A stretch of DNA of 64,000 bases from Maribacter stanieri (GTDB lineage Bacteria; Bacteroidota; Bacteroidia; Flavobacteriales; Flavobacteriaceae), in NCBI RefSeq assembly GCF_900112245.1, contig NZ_FOYX01000001.1, positions 607,856 through 671,855 of the forward strand. Reading direction: 5' to 3'. This document shows positions 1 through 64,000 of this stretch, in pieces. A program made the position numbers and the translations under genes. Numbering within the stretch: the first letter of the stretch is position 1; the number at the start of each line of letters is the position of its first letter. A model generated the notes under the pieces. The model was not told where the DNA came from. It ran no database searches and was given only the letters and a program-made list of their open reading frames with translations.

Positions 1-254
1 TTTACGTTGCCCTAGAGCGAGCGCTACATAACTATTTGAAAGCAAAGTTAAAGATTGAAACTTCTGAATTCAGTAAAGATAAAATTACGGAACTGCTTAC
101 AGAAAAACAGATAGACGATGCTACCGTAAACAGTTTCATCGACCTTCTTAAAAATTGTGAATCTGCCAGATATAGCCCTTTTTCTAACGTACAAATGCAG
201 GCAGATTATGATAAGGCAAGTGAAGTAATCTCTAAAATGGATAAACAATTATAG
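1..254 (+). CDS. batD: BatD-like protein, C-terminal end (partial)
   Basis: The reading frame is open from the window edge (first whole codon at base 3) to the TAG at 252-254 and reads ...YVALERALHNYLKAKLKIET..., typical of the cytoplasmic tail of BatD proteins of Bacteroidota. A TTG at 36 could be taken as a start, but the frame continues upstream, so this is a truncated gene and not a small protein. BatD belongs to the Bat (aerotolerance) operon, a membrane-associated set with von Willebrand A domain partners whose exact role is unsettled. It is followed after 2 bases by a batE-like gene, which supports the call. The identification rests on a short tail plus context. Confidence 0.7.
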   Translation, partial: YVALERALHNYLKAKLKIETSEFSKDKITELLTEKQIDDATVNSFIDLLKNCESARYSPFSNVQMQADYDKASEVISKMDKQL

Positions 255-256
255 GT

Positions 257-1018
257 ATGTTCAAAAAGCTAACTACACTTATTATCCTCTTTACAGCGGT
301 TCTTTGTGCTGCTCAGAACAATCAATTATTTGAGCAAGCAACTGAAGCATACAATGCCGGTGAATATGAAAAAGCTATAAGTTATTACGAGAATATTTTA
401 ACGAACGAAAAGCATTCGGCTGCAGTGTATTATAACCTCGGAAATTCTTACTATAAGCTTAATAATATTGCCGAGAGTATATATTATTACGAAAAAGCGT
501 TGTTGTTATCCCCAAATGACAAGGAGATAAAAACGAATTTAAGTTATGCCCAAAATATGACCATAGATGCAATAGATACTATGCCAGAAACGGGTTTGTC
601 TAGATTATATAAAAATATAACCGGTAAATTAACTTTTGACCAATGGGCTTATACAGCTATAGGGTTTATGCTCCTTTTTGTACTATTTTATATCCTATTT
701 TACTATTCTAATTTTTCCACTAGAAAAAGGTTTACGTTTATTGGTAGTATAGTTGCCCTATTTCTTTGCATTATCTCAATTCTTTTTGCCTACATACAAC
801 GAAATGATTTTGACCAATACCAACCTGCAATTATATTTGCAGAGGAAAGCGTTATTAAATCTGAACCAAACGATACTAGCGCTCAAGTATTTTTAATTCA
901 TGCAGGAACAAAAGTGAATGTTCTAGATCAATTAGATTCATGGAAAAAAATTAAATTAGCAGACGGAAAGACTGGTTGGATTCAAAAAGAAGAACTAAAA
1001 ATGTTGAAGGATTTTTAG
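257..1018 (+). CDS. batE: BatE-like TPR/SH3 membrane protein
   Basis: This 253-aa protein has an N-terminal signal peptide (residues 1-19, ending CAAQ). Tetratricopeptide repeats follow at about 23-105, including AVYYNLGNSYYKLNN and YYEKALLLSPND. Two hydrophobic segments lie at about 131-151 and 158-180, and a bacterial SH3-like domain at about 190-250 contains VLDQLDSWKKIKLADGKTGW. This TPR-TM-SH3 order is the usual layout of BatE, the last gene of the flavobacterial Bat operon. It starts 2 bases after batD and is surely co-transcribed. TPR units probably scaffold partners in the periplasm. No catalytic residues are visible. Confidence 0.85.
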   Translation: MFKKLTTLIILFTAVLCAAQNNQLFEQATEAYNAGEYEKAISYYENILTNEKHSAAVYYNLGNSYYKLNNIAESIYYYEKALLLSPNDKEIKTNLSYAQNMTIDAIDTMPETGLSRLYKNITGKLTFDQWAYTAIGFMLLFVLFYILFYYSNFSTRKRFTFIGSIVALFLCIISILFAYIQRNDFDQYQPAIIFAEESVIKSEPNDTSAQVFLIHAGTKVNVLDQLDSWKKIKLADGKTGWIQKEELKMLKDF

Positions 1019-1076
1019 AAATTTGTTAACAGTTTTTAAACCTTTGCAAACTATCTTTACCGCTCGATTTTAGTAT

Positions 1077-1370
1077 ATGAAATTTTTTGCACGCATTATT
1101 CTTTTGTTATTATGGCTTTTTGCAGTTACTGCACCAAGCATAGTAACTTTATGCGATGTTGAGAACCCAATTGTAATTACCAATCTTAACGAAGAAGAGC
1201 AAGAGACTGGTAAAAAATCTATGGGCGAAGAAAAGTTTGTTAAAGAAAGTTTATTAGATTTTTCAATAGCAGCCATTTTTGAAAATTCTATAATCAGCAA
1301 CTTCAGCATGATAGGCTATATAGATCTGTCATTAGAAGTTCCATCTCCTCCTCCCGACTACATTAGTTAA
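1077..1370 (+). CDS. Small secreted acidic protein upstream of SulP gene
   Basis: This 97-aa protein is not recognised as any named family. Residues 1-22 form a hydrophobic signal peptide or anchor, followed by an acidic stretch (NEEEQETGKK and GEEKFVKE, about 39-57), a weakly hydrophobic segment and a proline-rich end (VPSPPPDYIS). Small proteins of this build occur just upstream of transporter genes in flavobacteria; here it sits 72 bases before a SulP gene and points the same way. The 139-aa protein at 17389 has a comparable plan ahead of an RND operon. The role is unknown; a leader peptide or transporter accessory function is a guess. Confidence 0.6.
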   Translation: MKFFARIILLLLWLFAVTAPSIVTLCDVENPIVITNLNEEEQETGKKSMGEEKFVKESLLDFSIAAIFENSIISNFSMIGYIDLSLEVPSPPPDYIS

Positions 1371-1415
1371 TTTCTTCTTTTTTATTTTATATCAATTAAC
1401 TAATCTGTTCCAAAA

Positions 1416-1423
1416 TAACTTTG
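1416..1423 (+). promoter_or_regulatory. -7 element TAACTTTG before SulP gene
   Basis: TAACTTTG matches the Bacteroidota -7 consensus TAnnTTTG, 19 bases before the ATG at 1443. No TTG is found at the expected -33 spacing. The element sits inside a short inverted repeat (CCAAA-ATAAC-TTTGG, 1410-1424), which might bind a regulator. Confidence 0.45.
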
Positions 1424-1442
1424 GGACATAAACTTTTTATAC

Positions 1443-3035
1443 ATGTTTAAACATATTAAGAGCGATATTCCTGCGAGTATCGTTGTATTCTTTGTAGCCC
1501 TACCATTATGTCTTGGTATAGCATTAGCTAGTGGCGCACCTTTATTTTCAGGATTAATTGCTGGTATTGTTGGTGGTATTTTTGTTGGCGCACTTAGTGG
1601 TTCCAAAATTGGAGTAAGTGGTCCTGCAGCTGGTTTAGCCGCAATTGTATTAACCGCAATAGGTGCTTTAGGTGGTTATGAAAATTTCTTGGTAGCCGTT
1701 GTATTAGGTGGTATTATTCAAATTATTTTCGGAATTTTAAAAGCAGGTGTCATAGGATATTATTTTCCTTCTTCTGTAATTAAAGGTATGCTTACCGGTA
1801 TTGGTATCATCATAATTCTTAAGCAAATACCTCATTTCTTCGGTTATGATCCTGATCCAGAAGGCGATTGGGCTTTCTTTCAAGTTGATGGGGAAAATAC
1901 CTTTTCAGAAATTTTCAATACCATAAATAATATTAGTCCTGGTGCAACTCTTGTTGCCGTTATAGGTATGGCCATTCTTTTATTATGGGATAAAGTTCTT
2001 TCTAAAAAAGGAAAAATATTTCAACTTGTACAAGGTCCTTTAGTAGCTGTTGCAGTTGGTATCATATTCTTTATTGTTACACAAAACAGTGAAATATTTG
2101 CTATTTCATCTGAGCATTTGGTTAGTGTACCTGTTCCTAAAGATGCAGCCTCTTTTATAGGTCAGTTTAGCTTTCCTAATTTTAGTGCCATCACAAATCC
2201 GCAAGTTTGGGTAACAGCTTTTACCATTGCTTTGGTAGCTAGTTTAGAAACTTTACTTTGTGTTGAAGCAACAGATAAATTAGATCCACATAAAAATGTT
2301 ACGCCAACTAACAGAGAATTGCTTGCGCAAGGTGCTGGTAATATCGTATCTGGTTTAATAGGTGGTCTGCCTATTACACAAGTTATTGTTCGTAGTTCTG
2401 CTAACATACAATCTAATGGTAGAACTAAGCTTTCAGCAATAATTCATGGTTTTCTATTACTGATTTCTGTTATTTTAATTCCTACACTATTAAATATGAT
2501 TCCGCTATCAGTTTTAGCAGCCATATTATTTATTGTAGGTTATAAACTAGCGAAGCCAGCGTTATTTGTAAAAATGTATCAATTAGGTTGGAAACAATCC
2601 GTGCCTTTTTTCGTAACGGTATTCGGTATCGTTTTTACAGATTTATTAATCGGTATTAGTTTAGGTCTTGCCGTAGGTATTGTAGTAATTCTTTTAAAAA
2701 GCTATCAAAACTCGCATTTTCTACATATTGAAGATAATAGTAATGGTAAGCATAAGATAAAAATGTCTTTGGCAGAAGAAGTAACCTTTTTCAATAAAGG
2801 TGCTATTCTTAAAGAACTAGACAATCTTCCAAGAGATACGTATTTAGAATTAGACATTTTAAAGACCAGGTATTTGGATTATGATATCGTTGAGATTTTA
2901 GAAGATTTCAGGCTTAAGGCATCAGAGAGAAACATAGATATTAAGTTAATTTCAAAGAGAGGTGTTGTTGAAAATCCGCCAAGTTTTATAGGATTCTTTG
3001 AGGAACGCCCAAAATCTAAATTGAGCTTAAGCTAA
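1443..3035 (+). CDS. SulP family inorganic anion transporter
   Basis: This 530-aa protein is a multispanning SulP/SLC26 transporter. It begins directly with the first membrane helices (DIPASIVVFFVALPLCLGIA) and has the family signature region around GSKIGVSGPAAGLAAIV, followed by about 10-14 hydrophobic segments to residue ~420. The C-terminal ~100 residues form a STAS-like domain that lacks a clear D-S-G loop. SulP proteins carry sulfate, bicarbonate or other anions. With a beta-carbonic anhydrase two genes downstream, bicarbonate uptake is the likeliest role, which is an inference from context. The ATG is 19 bases past a -7 element. Confidence 0.9.
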   Translation: MFKHIKSDIPASIVVFFVALPLCLGIALASGAPLFSGLIAGIVGGIFVGALSGSKIGVSGPAAGLAAIVLTAIGALGGYENFLVAVVLGGIIQIIFGILKAGVIGYYFPSSVIKGMLTGIGIIIILKQIPHFFGYDPDPEGDWAFFQVDGENTFSEIFNTINNISPGATLVAVIGMAILLLWDKVLSKKGKIFQLVQGPLVAVAVGIIFFIVTQNSEIFAISSEHLVSVPVPKDAASFIGQFSFPNFSAITNPQVWVTAFTIALVASLETLLCVEATDKLDPHKNVTPTNRELLAQGAGNIVSGLIGGLPITQVIVRSSANIQSNGRTKLSAIIHGFLLLISVILIPTLLNMIPLSVLAAILFIVGYKLAKPALFVKMYQLGWKQSVPFFVTVFGIVFTDLLIGISLGLAVGIVVILLKSYQNSHFLHIEDNSNGKHKIKMSLAEEVTFFNKGAILKELDNLPRDTYLELDILKTRYLDYDIVEILEDFRLKASERNIDIKLISKRGVVENPPSFIGFFEERPKSKLSLS

Positions 3036-3074
3036 CAGATTGGGATTATATTCAATCAACTAAAAAAAACAAAA

Positions 3075-3902
3075 ATGAGTAAAAAATATAAAATCGTTGT
3101 TTTCTCAGATTTGAAAAAATCTTTGGGAAATACACTTAAAAGTACGCTTAGCCTAGCTAAGATGCTCAATGGAGAAATAGCCATTTTCCATGTTAAGAAA
3201 GCGACAGAAGTAGTTACTGAAGACAGCCATCTTTCAGCAATACGTTCTTTGAATAGTGAATATAGAGATATGGATAACGATATAAATTCTATCGTCACAA
3301 CATATTCCAAAGATTTTGGTGTACCATTAACCTATTCTTGTACTATTGGAAATCTTAAAAATGAAATAGCCAATTACATTGAAAAGGAAAAGCCAGATTT
3401 TATAGTATTAGGAAAAAGAAAATCTAAGGTATTTAACATCCTTGGAGACAATCTTATTCCGTTTGTACTTAAAAAGCATAATGGACCTGTTTTTTTGTCT
3501 GATGAAAATCAAGTTCTTAACATCGACAAAGATTTATCTTTAGGTGTATTAAGTGGTGACGAAGAGACATCAATAGCTTCACTGACAGAAAATTTACTTT
3601 TACATTCGCAAAAGCCTTTAAAATCATTTAGAATATTAAAGAATGCTGACACTTCAGATAAAACAAAAGTGTCAAAAGAAAGAAAGGAGATTGAATTTGT
3701 ATTTGATAGTAACGATAATTCTATAAAGAATATATCAAACTATGTAGCTATCAATAATATTAATCTACTTTGCATCAATAGATCACAAAATAAGGGAGAT
3801 TCTAAAAACAAATCTCTTTCTATGCCCACTAATATTAACGACATCATCAATAATCTTAATGTTCCTCTAATACTAATGGGCCAAACAAATTATACATTGT
3901 AA
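3075..3902 (+). CDS. Universal stress protein-like protein
   Basis: This 275-aa cytoplasmic protein opens KKYKIVVFSDLKKSLGNTL, the first strand and helix of a UspA fold. It has the ...EKEKPDFIVLGKRKS... segment at about 98-115 that matches the typical DLIVMGxR/K region. The second half looks like a more diverged repeat of the same fold, ending NVPLILMGQ, so it is probably a tandem-domain Usp. The canonical GxxG nucleotide-binding loop is not clear. It lies between a SulP transporter and a carbonic anhydrase (40- and 16-base gaps), so it is co-transcribed and may sense or tune carbon uptake. Confidence 0.7.
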   Translation: MSKKYKIVVFSDLKKSLGNTLKSTLSLAKMLNGEIAIFHVKKATEVVTEDSHLSAIRSLNSEYRDMDNDINSIVTTYSKDFGVPLTYSCTIGNLKNEIANYIEKEKPDFIVLGKRKSKVFNILGDNLIPFVLKKHNGPVFLSDENQVLNIDKDLSLGVLSGDEETSIASLTENLLLHSQKPLKSFRILKNADTSDKTKVSKERKEIEFVFDSNDNSIKNISNYVAINNINLLCINRSQNKGDSKNKSLSMPTNINDIINNLNVPLILMGQTNYTL

Positions 3903-3918
3903 ATAATTATAAAAAAAT

Positions 3919-4548
3919 ATGAAAGCACATACTAAAGAAACACAATCAACGATGACTCCTAAGAAATCATTAGATTTCTTAAAAGAAGGAAATCAAAGAT
4001 TTCAGAATAACCTAAAAGCTAATCGTAACCTTTTAGAGCAAGTAAATGACACTAGCGAAGGTCAATTTCCTTTCGCTACTATATTAAGCTGTATAGATTC
4101 AAGAGTTTCTGCAGAACTAGTTTTTGACCAAGGACTTGGAGATATCTTTAGTGTTAGAATAGCTGGTAATTTTGTAAACGAAGACATACTTGGAAGTATG
4201 GAATTTGGTTGCAAATTAGCTGGCACCAATTTAATTGTTGTTTTAGGCCATACAAGTTGTGGTGCTATAAAAGGTGCTTGTGACCATGCCAGGTTAGGTA
4301 ATTTAACTGCGCTTATCAAAAAAATAGAGCCAGCTGTAGATGCTGTTAAAGAACCGACCGATGAAAGCTTACGAAATTCAAAAAACTTAGATTTCGTAGA
4401 TAGTGTTTCAGCAAAAAATGTTGAATTAACTATTGACAATATCAGAAAACAAAGTCCGGTATTAGCAGAAATGGAAGAAAATGGTGAAGTCATGATAGTG
4501 GGAGCTATGTATGATATCGCTACTGGTGCCGTTGATTTTTACAACTAG
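3919..4548 (+). CDS. Beta-class carbonic anhydrase
   Basis: This 209-aa enzyme interconverts CO2 and bicarbonate. The beta-class zinc ligands are visible: Cys58 with the Asp60-Arg62 dyad (SCIDSRVSAE), and His111/Cys114 (GHTSCGAIKGA). The length is normal for the family. No signal peptide is seen, so it should be cytoplasmic, where it would hold or convert bicarbonate brought in by the flanking SulP proteins. The next ATG at 3952 is a possible alternative start. A strong hairpin follows the gene, so the first three carbon-module genes form one unit and the second SulP gene has its own start region. Confidence 0.93.
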   Translation: MKAHTKETQSTMTPKKSLDFLKEGNQRFQNNLKANRNLLEQVNDTSEGQFPFATILSCIDSRVSAELVFDQGLGDIFSVRIAGNFVNEDILGSMEFGCKLAGTNLIVVLGHTSCGAIKGACDHARLGNLTALIKKIEPAVDAVKEPTDESLRNSKNLDFVDSVSAKNVELTIDNIRKQSPVLAEMEENGEVMIVGAMYDIATGAVDFYN

Positions 4549-4570
4549 AATCAACAGTACATAACACAAA

Positions 4571-4598
4571 TAGAGCCGATGTTAAACCATCGGCTCTA
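4571..4598 (+). terminator. Hairpin after carbonic anhydrase gene
   Basis: An 11-bp perfect stem (TAGAGCCGATG pairing with CATCGGCTCTA) encloses a 6-base loop 22 bases after the stop. There is no strong T-tract, so it may be a weak terminator or an mRNA-stabilising 3' end. Confidence 0.6.
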
Positions 4599-4714
4599 TA
4601 CTTAAGGGAAATCAATCAATTATTCGCAGCCAACGAAAATTTATTAATTAAACACGAGTAGAATCACTTCTAATTATTGTGACTCTATCTCATTAAAATT
4701 CATTATTTTAAATT

Positions 4715-6589
4715 ATGAAGAATTTATTTTCAAATTTCAGAGGAGATTTATTTGGCGGTATTACAGCGGGTATTGTTGCTTTACCTTTAGCACTTGCGTT
4801 TGGGGTTAGCTCAGGTTTAGGACCTAGTGCCGGACTTTATGGTGCTATTTTTATAAGTTTTTTTGCAGCACTTTTTGGCGGAACCAGTACACAAATATCT
4901 GGACCTACAGCACCAATGACTGCTGTGAGTATGGTGGTAATAGCCGGTATTGTTGCCATGAACGATGGTAGTCTTGAAAAAGCCCTACCTGCAATTTTAA
5001 TAGTTTTTCTTTTAGCGGGATTAATGCAAATTGGCTTAGGCCTTTTGGGTATTGGAAAATACATTAGATATATTCCTTACCCGGTAGTATCTGGTTTTAT
5101 GACAGCTATTGGTGTTATAATTTTAGTTACACAAATTTTACCGGCTATTGGGTATTACCCAAAAGAAGATGCTGAGTTTGTAAACCTATACAAACCTATG
5201 GCCGAAGAGATTATTCTAGATAATATCTTAAAAGAAGAAGCTGGTGAAGGTATATTAGTTTTAGAGGATTTTAAGGAGACTATCTCTCGTGCTGAAGGAA
5301 TAACGGAAGCCGATATGATGAAAGAGGCTCAAACATTAGCTAAATCTGAAGCATCTGGGGTAATAGGTGCTATTAAAGTATTACCAAGAGCACTTAAAAA
5401 CATTAATTGGCTCGAATTAATTCTTGCCCTTTCTACCATTGCCATCATTTATGGTTTCAAAAAAATAACCACTACAATTCCAAGTGCTTTGGTTGCACTA
5501 ATTGTGGTGTCTGGTGTGGCTTATGGATTTGGCTTAGACTATAGACCAATAGAACAAATACCAAGCGGTTTTCCTATGCCTAACCTTGGCATATTTACCC
5601 AATTTCAATTAAGTTCCGTAACTCCATATGTATTTACCGCTCTTACGTTAGCATTACTTGGTGCCATAGATTCACTTTTAACTTCTGTAGTTGCAGATAA
5701 CATGACCAAAACCAAACACAAGCCAAACAAAGAATTAGTTGGTCAAGGTATTGGTAACAGTATTGCTGCAATATTTGGTGGAATACCAGGCGCAGGAGCT
5801 ACTATACGTACTGTTGTAAATATTAATGCAGGTGGTAAAACAAAATTATCTGGTATGGTTGCCGGTGTTCTACTACTGATTGTACTTCTAGCTCTTGGCC
5901 CTATTGCTTCTCAAATTCCTGCTGCGGTACTAGCCGGTATTTTAGTTACGGTAGGTATTGGTGTTATGGATTATAAAGGTTTAAAGGCAATTCCAAGTTT
6001 ACCAAAAGATATGAGCTTAGGACCTATTAAATTTAGCTCTGAGGTAGTTATAATGCTTGTAGTTCTGGTACTTTCTTCTGTTTGGAACTTGGTTTACGCA
6101 GTTGGTGTAGGTCTAGTAATTGCTTCTTTAATGTTTATGAAGAAAATGGGCGATTTAACAGCAGAACGATCAGATGTAAAATCATTAGAAAAAGAAGTAA
6201 ACTGGCCAGATGAAGCTGCGTTTCCTAAAAGTCTACAAGAAGAAGTATTTATTAAGCATTTGAAAGGACCGTTATTTTTTGGATCTACTAGTGAGTTTCA
6301 ACAAATGGCAGATCAAATACCTGAAACGGCATCTACCGTAATTATAAGAATGGGTAGAATGCAGTACATGGATCAATCTGGTCTATATACTCTTGAAGAT
6401 GTTTTAATTAGCCTTAGGAAATCTGGGATTAACATACTTTTTGTTGAAGTATTAAAACAGCCTCGTTATATGATGGAACGTGTTGGGGTAATACCTCAAT
6501 TAATACCAGAAGAACATATTTTTGATACATTTGATGAGTGTTTAGTATGGGTTAAATCTAACGTAAAAGACAAATTCGTTACTAGTTAA
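4715..6589 (+). CDS. SulP family transporter with STAS domain
   Basis: This second SulP protein has 624 aa and only distant similarity to the one at 1443. The membrane core starts at residue ~8 and includes GGTSTQISGPTAPMTAVSMV and AGATIRTVVNINAGG. A hydrophilic insert of about 70 residues (around 150-220, rich in E and K) separates two membrane segments. The C-terminal STAS domain (about 515-620) contains the MDQSGLYTLEDV loop, close to the D-S-G consensus. Its position beside the carbonic anhydrase suggests bicarbonate transport, possibly Na+-dependent; sulfate cannot be excluded. A hairpin upstream and a 166-base gap indicate separate transcription. Confidence 0.9.
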   Translation: MKNLFSNFRGDLFGGITAGIVALPLALAFGVSSGLGPSAGLYGAIFISFFAALFGGTSTQISGPTAPMTAVSMVVIAGIVAMNDGSLEKALPAILIVFLLAGLMQIGLGLLGIGKYIRYIPYPVVSGFMTAIGVIILVTQILPAIGYYPKEDAEFVNLYKPMAEEIILDNILKEEAGEGILVLEDFKETISRAEGITEADMMKEAQTLAKSEASGVIGAIKVLPRALKNINWLELILALSTIAIIYGFKKITTTIPSALVALIVVSGVAYGFGLDYRPIEQIPSGFPMPNLGIFTQFQLSSVTPYVFTALTLALLGAIDSLLTSVVADNMTKTKHKPNKELVGQGIGNSIAAIFGGIPGAGATIRTVVNINAGGKTKLSGMVAGVLLLIVLLALGPIASQIPAAVLAGILVTVGIGVMDYKGLKAIPSLPKDMSLGPIKFSSEVVIMLVVLVLSSVWNLVYAVGVGLVIASLMFMKKMGDLTAERSDVKSLEKEVNWPDEAAFPKSLQEEVFIKHLKGPLFFGSTSEFQQMADQIPETASTVIIRMGRMQYMDQSGLYTLEDVLISLRKSGINILFVEVLKQPRYMMERVGVIPQLIPEEHIFDTFDECLVWVKSNVKDKFVTS

Positions 6590-6634
6590 ACCATCAAAAC
6601 CAATAAAAACATATCATACCTCTTTTAAAAGTTT

Positions 6635-6642
6635 TAAATTTG
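6635..6642 (+). promoter_or_regulatory. -7 element TAAATTTG before pheS
   Basis: TAAATTTG is a full match to TAnnTTTG, 19 bases before the pheS ATG. No convincing TTG lies about 19 bases further upstream. Confidence 0.5.
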
Positions 6643-6660
6643 GGGCTTTAATCAACATTC

Positions 6661-7680
6661 ATGATTGATAAGATAAAGGAACAAATCTCTGAAGTAGCAT
6701 CGTTCACAGCTGATAATTTAGAAGCCGTTGAAACGTTTAGAATTAAATATTTGGGTAAAAAGGGTATTCTTAATGACTTCTTTGCGGAGTTTAAGAATGT
6801 GCCTAATGACCAGAAAAAAGAGTTCGGGCAAACCATAAACGAACTTAAACAAGCTGCAACGGAAAAAGTAGAATCTTTAAAAGAGGTTTTAGAAAATAAT
6901 CATACGGATGAACAGGTATATGGCGATTTAACCAGACCTGGAAATCCTATTGAATTAGGAGCGCGTCATCCTATTTCTATTGTTAAGAATAAAATCATTG
7001 ACATTTTCTCTAGAATTGGCTTCAACGTTTCTGAAGGACCTGAAATTGAAGATGACTGGCATAACTTTACTGCTTTAAATCTTCCAGAATACCATCCTGC
7101 AAGAGATATGCAAGATACTTTCTTTGTTCAAACAGATCCAGATATCTTATTACGTACACACACCTCATCGGTACAAGTACGCTACATGGAAAACAACCAA
7201 CCTCCCATAAGAACCATTTCACCTGGTAGAGTTTATAGGAATGAGGCTATTTCCGCTAGATCTCACTGTTTCTTTCATCAAGTAGAAGGGCTTTATATTG
7301 ACAAGGATGTTTCGTTTGCAGATTTAAAACAAACACTACAATATTTTACGACAGAACTTTTTGGGAAATCCAAAATTAGGCTTAGACCTTCTTATTTTCC
7401 TTTTACAGAACCAAGTGCAGAAGTAGATGTTTATTGGGGACTGGAAACTGAAACAGATTATAAAATGACCAAAGGTACCGGTTGGTTAGAGATTATGGGC
7501 TGCGGTATGGTAGACCCCAACGTACTTAAGAACTGTGGTATAGACCCAGATATATATTCCGGATTTGCCTTTGGGATGGGTATTGACCGTATTGCACTTT
7601 TACTGCATCAAATTTCAGATATTCGTTTATTGAGCGAAAATGATTTACGTTTTCTAGAGCAATTTAGAAGTGCCCTTTAA
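6661..7680 (+). CDS. pheS: Phenylalanine--tRNA ligase alpha subunit
   Basis: This 339-aa class II aminoacyl-tRNA synthetase subunit charges tRNA-Phe with phenylalanine as an alpha2-beta2 enzyme. It has the N-terminal coiled-coil arm (about 1-90), motif 2 around residue 188-206 ([20 protein letters not shown]) and motif 3 near 301 ([15 protein letters not shown]). The length is standard. pheT is not next to it, which is common in Bacteroidota. The ATG follows a -7 element closely, giving a short leader. Confidence 0.97.
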
Positions 7681-7689
7681 AATCACTTT

Positions 7690-8085
7690 GTGAAAAAAGA
7701 TATTGAAATACCTGTTGTCAAAGATGTTCATGTTGCCATTATTAGAGAATGGAACGAAGAATTTTTAGATAAAGACTGGAATGCCTATATCATAAATGAT
7801 CGTAATACACCTATTGAATTGACCATGGTAGTATCCAAAGGTTATGATGGTGAACGCAAAACGTCAATAATGAGACACGCTATTGGTGATCTTGAATCTA
7901 AATCTTACAAGAAAATTGAAGTTGTTCAAGAGGACCTACTCGCTTTGGACAATGAATTTTTTGTTACATTTTATGCGGATAATAAATTGCACGAAAAACG
8001 CTTTGTGTTCGAAAAGAATACCGTGACAGAAAATAACTTGATTAACATTCAATTGATCGATAAAGAGGGCATTTTGGCTAAATAA
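7690..8085 (+). CDS. Conserved hypothetical protein after pheS
   Basis: This 131-aa soluble protein starts with GTG (7690), 9 bases after the pheS stop. No domain is recognised. It lacks a signal peptide and is rich in charged residues with alternating hydrophobics (YNAYIINDRNTPIELTMVVS-type strands), suggesting a small beta-rich fold. Similar short proteins follow pheS in many flavobacteria, so it is probably co-transcribed with it. No catalytic motif is visible. Confidence 0.75.
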   Translation: MKKDIEIPVVKDVHVAIIREWNEEFLDKDWNAYIINDRNTPIELTMVVSKGYDGERKTSIMRHAIGDLESKSYKKIEVVQEDLLALDNEFFVTFYADNKLHEKRFVFEKNTVTENNLINIQLIDKEGILAK

Positions 8086-8134
8086 GGTTTTAAAAAGCAA
8101 CCTATGCGTCATGCGGCTATCTAGTAAATAAAAC

Positions 8135-8596
8135 ATGAAGCTTAAAATTGTAATCTTATTATTCATCATTATTTTAAACAATGCCTGTGACGTTTCTCAG
8201 GAAGGAACAGATTGTTCTTTAGTTGATTGTGCAGTTGGACAATTATTTTCTGTTGAGTTGATCGATAATCAACGTAATAATTTGATAACTAACGGTACCT
8301 ATGCCATTTCAGAAATATCAATAACTACTAATGAATCTGAAATAGATTTAATACCCTTTAACTCTAACGATTTTCTAAATTTTATAGTTGAAAATAAAAG
8401 TGGAGAAAGCATTTATACCATACGATTTTCAGAATCTGAAATTGATACGTTAAATCTCAATTTGGTTGAGTTGAACCAAACCTCTGTATGCTGCGGTCCC
8501 TATTATTCAGTTCAAAATGCTACTTATAATGGTGCCGATCATGAGATACTGGCTAACGAGAATGATGATTTTTTTAAAATTACTGTAGTCAAATAA
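8135..8596 (+). CDS. Putative lipoprotein
   Basis: This 153-aa protein has a lipoprotein signal peptide (MKLKIVILLFIIILNNAC, lipobox-like NNAC at residues 15-18), so the mature protein would begin at Cys18 and be anchored in a membrane. The mature part holds five further cysteines, including CSLVDC and CCGPYYS, and reads as a small beta-rich domain. The family is not recognised. It stands alone between pheS and the efflux regulator. Confidence 0.7.
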   Translation: MKLKIVILLFIIILNNACDVSQEGTDCSLVDCAVGQLFSVELIDNQRNNLITNGTYAISEISITTNESEIDLIPFNSNDFLNFIVENKSGESIYTIRFSESEIDTLNLNLVELNQTSVCCGPYYSVQNATYNGADHEILANENDDFFKITVVK

Positions 8597-8725
8597 CTAA
8601 AATTATTCCATTTCTAAACTCCTATAAATAGTAGAGATATAGGGCTAAATAGCTGTTTAACGGTATTCTACAACAACTTCGATTCTTCTATATTTCAATA
8701 CTTTAACAATTTTTAAGTTCTTTTG

Positions 8726-8743
8726 GTTTGTTTGTAACCGAAC
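8726..8743. promoter_or_regulatory. Operator-like palindrome, copy 1
   Basis: GTTTGTTTGTAACCGAAC is an imperfect 18-bp palindrome that matches the second copy at 9274-9291 in 15 of 18 positions. It covers the -33 TTG of the regulator promoter, the placement expected for autorepression by the GbsR-type protein encoded just downstream. Confidence 0.6.
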
Positions 8744-8757
8744 TAATCATACCTTTG
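8728..8757 (+). promoter_or_regulatory. Promoter of GbsR-type regulator gene
   Basis: TTG (8728-8730), a 19-base spacer and TACCTTTG (8750-8757) make a full Bacteroidota promoter. The start codon is 19 bases after the -7 box. Confidence 0.75.
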
Positions 8758-8776
8758 TCCCTTCAATTTGCGAATT

Positions 8777-9256
8777 ATGGAAAAAGAAGAAAATAAACAA
8801 AGGTTAATAGAGGAGCTTGGAGTTCACTTTGAAGCCGAATATAATTTACCTCCATTAGCAGCAAGAATATTTGGAAATCTTGTAGTAACCGAAGAGGTTG
8901 GACTTACATTTGATGATTGTCTTACAAAAAGAGGAGCAAGTAAAAGCTCTATTTCAACATCACTCAATTTGTTGCTTCAGTTAGGTATGATTACCTATTT
9001 CACTAAATCTGGAGATAGAAGAAGGTATTTTAAGATATCGGATAAAAGCACATTTTTCATTAAGAAACTTGAACAAGCACTTAAAAAAGCAGCAAAAGAA
9101 TCTAAAATGATACAAACGGTTGCTGAATATGATCAAAAGTATAATCCTGAAAAGTATGCATCTAATAAGCCAAAAATAGAAGCTTATTTAGAATGTCTTA
9201 GTCAAAATGAAAAAACATACCAAGACACTATTGAAGCATTAAAAAAGCTACTTTAA
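8777..9256 (+). CDS. GbsR/MarR family transcriptional regulator
   Basis: This 159-aa winged-helix DNA-binding protein reads MEKEENKQRLIEELGVHFEA, then a GbsR-type core (LPPLAARIFGNLVV, KSSISTSLNLLLQLGMI, GDRRRYFKI) at about 20-95, followed by a C-terminal helical dimerisation part. The ATG at 8777 is chosen over a TTG at 8768 because of the promoter spacing and normal family start. It lies directly ahead of an RND efflux operon, with identical-looking 18-bp palindromes before both, so it most likely represses itself and the pump. The inducer is unknown. Confidence 0.88.
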   Translation: MEKEENKQRLIEELGVHFEAEYNLPPLAARIFGNLVVTEEVGLTFDDCLTKRGASKSSISTSLNLLLQLGMITYFTKSGDRRRYFKISDKSTFFIKKLEQALKKAAKESKMIQTVAEYDQKYNPEKYASNKPKIEAYLECLSQNEKTYQDTIEALKKLL

Positions 9257-9273
9257 AAAAATTTAATCATTTA

Positions 9274-9291
9274 GTTCGTTTTAAACCGAAC
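9274..9291. promoter_or_regulatory. Operator-like palindrome, copy 2
   Basis: GTTCGTTTTAAACCGAAC pairs with itself in 8 of 9 half-site positions. It lies 18 bases after the regulator gene and 66 bases before the RND adaptor gene. It shares 15 of 18 bases with copy 1, suggesting one protein binds both. Confidence 0.6.
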
Positions 9292-9357
9292 ATTCAGAAT
9301 TAACAAAACCTTAACAAGTACAAACAACTATTTAATACATATAAACATCCATCTAAA

Positions 9358-10443
9358 ATGAGAAAGTTATCAATTATAGCAATTTTAAGTGCGACTCTTC
9401 TTTTGAGTTCCTGCTTTGGGTCATCTGAAAATCCGGCACAAGGAGCAGCAGCACCTCCTCCACCAAGCTTAAAAGTTGCCCAATTAAACAAACAGGATTT
9501 AACCGTTTACAACGAATTTTCTACCACACTTGAAGGAAAGCAAAATGTAGAAATTTGGCCTAAAGTTTCTGGCTTTGTACAAGAAGTATATGTTGAGGAA
9601 GGTCAGAAAATTAAAAAAGGGCAATTACTTTTTAAACTAGAGACACAAACTTTAAACCAAGATGCTAATGCAGCCAAAGCATCTGTTAACGTAGCTCAAG
9701 TAGAAGTTGACAAATTAAAGCCACTGGTTGAAAAAAACATCATCAGTAGTGTACAATTAGAAACCGCAAAAGCACAATTAGAGCAAGCAAAAGCTAGCTA
9801 CCAAAGTGTAGCTTCTAATATTGGTTACTCACGTATCACTAGTCCGGTAGACGGTTATATTGGAGAAATTCCCTATAAAATTGGTGCTTTGGTAAGTTCT
9901 GCTATGAGTCAACCGTTAACTACGGTATCTGATGTTAGTGAAGTTCGTGCTTATTTTTCTATGAATGAAAAAGAGTTATTGAAGCTAAAAGAAGCTATGC
10001 CTAAAAATGACAAAAATGTTATGGACTTAGAAAAAGCTCCAAAGGTTTCGCTTATTATGATCAATGGTGAAGAATATGCTGAGCAAGGAAAAATTGCAAT
10101 GATCAATACTATTATTAATAGTACAACTGGTAGTGTAACTGCAAGGGCAGATTTTGACAATAAAAGTAATTTACTAAGTAGCGGTAGTACTGGTAAAATA
10201 AAAATACCAACAGTTTATAATGGCGCTTATGAAATTCCACAAACAGCAACTATTGACCTTCAAGGTAAAAAATTAGTTTACGTGGTTAAAGATGATAATA
10301 CAGTAACTACAATGCCATTAAATATCATCACTACTACGCAAAAAGGATTTATTGTTGAAAATGGAATTGATGAGGGAACAACTATCGTTTTAGAAGGGGT
10401 TTCTAAATTAAGGGACGGAATGACCATTAATCCGGTTAAGTAA
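9358..10443 (+). CDS. RND efflux periplasmic adaptor (MFP)
   Basis: This 361-aa membrane fusion protein is the AcrA-type periplasmic adaptor linking the RND pump to the outer membrane channel. A lipoprotein signal (ATLLLSSC, Cys at about 19) precedes a proline/alanine linker. The lipoyl half (GFVQEVYVEEGQKIKKGQLLFKLE), the alpha-helical hairpin (about 95-145), the second lipoyl half (YSRITSPVDGYIG) and the beta-barrel domain follow in the usual order. It heads a three-gene operon, 37 bases ahead of the pump gene. Confidence 0.95.
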   Translation: MRKLSIIAILSATLLLSSCFGSSENPAQGAAAPPPPSLKVAQLNKQDLTVYNEFSTTLEGKQNVEIWPKVSGFVQEVYVEEGQKIKKGQLLFKLETQTLNQDANAAKASVNVAQVEVDKLKPLVEKNIISSVQLETAKAQLEQAKASYQSVASNIGYSRITSPVDGYIGEIPYKIGALVSSAMSQPLTTVSDVSEVRAYFSMNEKELLKLKEAMPKNDKNVMDLEKAPKVSLIMINGEEYAEQGKIAMINTIINSTTGSVTARADFDNKSNLLSSGSTGKIKIPTVYNGAYEIPQTATIDLQGKKLVYVVKDDNTVTTMPLNIITTTQKGFIVENGIDEGTTIVLEGVSKLRDGMTINPVK

Positions 10444-10480
10444 GCATCCGCCAATAAACATAACATATAAATAAAGAACA

Positions 10481-13400
10481 ATGTTTCAAAAATTTATAGA
10501 TCGTCCCGTACTTTCTACGGTTATATCGATTATTATAGTCATCCTAGGTATTTTAGGTTTATCAACCTTACCTATTGAAGAATATCCAGAAATAGCACCG
10601 CCAACGGTGCAAGTAACAAGTACTTATACGGGTGCCAATGCAGAGACCGTACTTAAAAGTGTTGTTATACCATTAGAAGAGCAGATCAACGGTGTTGAAG
10701 ATATGTTGTATATGACCTCTAATGCCAGTAATGATGGTGCTGCAACCATAAATGTCTTTTTTAAATTAGGTACAGATCCAGATATTGCTGCTGTAAACGT
10801 TCAAAATAGAGTTGCCAGAGCAAATAGTGTTTTGCCACAAGCAGTTGTGCAAACTGGTGTTATTACCCAAAAATCTCAAACTAGTGCATTGTTATTCTTT
10901 TCTCTGTTCTCAGATAATGATGAATATGATGCAACTTTTGTAGAAAACTATGCTAGAATTAATCTTGTACCTAAGCTTCAACGTATTGAGGGTGTTGGTA
11001 ATGTAACCGTTTTTGGTGCAAAAGATTACTCTATGCGTATATGGTTAAATCCTGAAAAGATGGCTGCTTACAAACTTATGCCATCAGATATACAAGCTGC
11101 ACTTAATGAACAAAACCTTGAAGCGGCTACTGGTAAAATTGGCGAGAATGCCGATGGTGTTTATGAATATGTATTAAAATATAAAGGTCGTCTTTCTGAT
11201 GAAGCTGAATATGAGAACATTATTATTAGAGCTCAGGAAAATGGTCAATTCTTACGCTTAAAAGATGTTGCCGAAGTTGAATTAGGTGCCTTTAATTATG
11301 GTACCAAGAACGAAGGTATGGGTAAACCCGGTACTGCAGTTGGTATTTTTCAAACTTCAGGTTCAAATGCAAATGCCATAATTGATGAAATTCAGACTAT
11401 ACTAGATGAGAGTAGTCAAGATTTTCCTAAAGGATTGGATTATGTAATTCCTTATAACACTAAAGATTTCTTAAGCGCATCTATAGAGCATGTTGTACAA
11501 ACATTAATAGAAGCATTCTTATTAGTTTTCTTAGTGGTTTTCATATTCCTTCAAGATTTCAGATCTACTTTAATTCCTGCTATTGCCGTTCCGGTGGCAA
11601 TTGTTGGTACGTTTTTCTTCTTATCCTTATTTGGATTTTCAATTAACATGTTGACTTTGTTCGCAATGATACTAGCAATTGGTATTGTGGTAGATGATGC
11701 CATTGTAGTTGTCGAAGCGGTACATGCCAAGATGGAAGAAGGTGCTACCAATGCAAAAACGGCAACTAAATCTGCAATGTCAGAAATATCAGGTGCTATA
11801 ATTTCCATCACCTTGGTTATGTCGGCAGTATTTATTCCGGTATCATTCATTAGTGGTTCATCTGGTGTGTTCTACCAACAATTTGGTATAACATTAGCAA
11901 TCGCAATTCTTATTTCTGCTGTAAATGCATTGACTTTGAGTCCGGCTTTGGCTGCACTTTTGTTGAAACCACATCATAACTCCGAAGAAAAGAAAAAAAG
12001 CGTTGTAAAACGTTTCTTCTCAGCTTTCAATACAGGTTTTGATGCTGTTACAGATAAGTATATTGGTTCTGTAAAATTCATTACCAAAAGAAAATGGATA
12101 ACATGGGTATCTCTTGCTGTCTTTGGAGTAATAGCCTTTTTGCTGTTCCAATCAACACCTACAGGTTTTATTCCAAATGAGGATAAAGCTATTGTATTTG
12201 CGGATGTTACAATGCCTCCTGGTACCACTTTAGAACAAACACAGAAAACGGTAAAGAAATTAGATTCTATCTACCAATCTATGGATATCATTGAAGCACG
12301 TATGAATATTACAGGTTTCAGTATTTTGAACAGTGTAAACGGTGGTTCTTACGGGTTCTCTGTGCTTCGTCTTAAAGATTGGGGCGAAAGAGAAGGAGAA
12401 GGAGAATCTGTTCAAGAAGTGATAGGAAGCCTATTTGCTAAAACAGCCGGATTGAAAGATGCAAAAATATTCTTCTTTACTCCGCCAAGTGTTCGTGGTT
12501 TTGGTAACTCTACCGGTTTTGAAATGAACTTGCAAAGTAAAGATGCTGATGATTGGCAAACAGTCAATAAAGTTACCAATGAATTCTTAGGTGCTATTAA
12601 TGCAAGACCTGAGGTACAATATGCTATTACAAACTTCAACGCCAATTTCCCTCAGTATGAGTTAGATGTAGATGTTGAAAAAACAAAAATGGCAGGTTTA
12701 GCGGTTACCGATGTTTTCAGTGCCATGCAAGGATACTATGGAGGATTGTATACAACAGACTTCAACAAGTTTGGTAAGCAATATCGTGTTATGATCCAAG
12801 CTAAGCCAGAAGATAGAGCAGATGAAAATTCATTGAATCATATTTTTGTTACAAACGCCAATGGAGAATCTGTCGCTGTATCACAGTTTGTATCGTTAAA
12901 GAAAATATATGGTCCTGAAGTGGTAAGTAGATTTAACCTTTTGAGTTCTGTAAAAATTAACGGGGCAATGAACCCTGGCTATTCTACAGGGGACGCAATT
13001 AAGGCAATCGAAGAAGTAGCCGCCGAAGTATTACCAAACAATTATACGTTTGAATATTCTGGTCTTACTAAAGAAGAAAATAGTGCGGGTAGCCAAACTA
13101 TCATGATATTTATATTGAGTTTGGTATTTGTGTACTTCTTACTAAGTGCCCAGTACGAATCGTATATTTTACCATTAGCAATTTTACTTTCATTACCGGT
13201 AGGTATTGCAGGCGCTATTGGTTTCGTAAGCATGGCAGGACTTGAAAATAACATTTATTTCCAGATTGCATTGATCATGCTTATTGGTTTGCTTTCTAAA
13301 AATGCCATTCTTATTGTAGAGTTTGCATTGCAACGTAGAAAACATGGTATGTCTATTATTGACTCTGCCATAGATGGTGCAAAAGCAAGGCTTAGACCAA

Positions 13401-13627
13401 TTTTAATGACCTCATTTGCCTTTATACTTGGTTTAATGCCGTTGGCACTATCATCTGGTATTGGTGCTGTAGGTAACCGTTCTATTGGTATGAGTGCTGT
13501 TGGTGGTATGTTAATAGGTACCATATTTGGTGTATTCGTTATACCGGCATTGTATGTTATTTTCCAAACTATGCAAGAACGTATTACTGGTGCTCCACAA
13601 GAAGCTATTGAAGAATCTAAGAACTAA
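10481..13627 (+). CDS. RND efflux transporter permease (HAE1/AcrB type)
   Basis: This 1048-aa inner-membrane pump drives drug or hydrophobe export with the proton gradient. It begins FIDRPVLSTVISIIIVILGILGL with the classic first helix and NVQNRVARANSVLP in the porter domain. TM4 contains AIGIVVDDAIVVVEAV with the paired Asp residues of the proton relay, and GLLSKNAILIVEFA lies in TM10 with the conserved Lys. Two large periplasmic loops separate the 12 TM segments. Full length and intact. Substrates cannot be read from sequence. Confidence 0.97.
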   Translation: MFQKFIDRPVLSTVISIIIVILGILGLSTLPIEEYPEIAPPTVQVTSTYTGANAETVLKSVVIPLEEQINGVEDMLYMTSNASNDGAATINVFFKLGTDPDIAAVNVQNRVARANSVLPQAVVQTGVITQKSQTSALLFFSLFSDNDEYDATFVENYARINLVPKLQRIEGVGNVTVFGAKDYSMRIWLNPEKMAAYKLMPSDIQAALNEQNLEAATGKIGENADGVYEYVLKYKGRLSDEAEYENIIIRAQENGQFLRLKDVAEVELGAFNYGTKNEGMGKPGTAVGIFQTSGSNANAIIDEIQTILDESSQDFPKGLDYVIPYNTKDFLSASIEHVVQTLIEAFLLVFLVVFIFLQDFRSTLIPAIAVPVAIVGTFFFLSLFGFSINMLTLFAMILAIGIVVDDAIVVVEAVHAKMEEGATNAKTATKSAMSEISGAIISITLVMSAVFIPVSFISGSSGVFYQQFGITLAIAILISAVNALTLSPALAALLLKPHHNSEEKKKSVVKRFFSAFNTGFDAVTDKYIGSVKFITKRKWITWVSLAVFGVIAFLLFQSTPTGFIPNEDKAIVFADVTMPPGTTLEQTQKTVKKLDSIYQSMDIIEARMNITGFSILNSVNGGSYGFSVLRLKDWGEREGEGESVQEVIGSLFAKTAGLKDAKIFFFTPPSVRGFGNSTGFEMNLQSKDADDWQTVNKVTNEFLGAINARPEVQYAITNFNANFPQYELDVDVEKTKMAGLAVTDVFSAMQGYYGGLYTTDFNKFGKQYRVMIQAKPEDRADENSLNHIFVTNANGESVAVSQFVSLKKIYGPEVVSRFNLLSSVKINGAMNPGYSTGDAIKAIEEVAAEVLPNNYTFEYSGLTKEENSAGSQTIMIFILSLVFVYFLLSAQYESYILPLAILLSLPVGIAGAIGFVSMAGLENNIYFQIALIMLIGLLSKNAILIVEFALQRRKHGMSIIDSAIDGAKARLRPILMTSFAFILGLMPLALSSGIGAVGNRSIGMSAVGGMLIGTIFGVFVIPALYVIFQTMQERITGAPQEAIEESKN

Positions 13628-13634
13628 AGAAATC

Positions 13635-15038
13635 ATGAATAAATTAGTATCTAATAAAATTATATTGGTCGCCTTTCTGCCACTTTTGTTGCAGTCTTGT
13701 TTTACCGCTAAAACATATGAACGACCAATTGTAGAAACCGAAAATCTTTACAGAACAGATAATCTGCCTCAGGACAGTGTTTCTTTCGCTTCGGTTTCCT
13801 ACCAAGACCTTTTTACAGATTCTTATTTGAAGACATATATTCAAAAAGGATTAGAAAACAACCTTGACATTCGCATTGCTCTTCAGAGCATTGCGGCTGC
13901 AGAGGCTTATGTTAAACAAGGAAAAGCTGGTTATTTACCAACTATAAGCGGTGCCGCAAGTGCAACTAGAACCGCCAGAACAAGTGAAAACGGACAGTTT
14001 GGTAGTTTTTTCACTCAGCCTTTTAATCAGTATGAAACCTCTGGCACAGCTTCTTGGGAAGCAGATATTTGGGGGAAAATTAGAAGTACCAAACGTGCTA
14101 GTGATGCAAGTTACTTACAAACAGTAGCGGCACATAAAGCTGTAAAAACTAGTTTAGTGGCGCAAATTGCTACTACTTATTATCAGATATTGGCTTTAGA
14201 CAAACAAATTTCCGTTACTGAAGAAACAATTGAAAACCGTTCTAAAAGTTTAGAAACGATTTCTGCGTTGAAAGAGGCGGGACAAGCAAATCAGGTTGGT
14301 GTTGACCAAACTGCAGCACAACTATATAGTGCTCAAAGTCAATTGTTAGACCTTAAAAATCTACTTTATCAAGCGGAAAATACCTTGAGCATTTTATTAA
14401 GTGAAGAACCACAAACTTACGAGCGCAGTTCACTAGACGAGCAGTCTTTAGCTAACGAAATGCAATTAGGTGTACCTGCTCTTTTACTTCGAAACAGACC
14501 TGATATTATGCAGGCGGAATATAGCTTAGTAAATAGTTTTGAATTAACGAACGTTGCTAGAAGTAACTTTTACCCATCTATAACGTTATCTGCACAAGGC
14601 GGATTTCAAAGTTTAGATCTTGATAATTGGATAGATTCTAGTTCAATATTCGCTAATCTGGTTGGTGGTTTAACACAGCCAATATTTAATGGCAGAAAAA
14701 TTAGAACGGCTTATGAAGTTGCTCAAGTTCAACAAGAACAATCTTTGTTAAGCTTTAAAAAAGCGCTTTTAAGTGCCGGAAAAGAAGTTTCTGAAGCTTT
14801 ATATGATTACAATATTTCTATTGAAAAAGAGGCATATATCTCTAAACAAGTATCGGCATTAAAAAGAGCCGAAAGTAATTCTGAAGAATTGTTGAATAGT
14901 GGTTACCTAACCTATTTAGATTTGTTAACTGCAAGAGAGAATTCTTTAAATGCTGAGTTAAATTTAGTAAACAACAAATTCTCTCAATTATCAGCTACAG
15001 TTGAATTATATCGCTCTCTTGGCGGTGGATGGCAATAG
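13635..15038 (+). CDS. RND efflux outer membrane channel (TolC/OprM type)
   Basis: This 467-aa outer membrane factor starts at the ATG at 13635, 7 bases past the pump stop; an upstream in-frame extension overlaps the pump gene and was rejected. The lipoprotein signal is LPLLLQSC (Cys at about 20). Two OEP repeats follow, with NNLDIRIALQSIAAAEAYVKQGKAGYLP-type coiled-coil entry (about 75-105) and LLLRNRPDIMQAEYSL at about 285, and the end SLGGGWQ is typical. It completes the tripartite pump. Confidence 0.93.
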   Translation: MNKLVSNKIILVAFLPLLLQSCFTAKTYERPIVETENLYRTDNLPQDSVSFASVSYQDLFTDSYLKTYIQKGLENNLDIRIALQSIAAAEAYVKQGKAGYLPTISGAASATRTARTSENGQFGSFFTQPFNQYETSGTASWEADIWGKIRSTKRASDASYLQTVAAHKAVKTSLVAQIATTYYQILALDKQISVTEETIENRSKSLETISALKEAGQANQVGVDQTAAQLYSAQSQLLDLKNLLYQAENTLSILLSEEPQTYERSSLDEQSLANEMQLGVPALLLRNRPDIMQAEYSLVNSFELTNVARSNFYPSITLSAQGGFQSLDLDNWIDSSSIFANLVGGLTQPIFNGRKIRTAYEVAQVQQEQSLLSFKKALLSAGKEVSEALYDYNISIEKEAYISKQVSALKRAESNSEELLNSGYLTYLDLLTARENSLNAELNLVNNKFSQLSATVELYRSLGGGWQ

Positions 15039-15056
15039 GCTTTTGATATTGTTAAA

Positions 15057-15635
15057 ATGCAGAAAAAAAGTGAATGTGTAGCGTTAGCTTTAACGCTTTT
15101 CTCTAAGTATGGATGCAAAAGGGTCGGAATGGATGATGTTGCTGAGACCCTTGGCATCTCTAAGAAAACGTTGTACGAATTGTTTGAAAACAAAAACAAT
15201 TTAGTCCAAGAAAGCGTTACACTTTTACTTAATAACACTCATGAGAAAATGAGTGGTTTTTTTCAATTACCTGAGTCATCATCTGACCCGTTTACCAAAA
15301 TTATTCATATTTATAGCGTAGGACTTAAAGAACTAAGAAACTTAAGTCCTAATTTTTTAATTAGCCTTAAGAAGTATTATCCTATTGCTTATAAATCATA
15401 TGATGATTTTGTTAAAGCCATAGTTTGGACTTATGTTCTTGACCTTTTACAAGAAGCTAAGAATAACGGCCAATTAAGAAGCAACATTAATATAAAACTG
15501 ATTTGCGAATTATTTCTACTGCGAATCAATGAGATACTTTTACCAAACCGAGACTTCTTTGATAGTTATACTACAGAAGAATTATTAGAACATTTAATTA
15601 TTGTACCATTAAAGGGTATTAAAAGAGCTAATTGA
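15057..15635 (+). CDS. TetR/AcrR family transcriptional regulator
   Basis: This 192-aa regulator has the TetR helix-turn-helix at residues ~5-50 (ALTLFSKYGCKRVGMDDVAETLGISKKTLYELFENKNNLV). The C-terminal ligand-binding part is diverged, as usual. It sits 18 bases after the efflux channel gene and is probably the last gene of that operon, making two different regulators for one pump: GbsR-type at the front and TetR-type at the end. A TetR-specific operator was not identified. Confidence 0.92.
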   Translation: MQKKSECVALALTLFSKYGCKRVGMDDVAETLGISKKTLYELFENKNNLVQESVTLLLNNTHEKMSGFFQLPESSSDPFTKIIHIYSVGLKELRNLSPNFLISLKKYYPIAYKSYDDFVKAIVWTYVLDLLQEAKNNGQLRSNINIKLICELFLLRINEILLPNRDFFDSYTTEELLEHLIIVPLKGIKRAN

Positions 15636-15652
15636 TTACCCCCTTTTTTAAT

Positions 15653-16123
15653 TTACTCCCAGTTAATAAAAGGATTTTTACTCAATTGAGAGTTGTAATA
15701 TTTCACCTCTCCAGTAACTTCTTTGCCTAACCAATCTGGTTTGGCAAACAATTCGTTTTCAGAATTCAATTCTATTTCAGCAACTGTTAATCCTTGATTA
15801 TCTCCGTAAAATTCATCAACCTCATATACATGATCACCCAAAGGAATTTCATATCTGGATTTTTCTAAAATCCCTTTTTCACACAATTTCAATAATGCAT
15901 CTGCTTCTTCTACAGATATTTCTTTTTCCCATTCAAACCTAGATGTACCGGTATCGTTAGATTTCCCTTTAACGGTTATATACCCTATATCTCCCTTTAT
16001 TCGTACTCTAACCGTTCTGTTAGGATCCGTATTTAAAAAACCTTGAACAATTCGTGTTTTAGTTCTTGCTCTAGCTTTATAAGCTTCAGATTTTACTAAA
16101 AATTTACGTTCTATTTCTATCAT
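15653..16123 (-). CDS. CYTH domain protein
   Basis: This 156-aa triphosphate tunnel metalloenzyme starts MIEIERKFLV with the signature ExExK (Glu3, Glu5, Lys7). TRTVRVRIKGDIGYITVKGKS-like Arg/Lys-rich strands follow, with EVDEFYGDNQGLTVAEIEL near the end, giving the metal- and phosphate-binding tunnel. Such proteins act as adenylate cyclases, thiamine triphosphatases or tripolyphosphatases; the activity here is not predictable. An upstream ATG at 16183 would add 20 residues but overlap dinB regulatory sequence, so the start at 16123 is preferred. Divergent from dinB. Confidence 0.9.
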   Translation of the reverse strand: MIEIERKFLVKSEAYKARARTKTRIVQGFLNTDPNRTVRVRIKGDIGYITVKGKSNDTGTSRFEWEKEISVEEADALLKLCEKGILEKSRYEIPLGDHVYEVDEFYGDNQGLTVAEIELNSENELFAKPDWLGKEVTGEVKYYNSQLSKNPFINWE

Positions 16124-16164
16124 ATCAATGGGTAAAACTTCTATACTTAAACTAAGATAAGTCT

Positions 16165-16172
16165 TAAATTTG
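16165..16172 (+). promoter_or_regulatory. -7 element TAAATTTG before dinB
   Basis: TAAATTTG matches TAnnTTTG. It ends 3 bases before the first candidate ATG (16176) and 15 before the second (16188), so the transcript should start too late to use the first. Confidence 0.5.
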
Positions 16173-16187
16173 CTTATGCCCAATGAA

Positions 16188-17279
16188 ATGCCGTTACGAA
16201 AAATTATCCATGTGGATATGGATGCCTTTTATGCATCTGTTGAAGAATTGGACAACCCAGAACTAAAGGGTAAGCCATTGGCTGTGGGTGGTAGTGAGAA
16301 AAGAGGTGTTGTATCGGCCGCAAATTATGAAGCTAGAAAATTTGGTGTCCGTAGTGCCATGAGCGGATTTCTCGCTAAAAAAAACTGCCCGCATTTAACC
16401 TTTGTAAAACCAAGGTTTGAACGGTATAAAGAAATCTCACAAATAATAAGATCCATCTTTTTTGAATATACAGATTTGGTAGAGCCGCTTTCTCTAGATG
16501 AAGCCTATCTTGATGTAACGATCAACAAAAAAGGTAATCCTTCGGCAACTATGCTCGCCACTGAGATTAGACAACGTATTCTTGAAAAAACGGGCTTAAA
16601 TGCATCGGCAGGTATATCTATTAATAAGTTTATTGCCAAAGTTGCGAGTGACATAAACAAACCAAACGGACAAAAAACAGTTAACCCAGAAGAGGTAATT
16701 CCATTTTTAGAAAATCTAGACATACGCAAATTTTACGGAGTTGGTAAAGTCACCGCCGAGAAAATGTACAAGCTGGGCATATTTACCGGTAAGGACCTAA
16801 AGAACAAATCTATTGAGTTTCTCGCAGAGAACTTTGGCAAAAGTGGTCCCTATTATTATCATGTTGTACGTGGTATTCATAACAGTGAGGTAAAACCACA
16901 TCGCATACCCAAGTCTGTTGGTGCAGAAAGAACGTTCAATGAAAATCTTAGTAGCGAGATTTTTATGCTTGAACGCTTAGAGCATATTGCACAAGAACTT
17001 GAGAGGAGATTAAAAAAGGCTACCATAGCTGGTAAAACAATTACGCTTAAAATTAAATACAGTGATTTTACCTTAAATACAAGGAGTAAAACAATGCCCT
17101 ATTTTATATCTGATAAAGACCTGATTTTTGAAACAGCAAAAAACCTTCTCTATCAAGAAGAGCTTCAAAACTCTGTAAGATTGCTTGGTATTTCTCTTTC
17201 TAACTTAAATACAGATAAGAAAACCGCCAAAAAACTTGAGGATAAATCAATATTAGTCCAATTAAAGTTCGACTTCTAA
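16188..17279 (+). CDS. dinB: DNA polymerase IV
   Basis: This 363-aa Y-family translesion polymerase has MPLRKIIHVDMDAFYASVEE with catalytic Asp10, the steric-gate region FYASV, and LDEAYLDV with Asp104-Glu105. Helix-hairpin-helix sequence (IRKFYGVGKVTAEKMYKLGI) and a little-finger domain at about 235-350 follow. The start at 16188 is chosen because family members begin at this point (M-RKIIHVDMD) and because the -7 box lies just upstream; ATG 16176 would add MPNE. It lacks a clear C-terminal beta-clamp peptide, although the end QLKFDF could serve. Confidence 0.95.
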   Translation: MPLRKIIHVDMDAFYASVEELDNPELKGKPLAVGGSEKRGVVSAANYEARKFGVRSAMSGFLAKKNCPHLTFVKPRFERYKEISQIIRSIFFEYTDLVEPLSLDEAYLDVTINKKGNPSATMLATEIRQRILEKTGLNASAGISINKFIAKVASDINKPNGQKTVNPEEVIPFLENLDIRKFYGVGKVTAEKMYKLGIFTGKDLKNKSIEFLAENFGKSGPYYYHVVRGIHNSEVKPHRIPKSVGAERTFNENLSSEIFMLERLEHIAQELERRLKKATIAGKTITLKIKYSDFTLNTRSKTMPYFISDKDLIFETAKNLLYQEELQNSVRLLGISLSNLNTDKKTAKKLEDKSILVQLKFDF

Positions 17280-17348
17280 GAATTCATCCGCCATTTTTAG
17301 ACTTTTATTTAATAATCTTAAATGTTAACAAAAATTAACGGGATATAC

Positions 17349-17379
17349 TTGTACAGCATTAATTGCTAGAATAATTTTG
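17349..17379 (+). promoter_or_regulatory. Promoter of small acidic membrane protein gene
   Basis: TTG (17349-17351), a 20-base spacer and TAATTTTG (17372-17379) form a good Bacteroidota promoter. The ATG at 17389 is only 9 bases beyond the -7 box, so the transcript is nearly leaderless. Confidence 0.65.
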
Positions 17380-17388
17380 ACCTCTTAA

Positions 17389-17808
17389 ATGAAAAAGAGT
17401 TTTTTAAAATTTCTTATTTCTACCTGCATATTACTGTCAGGAGTATTTAGCCCTCTATTTGCATATAGCAGTTTAGAGGATTCTTCTTTTAATTCAATTG
17501 AACAATTTAGGAGTACACCTACAACTAACCAAGAATTAGTTGCACATCAAAACGCCACAATTAAAGGTAATTATGGCAATTTAGATAAGACTCTTGAAAT
17601 TGAAGCAGTAGAAATTGAGGAGGAAGAAAATGAGCATTCTTTCTTGAGCAAGGAGATTGAGTACCAAAAAGCTACAGTTTCTTTCTACCTTTTATCTATA
17701 CTATTCTTATTCAGTTATTTTACAAATAGCAATTCACTACAAAGGCTATTTATTTTTTTACCTACAGCAAATAGGCGCTTTGTCCTATACCAAGTATTTC
17801 GTATTTAA
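17389..17808 (+). CDS. Small acidic membrane protein ahead of RND operon
   Basis: This 139-aa protein is not recognised as a named family. Residues 1-25 are a signal peptide (ending SPLFA). A low-complexity region follows, with the acidic run EIEAVEIEEEENEHS at about 72-86, one hydrophobic helix (VSFYLLSILFLFSYF, about 97-112) and a basic, aromatic tail (NRRFVLYQVFRI). It has its own promoter and lies 146 bases before the adaptor gene, the same strand. The plan resembles the 97-aa protein at 1077 ahead of a SulP gene. A regulatory or accessory role in the adjacent pump is possible but unproven. Confidence 0.6.
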   Translation: MKKSFLKFLISTCILLSGVFSPLFAYSSLEDSSFNSIEQFRSTPTTNQELVAHQNATIKGNYGNLDKTLEIEAVEIEEEENEHSFLSKEIEYQKATVSFYLLSILFLFSYFTNSNSLQRLFIFLPTANRRFVLYQVFRI

Positions 17809-17819
17809 AATCAATTTTA

Positions 17820-17892
17820 GTCAAAATTCTATTTTGACGTGACATCAATTTTTAGGCATCAGCCAATTTAGATTTTTGAATCTACATGCCTA
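17820..17892. other. Paired hairpins before second RND operon
   Basis: Two structures lie between the small gene and the adaptor gene. GTCAAAAT/ATTTTGAC (17820-17838) is an 8-bp stem with a 3-base loop. TAGGCAT (17853-17859) pairs with ATGCCTA (17886-17892) around an inner stem TAGATT/AATCTA. They could be a terminator-like element or an mRNA leader structure that separates the two genes. Confidence 0.4.
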
Positions 17893-17954
17893 TAAATCTG
17901 TATGTCTCTGCATTTTTAAATTTCATTTTTCCAATCAATTAAATATTCATTTTT

Positions 17955-19040
17955 ATGACCAAGAGCGTACTCCTGATCGCTACTGCATGTACTTTATTTA
18001 TTGCTGCGAGCTGTAATTCCAAAAAAGAGAAAAAAGAAGAACACACAAAGTTTCTTATTACAAGTCCCATTAAAAAAGACACGTCGATCACCAAAGATTA
18101 TGTATGTAATATTAACTCCTTTAAACATATTGAGCTTAGAGCCCTAGAAAAAGGGTATTTGAAGGAAATTCACGTAGACGAGGGTCAATTAGTGAAAAAA
18201 GGGCAAAAAATGTTCAATATCATGCCTAATATTTACGAGGCTGATCTACAAAAAGCCAAAGCCGAGGCTAAGGTTGCCGAAATAGAATTACAAAATACCC
18301 AACTTTTAACTGATGGTAATGTAGTTTCTAAAAATGAGCTTGCCATGGCAAAAGCAAATTTTGACAAAGCAAATGCCGAAGTTTCATTGGCGCAAACCCA
18401 TTTAGGTTTTACAAATATTCGCGCACCATTTGATGGTATAATGGACCACCTGCATGCACGAGAAGGTAGCCTTTTAGATGAAGGTGAACTACTAACAACA
18501 TTATCGGACAATTCTAAAATGTGGGTATATTTCAATGTTCCAGAAGCGGAGTATTTGGATTATATCATTAGCACGGATAAGGATACCAAAAAAGAGGTGC
18601 AGCTTTTAATGGCCAACAACAAAAAATTCAATCAAAAAGGAATTGTTGAAACTATTGAAGGAGAATTCAATAACGAAACTGGTAACATAGCCTTTAGAGC
18701 AACTTTTCCAAATCCCGATCAAATTTTAAGACATGGAGAAACTGGTAGCGTTCTTATGACCATACCTTTTAAAGAGGCAATGATTATTCCGCAGAAAGCC
18801 ACTTTTGAAATACTAGACAAAAGATATGTGTTTGTTTTAGACCAAGATAACGTGGTACACCAAACTGAAATTTTTGTTGCTGCCGAGCTTCCTCATTTGT
18901 TCATCATAAGCAAAGGTTTGAAACAGAGCGACAGGATACTAGTAGATGGTATTAGAATGGTAAAAAATAATGAAAAGATTGAAACTGAATTTGCTGAACC
19001 AAATGAAGTGATTTCAAAATTAGCCGTCTACGCGGAATAA
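17955..19040 (+). CDS. RND efflux periplasmic adaptor, second operon
   Basis: This 361-aa membrane fusion protein has a lipoprotein signal (TLFIAASC, Cys at about 16) followed by a Lys/Glu-rich linker. The first lipoyl half (GYLKEIHVDEGQLVKKGQKM), a short helical hairpin (about 92-140), the second lipoyl half (FTNIRAPFDGIMDHL) and the beta-barrel/MP domains are in order. It is clearly distinct from the adaptor at 9358, so the two pumps are old paralogs and not a recent duplication. It is 17 bases from the pump gene. Confidence 0.94.
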   Translation: MTKSVLLIATACTLFIAASCNSKKEKKEEHTKFLITSPIKKDTSITKDYVCNINSFKHIELRALEKGYLKEIHVDEGQLVKKGQKMFNIMPNIYEADLQKAKAEAKVAEIELQNTQLLTDGNVVSKNELAMAKANFDKANAEVSLAQTHLGFTNIRAPFDGIMDHLHAREGSLLDEGELLTTLSDNSKMWVYFNVPEAEYLDYIISTDKDTKKEVQLLMANNKKFNQKGIVETIEGEFNNETGNIAFRATFPNPDQILRHGETGSVLMTIPFKEAMIIPQKATFEILDKRYVFVLDQDNVVHQTEIFVAAELPHLFIISKGLKQSDRILVDGIRMVKNNEKIETEFAEPNEVISKLAVYAE

Positions 19041-19057
19041 CTAAAAACACATAAAAG

Positions 19058-22000
19058 ATGTTCAGTAAGTTTATAAAAAGACCGGTATTGGCAATCGTCA
19101 TATCGGTAATAATCGTATTCGTAGGATTGCTTTCTATTAAGCAATTGCCTATTTCACAGTTCCCAGATATTGCGCCTACAACGGTCAATATCTTTATTGC
19201 ATATCCTGGTTCTAGTGCAGATGTACTGGTAAAATCGACACTTATTCCTTTAGAAACCGCTATTAACGGTGTTCAAGATATGCGATACATTGCTTCTGAT
19301 GCCACAAGTGCCGGTGAAGGTACTATACGTATCATTTTTGAGCCTGGCACAGACCCCGACCAAGCAGTCGTTAGGGTAAAAACAAGAGTGGATCAAGTAA
19401 TGCCATTATTGCCCGAATTGGTGCAACGAGAAGGTGTAATTATTACTCCAGTACAGCCAAGTATGTTGATGTATGTAAACTTGTATAGCGACAATTCTGA
19501 TGATCACGAGTTGTTCTTATATAACTATGCATACACCAAAATGATTCCTGAAATTCAGAGAATTGACGGTATTGCAAGTGCTCAAATTTTAGGTAGTCGC
19601 AAATATGCAATGCGTGTTTGGTTAAAACCTGATCGTATGCGTGCTTATAATGTTTCCGCAGAAGAAATATTAAAAGCAATGGAAGAGCAAAGTATTTTAG
19701 CTCGCCCTGGTAGAATTGGTCAAAGTTCTGGTAAAACATCTCAATCTTTAGAATATGTTCTCATGTATCAAGATAGGTATGATGAGCCACAGCAGTATAA
19801 GGATATCATTCTCAAAGCAAATGCAGAAGGTGAAATTTTAAAATTAGGTGATGTAGCCGATGTAGAATTGGGCAGTGAATTTTTTGATATCTATTCTAAC
19901 CTAGATGGAAAACCATCTGCTTCCATTGTACTAAAACAAACTTTTGGCAGTAATGCCAGCGATGTTATTGATGAAGTAAAAGAGAAATTAGATGAGCTTA
20001 AAAAAGACCTGCCTACTGGTTTAGATTACAAGATTAGTTATGACGTTTCTAATTTTTTGAACGCATCAATTGAGCAAGTACTACACACGTTGAGAGATGC
20101 CTTTATTCTGGTAGCCATTGTGGTATTCCTCTTTTTAGGAGATTGGCGTTCAACTTTGATTCCTATTATTGCAGTACCAGTTTCTCTAATTGGTGCATTT
20201 TTTATCATGCAACTTTTCGGACTCTCCATTAACCTTATTACCCTATTTGCTCTGGTGCTCGCCATTGGTATTGTTGTCGATGATGCTATTGTGGTGGTTG
20301 AAGCGGTACATGCCAAAATGGAAGAAACGCACTTAGGACCTTATGAAGCGGTAAAGCTTGTGGTCAATGAAATAGGTGGGGCTATTATAGCCATTACGCT
20401 GGTTATGGTTTCTGTATTTATACCTATTGCATTTATGACCGGACCTGTGGGTGTCTTCTATCGGCAGTTTTCTATTACCATGGCTGGTTCCATAATTTTA
20501 TCTGCCATCGTAGCGCTTACGCTAACGCCTGTTTTGTGCGCTATGATTCTTAAGAACAATCACAGCAAGGAGCGCAAAAAATCTCCTATAGATAAATTTA
20601 TAGATTGGTTTAATAGGGGATTTGAAAAATTAACGGGTAGATATGTCAAAATACTTAATAAGATTGTCGCCAGAAGAGTTCTTACTTTTGGAATTCTAGG
20701 AGCTTTCTGTGTTGGTATTTTCTTTACCAATAAGACGCTACCAGCTGGTTTTATACCAAATGAAGATCAAGGTATGATCTATGCCATAATACAGACTCCA
20801 CCAGGATCAACGCTAGAACGCACCAATGATGTTGCTAGAAAACTTCAGAAAATTTGTGAAGAAACCGAGGGTGTTGAATCTGTCTCTTCTTTGGCTGGTT
20901 ATGAAATAATGACCGAAGGTCGTGGGTCTAATGCTGGTACCGTATTGATCAACCTTAAATCTTGGGGTGAACGTCATCACTCTGTTCATGAGATTATGGA
21001 AGAGCTAGAAGAAGAAACGAAAGACCTTGGTGCCGTTATAGAGTACTTTGAACCTCCTGCAGTACCTGGCTTTGGTTCTTCTGGCGGATTCTCAATGCGT
21101 TTATTGGATAAGACCGATGGTACGGACTATCATGAATTTGAGAAAATTAACAATGATTTCATGGAAGCGTTGTCTAAACGAGATGAACTTACCGGTTTAT
21201 TTACTTTCTATTCTGCCAACTATCCTCAGTACGAATTAAAAATTAACAACAAAATTGCTATGCAAAAAGGGGTTTCCATAGACAAAGCAATGGAAAACTT
21301 GAACATTCTTATAGGTAGTACTTATGAACAGGGCTTTATACGTTTTGGTAGATTCTTCAAAGTTTATACTCAAGCTGCTCCAGAATACAGAGCATTGCCT
21401 TCCGATTTAGAAAAATTGTTCGTAAAAAATGAAGAAGGTGAAATGGTTCCCTATTCTGCATTCATGTCCATGGAAAAGAAACTTGGACCTAATGAAATTA
21501 CCAGGTACAATCTATATAACTCTGCTTCTATTAGAGGGCTTCCTGCTGCAGGATATACAAGTGGCGATGCAATTAATGCTATTAATGAAGTTGCAGAACA
21601 ATCATTACCCAGAGGTTTTGACGTTGCTTGGGAAGGTTTATCATATGACGAGGCGCAAAGAGGCAACGAATCTATCTACATATTTCTTGTAGTATTAATT
21701 TTTGTTTACTTCGTGCTTGCCGCGCAATATGAGAGTTTTCTACTTCCATTCGCAATCATCCTATCCTTACCCATTGGTATTCTTGGATCGTTTTTTATGC
21801 TAAAAGCAATGGGTCTGGCAAATGATGTATATGCGCAAATAGGGCTTATTATGCTTGTAGGTCTTTTAGGTAAAAATGGTGTTCTTATTGTAGAATTCGC
21901 TGTTCAAAAAAGACGACAGGGCAGCACTATTTTAGAATCTGCCATTGAAGGTGCAAAAGTGCGGTTTAGACCTATTCTTATGACATCTTTTGCTTTCATT

Positions 22001-22306
22001 GCAGGATTAATTCCATTAGTGATAGCGCATGGAGCCGGTGCCATTGCCAACAAAACTATTGGTGGTTCAGCCATGGGCGGTATGCTTATGGGTACGTTAA
22101 TAGGGGTGCTGATTATTCCTGGTCTTTATTACGTTTTTGCTAGAATGGCAGATGGTCGCGGACTAATTAAAGGTGAATCTGATGAGCCTATTTCAGAAGA
22201 ATTTGTAAGAATAAGCGAAGGTGAAAGTAAAACGCGCCAAAAACTTCGCGAACTAAAGCAAATGATTAAAAAATTAACCAAAAAAGAAGAAGATGATCAA
22301 AATTAA
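19058..22306 (+). CDS. RND efflux transporter permease, second operon
   Basis: This 1082-aa AcrB-like pump begins FSKFIKRPVLAIVISVIIVF. It has the TM4 proton-relay Asp pair (VLAIGIVVDDAIVVVEAV) and GLLGKNGVLIVEFAVQ in TM10. A charged C-terminal tail of about 40 residues, rich in Lys and Glu, extends beyond the usual end and may contact partners in the cytoplasm. Twelve TM helices and both porter loops are intact. The reading frame overlaps the start of the channel gene by 14 bases if the ATG at 22293 is used. Confidence 0.96.
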   Translation: MFSKFIKRPVLAIVISVIIVFVGLLSIKQLPISQFPDIAPTTVNIFIAYPGSSADVLVKSTLIPLETAINGVQDMRYIASDATSAGEGTIRIIFEPGTDPDQAVVRVKTRVDQVMPLLPELVQREGVIITPVQPSMLMYVNLYSDNSDDHELFLYNYAYTKMIPEIQRIDGIASAQILGSRKYAMRVWLKPDRMRAYNVSAEEILKAMEEQSILARPGRIGQSSGKTSQSLEYVLMYQDRYDEPQQYKDIILKANAEGEILKLGDVADVELGSEFFDIYSNLDGKPSASIVLKQTFGSNASDVIDEVKEKLDELKKDLPTGLDYKISYDVSNFLNASIEQVLHTLRDAFILVAIVVFLFLGDWRSTLIPIIAVPVSLIGAFFIMQLFGLSINLITLFALVLAIGIVVDDAIVVVEAVHAKMEETHLGPYEAVKLVVNEIGGAIIAITLVMVSVFIPIAFMTGPVGVFYRQFSITMAGSIILSAIVALTLTPVLCAMILKNNHSKERKKSPIDKFIDWFNRGFEKLTGRYVKILNKIVARRVLTFGILGAFCVGIFFTNKTLPAGFIPNEDQGMIYAIIQTPPGSTLERTNDVARKLQKICEETEGVESVSSLAGYEIMTEGRGSNAGTVLINLKSWGERHHSVHEIMEELEEETKDLGAVIEYFEPPAVPGFGSSGGFSMRLLDKTDGTDYHEFEKINNDFMEALSKRDELTGLFTFYSANYPQYELKINNKIAMQKGVSIDKAMENLNILIGSTYEQGFIRFGRFFKVYTQAAPEYRALPSDLEKLFVKNEEGEMVPYSAFMSMEKKLGPNEITRYNLYNSASIRGLPAAGYTSGDAINAINEVAEQSLPRGFDVAWEGLSYDEAQRGNESIYIFLVVLIFVYFVLAAQYESFLLPFAIILSLPIGILGSFFMLKAMGLANDVYAQIGLIMLVGLLGKNGVLIVEFAVQKRRQGSTILESAIEGAKVRFRPILMTSFAFIAGLIPLVIAHGAGAIANKTIGGSAMGGMLMGTLIGVLIIPGLYYVFARMADGRGLIKGESDEPISEEFVRISEGESKTRQKLRELKQMIKKLTKKEEDDQN

Positions 22307-23741
22307 AAAAACCATGAAGCATGGAAAACTACTTTTGGTGCTTCTAACCAACATAGGTTTGTTTTATTCTTGTGTTCCAACAAAGGAACTTAAACAAGAA
22401 AACAACAAGTTACCAAACCACTTTGCACAACAATCTACGGATACTACCAACAGTGCAATTATAAAATGGAAAGATTTTTTCAAAGATGATAATTTGATAA
22501 AATTAATTGATACTGCTTTGGTTAATAACCAAGAGTTGAACATTATGATGCAACAGATCAATGTTGCCCAAAATGAGGTAAAAGCTAGAAAAGGAGAATA
22601 CTTACCGTTTATAACCTATGGCGTTGGTGCCGAAATTGAAAAAGTAGGCGAGTATACCAGAAATGGTGCTGTAGAGAAAAATCTAGAAGTAAAAGAAGGT
22701 AAAGAATTTCCTGAACCATTAACAGATTACTCTGCCGGACTTTTCGCTACTTGGGAGTTAGATGTATGGAAAAAACTACGTAACTCTAAAAAAGCTGCTG
22801 CTCTAGAATATCTATCTACCATTGAGGGTAAAAACTTTATGGTTACTAGATTAATTTCCGAAATAGCCGATTCTTATTACGAGCTACTAGCCTTAGACAA
22901 TCAATTGGCGTTTATAGAGCAAAATCTTGAGCTTCAAGGTAATGCCCTGAAAATGGTTCGGTTGCAAAAAGAAGCTGCCCGTGCTACGGAACTCGCTGTT
23001 AAAAGATTCGAGGCTGAGGTATCAAAAAATCAAAGCCATAAGTTTGAGGTACAACAAGAAATTATTGAAATGGAAAACAAGCTCAATTTTTTAATAGGTA
23101 GACAACCACAGCCTATTGCCCGTAGTTCCGGCGGGTTTATAGATACTCCTATGGATACTATTTATGCAGGAATACCTTCTCAATTACTCTTGAACAGACC
23201 CGATATTAGACAGGCTGAATATGAATTAGAAGCTGCAAAATTTAATATCAAAGTAGCAAGAGCCAATTTTTATCCTTCAATAGGGCTAAAAGCAGGAGTT
23301 GGACTTCAGGCATTCAACCCAAAATATCTTACCGAGACTCCTGAGTCTTTAATTTATAGCGCGGTTGGCGATATTGTTGGTCCATTGATTAATAGAAACG
23401 CAATCAAAGCAGGATATAACACTGCTAACGCTAAACAAATTCAAGCCGTTTATGAGTATGAAAAAGCCATTTTAAGTGGGTATATAGAGGTGGTTAATCA
23501 ATTGTCTAAAATGGACAACCTTAAAAAGAGTTATGAATTAAAGGAAAACCAAGTGAAGGCATTGACAGCCTCTATAGATTTATCTACGCGATTATTTCAA
23601 TCTGCAAGAATTGAATACATAGAAGTTCTTCTAACACAGCGCGAGGCTTTAGAATCTAAAATGGAATTAGTGGAAACTAAAAAAGACCAACTTATGGCAA
23701 GGGTGAATGTATACCAAGCCTTAGGTGGCGGATGGAATTAA
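22293..23741 (+). CDS. RND efflux outer membrane channel, second operon
   Basis: This OEP-family protein has 482 aa from ATG 22293, or 475 aa from ATG 22314, which gives a cleaner lipoprotein signal (MKHGKLLLVLLTNIGLFYSC). Both TolC-type repeats are present, with LLLNRPDIRQAEYELEAAK in the second at about residue 300 and the end QALGGGWN. Completes the second tripartite pump. Translational coupling with the pump gene is likely from the overlap. Confidence 0.92.
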   Translation: MIKIKKTMKHGKLLLVLLTNIGLFYSCVPTKELKQENNKLPNHFAQQSTDTTNSAIIKWKDFFKDDNLIKLIDTALVNNQELNIMMQQINVAQNEVKARKGEYLPFITYGVGAEIEKVGEYTRNGAVEKNLEVKEGKEFPEPLTDYSAGLFATWELDVWKKLRNSKKAAALEYLSTIEGKNFMVTRLISEIADSYYELLALDNQLAFIEQNLELQGNALKMVRLQKEAARATELAVKRFEAEVSKNQSHKFEVQQEIIEMENKLNFLIGRQPQPIARSSGGFIDTPMDTIYAGIPSQLLLNRPDIRQAEYELEAAKFNIKVARANFYPSIGLKAGVGLQAFNPKYLTETPESLIYSAVGDIVGPLINRNAIKAGYNTANAKQIQAVYEYEKAILSGYIEVVNQLSKMDNLKKSYELKENQVKALTASIDLSTRLFQSARIEYIEVLLTQREALESKMELVETKKDQLMARVNVYQALGGGWN

Positions 23742-23776
23742 TACTGTAATTCTAACTTAATTATAACCAAGCTTTA

Positions 23777-23810
23777 AACCCTAATAGGAATAATTCTTAT
23801 TAGGGTTTTT
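23777..23810 (+). terminator. Terminator of second RND operon
   Basis: AACCCTAATA pairs with TATTAGGGTT (10 bp) and is followed by TTT, 36 bases after the channel gene stop: a Rho-independent terminator. Confidence 0.85.
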
Positions 23811-24007
23811 ATTGTTTTATTGATTTTTAATGAAAATGTACTCACTTTATGTTCAACCTTTTAAATACATTTTAGTGTATAAGTAGAGATTATTTAAACA
23901 TTTCTATTAATCGTCTCTTAAAATTATAACTGTAGTCCGTAATTTTTTAGCTTTATGGCAAATTGCTGTGAAAAAGAAATTTTTATTACCAAGCTAAACT
24001 GTATAAA

Positions 24008-24532
24008 ATGACAAATTTAAAAGATTACGACAATGCCGTAATCAAGTTTAGAAAAAATTTAAAATTAACCATGTTACCCGTTTTATCATGGGACTTTTAT
24101 GCTTCAAATTATGAAGATATAAAACGAACGGAAGAAGATACCGTTTCACTTTTAAATCTAGTTGCTACTAATTCTTGGAATATTGATACCGATATTTTAG
24201 ATGTTAAATTGAAAGCAGAGAAGAATGTTGTGGTTGTTACCGATACCAAATTAAATATCGTTTTTGCCACTAAAAATATGTGGAATATGAGTCAATACCA
24301 TCCTGAAGAAATTATAGGTAAAAGTCCTAAAATGTTTCAAGGTAATTTGACATCAAAATCTACTTTAAAAATAGTCTCTGATGCCGTTAAACAAAAGAAA
24401 CCTTTTGAAGTTACCGTTGTAAATTACAGAAAAGATGGATCTACATATAACTGTTGGATTCAAGGACAACCTGTTTTTGACCTTAAAGGCGATATAGTAA
24501 ACTTCATTGCCTTTGAAAAAGAAGTAGCGTAA
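24008..24532 (+). CDS. PAS domain protein, LOV-like without photoactive cysteine
   Basis: This 174-aa soluble protein has a single PAS domain at about 75-172. Its fold markers are those of the LOV subgroup: TKNMWNMSQYHPEEIIGKSP, FQGNLTSKSTLKIVSDAV, NYRKDGSTYNCWIQGQPVFD and INF-type end strands. The segment where LOV proteins have GxNCRFLQG reads GKSPKMFQG, so the flavin-binding cysteine is absent and blue-light adduct chemistry is unlikely. No output domain is attached; the N-terminal ~70 residues are of unknown fold. It stands alone with a bidirectional terminator behind it. Confidence 0.8.
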   Translation: MTNLKDYDNAVIKFRKNLKLTMLPVLSWDFYASNYEDIKRTEEDTVSLLNLVATNSWNIDTDILDVKLKAEKNVVVVTDTKLNIVFATKNMWNMSQYHPEEIIGKSPKMFQGNLTSKSTLKIVSDAVKQKKPFEVTVVNYRKDGSTYNCWIQGQPVFDLKGDIVNFIAFEKEVA

Positions 24533-24551
24533 TTATTATAGTTTAAAACAT

Positions 24552-24583
24552 AAAAAAGGGTCGCTCATTAGCGACCCTTTTTT
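24552..24583. terminator. Bidirectional terminator between PAS gene and pyk
   Basis: A 14-bp perfect stem (AAAAAAGGGTCGCT with its complement) and a 4-base loop have A and T runs on both sides, serving the two convergent genes. Confidence 0.92.
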
Positions 24584-24606
24584 TATATAGAATAATGTTG
24601 ATCTGC

Positions 24607-26049
24607 TTAAATATCCTCAGATTCAATTTCACTAACTCTTAATGTATTTACCATTCCTTTATCTTTAATAGGCATAGCTGCAAGACTAACTAGCATGTCA
24701 CCAACCTGTAAGTATCCTTTATTAAAGGCGATACGGTTAACATCATCAATAGTATCATCTGTAGATACATACTTATCATAGTAAAAAGCTTTAACTCCCC
24801 ACAAAAGATTCAACTGTGTAAGAATTCTTTTATTTGATGTAAATACTAAAATATGTGCACTTGGTCTCCATGCTGAAATTTGAAAAGCGGTATAACCACT
24901 ATTTGTCAAAGTAGATATCGCTTTCGCTTTGATATCATTTGCCATTAAGGCTGCATGGTAACAGATAGATTTTGTAATAAATCTCTTTGTACGAATATGT
25001 GGTGGATCATGAGGAACATGAATTAGATCAGAACCTTCAACACTCTCAAGTATACTAGACATTTTTTCTATAACCTGTACTGGATAATTCCCAACAGAAG
25101 TTTCACCAGATAACATTACTGCATCTGCACCATCCATAACAGAGTTCGCAACATCGTTTACCTCTGCTCTTGTTGGCGTAAGGCTAGTAATCATTGTTTC
25201 CATCATTTGGGTAGCAATAATTACAGGGATTCTAGCTTTCTTAGCACGTAATACTAGTTGTTTTTGAATCAATGGAACTTCATGTGCAGGAACTTCTACA
25301 CCTAAATCTCCACGAGCAACCATTAGACCATCACAATAAGCAACAATTTTATCGATATTCTCAACAGCTTCAGGCTTCTCAATTTTAGCTATAATTGGAA
25401 TTTTATGATCTGAATGCTTGCTTATAATGTTTTGTAGATCAATTAAATCTTGACTGAAACGTACAAAAGAAAGTGCGATCCAATCTACTTCTAAAGAAAT
25501 AGCGAATTCAGCATCTTTAATATCTTTCTTTGTAAGCGCAGGTAAAGAAATATTAGTGTTAGGTAAGTTTACCCCCTTTTTAGATTTTAGTGGCCCACCT
25601 TGAATAACTTTAGCTTTCACCTCGTTATCACCATTGGTTTCAACTACTTCAAACATTAATTTACCATCATCTAAAAGAATACGCTCCCCAGCTTTAACAT
25701 CTCTAGGAAATTCTTTGTAATTCATGTAAACACGTTCTGCAGTACCTTCAAACGGCTCACCAGTAACGAAAGTTATTTCATCACCAGGACTAACCACAAC
25801 ATCACCGGCCATTACGCCTACACGTAATTTAGGTCCTTGTAAATCCGCTAAAATGGAGGTGTTGATATCCATTTCTTTATTTAATTCGCGTATCATTGAT
25901 ACACGCTCTTTTACATCATCGTAATCGGCATGAGAAAAGTTTATTCTGAATACATCGACTCCTGCACTAATCATGCTCCTGAGTACCTCTTTCTTGCTAG
26001 TTGCAGGCCCTAATGTGGCTACAATTTTCGTCTTTTTTACAGTTGGCAT
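24607..26049 (-). CDS. pyk: Pyruvate kinase
   Basis: This 480-aa glycolytic enzyme converts phosphoenolpyruvate and ADP to pyruvate and ATP. It starts KKTKIVATLGPATSKKEV, and has the active-site segment IPIIAKIEKPEAVENIDKI with the catalytic Lys. MVARGDLGVEVPAHEVP supplies the metal ligands and TQMMETMITSLTPTRAE follows. The C-terminal domain is short and complete. It is the last gene of the acpP-fabF-rnc-IPExxxVDY-pyk run, an arrangement kept across flavobacteria. Confidence 0.97.
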   Translation of the reverse strand: MPTVKKTKIVATLGPATSKKEVLRSMISAGVDVFRINFSHADYDDVKERVSMIRELNKEMDINTSILADLQGPKLRVGVMAGDVVVSPGDEITFVTGEPFEGTAERVYMNYKEFPRDVKAGERILLDDGKLMFEVVETNGDNEVKAKVIQGGPLKSKKGVNLPNTNISLPALTKKDIKDAEFAISLEVDWIALSFVRFSQDLIDLQNIISKHSDHKIPIIAKIEKPEAVENIDKIVAYCDGLMVARGDLGVEVPAHEVPLIQKQLVLRAKKARIPVIIATQMMETMITSLTPTRAEVNDVANSVMDGADAVMLSGETSVGNYPVQVIEKMSSILESVEGSDLIHVPHDPPHIRTKRFITKSICYHAALMANDIKAKAISTLTNSGYTAFQISAWRPSAHILVFTSNKRILTQLNLLWGVKAFYYDKYVSTDDTIDDVNRIAFNKGYLQVGDMLVSLAAMPIKDKGMVNTLRVSEIESEDI

Positions 26050-26051
26050 AT

Positions 26052-26516
26052 TTAAAAAATTAGATTGTTCTTTGATTTTAGTTTTTCTGTACTTATTTCA
26101 TATGCTGCCATAACTCTAGGCAACATTAGTATATTCTTAATTAAGGAATTTGTATCAAAATCCTTTTCTGTTTCTATTTTTAATAGATAATCAACATCTT
26201 TATACTCAGGTATTAACCTAGGTGTTTTATATGTTGTTTCATTCTTAAATAAATCATCATGTGTTACGAGTTCTTTTTCACTGCTATGATTGGCAACTAA
26301 AACCCAATACATGTCATTAAACTCATCTTCCCATTCAAAAATGGGAAACGATTTATTTTCAGCAAGATTAAAATTCTTTTTTGCTCTTACAAATTTTGCC
26401 TTAAGACTTTGGTTTAAACCGTAGGCTAAAGCAAAATCTTCTAAGGTAGTGTGTAAAGCAATAAGGCTAAAGGATTCATCGTAAAAATCATCATTTATTT
26501 TATAAGTAGTAGCCAT
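26052..26516 (-). CDS. IPExxxVDY family protein
   Basis: This 154-aa protein carries the family's name motif as IPEYKDVDYLLKIE at about residues 105-118. It is small and soluble and lacks a signal peptide; function is unknown. The family is restricted to Bacteroidota and is nearly always placed between rnc and pyk, as here (2 bases from pyk). Its constant position beside RNase III and glycolysis genes hints at a housekeeping role. Confidence 0.9.
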   Translation of the reverse strand: MATTYKINDDFYDESFSLIALHTTLEDFALAYGLNQSLKAKFVRAKKNFNLAENKSFPIFEWEDEFNDMYWVLVANHSSEKELVTHDDLFKNETTYKTPRLIPEYKDVDYLLKIETEKDFDTNSLIKNILMLPRVMAAYEISTEKLKSKNNLIF

Positions 26517-26569
26517 ACTTCAACAAAAAGGTAAATATAGAACTTCTAAGCTATAATGCCTAGTTACAA

Positions 26570-26622
26570 AAAATGATAAAATCATATTAATAGTTATTAA
26601 AATGTTAGCATTTTATCATTTT
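26570..26622. repeat. Inverted repeat between rnc and IPExxxVDY gene
   Basis: AAAATGATAAAA (26570-26581) and TTTTATCATTTT (26611-26622) are perfect complements, extendable by one base pair inward. On the minus strand the second arm runs into TTTTTTG, so it may act as a partial terminator or RNA-processing stem after rnc. Confidence 0.6.
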
Positions 26623-26631
26623 GGTAAATGA

Positions 26632-27366
26632 TCAATTACCCATCTTATCCTGTAGCGCAAAAAAAGCTCTTTTAGATGCTCTCTCTTCTGCTTTTTTCTT
26701 TGAAGTTGCCCTAGCTTTTGCAACTACATTACCCCCAATTGAAAGTTTAACCGCAAAATGTTTTAAAGCATCATTGCCGGTATCTTCATACACATCAAAA
26801 TCAAATGATTTCTTTTGCTTTTGACACCATTCAATCACTAAACTCTTATAACTAATAACCCTACCTTCTAACTGCTCGATATCTACATAGGGTTCTATAA
26901 CTCTCTTTTTAATGAATTTTTCGCAGTACTTATAACCACGGTCAAGATAAATTGCGCCTACCAAAGCTTCAAACACATTACCATGTATGTTTTGACCAAA
27001 ATGTGATTTAGGAATTCTACTTTCTACAAAATTAATTAACCCTAAATCTTTACCTAATTCATTTAAATGCTCTCTACTCACAATTTTAGAACGCATTTTT
27101 GTAAGATATCCTTCATCTCCTTCTGGCACTTCAAGGTAAAGGTGTTTAGAAATAATAGTGCCTAGCATAGAATCTCCTAAAAATTCTAAACGCTCATAGT
27201 TCATAGCATTACCTTCATCATCCTTTTTATTCATTGACCTATGAAGAAAGGCTTTTTTATAAAATGATAATGTTTTAGGCTTAAAACCAAGGATTTTGGT
27301 TATTCCCAAAAAAAAATCCCCATCCTCTTTTGGATGGGAATTAAATAAGTTTGTGGGAAATGACAT
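26632..27366 (-). CDS. rnc: Ribonuclease III
   Basis: This 244-aa double-strand-specific RNase processes rRNA and other structured RNAs. The catalytic signature is ERLEFLGDSMLG (Glu58-Asp65 region) with the second acidic cluster in GNVFEALVGAIYLDRG at about 128-143. A dsRNA-binding domain occupies ~165-240 (SYKSLVIEWCQKQKKSFDF, KAEERASKRAFFAL). It starts 8 bases after fabF and is co-transcribed with it. The long inverted repeat directly after the gene could be its own substrate. Confidence 0.96.
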   Translation of the reverse strand: MSFPTNLFNSHPKEDGDFFLGITKILGFKPKTLSFYKKAFLHRSMNKKDDEGNAMNYERLEFLGDSMLGTIISKHLYLEVPEGDEGYLTKMRSKIVSREHLNELGKDLGLINFVESRIPKSHFGQNIHGNVFEALVGAIYLDRGYKYCEKFIKKRVIEPYVDIEQLEGRVISYKSLVIEWCQKQKKSFDFDVYEDTGNDALKHFAVKLSIGGNVVAKARATSKKKAEERASKRAFFALQDKMGN

Positions 27367-27374
27367 AAAACTAA

Positions 27375-28625
27375 TTAATCGATTTTTTTAAAAACTACAC
27401 ATGCATTATGACCGCCAAAACCAAATGTGTTACTCATGGCAACTTTTACATCTCGTTTTTGTGCCTTATTCAATGTAAGGTTTAAACTAGGATCAATATT
27501 CTCATCTACCGTAGTATGATTTATAGTTGGTGGAACAACACCGTGTTCCATTGCCAAAATTGAGGCAATTGCTTCTATGGCTCCTGCCGCGCCTAATAAG
27601 TGGCCGGTCATTGACTTGGTAGAATTAATATTTATGTTTTTGGCATGATCTCCAAATACTTGGGTAATTGCCTTAAGTTCCGCAACATCTCCTAATGGTG
27701 TTGAAGTACCATGTGTATTAATGGCATCAACATCTTCTATAGATAAACCTGCATCTCTTAAACAGTTCTCCATTACTCTAACCACTCCAATTCCATCAGG
27801 GTGTGGTGCCGTCATATGATAAGCATCACTTGACATACCGCCACCTGCTACTTCTGCATATATTTTTGCTCCTCTTGCAATTGCGTGCTCATATTCTTCT
27901 AGAACCAATGCCCCTGCTCCTTCACCTAATACGAAACCATCTCTAGTTGCATCAAAAGGTCTTGAAGCCGTTTCCGGACTTTCATTTCTAGTAGATAATG
28001 CATGCATTGCTCCAAAACCACCCATACCTGCAATAGTTACCGCTGCTTCACTACCACCTGTTACTATAACATCACAATGTCCTAAACGAATATAGTTTAA
28101 GGCATCTATCATTGCATTGGCCGAAGAGGCACATGCAGAAACAGTTGTATAGTTAGGCCCCATGAAACCATGTTTTATGGATATGTTACCCGGTGCTATA
28201 TCAGCAATCATTTTTGGTATAAAGAATGGATTGAATCTAGGCGTACCATCACCATTAGCAAAATTCATTACTTCATTCTGGAAAGTTTCCAACCCTCCAA
28301 TTCCTGCTCCCCAAATAACGCCAACACGAAATTTATCGACTTTTTCTAAATCTAATTTAGAATCAAGAATAGCTTCATCAGAAGATACAAGTGCATATTG
28401 TGCAAATCTATCTAGCTTACGGCCTTCTTTTCTTTCGAAATGATCTTCGGTCTTGTAATTCTTTAGCTCACAAGCGAATTTAACTTTGAATTTTTCTGTA
28501 TCGTAATAAGTTATTGGCGCAGATCCACTTTTACCGTTGATCAATGCGTCCCAATACTCCTCAATATTATTACCTATTGGGGTAAGTGCCCCCAAACCTG
28601 TAACTACAACTCGCTTTAACTGCAT
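27375..28625 (-). CDS. fabF: 3-oxoacyl-ACP synthase II
   Basis: This 416-aa beta-ketoacyl-ACP synthase condenses malonyl-ACP with the growing acyl chain in fatty acid synthesis. The catalytic triad is visible as Cys165 (VSACASS), His305 (NTHGTSTPLGD) and His342 (MTGHLLGAAG). The glycine-rich end FGFGGHNACVVFKK is typical. It follows acpP, with a hairpin and T-tract between them. Confidence 0.97.
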   Translation of the reverse strand: MQLKRVVVTGLGALTPIGNNIEEYWDALINGKSGSAPITYYDTEKFKVKFACELKNYKTEDHFERKEGRKLDRFAQYALVSSDEAILDSKLDLEKVDKFRVGVIWGAGIGGLETFQNEVMNFANGDGTPRFNPFFIPKMIADIAPGNISIKHGFMGPNYTTVSACASSANAMIDALNYIRLGHCDVIVTGGSEAAVTIAGMGGFGAMHALSTRNESPETASRPFDATRDGFVLGEGAGALVLEEYEHAIARGAKIYAEVAGGGMSSDAYHMTAPHPDGIGVVRVMENCLRDAGLSIEDVDAINTHGTSTPLGDVAELKAITQVFGDHAKNININSTKSMTGHLLGAAGAIEAIASILAMEHGVVPPTINHTTVDENIDPSLNLTLNKAQKRDVKVAMSNTFGFGGHNACVVFKKID

Positions 28626-28663
28626 TTAACTTCTTATTTGTTTAAATCTAAACCAAGCGTAAA

Positions 28664-28708
28664 TTAAAAAAAATTATCCATGCGGAGCATTTACCACATG
28701 GATAATTT
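28664..28708 (-). terminator. Intra-operon terminator/attenuator between acpP and fabF
   Basis: On the minus strand a 12-bp stem (AAATTATCCATG with CATGGATAATTT, 14-base loop) is followed by a run of eight T. It lies in the 107-base acpP-fabF gap and would let acpP be made in excess over the synthase. Confidence 0.75.
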
Positions 28709-28732
28709 GAATTCTATTCAAGAAAACATGTT

Positions 28733-28966
28733 TTACTTCGCTTCTTCTATATAGCTGATGGCTTGACCAACAGTTGCGATATTCTCAGCTTGATCGTCTG
28801 GAATTTGGATATCAAATTCTTTTTCGAACTCCATTATCAACTCTACCGTGTCTAATGAATCTGCGCCTAAATCGTTAGTAAAGCTAGCCTCGGTTACCAC
28901 TTCGTTTTCATCAACTCCTAATTTATCAACGATGATAGCTTTAACTCTTGATGCAATGTCTGACAT
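28733..28966 (-). CDS. acpP: Acyl carrier protein
   Basis: This 77-aa acidic protein carries acyl chains on a 4'-phosphopantetheine arm attached to Ser37 in [10 protein letters not shown]. Length and sequence are standard for type II fatty acid synthesis ACP. A -7 box lies 34 bases upstream. It leads the fabF-rnc-IPExxxVDY-pyk run and diverges from purN. Confidence 0.97.
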
Positions 28967-28999
28967 AATAATATTTGTTTTAAAAATTTAAATTGAAGG

Positions 29000-29007
29000 C
29001 AAAAATA
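29000..29007 (-). promoter_or_regulatory. -7 element TATTTTTG of acpP
   Basis: On the minus strand TATTTTTG matches TAnnTTTG, 33 bases before the acpP ATG. No TTG is seen at the expected -33 distance. Confidence 0.5.
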
Positions 29008-29256
29008 AAAAACTTTGGTTTAATTACACTAATTGTCGTTAAAATGTATTGTAATTTAATAAAATTAAAGACATGTGCTGTAATTTTACCGTATTAAATA
29101 TTTTGTTTCGGTAACGTTTTTAAAAGGTATTGAAAAGAAGTGAGGTAATAGAACTATAGATGATAATCGTTTTTTTCTAAATACTGACAAGCTTTTTATT
29201 TGCTTTTTTTGCCGAATTTAATTTCATTGTTCGCTCTCTTAAAAAGACCACTTCTA

Positions 29257-29832
29257 TTGAAAACCAAAAAAATTATTCTTTTTGCCTCAGGTTCAGGATC
29301 TAATGTTGAAAACATTGCCAACTATTTTAAACTCCGCAAAGATGTTACTATATGCTGTGTATTAACTAACAAAAGCGATGCCAAAGTCATTGAACGGTGC
29401 AATAGACTTGAAATAAATGCCCTATTTTTTAATAGACAAGCTTTCTCTAAAAGCGATTTTATACTAAATATGCTTCAATCTTTAGAGCCAGACCTTATTA
29501 TATTGGCAGGGTTTTTATGGAAAGTGCCAGAAGCTATTACCCTCGCCTTCCCTAATAAAATAATAAACATACACCCGGCACTATTGCCAAAATACGGTGG
29601 CAAAGGCATGTACGGTATGCATGTTCATAATGCCGTGAAAGAGCATAAAGAAACAGAAACAGGTATTACTATACATTATGTAAATGCGCACTATGACGAA
29701 GGAGCTATAATTAAACAGGCAAAAGCTACCGTACTACCCAACGACAGTGCTGAGGACATTGCGTCAAAGGTGCATCAATTAGAATATGAGTATTTCCCTA
29801 AAGTTATTGACGAAATATTATTGAAACAGTAA
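29257..29832 (+). CDS. purN: Phosphoribosylglycinamide formyltransferase
   Basis: This enzyme transfers a formyl group to GAR in purine synthesis. It has KIILFASGSGSNVENIANYF at the N-terminus, the catalytic Asn/His region INIHPALLPKYGGKGMYG and the Asp in VNAHYDEGAIIKQ. The start is uncertain: TTG at 29257 gives 191 aa beginning MKTKKIILFASG, the normal family start; a TTG at 29200 would add 19 unlikely residues; there is no in-frame ATG. The stop overlaps the next start (TAATG). Confidence 0.93.
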   Translation: MKTKKIILFASGSGSNVENIANYFKLRKDVTICCVLTNKSDAKVIERCNRLEINALFFNRQAFSKSDFILNMLQSLEPDLIILAGFLWKVPEAITLAFPNKIINIHPALLPKYGGKGMYGMHVHNAVKEHKETETGITIHYVNAHYDEGAIIKQAKATVLPNDSAEDIASKVHQLEYEYFPKVIDEILLKQ

Positions 29833-30467
29833 TGGCAAAAAAAGGAAAGTTCTATGTTGTCTGGAAAGGAAAGAAGCCTGGTATTTTTGATTCTTGGAAA
29901 GAGTGTAAAAAATCCATAGCTAATTATGCTGGTGCCGAATACAAGTCTTTTGAGTCTTTTGAAACCGCAAAAAAAGCCTACAATGGTAATTATGCCGATT
30001 TTAAAGGAAAGAAAAAAACAGCATCATCCCTGTCAAAAGAAGAACTTTTACGAATAGGGCAACCTAATTATCACTCTATTTCTGTTGATGCAGCTTCCAG
30101 CGGTAATCCTGGTGTTATGGAATACCAAGGTGTAGATACCAAAACAGGCAAGAAATTATTTAGACAAGGTCCATTTCCACAGGGTACAAATAATATTGGT
30201 GAGTTTTTGGCTATTGTACACGGGCTCGCATTTTTAAAGGAGCGCAAGAGCGACCGTATCATTTATACAGACTCTAGAACAGCCATGAGCTGGGTGCGCA
30301 AAAAGAACTGCAATACCAAATTGGCAGTAACCGCTAAAAACAAAAATCTTTTTGAACTTATAGACAGAGCTGTAGATTGGTTAAAGAAAAACCAATACAG
30401 TACGGTAGTGGTAAAATGGGAAACGAAGGCTTGGGGGGAAATTCCTGCAGATTTTGGTAGGAAATAA
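29832..30467 (+). CDS. rnhA: Ribonuclease H with N-terminal viroplasmin domain
   Basis: This 211-aa protein has a hybrid-binding/viroplasmin domain at about 1-50 (KFYVVWKGKKPGIFDSWKEC, FETAKKAYNG) and an RNase H fold at about 75-205. Acidic residues are in SVDAASSGNPG, NNIGEFLAIVHGL and IIYTDSRTAMSW. It cuts the RNA strand of RNA-DNA hybrids. ATG overlaps the purN stop by one base, so it is translationally coupled. The SVDAASSG reading, in place of the common YTDGS, is the usual form in Bacteroidota proteins of this type. Confidence 0.9.
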   Translation: MAKKGKFYVVWKGKKPGIFDSWKECKKSIANYAGAEYKSFESFETAKKAYNGNYADFKGKKKTASSLSKEELLRIGQPNYHSISVDAASSGNPGVMEYQGVDTKTGKKLFRQGPFPQGTNNIGEFLAIVHGLAFLKERKSDRIIYTDSRTAMSWVRKKNCNTKLAVTAKNKNLFELIDRAVDWLKKNQYSTVVVKWETKAWGEIPADFGRK

Positions 30468-30551
30468 TTACTATATTATATCAACAGCTCCTCTTTGATA
30501 ACTAATGCAATTTGTATTTAATAAACCGTTTTAATTCGCTTTTCAAAACCT

Positions 30552-30559
30552 TATATTTG
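30552..30559 (+). promoter_or_regulatory. -7 element TATATTTG before PfkB gene
   Basis: TATATTTG matches TAnnTTTG, 22 bases before the ATG at 30582. No TTG at the proper -33 distance. Confidence 0.5.
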
Positions 30560-30581
30560 CAGCTTAAATTTTTTCATATTT

Positions 30582-31508
30582 ATGGGCAAGCTTTTAATAG
30601 TAGGAACTGTCGCTTTTGATGAGATAGAAACTCCTTTTGGTAAAACAGATAAAATACTAGGTGGCGCAGCTACTTATATTGGTTTGGCAGCGTCGCAATT
30701 CGATGTAGATTCAGCCATTATATCTATAGTAGGTGATGATTTACCTCAAGAATATTTAAACTTACTTACCGACAGAGGTATCGATATTTCTGCTTTAGAA
30801 ATTGTAAAAGGTGGTAAAACATTCTTTTGGAAAGGTAAATACCACAATGATTTAAATTCTAGAGACACTTTAGCTACAGAATTAAATACGTTAGAAGACT
30901 TTAACCCTGTTGTTCCTGAGGACTATAATGATGCCGATGTAGTAATGCTAGGTAATCTTCACCCAATTGTTCAAATGGGTGTAATTAAACAGATGAAAAA
31001 ACGACCAAAGTTAATCATATTGGACACCATGAATTTTTGGATGGACAATGCTTTAAGCGATTTAATGGCGGTTATTAAACATATAGATGTATTAACCATC
31101 AATGATGAGGAAGCTAGACAATTAACTGGAGAATATTCTTTAGTTAAGGCGGCACAGAAAATTTTTACGATGGGACCTAAATATGTAGTGATTAAAAAAG
31201 GAGAACATGGCGCTTTGTTATTTAACGAAGACCAAGTATTCTTTGCACCAGCATTACCATTAGAAGAAGTGTTTGATCCAACAGGTGCCGGTGATACATT
31301 TGCCGGAGGATTTTCTGGATACTTGGCAGCAAGCGATGATAATTCTTTTGAGAATATGAAAAAAGCTATCATTCACGGATCTAACCTAGCTTCGTTTAGC
31401 GTCGAAAAATTCGGGACCGAAAGAATGATAAGTTTAGATCGTAAAGAAATTAGAGAAAGACTGCATCAGTTTAAAAAACTGACCCAGTTTGACATAGAAT
31501 TACAATAA
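30582..31508 (+). CDS. PfkB family carbohydrate/nucleoside kinase
   Basis: This 308-aa ribokinase-type enzyme phosphorylates a sugar or nucleoside hydroxyl with ATP. It has GGAATYIGLAASQF near the N-terminus and the anion-hole and catalytic Asp motif DPTGAGDTFAGGF at about 231-243. The family covers ribokinase, adenosine, inosine and fructose kinases, and substrate cannot be told here. It is followed by a terminator and a purine synthesis gene, which makes a nucleoside substrate plausible but not shown. Confidence 0.9.
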   Translation: MGKLLIVGTVAFDEIETPFGKTDKILGGAATYIGLAASQFDVDSAIISIVGDDLPQEYLNLLTDRGIDISALEIVKGGKTFFWKGKYHNDLNSRDTLATELNTLEDFNPVVPEDYNDADVVMLGNLHPIVQMGVIKQMKKRPKLIILDTMNFWMDNALSDLMAVIKHIDVLTINDEEARQLTGEYSLVKAAQKIFTMGPKYVVIKKGEHGALLFNEDQVFFAPALPLEEVFDPTGAGDTFAGGFSGYLAASDDNSFENMKKAIIHGSNLASFSVEKFGTERMISLDRKEIRERLHQFKKLTQFDIELQ

Positions 31509-31515
31509 CCCCTAG

Positions 31516-31538
31516 CCCCAAAATTTTTGGGGTTTTTT
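31516..31538 (+). terminator. Terminator after PfkB gene
   Basis: CCCCAAAA pairs with TTTTGGGG, then TTTTTT: a short Rho-independent terminator just 8 bases after the stop. Confidence 0.85.
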
Positions 31539-31552
31539 TAATACCAAAAACA

Positions 31553-33451
31553 ATGAGTGACGCAATTAAGCATGAGTGTGGTATATCTGTAATACGGTTA
31601 TTGAAACCGCTAGAGTATTACAAAGAAAAATACGGAACAGCATTTTATGGTGTAAATAAAATGTATTTAATGATGGAAAAACAGCACAATCGTGGACAAG
31701 ATGGTGCAGGTTTTGCCAGTATTAAATTAGATGTAAAAGCAGGGGAACGTTACATGAGTCGTGTTCGATCATGTCAACAGCAGCCTATACAGGATATTTT
31801 TGCTCAAATTAATGACCGTATTAATACAGAGTTAAAAGAACATCCAGAATATGAAGATGATGTTGCGTTGCAAAAAAAGCACATACCTTATATAGGTGAG
31901 CTCCTTTTAGGACACGTGCGTTATGGTACTTTTGGTAAAAACAGTATTGAAAGTGTTCACCCTTTCATAAGACAGAACAACTGGATGCACCGTAATCTTA
32001 TTGTTGCCGGTAACTTCAACATGACCAATGTTCATGAACTTTTTGACAATTTAATTCAGTTAGGGCAACACCCTAAAGAAATGGCAGATACAGTTACTGT
32101 CATGGAAAAAATTGGTCATTTTCTTGATGATGCGGTAGCAAAATTATACAAGCAGATAAAAAAAGAAGGTTTTACAAAACAGCAAGCTTCACCTTTAATT
32201 GCCGAACGTTTAAAAGTTTCTAAAATATTAAGAAGAGCGGCAAAGAATTTTGATGGTGGTTATGCAATGGCCGGTTTATTAGGTCACGGCGATGCCTTTG
32301 TTTTAAGAGATCCTAGCGGTATTAGACCTGCATACTATTATAGAGATGATGAAGTTGTTGTTGTTGCATCAGAACGACCTGCAATACAAACAGTATTCAA
32401 CGTACCTTATGATGAAGTGAAAGAACTCGACCCAGGTGCTGCAATCATCATTAAAAAGAACGGTACAAGTGCCATTAAGCAAATACAGGAACCTAAGGAG
32501 CGTAAGGCATGTTCTTTTGAACGTATATATTTCTCAAGAGGTAGTGATAAAGAAATCTACCAAGAAAGAAAAGCATTAGGGAAATTGGTATTTCCACAAA
32601 TATTGGAATCTATAGAAGAAGATATCAAAAACACGGTCTTCTCTTATATTCCAAATACCGCCGAAACTTCTTTCTACGGAATGGTCAAGGAAGCTCAAAA
32701 CTATTTGAACAAGAAAAAGGAAGAGCAGATTTTAGCTTTAGGTACAGGAATTACTGGTGAACAATTACATGAAATATTAGATGTAAGACCAAGGATCGAG
32801 AAAGTAGCCATCAAAGATGCCAAGCTTAGAACATTTATTACTCAAGACAGCAGCAGAGATGATTTAGTTGCCCATGTTTATGACATTTCTTATGGTTCTG
32901 TAAAGGAAGGTGACAATCTTGTAATTATAGATGATAGTATTGTTCGTGGTACTACCCTTAAAAAGAGTATTCTTAGAATATTGGATAGATTATCTCCAAA
33001 GAAAATTATAGTGGTCTCATCTGCGCCTCAAATTAGATATCCTGATTGTTATGGTATAGATATGGCCAAACTAGAAGACTTTATTGCCTTTAAAGCTACT
33101 TTAGCCTTACATGAAGACAATAACACTATGCATATTGTAGAGGAAATCTACAAGAAGTGTTTAACACAGGTTAATACCCATGATAATGATGTTATCAATT
33201 ATGTGAAAGAATTCTACGCTCCTTTTACTGCGAAAGAGATATCAAAGAAAACAGGAGAGCTTTTAAGTCCTGAAGGGATTAATGCTGAAGTATCTATTAT
33301 ATACCAAACCATTGAGAGCTTACACGAGGCTTGTCCTAAGAATTTAGGAGATTGGTATTTTACCGGTAACTACCCAACACCAGGTGGAAACAGAGTTGTA
33401 AATAGAGCATTCATCAACTTTTACGAAGGAAACAATGAACGTGCTTATTAA
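31553..33451 (+). CDS. purF: Amidophosphoribosyltransferase
   Basis: This 632-aa enzyme makes phosphoribosylamine from PRPP and glutamine, the first committed purine step. The N-terminal nucleophile glutaminase has Cys9 (HECGISV) after a short leader, plus NRGQDGAGFAS and GHVRYGTFG. The phosphoribosyltransferase motif VIIDDSIVRGTTLKKS is at about 459-474. It is roughly 130 residues longer than the E. coli enzyme, with an insert around 195-245 and a C-terminal extension; this long form occurs in Bacteroidota. A strong hairpin follows the stop. Confidence 0.92.
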   Translation: MSDAIKHECGISVIRLLKPLEYYKEKYGTAFYGVNKMYLMMEKQHNRGQDGAGFASIKLDVKAGERYMSRVRSCQQQPIQDIFAQINDRINTELKEHPEYEDDVALQKKHIPYIGELLLGHVRYGTFGKNSIESVHPFIRQNNWMHRNLIVAGNFNMTNVHELFDNLIQLGQHPKEMADTVTVMEKIGHFLDDAVAKLYKQIKKEGFTKQQASPLIAERLKVSKILRRAAKNFDGGYAMAGLLGHGDAFVLRDPSGIRPAYYYRDDEVVVVASERPAIQTVFNVPYDEVKELDPGAAIIIKKNGTSAIKQIQEPKERKACSFERIYFSRGSDKEIYQERKALGKLVFPQILESIEEDIKNTVFSYIPNTAETSFYGMVKEAQNYLNKKKEEQILALGTGITGEQLHEILDVRPRIEKVAIKDAKLRTFITQDSSRDDLVAHVYDISYGSVKEGDNLVIIDDSIVRGTTLKKSILRILDRLSPKKIIVVSSAPQIRYPDCYGIDMAKLEDFIAFKATLALHEDNNTMHIVEEIYKKCLTQVNTHDNDVINYVKEFYAPFTAKEISKKTGELLSPEGINAEVSIIYQTIESLHEACPKNLGDWYFTGNYPTPGGNRVVNRAFINFYEGNNERAY

Positions 33452-33459
33452 ATAATATA

Positions 33460-33494
33460 TCGATGAAATGCATGCTTTTTATGCATTTCATCGA
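33460..33494 (+). terminator. Long hairpin after purF
   Basis: A 14-bp perfect stem (TCGATGAAATGCAT with its complement) has its T-run in the 7-base loop, not after it, and begins 8 bases after the purF stop. It may be an mRNA end-stabiliser or a weak terminator before the sRNA array. Confidence 0.6.
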
Positions 33495-33556
33495 CGAATA
33501 AAGCGTTTTATCGACTGAATAGTCGGATTGACTTAACCATCTTTACTTTTAAAGCT

Positions 33557-33628
33557 ACCATAGCATAAGTAGGTTAAGTTCATGGTAAGATTTGGGGCAA
33601 AAAAGGTGGAGACTTCTCCGCCTTTTTT
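33557..33628 (+). ncRNA. Repeated small RNA gene, copy 1
   Basis: Copy 1 of a four-copy unit. A -7-like box TACTTTTA (33544-33551) is followed by the conserved core (ACCATAGCATAAGTAGG, then TTAAGTTCATGGTAAG and ATTTGGGG), in which ACCAT pairs with ATGGT. A terminator follows: GGTGGAG-ACTT-CTCCGCC and TTTTTT (33605-33628). The predicted transcript is about 70 nt. No open frame is shared among copies. Confidence 0.7.
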
Positions 33629-33752
33629 ATTTTCATAACTCAAGGTTTCTATAATTTGTAAACCTTTTCTGCCCAATGCCCCCTTTAACGTTATTTCGAG
33701 AAGTTCAGCCAATACCTTTCCTAGTCTCTAATAAGGCAATTACATTTACAGA

Positions 33753-33826
33753 ACCATAGCATAAGTAGGTTAAGTTCATGGTAAGATTTGGGGAAAAAGG
33801 CGGAGCATTGCTCCGTCTTTTTATTT
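33753..33826 (+). ncRNA. Repeated small RNA gene, copy 2
   Basis: The 40-base core is identical to copy 1. The box TACATTTA (33741-33748) lies just upstream. The terminator is GGCGGAG-CATTG-CTCCGTC then TTTTT (33799-33822), containing a G-T pair where copy 3 has A-T. The spacing from copy 1 is 196 bases; sequence between copies is not conserved. Confidence 0.7.
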
Positions 33827-33954
33827 TATACCTATTTCTGATTCCCTTCTTCCAAAAATTATCGTTCAAAATTTACATTTTGCATTACAACCTAAGTTTA
33901 AGACTTACATCGAATAGCTTTTTAATAAGCACCCCACCACTATATATTTACAGA

Positions 33955-34028
33955 ACCATAGCATAAGTAGGTTAAGTTCATGGTAAGATTTGGGGAAAAG
34001 ACGGAGCAATGCTCCGTCTTTTTATTTT
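33955..34028 (+). ncRNA. Repeated small RNA gene, copy 3
   Basis: The core is identical to copies 1 and 2. The box TATATTTA (33943-33950) precedes it. The terminator GACGGAGC-AAT-GCTCCGTC (34000-34018) is perfectly paired and followed by TTTTT. It lies 202 bases after copy 2, sharing the flank CAGAA with it. Confidence 0.7.
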
Positions 34029-34161
34029 ATATCAATCGGCTTATCTTCTAGACAGTTACCCTAACTTATTACTCCCTCACAAAAGTCCATTAGCAAAATA
34101 AAAGTTTAATTTTTTCACAAAATTCCTTTTTTTATTTACTCAATACCAGTAATTTAGTATT

Positions 34162-34234
34162 GCCATAGCATAAGTAGGTTAAGTTTATGGTAAGATTTGG
34201 GACGAAAAGGGTGGAGACTTCTCCGCCCTTTTCT
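34162..34234 (+). ncRNA. Repeated small RNA gene, copy 4
   Basis: The core differs from the others by few bases (GTTTATGG for GTTCATGG, GGGAC for GGGG). The 5' stem becomes GCCAT/ATGGT, still pairable by G-T. An AT-rich box (GTAATTTA, 34149-34156) is upstream. The terminator is GGGTGGAG-ACTT-CTCCGCCC followed by TTTT (34209-34232). It is 207 bases after copy 3. Confidence 0.65.
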
Positions 34235-34251
34235 ATTTTTAAAAACGAAAA

Positions 34252-34280
34252 AACCACCCATGAAATTTTCATAAGTGGTT
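34252..34280 (-). terminator. Terminator of superoxide dismutase gene
   Basis: On the minus strand AACCAC and ATGAAA pair with TTTCAT and GTGGTT in a two-part stem, followed by TTTT; 36 bases past the sod stop. Confidence 0.85.
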
Positions 34281-34315
34281 TCCTACAAAGTAGTTAAGAA
34301 TATTTCTACTCTTAT

Positions 34316-34924
34316 TTACTTGTTACTTGCATAAAGTTTTGAAACTTCATCCCAGTTAATTATGTTGAAAAATGCTTCAATATAATCTGGTCTTTTGTTT
34401 TGATAGTTTAGGTAATAAGCATGTTCCCACACGTCTAAACCTAAAATTGGATGACCTCCACAACCAACTCCTGGCATTAAGGTATTATCTTGGTTTGGAG
34501 TAGAACAAACTTCTACTTTACCACCTTTTTGAACACATAACCATGCCCAACCAGAACCAAATCTAGTACCTGCAGCAGTTGTAAATTTATTTTTAAATTC
34601 TTCAAAAGAACCAAAAGCACTATCAATTGCTTCTGCTAATTCGCCACTAGGTTTTCCACCACCGTTTGGTGATAAAATTGTCCAGAATAATGAGTGATTG
34701 TAAAAACCTCCTCCATTATTTCTTACAGCACCATTGTTCATATCCAAACCAGTTAAAATATCTTCTATTGATTTACCTTCTAGATCGGTTCCTTCAATAG
34801 CCGCATTTAATTTAGTTGTATATCCGTTATGGTGTTTTGTATGATGTATTTCCATAGTCCTCGCATCTATATGAGGCTCAAGAGCGTCATAAGCGTAAGG
34901 CAATTTCGGTAATTGAAAAGCCAT
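34316..34924 (-). CDS. sodA: Superoxide dismutase, Mn type
   Basis: This 202-aa cytoplasmic enzyme dismutates superoxide. The metal ligands are His27 (MEIHHTKHH), His77 (FYNHSLFW), Asp164 and His168 ([10 protein letters not shown]). The residue pattern GGGFYNH in the first domain and TPNQDN (Gln145) in the second places the active-site Gln as in Mn-type enzymes; cambialistic use of Fe is possible. It has its own divergent promoter and a strong terminator. Confidence 0.95.
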
Positions 34925-34960
34925 AATTTTTTTGTTTTAAGATTAATATTAATAGTCACT

Positions 34961-34994
34961 CAAAACTACGAATTTTAACATTTATATTCACCAA
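34961..34994 (-). promoter_or_regulatory. Promoter of sodA
   Basis: On the minus strand TTG (34992-34994), a 23-base spacer and TAGTTTTG (34961-34968). The spacer is at the long end of the known range. Confidence 0.55.
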
Positions 34995-34999
34995 ATAAT

Positions 35000-35031
35000 T
35001 TGTTAAGAACCGTGCAGGAATCCTTAATTTG
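35000..35031 (+). promoter_or_regulatory. Promoter of AddA-like gene
   Basis: TTG (35000-35002), a 21-base spacer and TTAATTTG (35024-35031), one base off TAnnTTTG. It lies 12 bases before a GTG start and back to back with the sodA promoter. Confidence 0.5.
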
Positions 35032-35043
35032 CAGTAAAAACTA

Positions 35044-38000
35044 GTGTCAAGCAATTCATTTACCATATATAATGCTTCTGCGGGATCCGGCAAAACCTAT
35101 GCCCTTGCTAAAGTATACCTGAAAATTATACTGGCATCTCCTCAAAATTTTAGAAAAATATTAGCTATCACATTTACTAACAAAGCAGTAAATGAAATGA
35201 AGCATCGAATATTAAATAGCCTATTTGAGTTTTCTAAAACCAATTCTATTGAAAATGCCTCTCCCTTATTTAAGGATATATTAAATGAAACCAATTACAC
35301 TTTTGAAGAACTACCAGTACTAGGCAAACTTCGCCTAAAGCAAATTTTACACAATTACGCTTTTTTTGACATTTCCACTATAGATAAGTTCACACACAGA
35401 CTCATAAGAACTTTTGCTAAGGATTTAAAAATTCCGCAAAATTTTGAAGTTGTTTTAGATGTTGATCTTCTTTTGCAAGAAGCTGTTGAACGTGTTATTA
35501 GCAGAGCTGGCGAAGACCCAGTATTTACAAAAGTCCTTTTAGATTTTGCGCTTGAAAAAATTGAAGATGATAGAAGTTGGGATATAGCATTCGATCTATT
35601 AAAAATTGGTAAACTTATATTCGATGAAAATAATGCCGATCATCTAAAACACTTAAAACAAGTGGAACTTGAAGATTTTTTAAAACTTCAAACTCATCTT
35701 AAAAAAGAAACAAAACACTTAGAGAAAAAAATTGTTGAACTCGCTTCTAAAGCCCTTGAGATAATTGTTGCCAGCGGATTGGATTTTAAAGATTTCCCAA
35801 GGGAAACATTACCAAATCATTTTAAAAAAATACAGGCTGGAAATTTTAACCCAACTCAACTTTACAACAACAAACTAGAAGATAATTTAATTGATGGTAA
35901 AATAGTAAAAGCGACTATTAAAGACGCTCCACAAGATTTAGCCCCACAATTACTTGCCCAATATCAAGCTATTAAAGAGGTTATCTATAAAAGAGGACTG
36001 TACGCTAATATCAATAGGAATATTATTCCTTTCGCTCTTCTAAATGCTATTCAAAAAGAATTAAAAATTATTCAGGAAGAAAAAGACCAACTCTCTATCT
36101 CTGAATTCAATACTTTAATCGCTAAAGAAATTAAAGACCAACCTGCACCTTTTATTTACGAGCGCTTAGGAGAAAAATATCGCCATTATTTCATTGACGA
36201 ATTTCAAGATACGTCACAAATGCAATGGGAAAACCTTATTCCATTAATAGGTAACGCCATGGAAGGCGAAGATGAGCTCGGTACTACAGGGTCACTTTTT
36301 TTAGTAGGCGATCCAAAACAGGCAATTTACAGATGGCGTGGTGGTAAAGCAGAACAGTTTCTTGAACTGGCAACGCACCAATCGCATCCATTTACGGTAA
36401 AATCCGAATTGGTCACTTTACCAAAGAATTATAGAAGCTATGCCGAAGTCATTAATTTCAATAATAATTTTTTTCAAAGCATTAGTCCGTTTTTAGAAAA
36501 CGAGGTATATCAAGAATTTTTTAAAATTGGTAACACCCAAGAAACTAACCAGAAAGAAGGTGGCTATGTAAATATTTCATTATTAGAAGAAGATTCTGAT
36601 GAGGAGTATGCTACTAATACATTAGATACCATTAATAAATGTTTGGAGCAAGGGTATACCTATAGTGATATCTGTATTATTATCCGTAAAAAGAAACATG
36701 GTCTTTTATTGGCAGATTTTTTAATGCAACATCGCATACCTGTTGTATCATCAGATTCATTATTACTTAGTGAAAGTGCCAAAACTATATTCCTCGTGCA
36801 GCTTATTAGGTATATGGTTCAACCCACGGAACTAGAGATACAATATGAAATTCTAAATTTTCTATCCGAAGGAAAAAAAGACAAGCACGCTTATATCTAT
36901 GAAAATTTAGGTCATCTAGATGAGCACTTATTAGCTGTATACGGTTTTGATGCTTCCCAACTTAGACAGACTTCAGTTTTTGATGGTTTAGCTTATGCTA
37001 TTAAAACTTTTGACCTTATTCCTTCTTCAGATGCACACCTTTCGGCATTTATGGACTTGGTTTTTGATGTAGAGCAGAAATATGGTTCGGACATGCAATC
37101 CTTCTTAGATTATTGGGACAAAAAAGGTAATTCTGCCAGTATCAGTACACCAGAAAATATAGAATCGGTACAAATAATGACCATTCACAAATCTAAAGGG
37201 TTAGAATTTCCGGTGGTTATATTTCCTTACGCAAACTCTAATGTATTTGAAGAAATAGACCCAAAATTATGGTTACCGGTAAACAAAGATGAATTCCTTG
37301 GCTTTTCAGAAGTACTAATCAACAAAAAACAAGAAGTACAGGAATATGGTGAAATTGAATCACTTTTATATACTATTGATCACCAAAAGCTTCAATTAGA
37401 CGCCTTCAATCTATTATACGTTGTTCTTACCAGAGCCGTAAATGCCCTGTTTATTATAAGCGCTAACAATCTTGACAAGAAAGGGGCGCACAACCCCAAT
37501 TACTATTCCGGACTATTTATCCATTTTCTAAAAAGTATAGGTGCTTACCAACAAGATAAACTATCATATGATTTTGGTGATTTCTCATTGAATGAAGTAA
37601 AAGAACATACTACTACAAATCAACTTACTATACCTTATATATATACCAATAAAAATAGAGCAGATTTTAAGATACTTGCTTTGGCAGGTACACTCTGGGA
37701 TGAAGGTTTAGATGTTGCCATTAACCAAGGGAATGTTATACATTATATTTTAGGTGCTATTTATACCACTACAGATTTAAATAGGGCTATACAAATGGCA
37801 CTACAGAAGGGATTGATAAAGGAACAGGAGGTAAAAGAGATAAAGGAAATTGTAAAAAAGGTAATACTACATAAAGATTTAAACCAATTTTACGAGAAAG
37901 GTATAGAAATATTAAACGAGCGCGATTTGTTAATGGCAGATGGCACCATACAAAGACCGGACAGGGTTGTTATTAAAGATAATCATGCCTCTATAATTGA

Positions 38001-38139
38001 TTATAAAACAGGAGAACAAAGTCCCAAATATCATCATCAATTAAATACTTACGCAGAGAGTTTTTCAAATATGGGATATATTATTGACCAAAAAATCATT
38101 GTCTATATTAATACAGAAATAGAATTAGATTATATATAA
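35044..38139 (+). CDS. UvrD-family helicase/nuclease, AddA-like
   Basis: This 1031-aa protein starts with GTG. SF1 helicase motifs are in order: I (NASAGSGKTYALAKVYL, ~9-25), Ia (ITFTNKAVNEMKHRI), II (YFIDEFQDTSQMQWE, ~382), III (VGDPKQAIYRWRGG), V (IMTIHKSKGLEFPVVIFP) and VI (YVVLTRA). A PD-(D/E)XK nuclease end follows (DRVVIKDNHASIIDYKTGEQ, ~980). This is the layout of AddA/RecB-type DNA end-resection enzymes. Its partner is probably the PD-(D/E)XK protein at 40870, although kbl and ompA lie between. Confidence 0.9.
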   Translation: MSSNSFTIYNASAGSGKTYALAKVYLKIILASPQNFRKILAITFTNKAVNEMKHRILNSLFEFSKTNSIENASPLFKDILNETNYTFEELPVLGKLRLKQILHNYAFFDISTIDKFTHRLIRTFAKDLKIPQNFEVVLDVDLLLQEAVERVISRAGEDPVFTKVLLDFALEKIEDDRSWDIAFDLLKIGKLIFDENNADHLKHLKQVELEDFLKLQTHLKKETKHLEKKIVELASKALEIIVASGLDFKDFPRETLPNHFKKIQAGNFNPTQLYNNKLEDNLIDGKIVKATIKDAPQDLAPQLLAQYQAIKEVIYKRGLYANINRNIIPFALLNAIQKELKIIQEEKDQLSISEFNTLIAKEIKDQPAPFIYERLGEKYRHYFIDEFQDTSQMQWENLIPLIGNAMEGEDELGTTGSLFLVGDPKQAIYRWRGGKAEQFLELATHQSHPFTVKSELVTLPKNYRSYAEVINFNNNFFQSISPFLENEVYQEFFKIGNTQETNQKEGGYVNISLLEEDSDEEYATNTLDTINKCLEQGYTYSDICIIIRKKKHGLLLADFLMQHRIPVVSSDSLLLSESAKTIFLVQLIRYMVQPTELEIQYEILNFLSEGKKDKHAYIYENLGHLDEHLLAVYGFDASQLRQTSVFDGLAYAIKTFDLIPSSDAHLSAFMDLVFDVEQKYGSDMQSFLDYWDKKGNSASISTPENIESVQIMTIHKSKGLEFPVVIFPYANSNVFEEIDPKLWLPVNKDEFLGFSEVLINKKQEVQEYGEIESLLYTIDHQKLQLDAFNLLYVVLTRAVNALFIISANNLDKKGAHNPNYYSGLFIHFLKSIGAYQQDKLSYDFGDFSLNEVKEHTTTNQLTIPYIYTNKNRADFKILALAGTLWDEGLDVAINQGNVIHYILGAIYTTTDLNRAIQMALQKGLIKEQEVKEIKEIVKKVILHKDLNQFYEKGIEILNERDLLMADGTIQRPDRVVIKDNHASIIDYKTGEQSPKYHHQLNTYAESFSNMGYIIDQKIIVYINTEIELDYI

Positions 38140-38145
38140 AAAGAT

Positions 38146-39339
38146 ATGTACGGAAAAATAAAAGAGCATTTACAACAAGAAATTGAAAACATTAAGAATG
38201 ACGGACTCTTTAAAGAGGAAAGAATTATTGTTTCGCCTCAAGATGCAGTCATAAAACTAGATACGGGACAAGAAGTAATTAATTTCTGCGCCAATAACTA
38301 TTTAGGGCTATCATCTCACCCAGATGTTATTCAAGCAGCAAAAGATGCTATGGACACGCATGGTTTTGGTATGTCTTCAGTACGGTTTATTTGCGGAACC
38401 CAAGATATACACAAAGAGCTTGAGAAGAAAATAGCACATTTCTATGGTACCGAAGACACCATATTATATGCTGCTGCATTTGATGCTAACGGTGGAGTAT
38501 TTGAACCATTATTATCTAAGGAAGATGCTATTATTTCAGATTCTTTAAATCATGCCTCTATAATTGATGGTGTTCGTTTGTGTAAAGCCATGCGCTACCG
38601 TTATGCCAATAGCGATATGCAAGATTTAGAAACGCAGCTTATTAAAGCCAATGAAGATGGTGCACGTTTTAAAATCATAGTAACCGATGGGGTATTTTCT
38701 ATGGATGGTATTGTAGCGCCTTTAGATAAAATATGTGACTTGGCAGATAAGTATGATGCTTTGGTTATGATAGATGAATGCCATGCAACCGGTTTTATAG
38801 GTGAAAAAGGTAAAGGCACCTTAGAAGAAAAAGGTGTTATGGGTAGAATTGATATTATTACCGGTACGCTAGGTAAAGCTTTAGGTGGCGCCATGGGTGG
38901 TTATACTACAGGGAAAAAAGAAATTATCACTTTACTAAGACAACGTTCAAGACCCTATTTGTTTTCTAACTCCTTAGCACCTGCAATTGTTGGTGCATCT
39001 ATTAAGGTATTTGATATGTTAGAAAACGATACTTCCTTGCGAGATAAATTGCAGGAAAATACTGCATACTTCAAAAAAGGCATCAAAGCTGCTGGTTTTG
39101 ATATAGTTAACGGAGATTCTGCCATAGTCCCGGTAATGCTGTACGACGCAAAATTATCACAAGACATGGCAAATAAGTTATTGGAAAAGGGCATTTATGT
39201 CATCGGTTTTTTCTATCCCGTAGTACCAAAAGGGAAGGCGCGAATTAGAGTTCAACTGTCTGCAGCGCACTCAAAAGATCATTTAGATGCCGCCATTAAG
39301 GCTTTCACAGAGGTGGGGAAAGAATTAAAAATCGTTTAA
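38146..39339 (+). CDS. kbl: Glycine C-acetyltransferase
   Basis: This 397-aa PLP enzyme joins glycine and acetyl-CoA to 2-amino-3-ketobutyrate in threonine breakdown. The PLP lysine is Lys244 in [30 protein letters not shown] and [10 protein letters not shown] are further family markers, and the length equals the E. coli enzyme. No threonine dehydrogenase gene is next to it. It starts 6 bases after the helicase gene and is co-transcribed with it. Confidence 0.95.
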
Positions 39340-39388
39340 ATGCATTATTTAATCTATTAAATGCATTAAAAAAAATAGGAAATTGATT

Positions 39389-39418
39389 TTGTTAATAATA
39401 TTTAACAAGTTACATTTG
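39389..39418 (+). promoter_or_regulatory. Promoter of OmpA-family gene
   Basis: TTG (39389-39391), exactly 19 bases, then TACATTTG (39411-39418): a textbook Bacteroidota promoter 35 bases ahead of the ATG, fitting a highly expressed outer membrane protein. Confidence 0.8.
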
Positions 39419-39452
39419 CAGCTAATAAACACTTAAACTTAAAATTTAATAC

Positions 39453-40796
39453 ATGAAACATCTTAGCAAATTATTGGCGGTTGCCCTACTTGTAGTAGGT
39501 ATCAACAGCATACAAGCGCAAGACGAGAATAACCCTTGGCAAGTGCAATTTGGGGTTAATGCCATTGACGTATATCCTACTTCGGATGTAAGTTCTTTCG
39601 GTAACGAATTCTTCAATGTGAACGATCACTGGAACATTTTACCTTCTATTTCTTATGTAGGAGTATCTAAGTCAATCGGAGATGGTTTCTCTGTAGGTGC
39701 TAGAGGTTCTCTTAACAAAATTAGCAAACTTGGTGACGTTAGCGTTGACGATCTTTCTCACTACGCTATAGATGGTACAATTAAATATGATATCATAAAA
39801 AGACAAACTGTTATCGATCCTTTCGTAGAAATCGGTGGTGGTTATACTTGGATTGACGAAATCGGTGCTGGTACTGCAAATGGTGGTGTTGGTGTTAATA
39901 TCTGGTTTTCTGAAAACTTAGGTCTTACATTACAATCTTCTTACAAGCATGCTTTCGAAGATTACTTAGCTCCACATTTCCAACACTTAGCTGGTATTTC
40001 AGTTAAATTTGGTGGTACTGATACTGACGGTGATGGTATCTATGATAAAGATGATGCTTGTCCAGAAGTTGCTGGTCTTGAAGCATTCAACGGTTGTCCT
40101 GATTCTGACGGCGATGGTATCGAAGACAGCAAAGATGCTTGTCCTAACGAAGCTGGTTCTAAAGAAATGAACGGATGTCCTGATGCTGACGGTGACGGTG
40201 TTGCTGATAAAGATGATGCTTGTCCAAACGAAGCTGGTCTTCCTGCTTTAGCTGGTTGTCCTGATGCTGATGGCGATGGTGTTGCTGATAAAGATGACGC
40301 TTGTCCTTCTGAAGCTGGTCCTGCTGAAAACAAAGGTTGTCCTTGGGCTGATAAAGACGGTGACGGAGTATTAGACAAAGATGATCAATGTCCTGATGTT
40401 GCTGGTACAGTAGCTAACGCTGGTTGTCCTGAAGTAACTGAAGAAGTTCAAAAGCAATTGAATGATTACGCTAGAACTATCTTGTTTGATACTGGTAAAT
40501 CTTCTATCAAAGCTGAGTCTACTTCTGTAATGGTTGACATTATCACAATCCTTAAAGAATACCCTAACGCTAAGTTTACTGTTGAAGGTCATACTGACAG
40601 CGTAGGTAGCGAAAAATTAAACCAAAGCCTTTCTGAGTCAAGAGCTCTTTCTGTAAAAGAATTCTTAGTTGATAAAGGAATTGAAGAGTTTAGATTATCA
40701 GCAGTTGGTTACGGTGAGGCTAAGCCTATCGCAACAAACAACACTAGAACTGGTAGAACTCAAAACAGAAGGGTAGAAATTAACTTAGTAAAATAA
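39453..40796 (+). CDS. OmpA family outer membrane protein with calcium-binding repeats
   Basis: This 447-aa protein has a signal peptide (1-22, ending SIQA), an eight-strand beta-barrel-like domain (about 25-188), five to six thrombospondin type 3 repeats (about 190-325; [19 protein letters not shown] pattern) and an OmpA C-terminal peptidoglycan-binding domain (about 335-447) with [20 protein letters not shown] and RTQNRRVEI. It should tie the outer membrane to the wall, with Ca2+ stiffening the linker. Strong promoter and terminator. Codon use is visibly biased (many GCT, GGT) as in abundant proteins. Confidence 0.94.
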
Positions 40797-40830
40797 GTTT
40801 AAAACAAACCTTAAGTGTTTTAATAAATAA

Positions 40831-40858
40831 AAGCTCCGCATTATTGCGGAGCTTTTTT
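40831..40858 (+). terminator. Terminator after OmpA gene
   Basis: AAGCTCCGCA pairs with TGCGGAGCTT over a TTAT loop, followed by TTTT; it ends 12 bases before the next start codon. Confidence 0.93.
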
Positions 40859-40869
40859 ATTTTTACACT

Positions 40870-43611
40870 ATGCAGAGCTTTATAAAAGATGTAGTACAAG
40901 ACGTATTAAGAAATAACCAAGACACAGGTAACGTAATTTTTATATTACCCAGTAAACGTGCAGGTGTATTTCTAAAAAAAATACTGTCCAAATCACATAC
41001 TAAAACAGTACTTGCCCCAGAAATCTATAGTATAGAAGATTTCATTGAGAAGGTATCTAACCTAGTAACGGCAAATACAACCACCCAATTATTTGAACTT
41101 TATAATGCCTATCTAAAAGTGGGCGATTATGAAAAGGAGTCTTTTGATTCTTTTTTAAAGTGGGGACAAATACTTCTTCAAGATTTTAACGAAGTAGATC
41201 GCTATCTCGTAGACGCATCTACCCTATACCAAAATGTTGCCGCCATACAAGAGGTGAACCACTGGTCTTTGAATCCTGATAATTCTGAGATGATAGAGAA
41301 TTATCTTCATTTCTGGAGATATTTAGAAGACATTTACAATCAATTCAATAACCGATTATTGGAACAAGGTCTTGGTCACCAAGGACTTATTTATAAAACA
41401 TCGGTATCTGAATTACCTAACTACCTTAAAACAACCAGTAAAAAACATATTTTCTTAGGCTTTAATGCCTTGAATACTGCAGAAAGTATTCTCATACAAA
41501 CCATTCTAGAAAAGACAGAGGCTTCTATCTATTGGGATATCGACCCTTACTTCTTAAAAGACAATATACATGATGCCGGTTATTTTATAAGAAATTATCA
41601 AAATACCTGGAACATCCTAGAAGGAAAACCCCTTGCCGGATTAACCAATTACTACAATACTGAAAAGAATATTGAAATCATTGGGGTACCTAAAAACATA
41701 TCTCAAGTAAACTATGTGGGCGAATTACTGTACAACATACAGAATGAATCTCCAGATGCTTTACGTAATGCCGCAATTGTTTTAGGTAATGAAGAGTTAT
41801 TAAATCCTTTACTAAACTCTATTCCTGATAATATACCGGCTACGAATATTACTATGGGTCAAAAGCTAGAGTCCACTACTCTTGCCAGCTTTTTTACCAA
41901 TCTCATAGAGTTTCATGAACAAAAAACAGATAAAGGCTGGTTCTATAAGCATTTATTAAACTTATTAACACATTCATATGCAGTATTACTATTTGATGCT
42001 AATAAGGTTTCTGCAGATATACTAATATCAAAGATTAAGACCAACAATTGGTCGTATATCACCAATGAACAAATCAGTGCATTATTACCTGAGAATGCAG
42101 CCATACAGTTATTGTTTGAAGACGTTAAAAACAATCCAAATAGATTAATAGACAACTTCTTATCGCTTATTCAATCTATTAGGGTTATAGAGGTTGTAAA
42201 ACAGAATTCTCTGCTCTTAGAACAGCTATACAAGTTTTTCACCCTATTCAATCAACTGAAAGATTTATGCAACAGTTTTACCTATATCAATAATCTAAAA
42301 AGTCTGAAACATCTGTTTAAACAACTCCTCAGTTCAGAAACTTTAGATTTTCAGGGGAATCCTATAGAAGGTATTCAGATTATGGGTATGCTAGAAAGTA
42401 GGTTGTTAGATTTTGAAACCATCATTATCACTTCGGTGAACGAAGGCGTACTACCTTCTGGGAAATCTAATAATTCATTTATTCCGTTCGATTTAAAAAT
42501 TAAAAACGGATTACCTACTTACAAAGAGAAAGATGCCGTTTACACCTATCACTTTTATCGTTTATTACAACGTGCTAAAAATGTATACATACTATACAAT
42601 ACAGAACCAGATGCATTAGAAGGCGGAGAAAGAAGCCGATTGATTACGCAATTGCTTACCGACGATAATAGAACTGACATCAAATCCTTTATTGCAACAC
42701 CAACTATACAGCCTGTTACCAAAGAAATTGAACAGGTAGAAAAAACAAAATCGTTAGTTGATCTTATTCAAGATAAAGCTAGAAAAGGATTTTCACCTAG
42801 CTCACTCAGCAATTACATTAGAAACCCTATAGATTTCTACAAACAGAATCTATTGAACATAAACGAAGTACTGCAGGTAGAAGAGACTTTAGCACCAAAT
42901 ACTTTTGGAACTATTGTACACGATAGTTTAGAAGAATTGTACACCCCATTAATCAATAAGGAACTAACGCCCGATTTACTAAACGGAATCCGAAAGCACA
43001 TATCTAATATCGTTGCCAAAAATTTTGATAAAACATACAAGGAAGGGAATATCAGCTCTGGCAAAAACTATATTTCTTTTCATGTCATTTTAAAATACAT
43101 ACAAACCTTTATTGATGCTGAAGTAACGGCATTGGCAGACCATACAATAAAAATTATAGCCTTAGAGCAATCTTTATCTGTACCACTAACGGTTAACGGA
43201 TTAGATTTTCCTATCATTCTAAAGGGTAAATTAGACCGTGTAGATGAGTATGATGGTATCACCCGTATTATAGATTACAAAACAGGGAAAGTAGAACGCC
43301 GTAATGTAGAAATTATAGATTGGGATATTCTAACGGATGAATATCAGTACAGTAAAGCTTTTCAATTGCTTTGCTACGGATTAATGTATTTTAAAACCAA
43401 CCCGAAAGAGAACTTATCTATACAAGCAGGTATTATTTCTTTGAAGAATTTTGCGGAAGGTACGTTGTTATTTGCACAAAAAGAATCTGCCCGAGGAGCC
43501 AAAAACCACATCATAAATAATGAAGTGATTTCTGATTTCGAGCAGATACTTGGTCAGCTTATTACAGAAATCTGTAATGCTGACATTCCGTTTACAGAAA
43601 AAGAAGTGTAA
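40870..43611 (+). CDS. PD-(D/E)XK nuclease family protein, AddB-like
   Basis: This 913-aa protein has an inactivated helicase-like N-terminal half (VIFILPSKRAGVFLKKIL at 22-39, where a P-loop would be expected; IIITSVNEGVLPSG at about 517-530). A RecB-family nuclease domain follows (FGTIVHDSLEELY ~ 679; GKLDRVDEYDGITRIIDYKTG ~ 785-805). This matches the AddB/RexB type. It likely works with the AddA-like protein at 35044 in processing double-strand ends, forming an AddAB-like complex typical of Bacteroidota. Ends 2 bases from the convergent SDR gene. Confidence 0.87.
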   Translation: MQSFIKDVVQDVLRNNQDTGNVIFILPSKRAGVFLKKILSKSHTKTVLAPEIYSIEDFIEKVSNLVTANTTTQLFELYNAYLKVGDYEKESFDSFLKWGQILLQDFNEVDRYLVDASTLYQNVAAIQEVNHWSLNPDNSEMIENYLHFWRYLEDIYNQFNNRLLEQGLGHQGLIYKTSVSELPNYLKTTSKKHIFLGFNALNTAESILIQTILEKTEASIYWDIDPYFLKDNIHDAGYFIRNYQNTWNILEGKPLAGLTNYYNTEKNIEIIGVPKNISQVNYVGELLYNIQNESPDALRNAAIVLGNEELLNPLLNSIPDNIPATNITMGQKLESTTLASFFTNLIEFHEQKTDKGWFYKHLLNLLTHSYAVLLFDANKVSADILISKIKTNNWSYITNEQISALLPENAAIQLLFEDVKNNPNRLIDNFLSLIQSIRVIEVVKQNSLLLEQLYKFFTLFNQLKDLCNSFTYINNLKSLKHLFKQLLSSETLDFQGNPIEGIQIMGMLESRLLDFETIIITSVNEGVLPSGKSNNSFIPFDLKIKNGLPTYKEKDAVYTYHFYRLLQRAKNVYILYNTEPDALEGGERSRLITQLLTDDNRTDIKSFIATPTIQPVTKEIEQVEKTKSLVDLIQDKARKGFSPSSLSNYIRNPIDFYKQNLLNINEVLQVEETLAPNTFGTIVHDSLEELYTPLINKELTPDLLNGIRKHISNIVAKNFDKTYKEGNISSGKNYISFHVILKYIQTFIDAEVTALADHTIKIIALEQSLSVPLTVNGLDFPIILKGKLDRVDEYDGITRIIDYKTGKVERRNVEIIDWDILTDEYQYSKAFQLLCYGLMYFKTNPKENLSIQAGIISLKNFAEGTLLFAQKESARGAKNHIINNEVISDFEQILGQLITEICNADIPFTEKEV

Positions 43612-43613
43612 GC

Positions 43614-44324
43614 TTACTTCTTATCTGGTCTTGTAGGCCTTACCTCTATTTTACTAGGTAAGGTTCTTTCGTTCATTTGTAAAAGATCCAATACCAATTC
43701 ACCAATATCTTCTGGTTGAATTTTCCATGCATCTTTTTCATCTGGTTCATTATGGTTAAAGTGTGTTGCCACAGAACCTGGCATAATGGTAGAAACCTTG
43801 ATACCGTACTGTCTTAAATCTAACATTGCCGCTTGTGTAAAACCAACTACACCAAATTTAGAAGCATTGTACCCTGCACCTTGTGCAAAGAAATTAGTAC
43901 CTGCCAAACTAGCCAATGTAATATAATAGCCTTCCGTTTTCTTTAGACTTTCTACAGATGCCTTTAGGGTATGAAACACTCCACTTAGGTTAATATCTAT
44001 CATCTGGTGCCACTCTTCTTCTGTCATCTGATCAACTGGCGCAAAATTACCTACACCGGCATTGGCCAAAACAACATCTAACTGACCCCATTTGTCCATG
44101 ATTTTAGAAACGGCATTTTTCTCATCTACCATTTTCGAGACATCAGAAACAATTCCTAAAACTGCATCAGTATTAAAATCTTTAAGTGCCTTGTCTACAC
44201 TTTCTTGAGATCGACCACTAATTGCAACTCTCATACCTTGGTTTAGCAATGTTTGTGCAACTGCAAAACCAATACCTTTAGTGCCTCCCGTAATGTAGGC
44301 TACTTTATTTTTCAAATCTTTCAT
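43614..44324 (-). CDS. SDR family oxidoreductase
   Basis: This 236-aa short-chain dehydrogenase has the NAD(P) motif TGGTKGIG (residues 13-20), NAG (VLANAGVG ~ 90), Ser in ITLASLAG and the YNASKFG catalytic YxxxK at about 152-156. The closest functional types are 3-ketoacyl-ACP-reductase-like or YdfG-like short-chain enzymes; the substrate is unknown. Convergent with the AddB-like gene and nearly touching it. Confidence 0.92.
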   Translation of the reverse strand: MKDLKNKVAYITGGTKGIGFAVAQTLLNQGMRVAISGRSQESVDKALKDFNTDAVLGIVSDVSKMVDEKNAVSKIMDKWGQLDVVLANAGVGNFAPVDQMTEEEWHQMIDINLSGVFHTLKASVESLKKTEGYYITLASLAGTNFFAQGAGYNASKFGVVGFTQAAMLDLRQYGIKVSTIMPGSVATHFNHNEPDEKDAWKIQPEDIGELVLDLLQMNERTLPSKIEVRPTRPDKK

Positions 44325-44439
44325 CGTTCAATTTTATAATTATCACAAGTTACCAATTCTTTGATTTTTTTGTTAACCCAAAAGGTTACGATTTTGTGGT
44401 TTTCATTCATTATATTTAACAACAACTTAACACTCAACA

Positions 44440-45780
44440 ATGAACAGAATTATCGTATGGTCCATTACCGTGGCCCTCGCAGGATTTTTATTCGGATTTG
44501 ATACCGTAGTTATCAGCGGGGCAAACGAACCTATAAAACAATTATGGAACACTTCTCCGCTTTTTCATGGAACTTTTATCATGAGTATGGCCCTTTGGGG
44601 TACCGTTGCGGGATCACTTTTTGGTGGTATCCCAACAAAAAATCTTGGTCGTAAAAAGACCTTATTATGGGTGGGAATATTATTTTTCGTTTCTGCTTTA
44701 GGTTCCGCATTGGCACAAGATCCTTACTCTTTTTCAGTATTTCGTTTTATTGGCGGTGTCGGTGTAGGTATTTCTTCTGTTGCAGCACCTATCTACATTT
44801 CTGAAATTACATCTAAAGAGAATCGTGGAAAATTAGGCGGACTTTATCAGTTTTGGTTGGTGTTCGGTATTTTACTTGCCTTTGTATCTAACTGGTTGCT
44901 AAAAGGTTTTGATGGTGCAAATGATTGGCGTTGGATGCTAGGTGTTGAAGCCATACCTGCATTCATATATACCATAATGGTATTTACAGTTCCAGAAAGC
45001 CCAAGATGGTTGGCATTACACAAAAAAGACGATGCAGGTGCCTTAAAGATATTAGAGATCATACACTCTAAAGAAAAAGCCGCTCTGCAATTGACCGAGA
45101 TAAAGACCGATTTACAACACTCCACCAAAAGTGAAAGCCTTTTTCAAAAGAAATACTCAAAAGTACTTTGGCTCGCTTTCTTTATAGCATTTTTCAATCA
45201 GTTGTCGGGTATCAACTTTGTACTGTATTATGCGCCCGAAATTTTGGAGCAAGCAGGTCTTGGTGGTAAAGAATCACTTTTCAATTCTATTGCCATTGGT
45301 ATCGTAAACCTCGTATTTACATTTATAGGTATTCGTTTACTGGATAAATTGGGTAGGCGCCAACTGATTATCATTGGATCTATTGGCTATATTATTAGTT
45401 TAATCATGGTAGGTCTATGTTTTCAAATGAATTTAGGATCTACACTTACCATTATCTTCATTTGTACTTTTGTTGCCTCTCACGCCATTGGGCAAGGTGC
45501 GGTAATTTGGGTATTTATCTCAGAGATATTCCCTAACAGCGTACGTGCATACGGGCAATCTTGGGGTGTTAGTGTTCACTGGGTATTTGCTGCGATTATA
45601 ACTTTGATTACTCCGTTTTTCTTAGATGCTACCCAAGGTGTTCTTAAAGACCATGTTTGGTATATCTACTACTTCTTCTGTGCTATGATGGTATTGCAAC
45701 TCATTTGGGCAATTACCAAAATGCCTGAAACTAAAGGGGTTTCATTAGAAGAACTGAGTAAGGAGTTGGTGAAAGAATAA
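44440..45780 (+). CDS. Sugar porter family MFS transporter
   Basis: This 446-aa protein has 12 predicted membrane helices and the sugar porter signatures: GFLFGFDTVVISGA in TM1, NLGRKKTLLWVG in loop 2-3, FRFIGGVGVGISSVAAPIYISE, PESPRWLALH at the mid-loop, DKLGRRQLIIIG in loop 8-9 and PETKGVSLEEL at the end. It should import a hexose or pentose by proton or sodium symport. It stands alone, ending in a 19-bp bidirectional terminator. Confidence 0.94.
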   Translation: MNRIIVWSITVALAGFLFGFDTVVISGANEPIKQLWNTSPLFHGTFIMSMALWGTVAGSLFGGIPTKNLGRKKTLLWVGILFFVSALGSALAQDPYSFSVFRFIGGVGVGISSVAAPIYISEITSKENRGKLGGLYQFWLVFGILLAFVSNWLLKGFDGANDWRWMLGVEAIPAFIYTIMVFTVPESPRWLALHKKDDAGALKILEIIHSKEKAALQLTEIKTDLQHSTKSESLFQKKYSKVLWLAFFIAFFNQLSGINFVLYYAPEILEQAGLGGKESLFNSIAIGIVNLVFTFIGIRLLDKLGRRQLIIIGSIGYIISLIMVGLCFQMNLGSTLTIIFICTFVASHAIGQGAVIWVFISEIFPNSVRAYGQSWGVSVHWVFAAIITLITPFFLDATQGVLKDHVWYIYYFFCAMMVLQLIWAITKMPETKGVSLEELSKELVKE

Positions 45781-45804
45781 AGAATTATAACCCATTATTA
45801 CATT

Positions 45805-45846
45805 AAAAAGACAGGCAAACTATTGTTATAGTTTGCCTGTCTTTTT
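45805..45846. terminator. Bidirectional terminator
   Basis: A 19-bp perfect inverted repeat (AAAAAGACAGGCAAACTAT and its complement, TGTT loop) sits between the convergent sugar porter and monooxygenase-like genes, with A/T runs at both ends. Confidence 0.93.
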
Positions 45847-45877
45847 CTTAATACTTTTTCAATAAAAAATATAATAA

Positions 45878-46177
45878 TTATTTGTTTTCAAAAACCGTTT
45901 CATAATGGTTTACCGATGGAAAAGAATCATAATAATCATGTAACAGTTCTTTCCACTTCAAATAACCTTTAGATTTTCGAAAGCCTATTTCATGACTTTC
46001 AACATCTATCCAATCTACTAATAATATATATTGCCCATCAATCTCAATACATTTACGCAAGGTATGTGAACAATATCCATCAATTGCCTGAATGTATTCA
46101 CTAGCGAGTGCAAAATCTGCTTCAAACTTACCTTGTAAATTTGGCTTAACATGTAATATGGCGACTTCAAGTATCAT
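45878..46177 (-). CDS. Antibiotic biosynthesis monooxygenase (ABM) domain protein
   Basis: This 99-aa protein has the ferredoxin-like ABM fold: a first strand MILEVAILHVKP, a helix EADFALASEYIQAIDGYC, a strand pair HTLRKCIEIDGQYILLVDW and a second helix FRKSKGYLKWKELL. Members form dimers acting as cofactor-free oxygenases, haem-degrading or sensor proteins. Conserved His/Trp residues suggest function, but the substrate is unknown. It overlaps the upstream gene by 4 bases (ATGA), so it is translationally coupled. Confidence 0.8.
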   Translation of the reverse strand: MILEVAILHVKPNLQGKFEADFALASEYIQAIDGYCSHTLRKCIEIDGQYILLVDWIDVESHEIGFRKSKGYLKWKELLHDYYDSFPSVNHYETVFENK

Positions 46178-46509
46178 ATTTCTTCTATTATCGAGTTGCC
46201 TTTAGATTGGTCGCCAGAAGTCCATTGCCAGCTTTCATGAAGTCTTATTTTTCCGTTTTCCATAATTTCGGGAACAGAGACACACCTACCTGTCATTAAC
46301 GCTCCTTTTATATTCACCTGATGATAACGCATGTCAATAGTACCATCTAAAGCCACCAACCCTATTAAGTGCCCTTCGAGTATTTCTCCGCCACAATAAC
46401 TAGCGGTAAGTATATTTTCTTTTTGTGTATACTTAAAAAGGGTTTCATGGCTAGTTTCACCATTCTTAGTATTGGCTACCGGTCTAAATGTTTTATTATT
46501 ATAATTCAT
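46174..46509 (-). CDS. Small N-acetylglutamate-synthase-annotated family protein
   Basis: This 111-aa protein begins MNYNNKTFRPVANTKNGETS and contains FKYTQKENILTASYCGGEI, GHLIGLVALDGTIDMRYHQV and LHESWQWTSGDQSKGNS near the end. Proteins of this type are often labelled 'n-acetylglutamate synthase' in databases, but no GNAT acyl-CoA loop is visible, so that label is doubtful. It is likely a small beta-barrel. The ATG at 46509 is preferred to 46539. It sits after the AraC regulator and overlaps the ABM gene. Confidence 0.6.
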   Translation of the reverse strand: MNYNNKTFRPVANTKNGETSHETLFKYTQKENILTASYCGGEILEGHLIGLVALDGTIDMRYHQVNIKGALMTGRCVSVPEIMENGKIRLHESWQWTSGDQSKGNSIIEEI

Positions 46510-46543
46510 GCTGTATCGGATTAGCTTTTTATATACCAATACT

Positions 46544-47455
46544 TTAATTCACACTAAACTTCTCACGATATGCCGTTGGGCTGATACCTTCTTTTTTTTT
46601 GAACAACCTTGAGAAATAGTGCGGATATTCAAAACCCAATTCATATGCTACCTCAGCAATACTTTTACTGGGATGCAACAACATATTCTTGGCTTCATCT
46701 ATTAACAACAATTGCAAATGCTCAGTGGTTGTTTTTCCGGTTTCTTTCTTTAAGGTATCGCTCAAATAACGCTGGGAAATTCCCATTTTATAAGCAATCT
46801 GTTCTATACTCGGTATACCGTTCTCCTGTAGCTGACCCGATTCTACATATTGGGATAATTGCTCATTAAACTGTTCTAACAAACTCGTAGAAAGTTCTTT
46901 TCTGTTCAAAAATTGTCGCTCATAAAAGCGATTAGCATATTTAAGCAAGGTGCTTAATTGAGAAATAATGATGTCTTTACTGAACTCATCTTGGTTGTTT
47001 TGGTATTCTATTTCAATATTTGCTACAATAGATGCTATCTGCTTTTCTTCTTTTGGAGATAGGTGCAACGCTTCATTGACGGAATATGAAAAGAATCCGT
47101 ATTTTTTGATCTGATGCGCCAACTCGGTTCTTTTTAAAAAATCTTTGTGAAAGTTGATGGAAAAGCCTTTTTGCTCAAATACAGCACTATTATCCCATTG
47201 TAAGACCTGCCTAGGTGCTATAAAAAATAGCACACCATTGGTAAAGTCATAGGTTGTTCTACCGTAGTTTAAATCTCCTTTTATGATTTTTTTAAAACTG
47301 ATGGAATAACAATCATTTGTTATAGGTGGCGAACTTTCTTTATGGCATGGCAAAAAACCTTCTCCTATTGCAGAAAATACACTTAACATAGGGTGTTCCG
47401 GACTAGGAAGTTCTAGATATTCCAAATAAGCGGATAATGTTTTAAAGTGCTGCAT
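46544..47455 (-). CDS. AraC family transcriptional regulator
   Basis: This 303-aa regulator has an N-terminal cupin-like sensing part and the double helix-turn-helix at about 215-300 (IPSIEQIAYKMGISQRYLSDTLKKE; SIAEVAYELGFEYPHYFSRLFKKKEG). It probably governs the genes around it: the membrane protein and SDR upstream, and the two small enzymes downstream, which are all on the same strand with gaps of 1-34 bases. The ligand is unknown. Confidence 0.93.
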   Translation of the reverse strand: MQHFKTLSAYLEYLELPSPEHPMLSVFSAIGEGFLPCHKESSPPITNDCYSISFKKIIKGDLNYGRTTYDFTNGVLFFIAPRQVLQWDNSAVFEQKGFSINFHKDFLKRTELAHQIKKYGFFSYSVNEALHLSPKEEKQIASIVANIEIEYQNNQDEFSKDIIISQLSTLLKYANRFYERQFLNRKELSTSLLEQFNEQLSQYVESGQLQENGIPSIEQIAYKMGISQRYLSDTLKKETGKTTTEHLQLLLIDEAKNMLLHPSKSIAEVAYELGFEYPHYFSRLFKKKEGISPTAYREKFSVN

Positions 47456-47456
47456 A

Positions 47457-47969
47457 TTATTTCTTCATTTCTTTAGCTGCCAACTGTAATTCCTTATTAT
47501 AACTGTCAATTCTTGCTTGGGCCGTACCATCTACCAACAGAATAACAACTAACATAGCTATAGTGGTGATCATGCTTGCCCTCCAAATAGGTGTACTTAC
47601 AAATAATAAAACCAGAGCACAAACCACTATAATTATCGGTATGGCTTTAAAAACAACAGTATCATATTCCTTTAAGGTAGCTTCTGCACGTTCTAATTCT
47701 GATGCCACGAATGCCGGTGCATCTACTTGGTAGGCTTTTTCAAATTGGGGAATTCTTGATTTGTTGGTAAAAAATAATCCCAATCCTATAATTAAAAGTA
47801 AGCTACCTGCTACCAAGGTGGGTAAGATGTAAGCTCTAGCCATATCGGTCTTGCCTAATTGCCAAAAACCGAAGCTTGCCACTAAAAATGCCAAACCGAA
47901 GAGCATGAAAAACGGTGTTGAAAAAAGTTCGGCCTTTGCCCAGTCTGTTGCTGCTTTCAATATATCCAT
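47457..47969 (-). CDS. Four-helix membrane protein
   Basis: This 170-aa protein has hydrophobic segments at about 20-40, 48-68, 108-127 and 132-148, with a polar loop of about 40 residues between the second and third. It ends in a charged tail (LQLAAKEMKK). It is not assigned to a known family. It lies 1 base before the AraC gene and 26 bases after the SDR gene, so it is likely part of one transcript with them. Confidence 0.75.
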   Translation of the reverse strand: MDILKAATDWAKAELFSTPFFMLFGLAFLVASFGFWQLGKTDMARAYILPTLVAGSLLLIIGLGLFFTNKSRIPQFEKAYQVDAPAFVASELERAEATLKEYDTVVFKAIPIIIVVCALVLLFVSTPIWRASMITTIAMLVVILLVDGTAQARIDSYNKELQLAAKEMKK

Positions 47970-47995
47970 TACTATAATTTTTGTCGTTTACTAAT

Positions 47996-48946
47996 TTACA
48001 AATTCCAAGTTACACCGGTTTCTTTTTCAGAAAGCTCCCAAAGCCTTTTCATTACCGATTTATCTTTCGCGTGCGGTTCTAGTTTACACTCACCTACGGC
48101 CCCTGTCCAATAATTTTTTCCTGTTGGCCCGTAAAATCCTTCTTGATCCAAATCTGGTTCGGTGGCACACATCAATTCTGGGTACGCCCCTTTCTCTGCA
48201 GATTGTACCATGGGCGTTAATTTCATGATCTGCCAAATAAATCTTGTCAACAAGCTACCGCTGGTCTTGATCAATGATGTTGAAGATGCACCAGGGTGGC
48301 ATGCGTATGATTTCACACCTGTTTTGCCCGCCGCCTTAAGTCTATCTTGCAATTCATAAACGGTCATGATCTGTGCCAATTTACTTTGACTATACACGCC
48401 GTTCGGGCTGTAGTTCTTGTCCCAGTTCATATCATCGAATTGTATGGTCTTAATGCCTAAATTGTAGCCCATACTGCCCACGGTTACTATTCGCCCGTTT
48501 GACTCTTCTATACGTGGGTATAGCAATGCTTGCAATAAGAAATTACCGTAATGGTTTACCCCTAACTGACTTTCAAAACCATCTTCGGTAAAGGTTTGTT
48601 TGGGTACTTGGGCAATGGCTGCATTGCACATTAAGGCATCTATTTGCGGTACAGTTTTAAGTATTTCATCTGCAGCTTTTTTAACGGATGCTAATGATGC
48701 CAAGTCCATCTCTATATTGCTTACCGGTATGGCATTACCTAGCTCTTGCTTTAAGGCTGCTATAGTATCGGCAGATTTTTGTGGGTTACGGTTAAGCATC
48801 ACCACTTTTGCCCCTTTTTTCAAAAGTATTTTTGCAGCTTCAAAACCAGTGCCACTGGTTGTACCAGTAATAATGAATGTTTTGCCTTCAAGGCTGTTTA
48901 TTCTATTTGGTGTCCACCCATTGTTACCAAATTGTGTTGTACTCAT
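47996..48946 (-). CDS. SDR family oxidoreductase, protochlorophyllide-reductase-like
   Basis: This 316-aa protein has the dinucleotide motif TGTTSGTGFEAA at about 29-40, DALMCNAAIAQ, VTVGSMGYN and the catalytic tetrad residues in NGVYSQSKLAQ. The substrate loop ends SYACHPGAS. This subgroup resembles light-independent 'retinol dehydrogenase/protochlorophyllide reductase-like' enzymes, which in non-phototrophs have unknown substrates. First gene of the AraC group; the alternative start at 48946 is the only ATG. Confidence 0.9.
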   Translation of the reverse strand: MSTTQFGNNGWTPNRINSLEGKTFIITGTTSGTGFEAAKILLKKGAKVVMLNRNPQKSADTIAALKQELGNAIPVSNIEMDLASLASVKKAADEILKTVPQIDALMCNAAIAQVPKQTFTEDGFESQLGVNHYGNFLLQALLYPRIEESNGRIVTVGSMGYNLGIKTIQFDDMNWDKNYSPNGVYSQSKLAQIMTVYELQDRLKAAGKTGVKSYACHPGASSTSLIKTSGSLLTRFIWQIMKLTPMVQSAEKGAYPELMCATEPDLDQEGFYGPTGKNYWTGAVGECKLEPHAKDKSVMKRLWELSEKETGVTWNL

Positions 48947-49066
48947 ATCGCCTATTATTTAAGTGTCTAAAAGAATAGGACAAAGGTATATGCGAAGATG
49001 CCGAGAGCACTTACACGCATTTTCGAATCTTGTGTACTTTTTGGTGGGAATTAGTTTGATAGTAGA

Positions 49067-49090
49067 ATAGTGGGATAGTGGGATAGTGGG
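49067..49090. repeat. 8-bp tandem repeat
   Basis: Three copies of ATAGTGGG lie in the gap between the SDR gene and the lipoyl-like gene. Too short for a firm function. Confidence 0.6.
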
Positions 49091-49104
49091 TTTAGGAATT
49101 ACTG

Positions 49105-49506
49105 CTATATACCTTCAATTTTATATAGCTCATCTCCTGGGACTAAGTCTTTTTTATGTTCACAAATCCAGATTACTTTACCATTATAGAAACTTTCAAA
49201 TTCCATGGTAACGGCTTCGTTCCCAATTGCACATAATACATCACCCGATTTTACCCTATCACCAACTTTAACATACCACTTTTCTAAAACCAGAGGCATC
49301 TGATTTCCCAAATCTGGAGATATACACACACTTATTTCTCCTTTCTTGAGCTCTGGAGCGACAAAAGCATTAGATTTTAGGTCTTCTTTGTTCATTTCTT
49401 CAGTAGACCTAAAATGAGGATTAGCTTTAAGATCTTCACTATACTGGGCGCTTTTCTTATTATATTCAAAAAGCTTAGCTAAATATGCTTCTATTATTTT
49501 TATCAA
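49105..49506 (-). CDS. Lipoyl/biotinyl-like domain protein lacking the modified lysine
   Basis: This 133-aa protein has a helical, charged N-terminal part (1-45) and a lipoyl-like barrel (about 58-132): VLEKWYVKVGDRVKSGDVLCAIG, then GNEAVTMEFESFYNGKVIW, ending PGDELYKIEG. In lipoyl or biotinyl domains the hairpin reads (E/M)xDKxxxE with a modified lysine; here the aligned residue is Ala98, so it probably cannot be lipoylated. It might serve as a structural or protein-binding unit. It lies next to the LRR gene, 33 bases apart and on the same strand. Confidence 0.75.
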   Translation of the reverse strand: MIKIIEAYLAKLFEYNKKSAQYSEDLKANPHFRSTEEMNKEDLKSNAFVAPELKKGEISVCISPDLGNQMPLVLEKWYVKVGDRVKSGDVLCAIGNEAVTMEFESFYNGKVIWICEHKKDLVPGDELYKIEGI

Positions 49507-49539
49507 ATTATTGATGGTTTACTGTTCATCTTAAATGCA

Positions 49540-51261
49540 CTAATAGTTGCTTACCTTGATCTTTCTTTTTCTTAGTTCTTTCACCAAATCTTTATTGAAT
49601 AATAGATTATTGGTTCGTTTTAAGCGTGGTAGATATTCAATATCTGCTATGCTTTTCACATCAAAACAGTCATCTTCCCCGTCCCAAAAAGGATACAGCT
49701 GACTGTAAATTTCACTGCCTCCGTCCGGATATAATTCTTCAATATCTATTAACAGGCTAGACGGTATTTTGATGTTCTTAAAGTACTCTACCGCTTCTGG
49801 AAGTATGTTATAGCCCCTTTCCTCAATATCGATATCATGTGTTTTGGCAAAATCATAAATATTAAACTTTGGCAGCAGCACCTCATCCTCATACATTAAT
49901 TTCTGAATGACCAATAGCTTAAAATTAAGGTCAGATTCAAATAAGAAGTCTCCTTCTGGGTATTCAGAAAGCTTTTGTTTTGCCTTGGCATCAAACAAAG
50001 CCCTGTTTCTTAGTTCCAAATCTAAAACGCGTTTTGGAATCTTGCCCATAATTTTTGGCAATGTTTCAAACGGATTCTTCTTCAGCCCCAATACTTTTAA
50101 TTGGGTCAATTGACCAATACTTTCTGGTAGTGTTGTTAACTGTGTCTGCTCTAAATGAAGCTCTTCAAGCTGGGTAAGTTCTCCCAACCAACTCGGTATT
50201 TCTTGCAAAGGGTTTTTGCTAAGAATTAGTACCTTTAACTGACTCAGTTCTTTTAAGGCTATCGGTAATTCTGTTATAGCATTGTTTGCCAAATTCAACT
50301 CTGTTATCTGCTGCAGACCCGCTATACCTTCCAAATTAGTAAACTGGTTATTGTATACACTCAAGGTTTTTAAATGCGACAATCTACTTATCTCTGCAAA
50401 ATCGGTAAGTTGATTGCCATCTAAATTCAGGTATTTTAGATTTTGTAACGCAACTAAATTCTCAGGTAAAGTTTTGAGCTGATATTGGTGATCTAATGCG
50501 TTCGATGAATGTCTGCCCAATGTAAGGCTTACCAAGTTTGGCAACGTATGTAAATTATTTAAAAATGCATCTGGAATGCTATGCATATTATACACGCTTA
50601 CATTACTCAGCTGCTGTAATTTAGAAATTTGCTCGTTTAAAAAATCGCCAAATTCATTCCAGACCGATAAATCTTGAAGGTTTATGCACTCGTACAATTT
50701 CTCTTTTACAGCGCTATCTTCCCTGCCGTAACCCCAATATAACTTTTGAATATAAAAAGGCGGCTTATCACCTATATTGTCTATTTCAGTAAGGTCAGTA
50801 AGTGTATCTTCATTAAAAGTACACTCTTGCAATAGCTTTTCGTAAAAAGCGTCACTAGGCAAGGTGTAAAAAGCCTCTATATTATCTAGATTACTTAGGT
50901 AGGTATTGGCTATATAAACTTCGTTCGGTTTTTTTGATAGTTTTTTATCTAGAGTTTCAAGCAGCCCCTCACGCAACATTAGCGTCTTGTGTAATTCTTT
51001 TTGTTCTGCCGTTCTAAACAAACCCTTACCGCTTAAAAATTGCTTGTATTGTTTTGCGCTATTGCCCAGTAGGTGTTGCCTAAAGTAAAATGCATACTGC
51101 CTGTTTGTATTGTTATTGTTTATATAAATCTGCAATAAAGCATAACAATCGCCTTGGGTATTTGTTGTTTTAAAGAGAATATCACCGAAGGAACTCATAG
51201 CTAGTATTTCTCTTGATTTCTGGTCTTGAAATACAGCTTGTAGCAGTTTTTGTTGGCTCAT
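49540..51261 (-). CDS. Leucine-rich repeat protein
   Basis: This 573-aa protein has an N-terminal region (about 1-220) of unknown fold, rich in charged residues and beginning MSQQKLLQAVFQDQ. About eight leucine-rich repeats follow (about 240-425) of the LxxLxxLxLxxNxLxxLP type, for example NLKYLNLDGNQLTDFAEI and QLKVLILSKNPLQEIPSW. The C-terminal part of about 130 residues is acidic. No signal peptide, so it is probably cytosolic. LRRs imply protein binding; no enzymatic part is recognised. Confidence 0.88.
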   Translation of the reverse strand: MSQQKLLQAVFQDQKSREILAMSSFGDILFKTTNTQGDCYALLQIYINNNNTNRQYAFYFRQHLLGNSAKQYKQFLSGKGLFRTAEQKELHKTLMLREGLLETLDKKLSKKPNEVYIANTYLSNLDNIEAFYTLPSDAFYEKLLQECTFNEDTLTDLTEIDNIGDKPPFYIQKLYWGYGREDSAVKEKLYECINLQDLSVWNEFGDFLNEQISKLQQLSNVSVYNMHSIPDAFLNNLHTLPNLVSLTLGRHSSNALDHQYQLKTLPENLVALQNLKYLNLDGNQLTDFAEISRLSHLKTLSVYNNQFTNLEGIAGLQQITELNLANNAITELPIALKELSQLKVLILSKNPLQEIPSWLGELTQLEELHLEQTQLTTLPESIGQLTQLKVLGLKKNPFETLPKIMGKIPKRVLDLELRNRALFDAKAKQKLSEYPEGDFLFESDLNFKLLVIQKLMYEDEVLLPKFNIYDFAKTHDIDIEERGYNILPEAVEYFKNIKIPSSLLIDIEELYPDGGSEIYSQLYPFWDGEDDCFDVKSIADIEYLPRLKRTNNLLFNKDLVKELRKRKIKVSNY

Positions 51262-51352
51262 ACTTTAAAGAATTTGCTTAGGGATATATTATAATTTAAA
51301 GCGTTGCTATTGAAGTTTTATTGCTTTAAAAGACATTTAGAATACGTTTTAT

Positions 51353-51970
51353 TTAAGCTAGTTCTTCGGATACTACCTCAACAATCTCACCGTTGGTATT
51401 AGTCGCCCAAATTTGTAATGTGTCATAGCCATTTCGTTTTACACTTTCAAAATCCATTTTGGTACCATCAATAAGTTCTAGCAAACCATTGGTATCAACC
51501 TCTTCTCTAAACTCATCTTCATAATCAATACCATAATATGTGCTTATGGTTATTTCAAAAACTTCGTTTCCTTTACTATCCTTATATTGGTTTGCTAATG
51601 GTCTATTTGTAATTTGTTCAGGTGTAAAAGTATCGCAAAACATAGCATTATACCCGTGTTTACAACCGTCAAACAAGAGAATTTCTTCACCAGTAACTAT
51701 ATCAACTGCATATACTAAAGCAGGTGCAAAATCTGTCTCAACAATAAGATTGCTATAATCCTCATGAAGCGCTCCGTAGAATTTAATTTTGAATTTTCTG
51801 TTCGCTGAGGCAGTCCTTAGTTTTCTGCGCCATTCATGTGAATGCAAGTCTTTGGGTTTTTCAATATGTTCAGTAAAGCCTTTAAGAAATGTTGGTCCTG
51901 AAATTCCGTTTTCTGTATTTAAGATACCGGACTTATTATCCTCTTTTTTAAACAGGTCGAAAATTCCCAT
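51353..51970 (-). CDS. Hypothetical protein
   Basis: This 205-aa acidic protein is not recognised. It starts MGIFDLFKKEDNKSG, a basic, amphipathic N-terminus seen in small accessory and immunity-like proteins, then has a beta-rich body with NRKFKIKFYGALHEDYSN and VYAVDIVTGEEILLFDGCKHG. Its stop region is conventional, and its ATG overlaps the stop of the upstream membrane gene by one base, so the two are coupled. No catalytic motif is evident. Confidence 0.65.
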   Translation of the reverse strand: MGIFDLFKKEDNKSGILNTENGISGPTFLKGFTEHIEKPKDLHSHEWRRKLRTASANRKFKIKFYGALHEDYSNLIVETDFAPALVYAVDIVTGEEILLFDGCKHGYNAMFCDTFTPEQITNRPLANQYKDSKGNEVFEITISTYYGIDYEDEFREEVDTNGLLELIDGTKMDFESVKRNGYDTLQIWATNTNGEIVEVVSEELA

Positions 51971-52542
51971 TATTTTATTTTTATTTGTTTTATCACAGAT
52001 GTAAGAGGTATTGCAAAAACACCGTCATCATTTAATAAGAAAACAATATCCTTTGTCTTGCCAATTAGCTTACCCTTTTTTATTTCGTTATCTACCATAG
52101 TAATGGTAATATCTCTTTGATTGGTTATTTTTTTCTTCGTGTATTTACCGTAAAAACCAGCAGATAAAAACAAGTATATAACAAAACTTATCGCTATTAC
52201 TGTAATTCTGTATTGTTTAAACCACTTCTTTTTATCGCGCCCAAAATTCATTTTTGAATATGATTTAGGCCATCTCTTTAACCAAACATAATCAAGGTAA
52301 AACAGCATGGAAATAAACAACGTGGATGCCGCTGCAAAAAGGATGATGTAAAAATCTGAAAAGGGTGCAATTAAAAAATCGAAAACATCTCCGTAATCAA
52401 AAATATTTATACCAAACTCAGCATACTTTTTATAATTAAAAATCATACCTATACCAACAGCCAAAAGATAACAAACCGTAATCACGGTTTGTATTTCCTT
52501 TATAATTAATTCATAGGTATCTTTTATTAAGCCTTCTTTCAT
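51970..52542 (-). CDS. Membrane protein of unknown function
   Basis: This 190-aa protein has membrane helices at about 17-36, 62-82 and 113-130, with a positively charged loop between the second and third (RWPKSYSKMNFGRDKKKW). The C-terminal ~55 residues look like a small cytoplasmic beta-domain (IGKTKDIVFLLNDDGVFAIP). Its stop is TAA sharing a base with the next ATG. Unrecognised family. Confidence 0.65.
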   Translation of the reverse strand: MKEGLIKDTYELIIKEIQTVITVCYLLAVGIGMIFNYKKYAEFGINIFDYGDVFDFLIAPFSDFYIILFAAASTLFISMLFYLDYVWLKRWPKSYSKMNFGRDKKKWFKQYRITVIAISFVIYLFLSAGFYGKYTKKKITNQRDITITMVDNEIKKGKLIGKTKDIVFLLNDDGVFAIPLTSVIKQIKIK

Positions 52543-52691
52543 TTTTTAAAAATAAGGATTAAGGTTGATCGAAGTACTTTGTCTTGATACATATAATAAA
52601 AAAGCTCAAAGAATCTAATTTTAGAATCTATGAGCCTAGAATAATATTGTCTCAGATTAAAGAAGAATTTGTTTGTTTTTTACCTCAGTTC

Positions 52692-52705
52692 TTTGTTAGG
52701 CAATG
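52692..52705 (-). repeat. GCCTAAC site 1
   Basis: TTTGTTAGGCAATG on the plus strand (CATTGCCTAACAAA on the minus) follows the RES-like gene. It matches integron attC core-site style (RYYYAAC / GTTRRRY) and repeats exactly at 53579-53592. Confidence 0.6.
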
Positions 52706-52708
52706 TTT

Positions 52709-53557
52709 TTAATTTATTTCATTTAATTCAAAAGTATCAGAACCATCTTCAACTAAACAATTTCTTATGTTATTTAAAAGAGCTTCGTCTCCAGTTTTAG
52801 TTAATTTGCATTGCAAAACCTTAGTCAGCTTAAGTCTATCCATAACTCTTGGATGAAGAGCAAGGCATAGACCATTTCCATCACTTTGAACACTAGGGTA
52901 TAAAACTCCATCGGCTCCATTATTTACAACAAACTCTGTGAAAATTGAACTAATCATATAATTGTGATTTTCACCATTCACAACTTTTTTAGAAAACTCG
53001 GCTGCTAAGAACTTAAGTAATTCATCTCTTTTTTCTGTATCATCTTTAGAGAGTATTTGTTCATTATATTTATCTCGGACATCATTAATATATTGAATGT
53101 TGTAATCTTTATTAGGATCAAAAATTGTAATGACGGAAATCAAATCTTGAACTTGCCATTTTCCAAATGTCACCAACCTTTCTCCGTCAGTATTTTCTCT
53201 TAATAAATCTATTACTTCTGACGCACCAACAATTCTTGCGTTAGTGATTTCATCTGCACTAATTTGTACTTCGGGAATTACTGAAGCATAAAACATTGTG
53301 TTGTCGGGTGTACTAGCTCTTAAATATGTTTTATTATATTCTTGTGGTTTATAAGAAACTCTAGCTTTAGTGTTAAATAAGGGTTCTTCTTCTGTATTAT
53401 TTACGGCTCTATCTATTTCTTTTGGGTGATTATAATCTGTTGTCATTATTGGCACACCACCTTGAAACATTTCTGCTAAAATTCTTTTAATATCTTCAAC
53501 TGGTTCTTGTGACAAGTCAAGAGATTTTAACTCTTCGAGTAATTCGGGATTATACAT
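52709..53557 (-). CDS. RES-like domain protein (possible NAD-targeting)
   Basis: This 282-aa protein contains segments that resemble RES-domain proteins of Bacteroidota: YLRASTPDNTMFYASVIPE at about 77-95 and MISSIFTEFVVNNGADGVLYPSVQ at about 199-222. RES proteins cleave NAD+, some as toxins. The classical Arg-Glu-Ser triad is only partly traceable, so the call is tentative. No adjacent small antitoxin gene is seen. It lies between two GCCTAAC sites together with an HNH gene, an arrangement that suggests a transferable module. Confidence 0.45.
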   Translation of the reverse strand: MYNPELLEELKSLDLSQEPVEDIKRILAEMFQGGVPIMTTDYNHPKEIDRAVNNTEEEPLFNTKARVSYKPQEYNKTYLRASTPDNTMFYASVIPEVQISADEITNARIVGASEVIDLLRENTDGERLVTFGKWQVQDLISVITIFDPNKDYNIQYINDVRDKYNEQILSKDDTEKRDELLKFLAAEFSKKVVNGENHNYMISSIFTEFVVNNGADGVLYPSVQSDGNGLCLALHPRVMDRLKLTKVLQCKLTKTGDEALLNNIRNCLVEDGSDTFELNEIN

Positions 53558-53578
53558 TTATTCTATTTTTTATATACA

Positions 53579-53592
53579 TTTGTTAGGCAATG
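53579..53592 (-). repeat. GCCTAAC site 2
   Basis: Same 14 bases as site 1 (CATTGCCTAACAAA on the minus strand). The TAA within GCCTAAC is the HNH gene's stop codon, and the RES-like gene starts 22 bases later. Confidence 0.6.
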
Positions 53593-54836
53593 CTATTTAT
53601 TCGTTCTTTTATTAGCATTCTTAATATTTTTCTGTCCTTTTCAGAATAGTAGTCAGAACTAATGTTGAATGAATCAAATAAATTTATCATACATTCTAAA
53701 GCTGACGTTTCAAGAACCATTAGAAAGCCTAAATTTTCAGGAAATGGCTCATTAATTTCGAAATAAGTTAAGCTATCCGAGTTTTGAGTAAATTCTGCGA
53801 CATCTTCTTTCTCAACTCCATTTGCATTTAACACTATTAACGATTCTTTTAAAACTGATTTTCTAAAATCTTTACTGTTGAATTTTGGAAATGCTTTTCC
53901 AAAATATTCTAATACTTGAATTTTATCTTCACTTTCTCCAACCGTTACATTAGCATACGTTTCCAAAGTTTCTAATTCAAATTCTTTAGGTTTTACAGGT
54001 TCAGCATCTTGCTTAGGCTCATTACTCCAATTAATAACGTCATCAGTCCATTTTTCTAATAATTCTCTCCATTGAGTCCAATTTTTAAACTCTTTGGATT
54101 TAGGCATTACTTCTTTTTCCAGGTCTTCTGTTATTTTTTCGTCAGACCAACCAGCTCCTTTTAAAGCACTAACGTAGTTATTTAGAATTATTGACCCTTT
54201 TCTATTGTCCCAATATGAAAATCGATTCCTACAAATTCCTTTGATGTATGCCATTTTTTGTTTTAATTCTGGCATATTTTTTAAAGCACAAATTCCTCCA
54301 ACTTTATCAAAAGCCTCCTCAACACTTTCTTTGGTTATTTTACCTTCATCATCAAAAGTTAGATATTTTTTATTAGCAATATCAATTGATTCTAAAATGT
54401 CCTCAATTGGGAATTTTTTGATTAATTTTTCCAAAGATTTTAAACCGCTTTCATTTAGTGAATACGGGTTCATCATTGAAGCCCAGTAATCACTAACCAT
54501 TGTAACTTTCTCGTCTTCAAATTCAGTTAGAGATTTTTTCCAGTCAAGCATTAATTCAAGTTGCTCTCGTCTTTCTTGAATTAATTCCATTTGTTTTCTC
54601 TGTTTTTTTACAACAGTATCGTCATTAAGCAATCGAGCTTTTTTTCCTTGATTACAATCAAAACAACTTGTAATAAGATTTATTAACTCGTTTGTACCAC
54701 CATTCGCAACTGGGTCAATATGGTCAACATTTAAAACAACTTCAGGTGCTGTATTTCCACAATATTGGCATTGAAATTTATCTCTTTTAAACACTTCAAA
54801 ACGTGTCTTTTTAGTAAGTGATTTTCTTTTTGCCAT
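53583..54836 (-). CDS. HNH endonuclease family protein
   Basis: This 417-aa protein has an N-terminal HNH domain (about 10-65) with Cys23/Cys26, Asp38-His39 (VLNVDHIDPVANGG) and Cys58/Cys61, which gives the beta-beta-alpha-metal fold with a structural zinc. The remaining ~340 residues are helical and charged, without a recognised domain. HNH proteins with long C-terminal parts act in restriction, defence or mobile elements. It ends in GCCTAAC and starts just after a GTTAGGC (in its own reading direction). Confidence 0.85.
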   Translation of the reverse strand: MAKRKSLTKKTRFEVFKRDKFQCQYCGNTAPEVVLNVDHIDPVANGGTNELINLITSCFDCNQGKKARLLNDDTVVKKQRKQMELIQERREQLELMLDWKKSLTEFEDEKVTMVSDYWASMMNPYSLNESGLKSLEKLIKKFPIEDILESIDIANKKYLTFDDEGKITKESVEEAFDKVGGICALKNMPELKQKMAYIKGICRNRFSYWDNRKGSIILNNYVSALKGAGWSDEKITEDLEKEVMPKSKEFKNWTQWRELLEKWTDDVINWSNEPKQDAEPVKPKEFELETLETYANVTVGESEDKIQVLEYFGKAFPKFNSKDFRKSVLKESLIVLNANGVEKEDVAEFTQNSDSLTYFEINEPFPENLGFLMVLETSALECMINLFDSFNISSDYYSEKDRKILRMLIKERINSIA

Positions 54837-54862
54837 TTGGTTTTCAGGATGTTTGTTTTAAT

Positions 54863-54874
54863 ATTGCCTAACAA
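54863..54874 (+). repeat. GCCTAAC site 3, inverted
   Basis: ATTGCCTAACAA on the plus strand, continuing CGGTATAAAGC. It is the inverse of sites 1 and 2 and lies 27 bases upstream of the HNH start, so the RES-HNH pair is bounded by inverted sites. Confidence 0.55.
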
Positions 54875-55049
54875 CGGTATAAAGCAACAAGTTACTTTAC
54901 ACCTAAATATTAAATAATATAGTAACATTCTAAAACGGCAGGGGAAGTAGTGTTTTAGAAACGACTAGAAAGGTAGTATTTTTCTTCAATGCAGCATTAC
55001 GGGAAAGCGTAATTTGTAAAAACGGTTACACTTTATTCTTTTAAACTTG

Positions 55050-55730
55050 CTAGGCTAAAGTAGTTTCTAGCCATTTTGTATTCAATCCCTTTACCAATAA
55101 CCACAGCGGTAAAATCAATTGAATTAAACCCATTGGTAACAACATATTCATGCTAATGCCTTCGCCTAAAATGGAAGCCAGTATTTCAATAAACATTAAT
55201 AATACGGCTATCATACCAAAGCCAGAAAGTACTCTAGGTATCAATTTTGTTTTGTAGAATGCGAAATATAGAACAAATACAGAAAAGCAAGATGTCAATA
55301 AACTCAAATAATGTGTCCACCAATGTTTTTGGGAATATATAGGTGCAATAGCCTCTAGCATGCTAGTATTTACCTCAGCATTAGTCACATATTCTTTGCT
55401 TAGTTCTAGCATCGCCAAAACACTGGTATTATCTATACTTATGGCGACAAAATCTAGAATACTAAATGCTAAGTATAGAACAGCTAGTGTAATGCTATAT
55501 TTTTTAAAAACAGGAAACAGCATTGCCGCAATACAAATAGAGAATAGTCCACTTAAACTTCCAAGTAAGACAGAGGTAATTAATTTTGGTGCATTTGGCG
55601 TAGCGTTAATTAAAAAGTCATCTGAAAATAAAATGGGTCCCTGTAGAAATTGATACACAAAAATACCCATGACAAAAATGAGTAGAAATAGTAATCCTAT
55701 TATCCTACCTACAGTATTGGTCGATTTCAT
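55050..55730 (-). CDS. DUF4386-like membrane protein
   Basis: This 226-aa protein begins MKSTNTVGRIIGLLFLL and has six hydrophobic segments. The pattern (early TVGRIIGLLFL, then SLSGLFSICIAAMLFP and AFSILDFVAISID) fits the DUF4386 family, for which no function is known. The start at 55730 is preferred over 55793, since the extra residues read through a TGAT repeat. The upstream (TGAT)n run may affect expression. Confidence 0.75.
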   Translation of the reverse strand: MKSTNTVGRIIGLLFLLIFVMGIFVYQFLQGPILFSDDFLINATPNAPKLITSVLLGSLSGLFSICIAAMLFPVFKKYSITLAVLYLAFSILDFVAISIDNTSVLAMLELSKEYVTNAEVNTSMLEAIAPIYSQKHWWTHYLSLLTSCFSVFVLYFAFYKTKLIPRVLSGFGMIAVLLMFIEILASILGEGISMNMLLPMGLIQLILPLWLLVKGLNTKWLETTLA

Positions 55731-55741
55731 GATTGTGATTT

Positions 55742-55770
55742 TTGATTGATTGATTGATTGATTGATTGAC
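55742..55770. repeat. Tetranucleotide repeat (TTGA)n
   Basis: About six to seven units of TTGA lie 12-40 bases upstream of the DUF4386 gene start. The serine hydrolase gene has a shorter TTGA run in the same position (59980-59992). Such repeats can change length by slippage. Confidence 0.75.
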
Positions 55771-55858
55771 AATAGGACGTTTACGCCATGCAATTGTTAC
55801 AAAAACAGAGAGGAAATAGTTATAAGTCTTAAGTACGGAGTATTGAGTATACGCAGTT

Positions 55859-56224
55859 CTATCTATCTACCGGGAAGCTGCATTGTGAGTTTTCTGGTAA
55901 CCATAGCATTTGATCATTGGTGAATTGCCCTCTAAAATCTCCGGTAAAGCCTATGACTTTCCCTTGGCAATCATATAAAATAGAGACATAGTTTACCAAA
56001 GGATTACAGTTGATATTATAGAAAACATCATCGCCCAAATAACGCGCACTTCGTATATACTCAAATTCTGAAAGTGTGGCAACCCATTCATTTAACCATG
56101 CTAATTCTTCTACAGGGTCTTCAACAGAACAAATTAGGTTACTATCATCATCACTGCTACAAGAATATAAAACCATTACCAAAATCATACAACCAATGAC
56201 CCTAAATAACATACCAGTGTTCAT
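55859..56224 (-). CDS. Small putative lipoprotein
   Basis: This 121-aa protein has a lipoprotein signal (MILVMVLYSCSSDDDS, Cys at residue 22); the SSDDD after the Cys is typical for surface-exposed lipoproteins in flavobacteria. The mature part has four further Cys residues and Trp-rich stretches (LAWLNEWVATL) but no known domain. ATG at 56212 (MLFRVIG...) is an equally good start. Confidence 0.7.
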   Translation of the reverse strand: MNTGMLFRVIGCMILVMVLYSCSSDDDSNLICSVEDPVEELAWLNEWVATLSEFEYIRSARYLGDDVFYNINCNPLVNYVSILYDCQGKVIGFTGDFRGQFTNDQMLWLPENSQCSFPVDR

Positions 56225-56269
56225 AGTTTTAATATTAGAATATACTAGATAGATGCGTTACAGATAATT

Positions 56270-56398
56270 GGTTGCTTCTGCTGTTTATATCTCTATGTTC
56301 AATTCATTGGCTACAACTTCTTTTCCACCAGCCATGAGTCCGGCAATTTTTTCATTTTCAATTTGTAACTGCACGGTAATGGCGCTAGGTGATGGCGG
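56270..56398 (-). pseudogene. phzF C-terminal fragment (broken duplicate)
   Basis: On the minus strand the bases translate to PPSPSAITVQLQIENEKIAG, then LMAGGKEVVANELNIE, matching the end of the PhzF protein at 57276 (PPSSSALEVQLRVENETITG). The nucleotides 56270-56398 align with 57261-57389 without gaps, including sequence beyond the gene stop. The rest of the gene is absent. Confidence 0.85.
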
Positions 56399-56404
56399 TA
56401 AAAA

Positions 56405-56441
56405 GATAAAAAATAAAACCCAGAAAAAGCTTCTGGGTTTT
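56405..56441 (-). terminator. Terminator of SnoaL-like gene
   Basis: AAAACCCAGAA pairs with TTCTGGGTTTT, followed on the minus strand by TATTTTTTATC; 25 bases past the stop. Confidence 0.88.
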
Positions 56442-56465
56442 ACAATAATACTACCGGTTTATTTA

Positions 56466-56996
56466 TTATTCAGTAGGTGGTTGTAGCGTGTATCCCATAG
56501 ACGTCATTACGTTTAATTGATCGTAATAATGCGCCATCATTTTAATTTTACCATCTTCAACAACACAAGTAACCTGTGCAGGTATAGCAATTTCTTGACC
56601 GGTTTTCTTACTTGAAATAGTGTCTGTAGTCCAAACCATAACCCACTCGCCCTCGTTTATGCCACCAGTTACCTTTATGGGTGCATAAGACGTGTTTGGG
56701 TCAATTGAATGTTTAGAAGTTGCAAAACTAGCTTTATAATATTCAGACAATTGAGAAGGATTCATTGCGTCTGTAAATACTTCGTTTAGACCATAAATTT
56801 TGGCATCACCTGCTAATTGCGCTACCATAGTTTCCACATCTCCGTTTTGCACTGCATTTACGTAATTCGACACAACAGCTACATTGGCTTCTGCATTCTC
56901 AAAATCCATGGTAGCCGAAATTTCTTGTGCGTTATTGACAAGTGGCATGAAAAGTACAATTAGCGTTAAAAGCATAGTCATTTTAATAGTTCTCAT
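56466..56996 (-). CDS. Secreted SnoaL/NTF2-like protein
   Basis: This 176-aa protein has a signal peptide (MRTIKMTMLLTLIVLFMPLVNNAQ, about 1-24) and an NTF2-like fold: helix VVSNYVNAVQNGDVETMVAQ, then strands DAKIYGL, WVMVWTTDTI and CVVEDGKIKMMAHYYDQL. Such domains bind small hydrophobic ligands or act as isomerases; the target is unknown. Start at 56996 is chosen because upstream residues are hydrophilic. It is flanked by two copies of a phzF end. Confidence 0.8.
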   Translation of the reverse strand: MRTIKMTMLLTLIVLFMPLVNNAQEISATMDFENAEANVAVVSNYVNAVQNGDVETMVAQLAGDAKIYGLNEVFTDAMNPSQLSEYYKASFATSKHSIDPNTSYAPIKVTGGINEGEWVMVWTTDTISSKKTGQEIAIPAQVTCVVEDGKIKMMAHYYDQLNVMTSMGYTLQPPTE

Positions 56997-57260
56997 AATA
57001 TATAATTTTTGGTTATTATTCTTGTCATTAGGTGTTTTACCACAAAGGGGGAATAATGCTACCGGCAATACATACTAGGGAAACTTATTTGCTTCAATAA
57101 TGCTTTTACAAAAAACATTGTTTAGACACAATATCTTAATCCTTAGAAAGTTAGTGAAAATTTATATATCTTAAAATATAATTTATATGGTATTTCTTTT
57201 GTAAAATCAAATCGCTTGAAAAATTCTCTTGGAGTACAAAGTGTTAGGCACTACGTAAAT

Positions 57261-57389
57261 GGTTGCTTCTGCTGTTTATATCTCTATGTTCAATTCATTA
57301 GCTACAACTCCTTTTCCGCCAGCCATGAGTCCGGTTATTGTTTCATTTTCTACACGTAACTGTACTTCAAGCGCACTTGATGATGGCGG
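57261..57389. repeat. 129-bp direct repeat, phzF copy
   Basis: This copy overlaps the 3' part of the intact phzF; the partner at 56270-56398 differs by about 20 substitutions and no indels, so the duplication is old. Confidence 0.9.
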
Positions 57390-58157
57390 ACTCATGTATT
57401 TGCCTTGCTGAATTTTAAAATTGGTTTGCTTTTGCTGCAAGACATCAAACAAATAACTAGCTAAAGGACCTGCAGCCATTCCCGTTGCTGCTTCTTCTAA
57501 AATACCATAGCGTGGCGCGAACATTCTTGTTGTCGCATCTATTTCTGCTACTGCATCAATTGTAAACACATAATATCCTATCAAATTAAATTCCTCGCTA
57601 ATGTTTTCTATGGCATCAAAATATGGTGTAATATCTTCTAGCGTTTTTACATCTTTCACAGGAATCAATAGAAAAGAATTACCGGTATTGACTACTTGAA
57701 TTGGTGCGTTTGACAGCAAATCTGCTTTTGTTAATCCTAATGAATTTAAAATGTCATTTTCTCGTTCAACTGGGTCTACATATGTTGGTGCCAATTGCTC
57801 CATAAATGCCAAATCGCCCTGTATTTCTATTTTTCTATTTCCATCTATGGTCTCTTTTGAAGAAGTTTTGCCTTTTAACAATCCCAATTGTTTCAAATAT
57901 GAAAAAGTGGCAATGGTGGCATGGCCGCAATGTGCTATTTGCTTTGTTGGCGTATAGAAATCTAATTTATAATCTGCCGTATTGGAACTGTATACAAATG
58001 CGGTTTCCGACAGTCCTACTTTTTGGGCAATGGCTAATTTATTTTCATGCGATAAGGCATCGGCATGTAGAACAACACCTGCAGGATTGCCGCCTTGATC
58101 ATTCTCGGTAAAGGCATTTAATATTTGTACGGTTACTTTTTTTTGATCATCCATCAT
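57276..58157 (-). CDS. PhzF family protein
   Basis: This 293-aa protein has the PhzF fold with two diaminopimelate-epimerase-like domains. The N-terminal QILNAFTENDQGGNPAGVVL and the catalytic Glu in VGLSETAFV (about 47-55) are present, along with IAHCGHATIATFSYL, ATRMFAPRYGILEEAATGMA and GLMAGGKGVVA. PhzF enzymes isomerise a phenazine precursor; members outside phenazine clusters have unknown substrates, and no phenazine genes are near. Start could be 58157 or 58154. Confidence 0.93.
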   Translation of the reverse strand: MMDDQKKVTVQILNAFTENDQGGNPAGVVLHADALSHENKLAIAQKVGLSETAFVYSSNTADYKLDFYTPTKQIAHCGHATIATFSYLKQLGLLKGKTSSKETIDGNRKIEIQGDLAFMEQLAPTYVDPVERENDILNSLGLTKADLLSNAPIQVVNTGNSFLLIPVKDVKTLEDITPYFDAIENISEEFNLIGYYVFTIDAVAEIDATTRMFAPRYGILEEAATGMAAGPLASYLFDVLQQKQTNFKIQQGKYMSPPSSSALEVQLRVENETITGLMAGGKGVVANELNIEI

Positions 58158-58210
58158 AACTTATTTAAGGTTTATAACAGATAGACGTGGTATATTAGAA
58201 AAAGACGTAG

Positions 58211-58747
58211 CTATTCTTCATTATTTTCAAAATCGAGCAATTTTCCTGTTTGGTCAGACGCCACATTTGGGCAACTAAGTAACTGTATTTTTAATATGTC
58301 CCTAGCTTTTTGAACTCTAGATTTTGTACCCGAATATGATATGTTCAAATGCTTTGCCAACTCTTTTTGAGAATATTCTTGAAACGTAGTTAATACAATA
58401 GCTTCTTTATGCTGTGCAGATAACTGTTCTATTTTCTGGTTGATGCAATTGGTCAATTTTGAATAGTCAAAATCGCCCGACTGTTCTTCTGGCATATCAA
58501 AATCGGTAATAGCAACGGTGTTAGAACTTGGCTTACGAAAATGGTCGATTATGGTGTTTCTTGTAATCTGATATACCCAAGAGGTTAACTTAGAAGTATG
58601 TTGCAGCTGGTGGATCTTGGTCTGTATTTTCAAGAATACTTCTTGGTGAATATCTTTTGCTACCTGCTCGTCTTTTATCTTCCCTAAAATAAAATGATAC
58701 AATTCTTCATTGAGGTCTAACCAAATGGTATGTATTTCATTTTTCAT
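58211..58747 (-). CDS. RNA polymerase sigma factor, SigZ-like
   Basis: This 178-aa ECF sigma factor has region 2 at about 8-75 (ILGKIKDEQVAKDIHQEVFLKI, LTSWVYQITRNTIIDHFRK) and region 4 at about 108-155 (INQKIEQLSAQHKEAIVLTTFQEYSQKELAKHLNISYSGTKSRVQKARDIL). It resembles SigZ. No anti-sigma factor gene is adjacent. The serine hydrolase gene follows the same direction 14 bases upstream, and may be in the same transcript. Confidence 0.92.
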   Translation of the reverse strand: MKNEIHTIWLDLNEELYHFILGKIKDEQVAKDIHQEVFLKIQTKIHQLQHTSKLTSWVYQITRNTIIDHFRKPSSNTVAITDFDMPEEQSGDFDYSKLTNCINQKIEQLSAQHKEAIVLTTFQEYSQKELAKHLNISYSGTKSRVQKARDILKIQLLSCPNVASDQTGKLLDFENNEE

Positions 58748-58761
58748 AACTCCTTTTTTGG

Positions 58762-59967
58762 TTAGAACTCATTTTCATGAGCAATTAATGCCCGCCAAAT
58801 AGCTATGAAATCTTGTACACTTTCTTTATCTAATTCTGTGTTGACCAATAACAGCTTTCCGACCTTGGTTTTTTCATTGAAAAACATATGTGTAACTACG
58901 CTTGGATCACCTCCCGTATGCCCAATTTGCCCTTTTGAAGATATGCCCATAAAAACCCCCATATTGTATTCGTCATTATACTCCTTGTCACTTCGGTCTT
59001 TATGATTTTCGTCTGTCAATTGTGGTATAAATAGTTCTTTATAGCCTTCTGCGGATAAAATAACACCATTACCTGCATAGCCTTTTATAATTTCAGATAG
59101 GTATTTTGCCAAATCGTGGGAGGAAGTAATCAGTCCGCCATCTGGGTAATTCACCAATTTGTAAAATGCCAGTTCGGTATCTTGATCAGCATATAATTTT
59201 GAATGCATAGAGAAATCTATGGTATCAAAAGACCATCCAGAACTTGTCATTTCTAAGGGGTCAAAAATATGTTTTTGGGTAAATTCTGGAAATGATTCTC
59301 CCGTTGCCTGCTCTAAAACATATGCCGCCAATCCTGCTCCAATATTAGAGTAGTTGAACATGCCACCTGGAGAATATTTTGAAAATGTTTTCTTTTTATA
59401 CCACTGACCATCTTCACTCAAAATAGCTTTAAGATAATCGCCCAAGGACATCATTTCACTTGGAGGCAAGAAATTGCCATTTACCTTGGCAGTACCATTT
59501 TCGACTTCTTTCAATATATAGCCTTTGCTCTCATATTCTGCAGGATCTTTTATACTTGACGTATGACTTGCCAATTGCCGAATAGTAATAGGTGTATTTT
59601 TAAATTTAGGATGCACTACTTTAAAAGGCAAGTAGTCGTTTATGTCATCATCTAAATGTAGTTTGCCCAGTTCTTGCGCTTTCAACAATGCTACCCCAAT
59701 AAAGGTTTTTGATATAGATCCTATATTTTGAAGGGCCTTTTCGGTGTATTTTATGTTTGCTTTTTTATCTGCAAATCCAAATCCGTTTTCATACAAGGTG
59801 CCTTCTTCATTAACGATAGCTACCGAAAAACCAACTAAAGAGCCATCTGTAGCAATTTTGTTTAACTCATTGGTGAGTTTGTTAGAAATGGAATCATTGG
59901 TTTGTGCGTAGGTTGTAACCACAACTAATGTAAACAGAATTAGTTGACTGATTTTTTTTACTATCAT
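58762..59967 (-). CDS. Serine hydrolase, beta-lactamase family (class C-like)
   Basis: This 401-aa secreted protein has a signal peptide (about 1-21, ending TYA). The active site SISK (Ser84-x-x-Lys87), the YSN motif (FNYSNIGAG, ~204) and the HTGG motif (QIGHTGGDP) near the C-terminus follow in normal order. Such proteins are D-alanyl-D-alanine peptidases or esterases more often than true beta-lactamases. Start at 59967 is taken because the signal peptide begins there; upstream residues read through the TTGA repeat. Confidence 0.93.
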   Translation of the reverse strand: MIVKKISQLILFTLVVVTTYAQTNDSISNKLTNELNKIATDGSLVGFSVAIVNEEGTLYENGFGFADKKANIKYTEKALQNIGSISKTFIGVALLKAQELGKLHLDDDINDYLPFKVVHPKFKNTPITIRQLASHTSSIKDPAEYESKGYILKEVENGTAKVNGNFLPPSEMMSLGDYLKAILSEDGQWYKKKTFSKYSPGGMFNYSNIGAGLAAYVLEQATGESFPEFTQKHIFDPLEMTSSGWSFDTIDFSMHSKLYADQDTELAFYKLVNYPDGGLITSSHDLAKYLSEIIKGYAGNGVILSAEGYKELFIPQLTDENHKDRSDKEYNDEYNMGVFMGISSKGQIGHTGGDPSVVTHMFFNEKTKVGKLLLVNTELDKESVQDFIAIWRALIAHENEF

Positions 59968-60143
59968 GATTGTAAACGATTTGATTGATTGATGAATGAA
60001 CTGCAAGTTAGGAATTTATGGGGAAGGAGGTAGGAGTTTTATCTGTTTGCATGCCGTGGTTGTCGTGAGTGGAAAGTTTTACTACCTACTACGTTTTTAA
60101 TACCTTAGTCTTACCAAACAAATTAGAACCAAAACACCTTACA

Positions 60144-61184
60144 ATGTCAAAGCTTCTTTTTACCCTTTTCTTGTTTTTATCGCTTTCTTCAGGGATAGCT
60201 CAAAACAGTTTTCAAGAAGTATTTTCAAGTACTAAAAGACCTCTCAAAGAAAACATACGTATAGAATTTCAAGATTCTAGAAATAATAAAGCCTTTTTAC
60301 CTATATCTATATTAAAAGGAAAGAGCGAAGGACCTGTTTTTACAATTGTTGCCGGAGTTCATGGATTTGAATATCCGCCTATTGTAGGTGTTCAAGAGCT
60401 TTTAAGAGAATTTAATATCGATGACTTAAAAGGTACTTTGATCATTATACCCATTGCAAATACAAGTTCATTCTTTTCAAGAACCTCAATTGTTAATCCG
60501 TATGACCAAGTGAATCTTAACGGTGCTTTTCCTGGAAAATCCTCTGGTAGCGTTACCCAGAAAATAGCAGATTTCATTACTACGACAATAATACCCGAGA
60601 GCGATGTTTTTTTGGATATTCATGGCGGTGGAGTAAATGAAGACCTGATTCCGTTTGCACTTTTCTACGATAACCCAAATTATCCGGAACAAACAAAAAA
60701 AGCTAGGGAACTTACAGAGATCAGCGGATATGAATACATTGTTTCATATCCTTTTACGTTAAAGGATAATGAACCTGCAAAATATGTTTTTAAACAAGCC
60801 TCGCAAGATGGAAAAATAGCCTTAAGCTTTGAAAGCGGTAAATTAGGAAATGTACAGAAAGATGCTATAAGCTTCATAAAAAACGGAGTGTATAATATAT
60901 TGAGCAACATGGATATGTACAATAAAGGAACCGCTCCGCATGCCAACCTTATTCAGCTAAACAATCCTACCTATATCAGTGCCACCGAAACAGGACTTTT
61001 TTACAGTGATCTTAAAGCAGGTGATACTGTTACAAAAGGTGATATTGTAGGATATATTACGAACGAATTTGGCGAGAAACTCAAAGAATATATAGCTGAT
61101 GCTACAGGTATTATTCTGTACAAAATCTCTACTCCACCGGTTAATGTAGATGATACGCTGTTTTGTATTAGCTCTAGTTTGTAA
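60144..61184 (+). CDS. Succinylglutamate desuccinylase/aspartoacylase (M14-like) protein
   Basis: This 346-aa protein has a signal peptide (MSKLLFTLFLFLSLSSGIAQ). Zinc-binding elements of the AstE/AspA group are visible: VAGVHGFEYPP (His and Glu ligands, ~69-79) and DIHGGGVNED with the next His. The C-terminal domain ends with a beta-barrel like that of aspartoacylases (GDTVTKGDIVGYITNEFGE). It cleaves acyl-amino acids or peptides; the substrate is unknown. Start at 60144 is preferred; upstream residues lack a signal. Confidence 0.88.
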   Translation: MSKLLFTLFLFLSLSSGIAQNSFQEVFSSTKRPLKENIRIEFQDSRNNKAFLPISILKGKSEGPVFTIVAGVHGFEYPPIVGVQELLREFNIDDLKGTLIIIPIANTSSFFSRTSIVNPYDQVNLNGAFPGKSSGSVTQKIADFITTTIIPESDVFLDIHGGGVNEDLIPFALFYDNPNYPEQTKKARELTEISGYEYIVSYPFTLKDNEPAKYVFKQASQDGKIALSFESGKLGNVQKDAISFIKNGVYNILSNMDMYNKGTAPHANLIQLNNPTYISATETGLFYSDLKAGDTVTKGDIVGYITNEFGEKLKEYIADATGIILYKISTPPVNVDDTLFCISSSL

Positions 61185-61300
61185 GTTATTTTTTTGTAGT
61201 GGTTTGCAAAAACATTCCTATTTGTTTAATTACACATAGCATCTTTGAATGTTAGTATAAAAAGAAGAGCCTTCACTTTTGTTAAGGCTTAACCAAATGT

Positions 61301-61361
61301 GAAGAATATCGAATTCGAACCTATGAACCGGTGACCTTCCCGAATGCTTTCGGGACGCTCT
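61301..61361 (-). pseudogene. tRNA-Ala-like fragment A
   Basis: On the minus strand the unit reads TAGAGCGTCCCGAAAGC..., palindrome TCCCGA-TCGGGA, GGTCACCGGTTC..., then a diverged T-arm with an 8-base insertion and the acceptor end ATTCTTCA. It resembles units B and C downstream of the same D-arm remnant. The TAG at its start is the stop codon of the GIY-YIG gene. A terminator-like hairpin (61269-61290) follows. Coordinates are good to one base. Confidence 0.75.
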
Positions 61362-61620
61362 ATTCTTTCTTAACTGTAGAAATTAAATACTCAATATATT
61401 TTCGACTTTTCTTCTTTTTAATTAAAAGCTCAAAAGCCATTGCCTCTGGTCGCGTTTCAAAATTGCGCTGCCATTTTAAAACCCAATCATTTGTCTTTTT
61501 AGTATACTTAGAGCCATTTCCTTTATTATGTCGTGAAACTCTCTCTTCAATATCTTCACAATGACCAACATAAAAATGATTTATAGAATTACTGTAAAGT
61601 ATATATGTTGAAAACGGCAT
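61360..61620 (-). CDS. GIY-YIG nuclease, small (element-associated)
   Basis: This 86-aa single-domain GIY-YIG protein has YILYSNSINHFYVGHCEDIEERVSRH as split motif (Tyr6-Ile-Leu, Tyr18-Val-Gly), catalytic Arg27, and Glu64 in EAMAFELLIKK. Single-domain GIY-YIG proteins of this length (UPF0213 type) are common in Bacteroidota. It lies between tRNA-like units; its stop codon falls in tRNA-derived sequence. It starts with ATG after an AAGG-rich site. Likely target: tRNA-like DNA nearby, an inference. Confidence 0.88.
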   Translation of the reverse strand: MPFSTYILYSNSINHFYVGHCEDIEERVSRHNKGNGSKYTKKTNDWVLKWQRNFETRPEAMAFELLIKKKKSRKYIEYLISTVKKE

Positions 61621-61644
61621 CCTTAAAAATAGTCAAATAAAAAA

Positions 61645-61664
61645 GGCTTCCAAAACCGAGAACC
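61645..61664 (-). terminator. Terminator after tRNA-like unit B
   Basis: On the minus strand GGTTC and GAAGCC form a stem with one bulge, followed by TTTTTT. Confidence 0.6.
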
Positions 61665-61672
61665 TTCATGTG

Positions 61673-61747
61673 TGGAGAATACCGGATTCGAACCGGTGAC
61701 CTTCCCGAATGCTTTCGGGACGCTCTAAACCAAATTATCACTCTCAG
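61673..61747 (-). ncRNA. tRNA-like unit B (anticodon arm replaced)
   Basis: On the minus strand the T-arm and acceptor 3' strand equal tRNA-Ala (ACCGGTTCGAATCCGGT, ATTCTCCA). The 5' side GAGAGT can pair with ATTCTC. The D-stem is lost. In place of the anticodon arm is a palindrome, TCCCGA-AAGCAT-TCGGGA. It may be a pseudo-tRNA or a structured RNA; expression is unknown. Confidence 0.7.
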
Positions 61748-61764
61748 ATCAAAACCAAAAAAAA

Positions 61765-61784
61765 AGCTCCCAAAAATGGGAGCT
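61765..61784 (-). terminator. Terminator after tRNA-like unit C
   Basis: On the minus strand AGCTCCCA pairs with TGGGAGCT, then TTTTTTTTT. It is nearly identical to the terminator of the real tRNA-Ala, as both lie within the 117-bp repeat. Confidence 0.9.
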
Positions 61785-61789
61785 CTAAG

Positions 61790-61864
61790 TGGAGAATACC
61801 GGATTCGAACCGGTGACCTTTCCCGAATGCTTTCGGGACGCTCTAAACCAAATTATCACCCTCA
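61790..61864 (-). ncRNA. tRNA-like unit C (anticodon arm replaced)
   Basis: Near-identical to unit B at 117 bp distance. Differences: one extra T before the palindrome; GAGGGT for GAGAGT on the acceptor 5' side (A-T becomes G-T, so pairing is kept); fewer A in the T-run. D-stem is lost, no usable anticodon loop. Confidence 0.7.
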
Positions 61865-61881
61865 AATCAAAACCAAAAAAA

Positions 61882-61901
61882 AGCTCCCAAAAATGGGAGC
61901 T
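61882..61901 (-). terminator. Terminator of tRNA-Ala
   Basis: On the minus strand AGCTCCCA pairs with TGGGAGCT over a TTTT loop and is followed by TTTTTTT, 5 bases after the tRNA 3' end. Confidence 0.93.
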
Positions 61902-61906
61902 CTAAG

Positions 61907-61980
61907 TGGAGAATACCGGATTCGAACCGGTGACCTCTTGCCTGCCAGGCAAGCGCTCTAGCCAACTGAGCTAATCCCCC
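61907..61980 (-). tRNA. tRNA-Ala(GGC)
   Basis: 74-nt cloverleaf on the minus strand. Acceptor GGGGGAT/ATTCTCC contains the alanine identity pair G3-T70. D-arm GCTC/GAGC, anticodon arm CTTGC-CTGGCAG-GCAAG with anticodon GGC, and T-arm ACCGG-TTCGAAT-CCGGT are complete. CCA is not encoded. A strong terminator follows. Confidence 0.97.
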
Positions 61981-62102
61981 AAAATATTTAATATAAAATA
62001 AGCGAAAAAACGATTTTCCGAATGTTCCGTTTTAAAGCTTGTAAATATAATTCATTTTTACAGAGATCCTACTCATCTCAAAAGTATCTTTTTCAGCTTA
62101 AT

Positions 62103-62152
62103 AGTTCAACCAACAGAGTCCATTTTAAAAAAGTCGGGCTGGCTAATACTCC
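62103..62152 (-). pseudogene. tRNA 5' half remnant with palindrome insert, D1
   Basis: On the minus strand: GGAGTATTAGC (acceptor and start of D-stem), then an insert containing AGCCCGACTTTTTT, then ACTCTGTTGGTTGA (D-loop region). Its TAG is the final stop of the broken GIY-YIG gene. Confidence 0.65.
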
Positions 62153-62391
62153 AAAATAATATTTGTCTTTCTCCATCTTCTTCCCGCAGCCGATTTTAAA
62201 TACTTTTCTCTTACTCTAGCCTCTTATTTATTATTGTACTCTTCCGTATGAACAATTCTCCAAGGTACATAAGGCTTTGTACTTTTTACTTTACTAGAAT
62301 TATGTATTACTAAACGATTCTCTAAATCGTCAGTCATACCAACATAGAACCTTTTAAAAATATCGCTGTAAAGAACATATATATAACTCAT
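62143..62391 (-). pseudogene. GIY-YIG nuclease broken by an in-frame stop
   Basis: Reads MSYIYVLYSDIFKRFYVGMT...TEEYNNK, then TAA (62224-62226), and continues in the same frame EARVREKYLKSAAGRRWRK, ending TAG at 62143. Without the stop it would be 81-82 aa, the normal family length; the C-terminal part carries the Glu61 of the active site, so the 55-aa remnant should be inactive. ATG at 62391 is chosen over 62451, which would read through tRNA-like sequence. Confidence 0.9.
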
Positions 62392-62404
62392 TATCTGAAA
62401 AATT

Positions 62405-62486
62405 GCGCTCCCTGCCCGAACATGCCTTTTTCGGCATGGGCGGGTAGCCAACTGAGCCCGCCTAAAAAGTCGGGCAGGCTAATCCC
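62405..62486 (-). pseudogene. tRNA 5' half remnant with two palindrome inserts, D2
   Basis: On the minus strand: GGGATTAGC, an insert with GCCCGACTTTTTAGGCGGGC hairpin, GCTCAGTTGGCTA, a second palindrome (CCCG..CATGCC-GGCATG..CGGG) and GAGCGC. Removing the inserts leaves GGGATTAGCTCAGTTGGCTA-GAGCGC, the same as the 5' part of tRNA-Ala. The broken GIY-YIG gene begins 13 bases later. Confidence 0.75.
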
Positions 62487-62519
62487 AAAAAATCTTTTAA
62501 CAAGCCATCAAAGTACTAC

Positions 62520-63317
62520 TTAATCTTTCTTTACACTTAATACCAATACTGGTACCGGGGCATAAAACTCAGATTTTGCGATGGTACTTTTCTCCCATAA
62601 TTTCTTGAAAAAACCACGTTTTCTTCTAAAAACACACAATAAATCGGGGTGTTTTGCTTGAAAATGCTCTAATACACCATGGTATGTAGTTGAATTATCA
62701 GTAAACGTTAATTGCGAACTGATATCCATTAAAGCAGTATTTATCTTTAGATCGTCATCTGAATATCCTGGTGTTTTCACCATCAATAAATTCACACTTG
62801 AATTATGCTTATTCTTAATTTCAATTAACGGATCTAAAATTCTTTTTCTTTTTAGAATACCAGATTTAAAAGCAACTAAAATGCTCTTAAATTCTTTATA
62901 AGACGTTCCTTTTGGCACTATCAATGTAGGAATGTTGGTTCTTTTTATAATGGCACCAGAGGTTTGCCCTAAGTAGTTCTCTTCTTTAATATCATTACTT
63001 CTAGGAGCCAAAATTATAAGGTCTATACCTATACCCTTATTAATCTCTTTTAGTCCGTCTTTTAGCTCACCGTTAAAGCTTGCTATTTTAATAGAAACAT
63101 TTTTGGTCTCTACTCTTCCAATAACTTCCTTTAATCGCTCTTTAGAATTTTCGGCAACTTTTTGTGTAACGTTTGTTAGTGTTCCTGTTTTTCCGGTTAC
63201 GTTGAAAACGTCCATTACATATATTGCTGCCCCAAAGGCTTCTGCAAAATCTACTGCATATTGTAAAGTTTCGTTAGCATTTGTAGAGGTCCCAATAGGA
63301 ACAAGAATATTCATCAT
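62520..63317 (-). CDS. Universal stress protein family
   Basis: This 265-aa protein has an N-terminal UspA domain (MNILVPIGTSTNANETLQYAVDFA; IDLIILAPRSND) and a second, diverged half (ILVAFKSGILKRKRILDPLIE; ending PVPVLVLSVKKD). The last signature reading of the first domain is GAIIKRTNIPTLIVPKG. Such tandem Usp proteins bind nucleotides and respond to stress. Divergent from the GNAT gene with a short gap. Confidence 0.9.
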   Translation of the reverse strand: MMNILVPIGTSTNANETLQYAVDFAEAFGAAIYVMDVFNVTGKTGTLTNVTQKVAENSKERLKEVIGRVETKNVSIKIASFNGELKDGLKEINKGIGIDLIILAPRSNDIKEENYLGQTSGAIIKRTNIPTLIVPKGTSYKEFKSILVAFKSGILKRKRILDPLIEIKNKHNSSVNLLMVKTPGYSDDDLKINTALMDISSQLTFTDNSTTYHGVLEHFQAKHPDLLCVFRRKRGFFKKLWEKSTIAKSEFYAPVPVLVLSVKKD

Positions 63318-63370
63318 GATAAAAAGTGTTGATTATAACTCTAAATTTACAATTTAATTAAATTGCTTCA

Positions 63371-63871
63371 ATGATAGAACCTGCAAAGATCTCGCAAATA
63401 CCCGAAATTTTATCCATGACCGATGCTTGTAGAATTGCAATGGAAGAAAATGGTATTTATCAATGGACAACAGCATACCCATCTAAACAAGCATTTGAAA
63501 AGGATATAGAACGCAATGAACTTTATGTTCTTTTACAGGATGATGAAATAGTAGGTTGCGTTGTTATTTCATTATTTATGGATGAAGAATACCGTTCAGT
63601 AATCTGGTTGACCGAAAATGGTACTAATTATTACATTCATCGTTTGGCGGTACATCCTAAATATCAAGGCAAAGGTTTGGCCCAGCAGTTAATGGCTTTT
63701 GCAGAAAACTTTGCTAGAGAACATAATGCCCACTCCGTTAGGTTAGATACCTTTAGCCAAAATAAAAGAAATCAGAAATTTTACGAGCAACGTGGCTATA
63801 CCAAATTAGGAGATATCTTTTTTCCGAATCAAAGCCAACATCCTTTTCATTGCTACGAACTCGTATTATAG
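63371..63871 (+). CDS. GNAT family N-acetyltransferase
   Basis: This 166-aa acetyltransferase has the motif A acetyl-CoA loop (HRLAVHPKYQGKGLAQQLMAFAENFA, ~98-123) and motif B (VRLDTFSQNKRNQKFYEQRGY). ATG at 63371 begins MIEPAKISQIPEILSM. The substrate is unknown. A -7-like TAAATTTA lies about 25 bases upstream. Confidence 0.92.
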   Translation: MIEPAKISQIPEILSMTDACRIAMEENGIYQWTTAYPSKQAFEKDIERNELYVLLQDDEIVGCVVISLFMDEEYRSVIWLTENGTNYYIHRLAVHPKYQGKGLAQQLMAFAENFAREHNAHSVRLDTFSQNKRNQKFYEQRGYTKLGDIFFPNQSQHPFHCYELVL

Positions 63872-63883
63872 AAACCATATTTT

Positions 63884-64000
63884 TTGAAAACGTCCGTTAA
63901 CTTTAAATCTATAAATGCTTTAGCTATTCCCGCTACTATTGCCGGTATTGCCGAACCTTTATTGTCCATTACAGATACAGCCATTGTAGGGAACATTCCT
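63884..64000 (+). CDS. MATE family efflux transporter, N-terminal part (partial)
   Basis: The frame begins with TTG at 63884, 12 bases after the GNAT stop, and reads MKTSVNFKSINALAIPATIAG, then IAEPLLSITDTAIVGNIP to the window end. This is the classic first helix of MATE (NorM/DinF type) transporters (LAxPAIxxxxxEPLxxxxDTxxVG). It is cut by the window edge. No ATG is found upstream, so TTG is the probable start. Confidence 0.8.
   Translation, partial: MKTSVNFKSINALAIPATIAGIAEPLLSITDTAIVGNIP

What the first reader, a model, noticed from the sequence alone, without database searches (positions are those of the whole stretch)
61260..62490. tRNA-Ala-derived mosaic with two small GIY-YIG nuclease genes and palindrome inserts: a candidate homing-type mobile element
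Seen in sequence: one intact tRNA-Ala(GGC); two 117-bp tandem tRNA-like units (B, C) with the anticodon arm replaced by a palindrome; a diverged third (A); two tRNA 5' halves (D1, D2) interrupted by palindromes in the D-arm; two GIY-YIG ORFs on the same strand. Both GIY-YIG genes end with TAG that is part of tRNA-derived sequence, and the second begins just after a reconstructed tRNA 5' half ending GAGCGC. Known: GIY-YIG proteins occur as homing endonucleases. Inference: the nucleases could cut tRNA genes and drive copying of the element, with 3' halves retained or regenerated by repair. I know of no named system that matches.
Basis: partly seen in the sequence, partly recalled or inferred. 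Interest (0 to 1): 0.85.

Follow-up and report, generated by a model that had tools for sequence, protein, structure and literature searches.

The report
Tiny mobile elements splitting tRNA genes
A bacterial DNA element of about 350 bases that carries a small DNA-cutting enzyme appears to insert into transfer RNA genes and to bring a replacement half of the gene with it, so that the essential tRNA survives; relatives sit beside many different tRNA genes in one bacterial phylum, and I found no description of them.

Summary
Beside one intact tRNA-Ala(GGC) gene lie partial tRNA copies, each with an arm replaced or interrupted by a palindrome, and two same-strand GIY-YIG genes (the second a pseudogene).

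It is not a local oddity. In two samples of Bacteroidota relatives, 56 of 60 and 69 of 80 loci have a same-strand tRNA call within 500 bp; control zones hold 0 tRNAs in 115 and 2 in 124; the 15 exceptions carry tRNA fragments. Nuclease clades follow tRNA isotype more than bacterial family.

At the orthologous tRNA-Ala locus of one genus, 8 of 21 loci look empty; the others carry 5'-side or 3'-side units, with or without the nuclease gene, at fixed junctions; all 21 keep an intact tRNA. The layout fits an insert that supplies a replacement 5' or 3' part of the tRNA gene. The protein is under purifying selection (median dN/dS 0.13).

Best reading: a homing-type element whose GIY-YIG nuclease cuts the tRNA gene. 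Nearest precedents: phage SegB and fungal mitochondrial mobile ORFs. The cutting and the palindrome's role are inferred.

The parts
61906..61980 (-). intact, presumably functional tRNA-Ala(GGC); in the proposed reading rebuilt from host and element parts
   Evidence: ARAGORN; Rfam RF00005 67.8 bits
61937..61953 (-). anticodon stem-loop (17 nt), the stretch replaced by a palindrome in the 3'-side partial copies
   Evidence: sequence
61875..61902 (-). terminator-like hairpin with T run after the intact tRNA; a second copy at 61758-61785
   Evidence: sequence
61789..61845 (-). ORF-less 3'-side unit 1: TAGAGCG (61839-61845), palindrome (61821-61838), tRNA 3' part nt 45-75 (61789-61819)
61672..61727 (-). 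ORF-less 3'-side unit 2: TAGAGCG (61721-61727), palindrome (61703-61720), tRNA 3' part nt 45-75 (61672-61702)
61360..61620 (-). GIY-YIG nuclease gene 1, 86 aa, intact; its stop TAG lies in tRNA-derived TAGAGCG
61299..61362 (-). remnant behind gene 1: TAGAGCG (61356-61362), palindrome (61338-61355), diverged tRNA 3' part (61299-61337)
62405..62486 (-). 5'-side remnant: tRNA 5' part interrupted by two palindromes (62456-62479 and 62411-62444), directly upstream of gene 2
   Evidence: similar stretch in L255
62143..62391 (-). GIY-YIG gene 2, pseudogene: frame open 62227-62391, in-frame TAA at 62224-62226; related copies without that stop exist in L136 and L148
62104..62152 (-). decayed tRNA 5' fragment behind gene 2, before the intact tRNA
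   Evidence: similar stretch in L255

Best explanation
It is a mobile element of about 300-400 bp that lives inside tRNA genes. SHOWN: a GIY-YIG nuclease gene of about 80-100 codons lies on the same strand as a tRNA gene; one tRNA gene stays intact; on the far side of the nuclease gene lies a left-over part of the tRNA that in most cases ends at one of a few positions, often flush against a palindrome. The layout equals insertion at A|B in the tRNA (A = 5' part, B = 3' part). The 3'-side form reads A.B-terminator-ORF-palindrome-B, as if the element brought a new B. The 5'-side form reads A-palindrome-ORF-A.B, as if it brought a new A. Usual junctions are the T-loop, the two edges of the anticodon arm, and the D-loop. 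Orthologous sites that look empty exist, nuclease clades follow tRNA isotype, and the protein is under purifying selection. INFERRED: the nuclease cuts the tRNA gene at that junction; the break is repaired from element-bearing DNA, which copies the element in and keeps the tRNA working because a matching part comes with it; the palindrome replaces the cut site in the discarded part; tandem arrays arise when the rebuilt gene is cut again and repaired out of register; ORF-less units are deletion derivatives, some possibly moved by a nuclease in trans.
For: Linkage: same-strand tRNA call within 500 bp in 56 of 60 loci (L070-L129) and 69 of 80 (L164-L243; 3 of these 69 are ARAGORN calls without a normal isotype); opposite-strand tRNAs 0 and 1; at 1.5-2 kb 0 tRNAs in 115 zones and 2 in 124; all 15 exceptions have same-strand tRNA-like matches within 500 bp. 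Sites: at the tRNA-Ala locus of one genus 8 of 21 loci show nothing but the tRNA, 6 carry ORF-less units only, 6 a GIY-YIG unit on one side (L254 with ORF-less units on the other), the window both; all 21 keep an intact tRNA; fragments found by BLAST end at nt 27 or 22 or start at nt 45, the diverged copy in the window (48) apart. In L256 and L262 the flank of the neighbour gene runs into a decayed tRNA 5' fragment, then palindrome, then the intact tRNA. Junctions over the phylum: of 61 distinct 3'-side junctions with a flush palindrome, 42 keep 31-33 nt and 12 keep 17-20 nt of the tRNA, 7 neither. Palindromes: stem of 6 or more flush with the junction in 33 of 61 and 37 of 50 units, shuffles expect 0.7 and 1.0. 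Isotype label needs 23 changes on the tree, shuffles 57.9, 0 of 200 as low; bacterial family needs 28, shuffles 43. dN/dS in 24 disjoint pairs: median 0.13, maximum 0.35. Precedent: SegB, a GIY-YIG enzyme, cuts inside tRNA genes with motif RAWTSGAAC, whose reverse complement I read as a T-loop sequence, and is needed for tandem amplification of tRNA plus nuclease gene (PMC13096335, section 9).
Against: No cleavage was shown. The rebuilt tRNA-Ala has the same anticodon arm as empty relatives in most loci printed (L136 differs slightly), so the target is not destroyed in the carrier and self-cutting needs another explanation. The protein is little more than the catalytic domain (85 aa). The conserved palindrome is not explained by known homing. 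Bacterial family is also clustered on the tree, the Gly clade is from one family only, and Val, Asp, Arg and Ala need 8, 6, 5 and 4 changes. About a third of the units lack a flush stem of 6. The carried and left-over parts are too alike to test a foreign origin. The profile seeds lean towards tRNA-linked loci (see Tried and rejected).
Confidence: 0.62

Rival explanations
1. Palindrome-driven movement: the palindrome is the mobile end, and the nuclease acts on the hairpin or cruciform that it forms (as RAYT enzymes act on REP hairpins), with tRNA arms attacked because they too are hairpins.
For: In tRNA-Ala a hairpin arm is replaced by a hairpin. The palindrome is shared over isotypes and insertion points: 43 of 62 have CCCG at positions 2-5, in 9 of 12 isotypes. 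The structure-specific nuclease SLX1 is among the nearest solved structures.
Against: The palindrome is not dispersed in the genome: 4 places in 4.46 Mb, 3 of them here. Pfam finds only the GIY-YIG domain. T-loop junctions are not hairpin-for-hairpin swaps. Palindrome type is only weakly tied to nuclease clade: 16 changes, free shuffles 18.8 (0 of 200 as low), shuffles within isotype 18.5 (2 of 200 as low).
Confidence: 0.16
2. No mobility: tRNA genes duplicate in tandem by slippage, one copy decays, and a nuclease gene hitchhikes.
For: Tandem arrays are common (46 of 140 loci have 2 or more GIY-YIG frames or fragments); ORF-less tandem units exist.
Against: Isotype-linked nuclease clades across several bacterial families; recurring junctions and flush palindromes; empty-looking and filled orthologous sites, on both sides of the tRNA; purifying selection.
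Confidence: 0.07
3. A host function kept by selection (for instance control of tRNA copy number, or protection against elements that integrate into tRNA genes), inherited vertically.
For: Purifying selection even among tandem copies; 248 of 395 Bacteroidota genomes have a profile match at E<=1e-8, tRNA linkage not checked for all; family clustering on the tree.
Against: Patchy within one genus (8 of 21 without); decayed copies (window gene 2; L266); many different tRNAs used.
Confidence: 0.08
4. Scars of integrative elements that use tRNA genes as attachment sites (tyrosine recombinases), with the GIY-YIG gene as cargo.
For: Same general trick of rebuilding the tRNA, and the same preferred regions, anticodon loop and T-loop (recalled knowledge of tRNA attachment sites, not looked up).
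Against: The units in the window and in the genus loci printed are about 85-600 bp with no integrase-sized frame; the anticodon stem-loop, which would hold the crossover, is missing from the left-over part; mirror 5'-side forms occur.
Confidence: 0.04

Closest known systems
Phage T4/T6 SegB, free-standing GIY-YIG homing endonuclease (PMC13096335, section 9 and passages read; Table 1 in a passage of PMC2988022)
   Same: GIY-YIG nuclease gene beside tRNA genes; cuts inside tRNA genes, motif RAWTSGAAC (I read its reverse complement as a T-loop sequence); needed for tandem amplification of tRNA plus nuclease gene.
   Different: Phage, gene lies between tRNA genes; the passages read mention no replacement tRNA part, no palindrome in a split tRNA, and no isotype-linked families in bacterial chromosomes.
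Fungal mitochondrial mobile ORFs that make gene hybrids (Allomyces atp6; Glomus atp6, atp9 [GIY-YIG], cox2, nad3; PMC3630166, passages read)
   Same: Element with an endonuclease ORF brings its own 3' part of the gene; the native 3' part is left behind downstream.
   Different: Protein genes of mitochondria, mostly LAGLIDADG enzymes; only the 3' form in the passages read; no palindrome, tRNA or ORF-less tandem units there.
UPF0213 / YazA-type single-domain GIY-YIG proteins (PDB 1zg2, 1ywl) and SLX1
   Same: Closest solved structures by sequence and by fold (only 1zg2 under E 0.001).
   Different: No link to tRNA genes known to me for these (recalled, not tested).
REP/REPIN palindromes with RAYT transposases
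   Same: Small palindrome linked with a small nuclease gene; units without the gene.
   Different: The palindrome is not dispersed here, the enzyme type differs, and the target is the tRNA gene.

Membership tests
GIY-YIG nuclease superfamily (PF01541) | profile match with conserved catalytic Tyr, Tyr, Gly, Arg, His, Glu (roles recalled) | tested here: met
   E 5.7e-15, over cut-off; Y5, Y16, G18, R26, H30, E63 invariant in 24 rows; model, mean pLDDT 88
Free-standing homing endonuclease gene | patchy presence at orthologous sites, element-free alleles exist | tested here: met
   five of the eight empty-looking loci were also read by eye
Free-standing homing endonuclease gene | encoded enzyme cuts the element-free allele | not testable with these tools
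   needs biochemistry
Free-standing homing endonuclease gene | carrier allele is protected from cutting | tested here: inconclusive
   the junction is destroyed in the left-over part, but the rebuilt tRNA keeps the native sequence in most loci printed
Mobile ORF gene-hybrid elements (fungal mtDNA) | element supplies the missing gene part; native part left behind | tested here: met
   inferred from layout
Mobile ORF gene-hybrid elements (fungal mtDNA) | supplied part is foreign (diverged from the native part) | tested here: inconclusive
   tRNA parts are too conserved: several 3' fragments match the intact gene fully, e.g. L017, L030
Integrative element at a tRNA attachment site | integrase gene and a shared crossover block in both junctions | tested here: not met
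   no integrase-sized frame in the window units or the genus loci printed; anticodon stem-loop absent from the left-over part
Group I intron in a tRNA gene | tRNA interrupted and needs splicing; intron structure found by Rfam | tested here: not met
   tRNA uninterrupted; no intron family listed for L011-L030 or window 61190-62520
REP/REPIN with RAYT | palindrome dispersed in many copies; RAYT (Y1/HUH) enzyme | tested here: not met

The most novel reading that the evidence does not exclude
A class of autonomous bacterial mobile elements of about 350 bp that each recognise one tRNA isotype through an 85-aa GIY-YIG enzyme, swap part of the cloverleaf for their own conserved palindrome as the mark of insertion, and keep the host alive by handing back part of the tRNA gene. 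The palindrome is an active end of the element (bound or cut by the nuclease), not a scar, and the ORF-less units are mobilised in trans. This would be a way of moving DNA that is neither classical homing nor transposition nor site-specific integration.
Probability: 0.3. Interest if true: 0.95.

Novelty: new variant of a known kind. Interest (0 to 1): 0.85.

Why it matters
tRNA genes are essential and single copies cannot be broken; an element of a few hundred bases that can enter them by carrying part of the gene would be among the smallest autonomous mobile elements. It would explain many anonymous GIY-YIG genes and partial tRNA genes beside tRNA genes in Bacteroidota, would show in bacterial chromosomes a strategy that I know only from fungal mitochondria, and would give a large natural set of small nucleases sorted by tRNA target, useful for asking how a bare GIY-YIG domain reads DNA. 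It also bears on tRNA annotation: ARAGORN called left-over copies tRNA-SeC in L015 and tRNA-Stop in L018.

Tried and rejected
REP-like dispersed palindrome: rejected. Group I intron: rejected. Integrase scar: rejected on layout. Phage or plasmid origin: the window protein has only weak matches, in 2 phage records and 1 plasmid record; IMG/VR gave 8 loci, of which 2 (L244, L245) are close relatives, lie at contig ends and carry tRNA fragments; none of these 8 has an intact tRNA call within 500 bp. Other small GIY-YIG genes of the same genome (L001, L003, L009) show no tRNA sequence. Palindrome type against nuclease clade: only weak structure. A first dN/dS script counted some loci twice; replaced. 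A first extraction of proteins by a regular expression missed most and was replaced.

Limits of the counts. Seed bias: profile A1 holds the window protein and 23 of the 29 loci beside it; L014 and L019, without a tRNA call, were kept, but L033 (cut), L034, L035, L036 and L039 (the last four without a tRNA call), and the partial L010 duplicate of the window, were left out; A2 holds 12 tRNA-linked loci. The sample free of this choice is: the 29 loci found with the window protein alone, 23 with a tRNA call, one of them without clear isotype. The 60 loci come from the top of the ranking; about a dozen clusters in that range were passed over, most at contig ends, at least two (G483:C98, G351:C78) for no reason. 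The genus comparison used 20 of 35 relatives; 'empty' means one BLAST match and no GIY-YIG match, so old remnants could be missed (L253 and L255 have interrupted fragments that BLAST did not list), and three of the eight (L269, L270, L271) were not read by eye. In one search, 7 of 28 tested loci show no tRNA sequence (L001, L003, L009, L019, L034, L036, L246); L019 groups with the tRNA-Pro clade but ends 13 bases before its contig does; L034 groups with the D-arm clade on a long branch. In one search, 5'-side fragments of L112, L020, L028 and L031 end at nt 10, 14, 11 and 51, off the usual positions. In one search a few 'fragments' are whole tRNA copies. The terminator detector had no shuffle control. 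For the tree, isotype was taken from the nearest same-strand tRNA, four loci (L015, L018, L028, L075) set by hand; six palindromes were set by hand. The tree has 88 columns and 52 of 91 inner branches are open; Arg, Ser and Met labels are not or hardly clustered.
Full report
What was checked. The window lies at G000:C9:607856-671855 of a genome that the tools leave unnamed. The tRNA-Ala(GGC) at 61906-61980 (-) is intact. Downstream of it on the same strand are two tandem units in which the 17-nt anticodon stem-loop is replaced by TCCCGAAAGCATTCGGGA, then a GIY-YIG gene (61360-61620), then a third, diverged unit. Upstream are a tRNA 5' part interrupted by two palindromes, a second GIY-YIG gene with an in-frame stop, and a decayed 5' fragment. 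The palindrome is not a dispersed repeat: 4 places in the whole genome, 3 of them here.

Relatives. The window protein finds matches at E<=1e-5 in 41 of 120 genomes of the family; in 12 of the 41 the listed matches include neighbours 300-410 bp apart, that is, tandem arrays. Of the 29 loci fetched besides the window's own, 23 have a tRNA call by ARAGORN, of many isotypes, one of them unclear. A profile of 24 such proteins finds matches in 248 of 395 Bacteroidota genomes at E<=1e-8. Of the next 29 loci, 26 have a tRNA call.

Linkage test. A tRNA call on the same strand lies within 500 bp of the GIY-YIG gene or array in 56 of 60 and 69 of 80 (3 of the 69 without a normal isotype); on the opposite strand 0 and 1; at 1.5-2 kb there are 0 tRNAs in 115 zones and 2 in 124. 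The 4 + 11 exceptions all have tRNA-like matches on the same strand within 500 bp; several are cut by contig ends. Other small GIY-YIG genes of the same genome (L001, L003, L009) have none. The seeds of both profiles lean towards tRNA-linked loci (see Tried and rejected); the 23 of 29 are free of that choice.

Anatomy. Alignments of tRNAs with the sequence beside the GIY-YIG gene show two mirror forms. In the common 3'-side form the order is intact tRNA, terminator, GIY-YIG gene, a stretch of tRNA-like sequence, palindrome, tRNA 3' part. In the 5'-side form it is tRNA 5' part, palindrome, GIY-YIG gene, intact tRNA. The point where the left-over part begins recurs: of 61 distinct 3'-side junctions with a flush palindrome (stem 5 or more), 42 keep the last 31-33 nt of the tRNA (Val, Arg, Pro, Ala, Lys; at or just after the 3' edge of the anticodon arm), 12 keep the last 17-20 nt (Asp, Gly, Met, Ala; T-loop), 7 are elsewhere. 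In one search, 5'-side fragments end at nt 27-30 in five loci (L029, L038, L079, L090, L117) and at nt 21-22 in four (L026, L037, L105, L111), and elsewhere in L020, L028, L031 and L112. A palindrome with a stem of 6 or more lies flush with the junction in 33 of 61 and 37 of 50 units, where dinucleotide shuffles expect 0.7 and 1.0. Of 62 palindromes 43 share CCCG at positions 2-5 (commonest form TCCCGA..TCGGGA), in 9 of 12 isotypes; others, such as TTCCGA..TCGGAA, CCCCGA..TCGGGG, TGGCGC..GCGCCA and TCCGTC..GACGGA, change both arms together, though they were found by a search for palindromes, so this is not an independent covariation test. Spacing from tRNA end to start codon in the 3'-side form has a median of 45 bp, with a terminator-like hairpin in 79 of 100; in nine 5'-side cases, 1 with a terminator-like hairpin, the stop codon lies from 24 nt inside to 100 nt before the tRNA (no shuffle control).

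Empty and filled sites. All 36 genomes of the window's genus searched hold a relative of the neighbour gene at 62520-63317, which I read as UspA-like (not tested). In 30 loci with 1.5 kb of flank the tRNA-Ala is seen beside it in 28; the other two are short pieces. In 21 longer loci (20 of the 35 relatives, and the window) all keep one intact tRNA-Ala; 8 show nothing else (L252, L258, L265, L267-L271); 6 have ORF-less units only (L256, L257, L259-L262); 3 have a GIY-YIG unit on the 5' side (L253, L255, L263); 3 on the 3' side (L254, which also has ORF-less 5'-side units, L264, and L266, degraded); the window has both. Fragments listed by BLAST end at nt 27 (22 in L263) or start at nt 45, apart from the diverged copy in the window (48-75). 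In L256 and L262 the flank after the neighbour gene runs directly into a decayed tRNA 5' fragment, then palindrome and spacer, then the intact tRNA; in empty-looking relatives a similar flank runs directly into the intact tRNA. That is the picture expected if the old tRNA was split and a new 5' part was supplied by the insert.

The protein. AlphaFold2 with 25 rows gives a confident model of 85 residues ending in two helices (mean pLDDT 88); the nearest solved structures by sequence are UPF0213 proteins 1zg2 and 1ywl, then SLX1, then weakly I-TevI; by fold the same, with only 1zg2 under E 0.001. In 24 disjoint pairs with usable divergence, median dN/dS is 0.13 and the maximum 0.35, also between tandem copies of one locus, so the protein is kept working.

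Specificity. On a tree of 94 proteins the tRNA isotype changes 23 times, against 57.9 in shuffles (0 of 200 as low). Gly proteins form one side of a branch, but all come from one bacterial family; Pro and Asn need 2 changes each; Ala 4, Arg 5, Asp 6, Val 8; Arg, Ser and Met are hardly or not clustered. Val- and Asp-linked proteins come from 6 and 7 bacterial families. The bacterial family label changes 28 times against 43. So the enzyme goes with the tRNA more than with the host, as expected for a site-specific invader, but descent in lineages plays a part. The tree is short (88 columns) and poorly resolved.

How it most likely works. The layout is that of an insert placed inside a tRNA gene that carries a spare part of the gene. 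The most economical mechanism is homing: the GIY-YIG enzyme breaks the tRNA gene at the junction, and repair from element-bearing DNA brings in the element together with the spare part, which also keeps the cell alive. The direct precedent for the cutting is SegB of phages T4/T6: a GIY-YIG enzyme that cuts inside tRNA genes, with the motif RAWTSGAAC in 23 of 83 sites (its reverse complement reads to me as a T-loop sequence), and that is needed for tandem amplification of tRNA plus segB (PMC13096335; I read section 9 and passages). The direct precedent for the layout is the fungal mitochondrial mobile ORF, which brings a replacement 3' end of atp6, atp9, cox2 or nad3 and leaves the native end behind (PMC3630166; passages). 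Free-standing endonucleases of T4 in general: PMC2988022 (passages). Two steps stay open: why the rebuilt tRNA, whose sequence mostly equals that of empty relatives, is not cut again (weak expression; inefficient cutting of the own allele, as a passage of the discussion of PMC13096335 says of free-standing GIY-YIG enzymes; or recutting that is tolerated and makes the arrays), and what the conserved palindrome does.

Novelty. Searches of the held papers (listings seen, three papers opened) showed nothing that describes GIY-YIG elements with partial tRNA genes and palindromes in bacteria; the library lacks most subscription papers and all preprints, and long result lists were seen only in part. 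I rate it a new variant of a known kind (mobile endonuclease ORFs that replace part of their host gene), in a new class of host gene and a new domain of life, with an unexplained palindrome that could make it more than that.

Noticed in passing
L001 and L003 (same genome, C9:1262963 and C9:1230478): Other small GIY-YIG genes without tRNA sequence lie beside CATTGCGAGC...GAAGCAATC-type repeats (seen by eye), perhaps another repeat-nuclease pairing.
   Followed up: no
L006 (same genome, C9:1356676-1359879), about 1350-1780: A broken GIY-YIG gene with T-arm fragments like tRNA-Asp and a similar terminator hairpin on both sides, but no tRNA call in the 3.2 kb: perhaps an abandoned site.
   Followed up: partly
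L244, L245 (IMG/VR contigs): Family members at the very ends of viral contigs, with tRNA fragments, perhaps the host side of prophages integrated at tRNA genes.
   Followed up: partly
L015 and L018: ARAGORN calls palindrome-bearing left-over tRNA copies tRNA-SeC and tRNA-Stop: a source of false tRNA annotations.
   Followed up: no
L068, 1810-3123: Array of nine tRNA genes (4 Asp, 3 Gly, 2 Asp) next to a GIY-YIG gene of this family, recalling the tRNA amplification seen with SegB.
   Followed up: no
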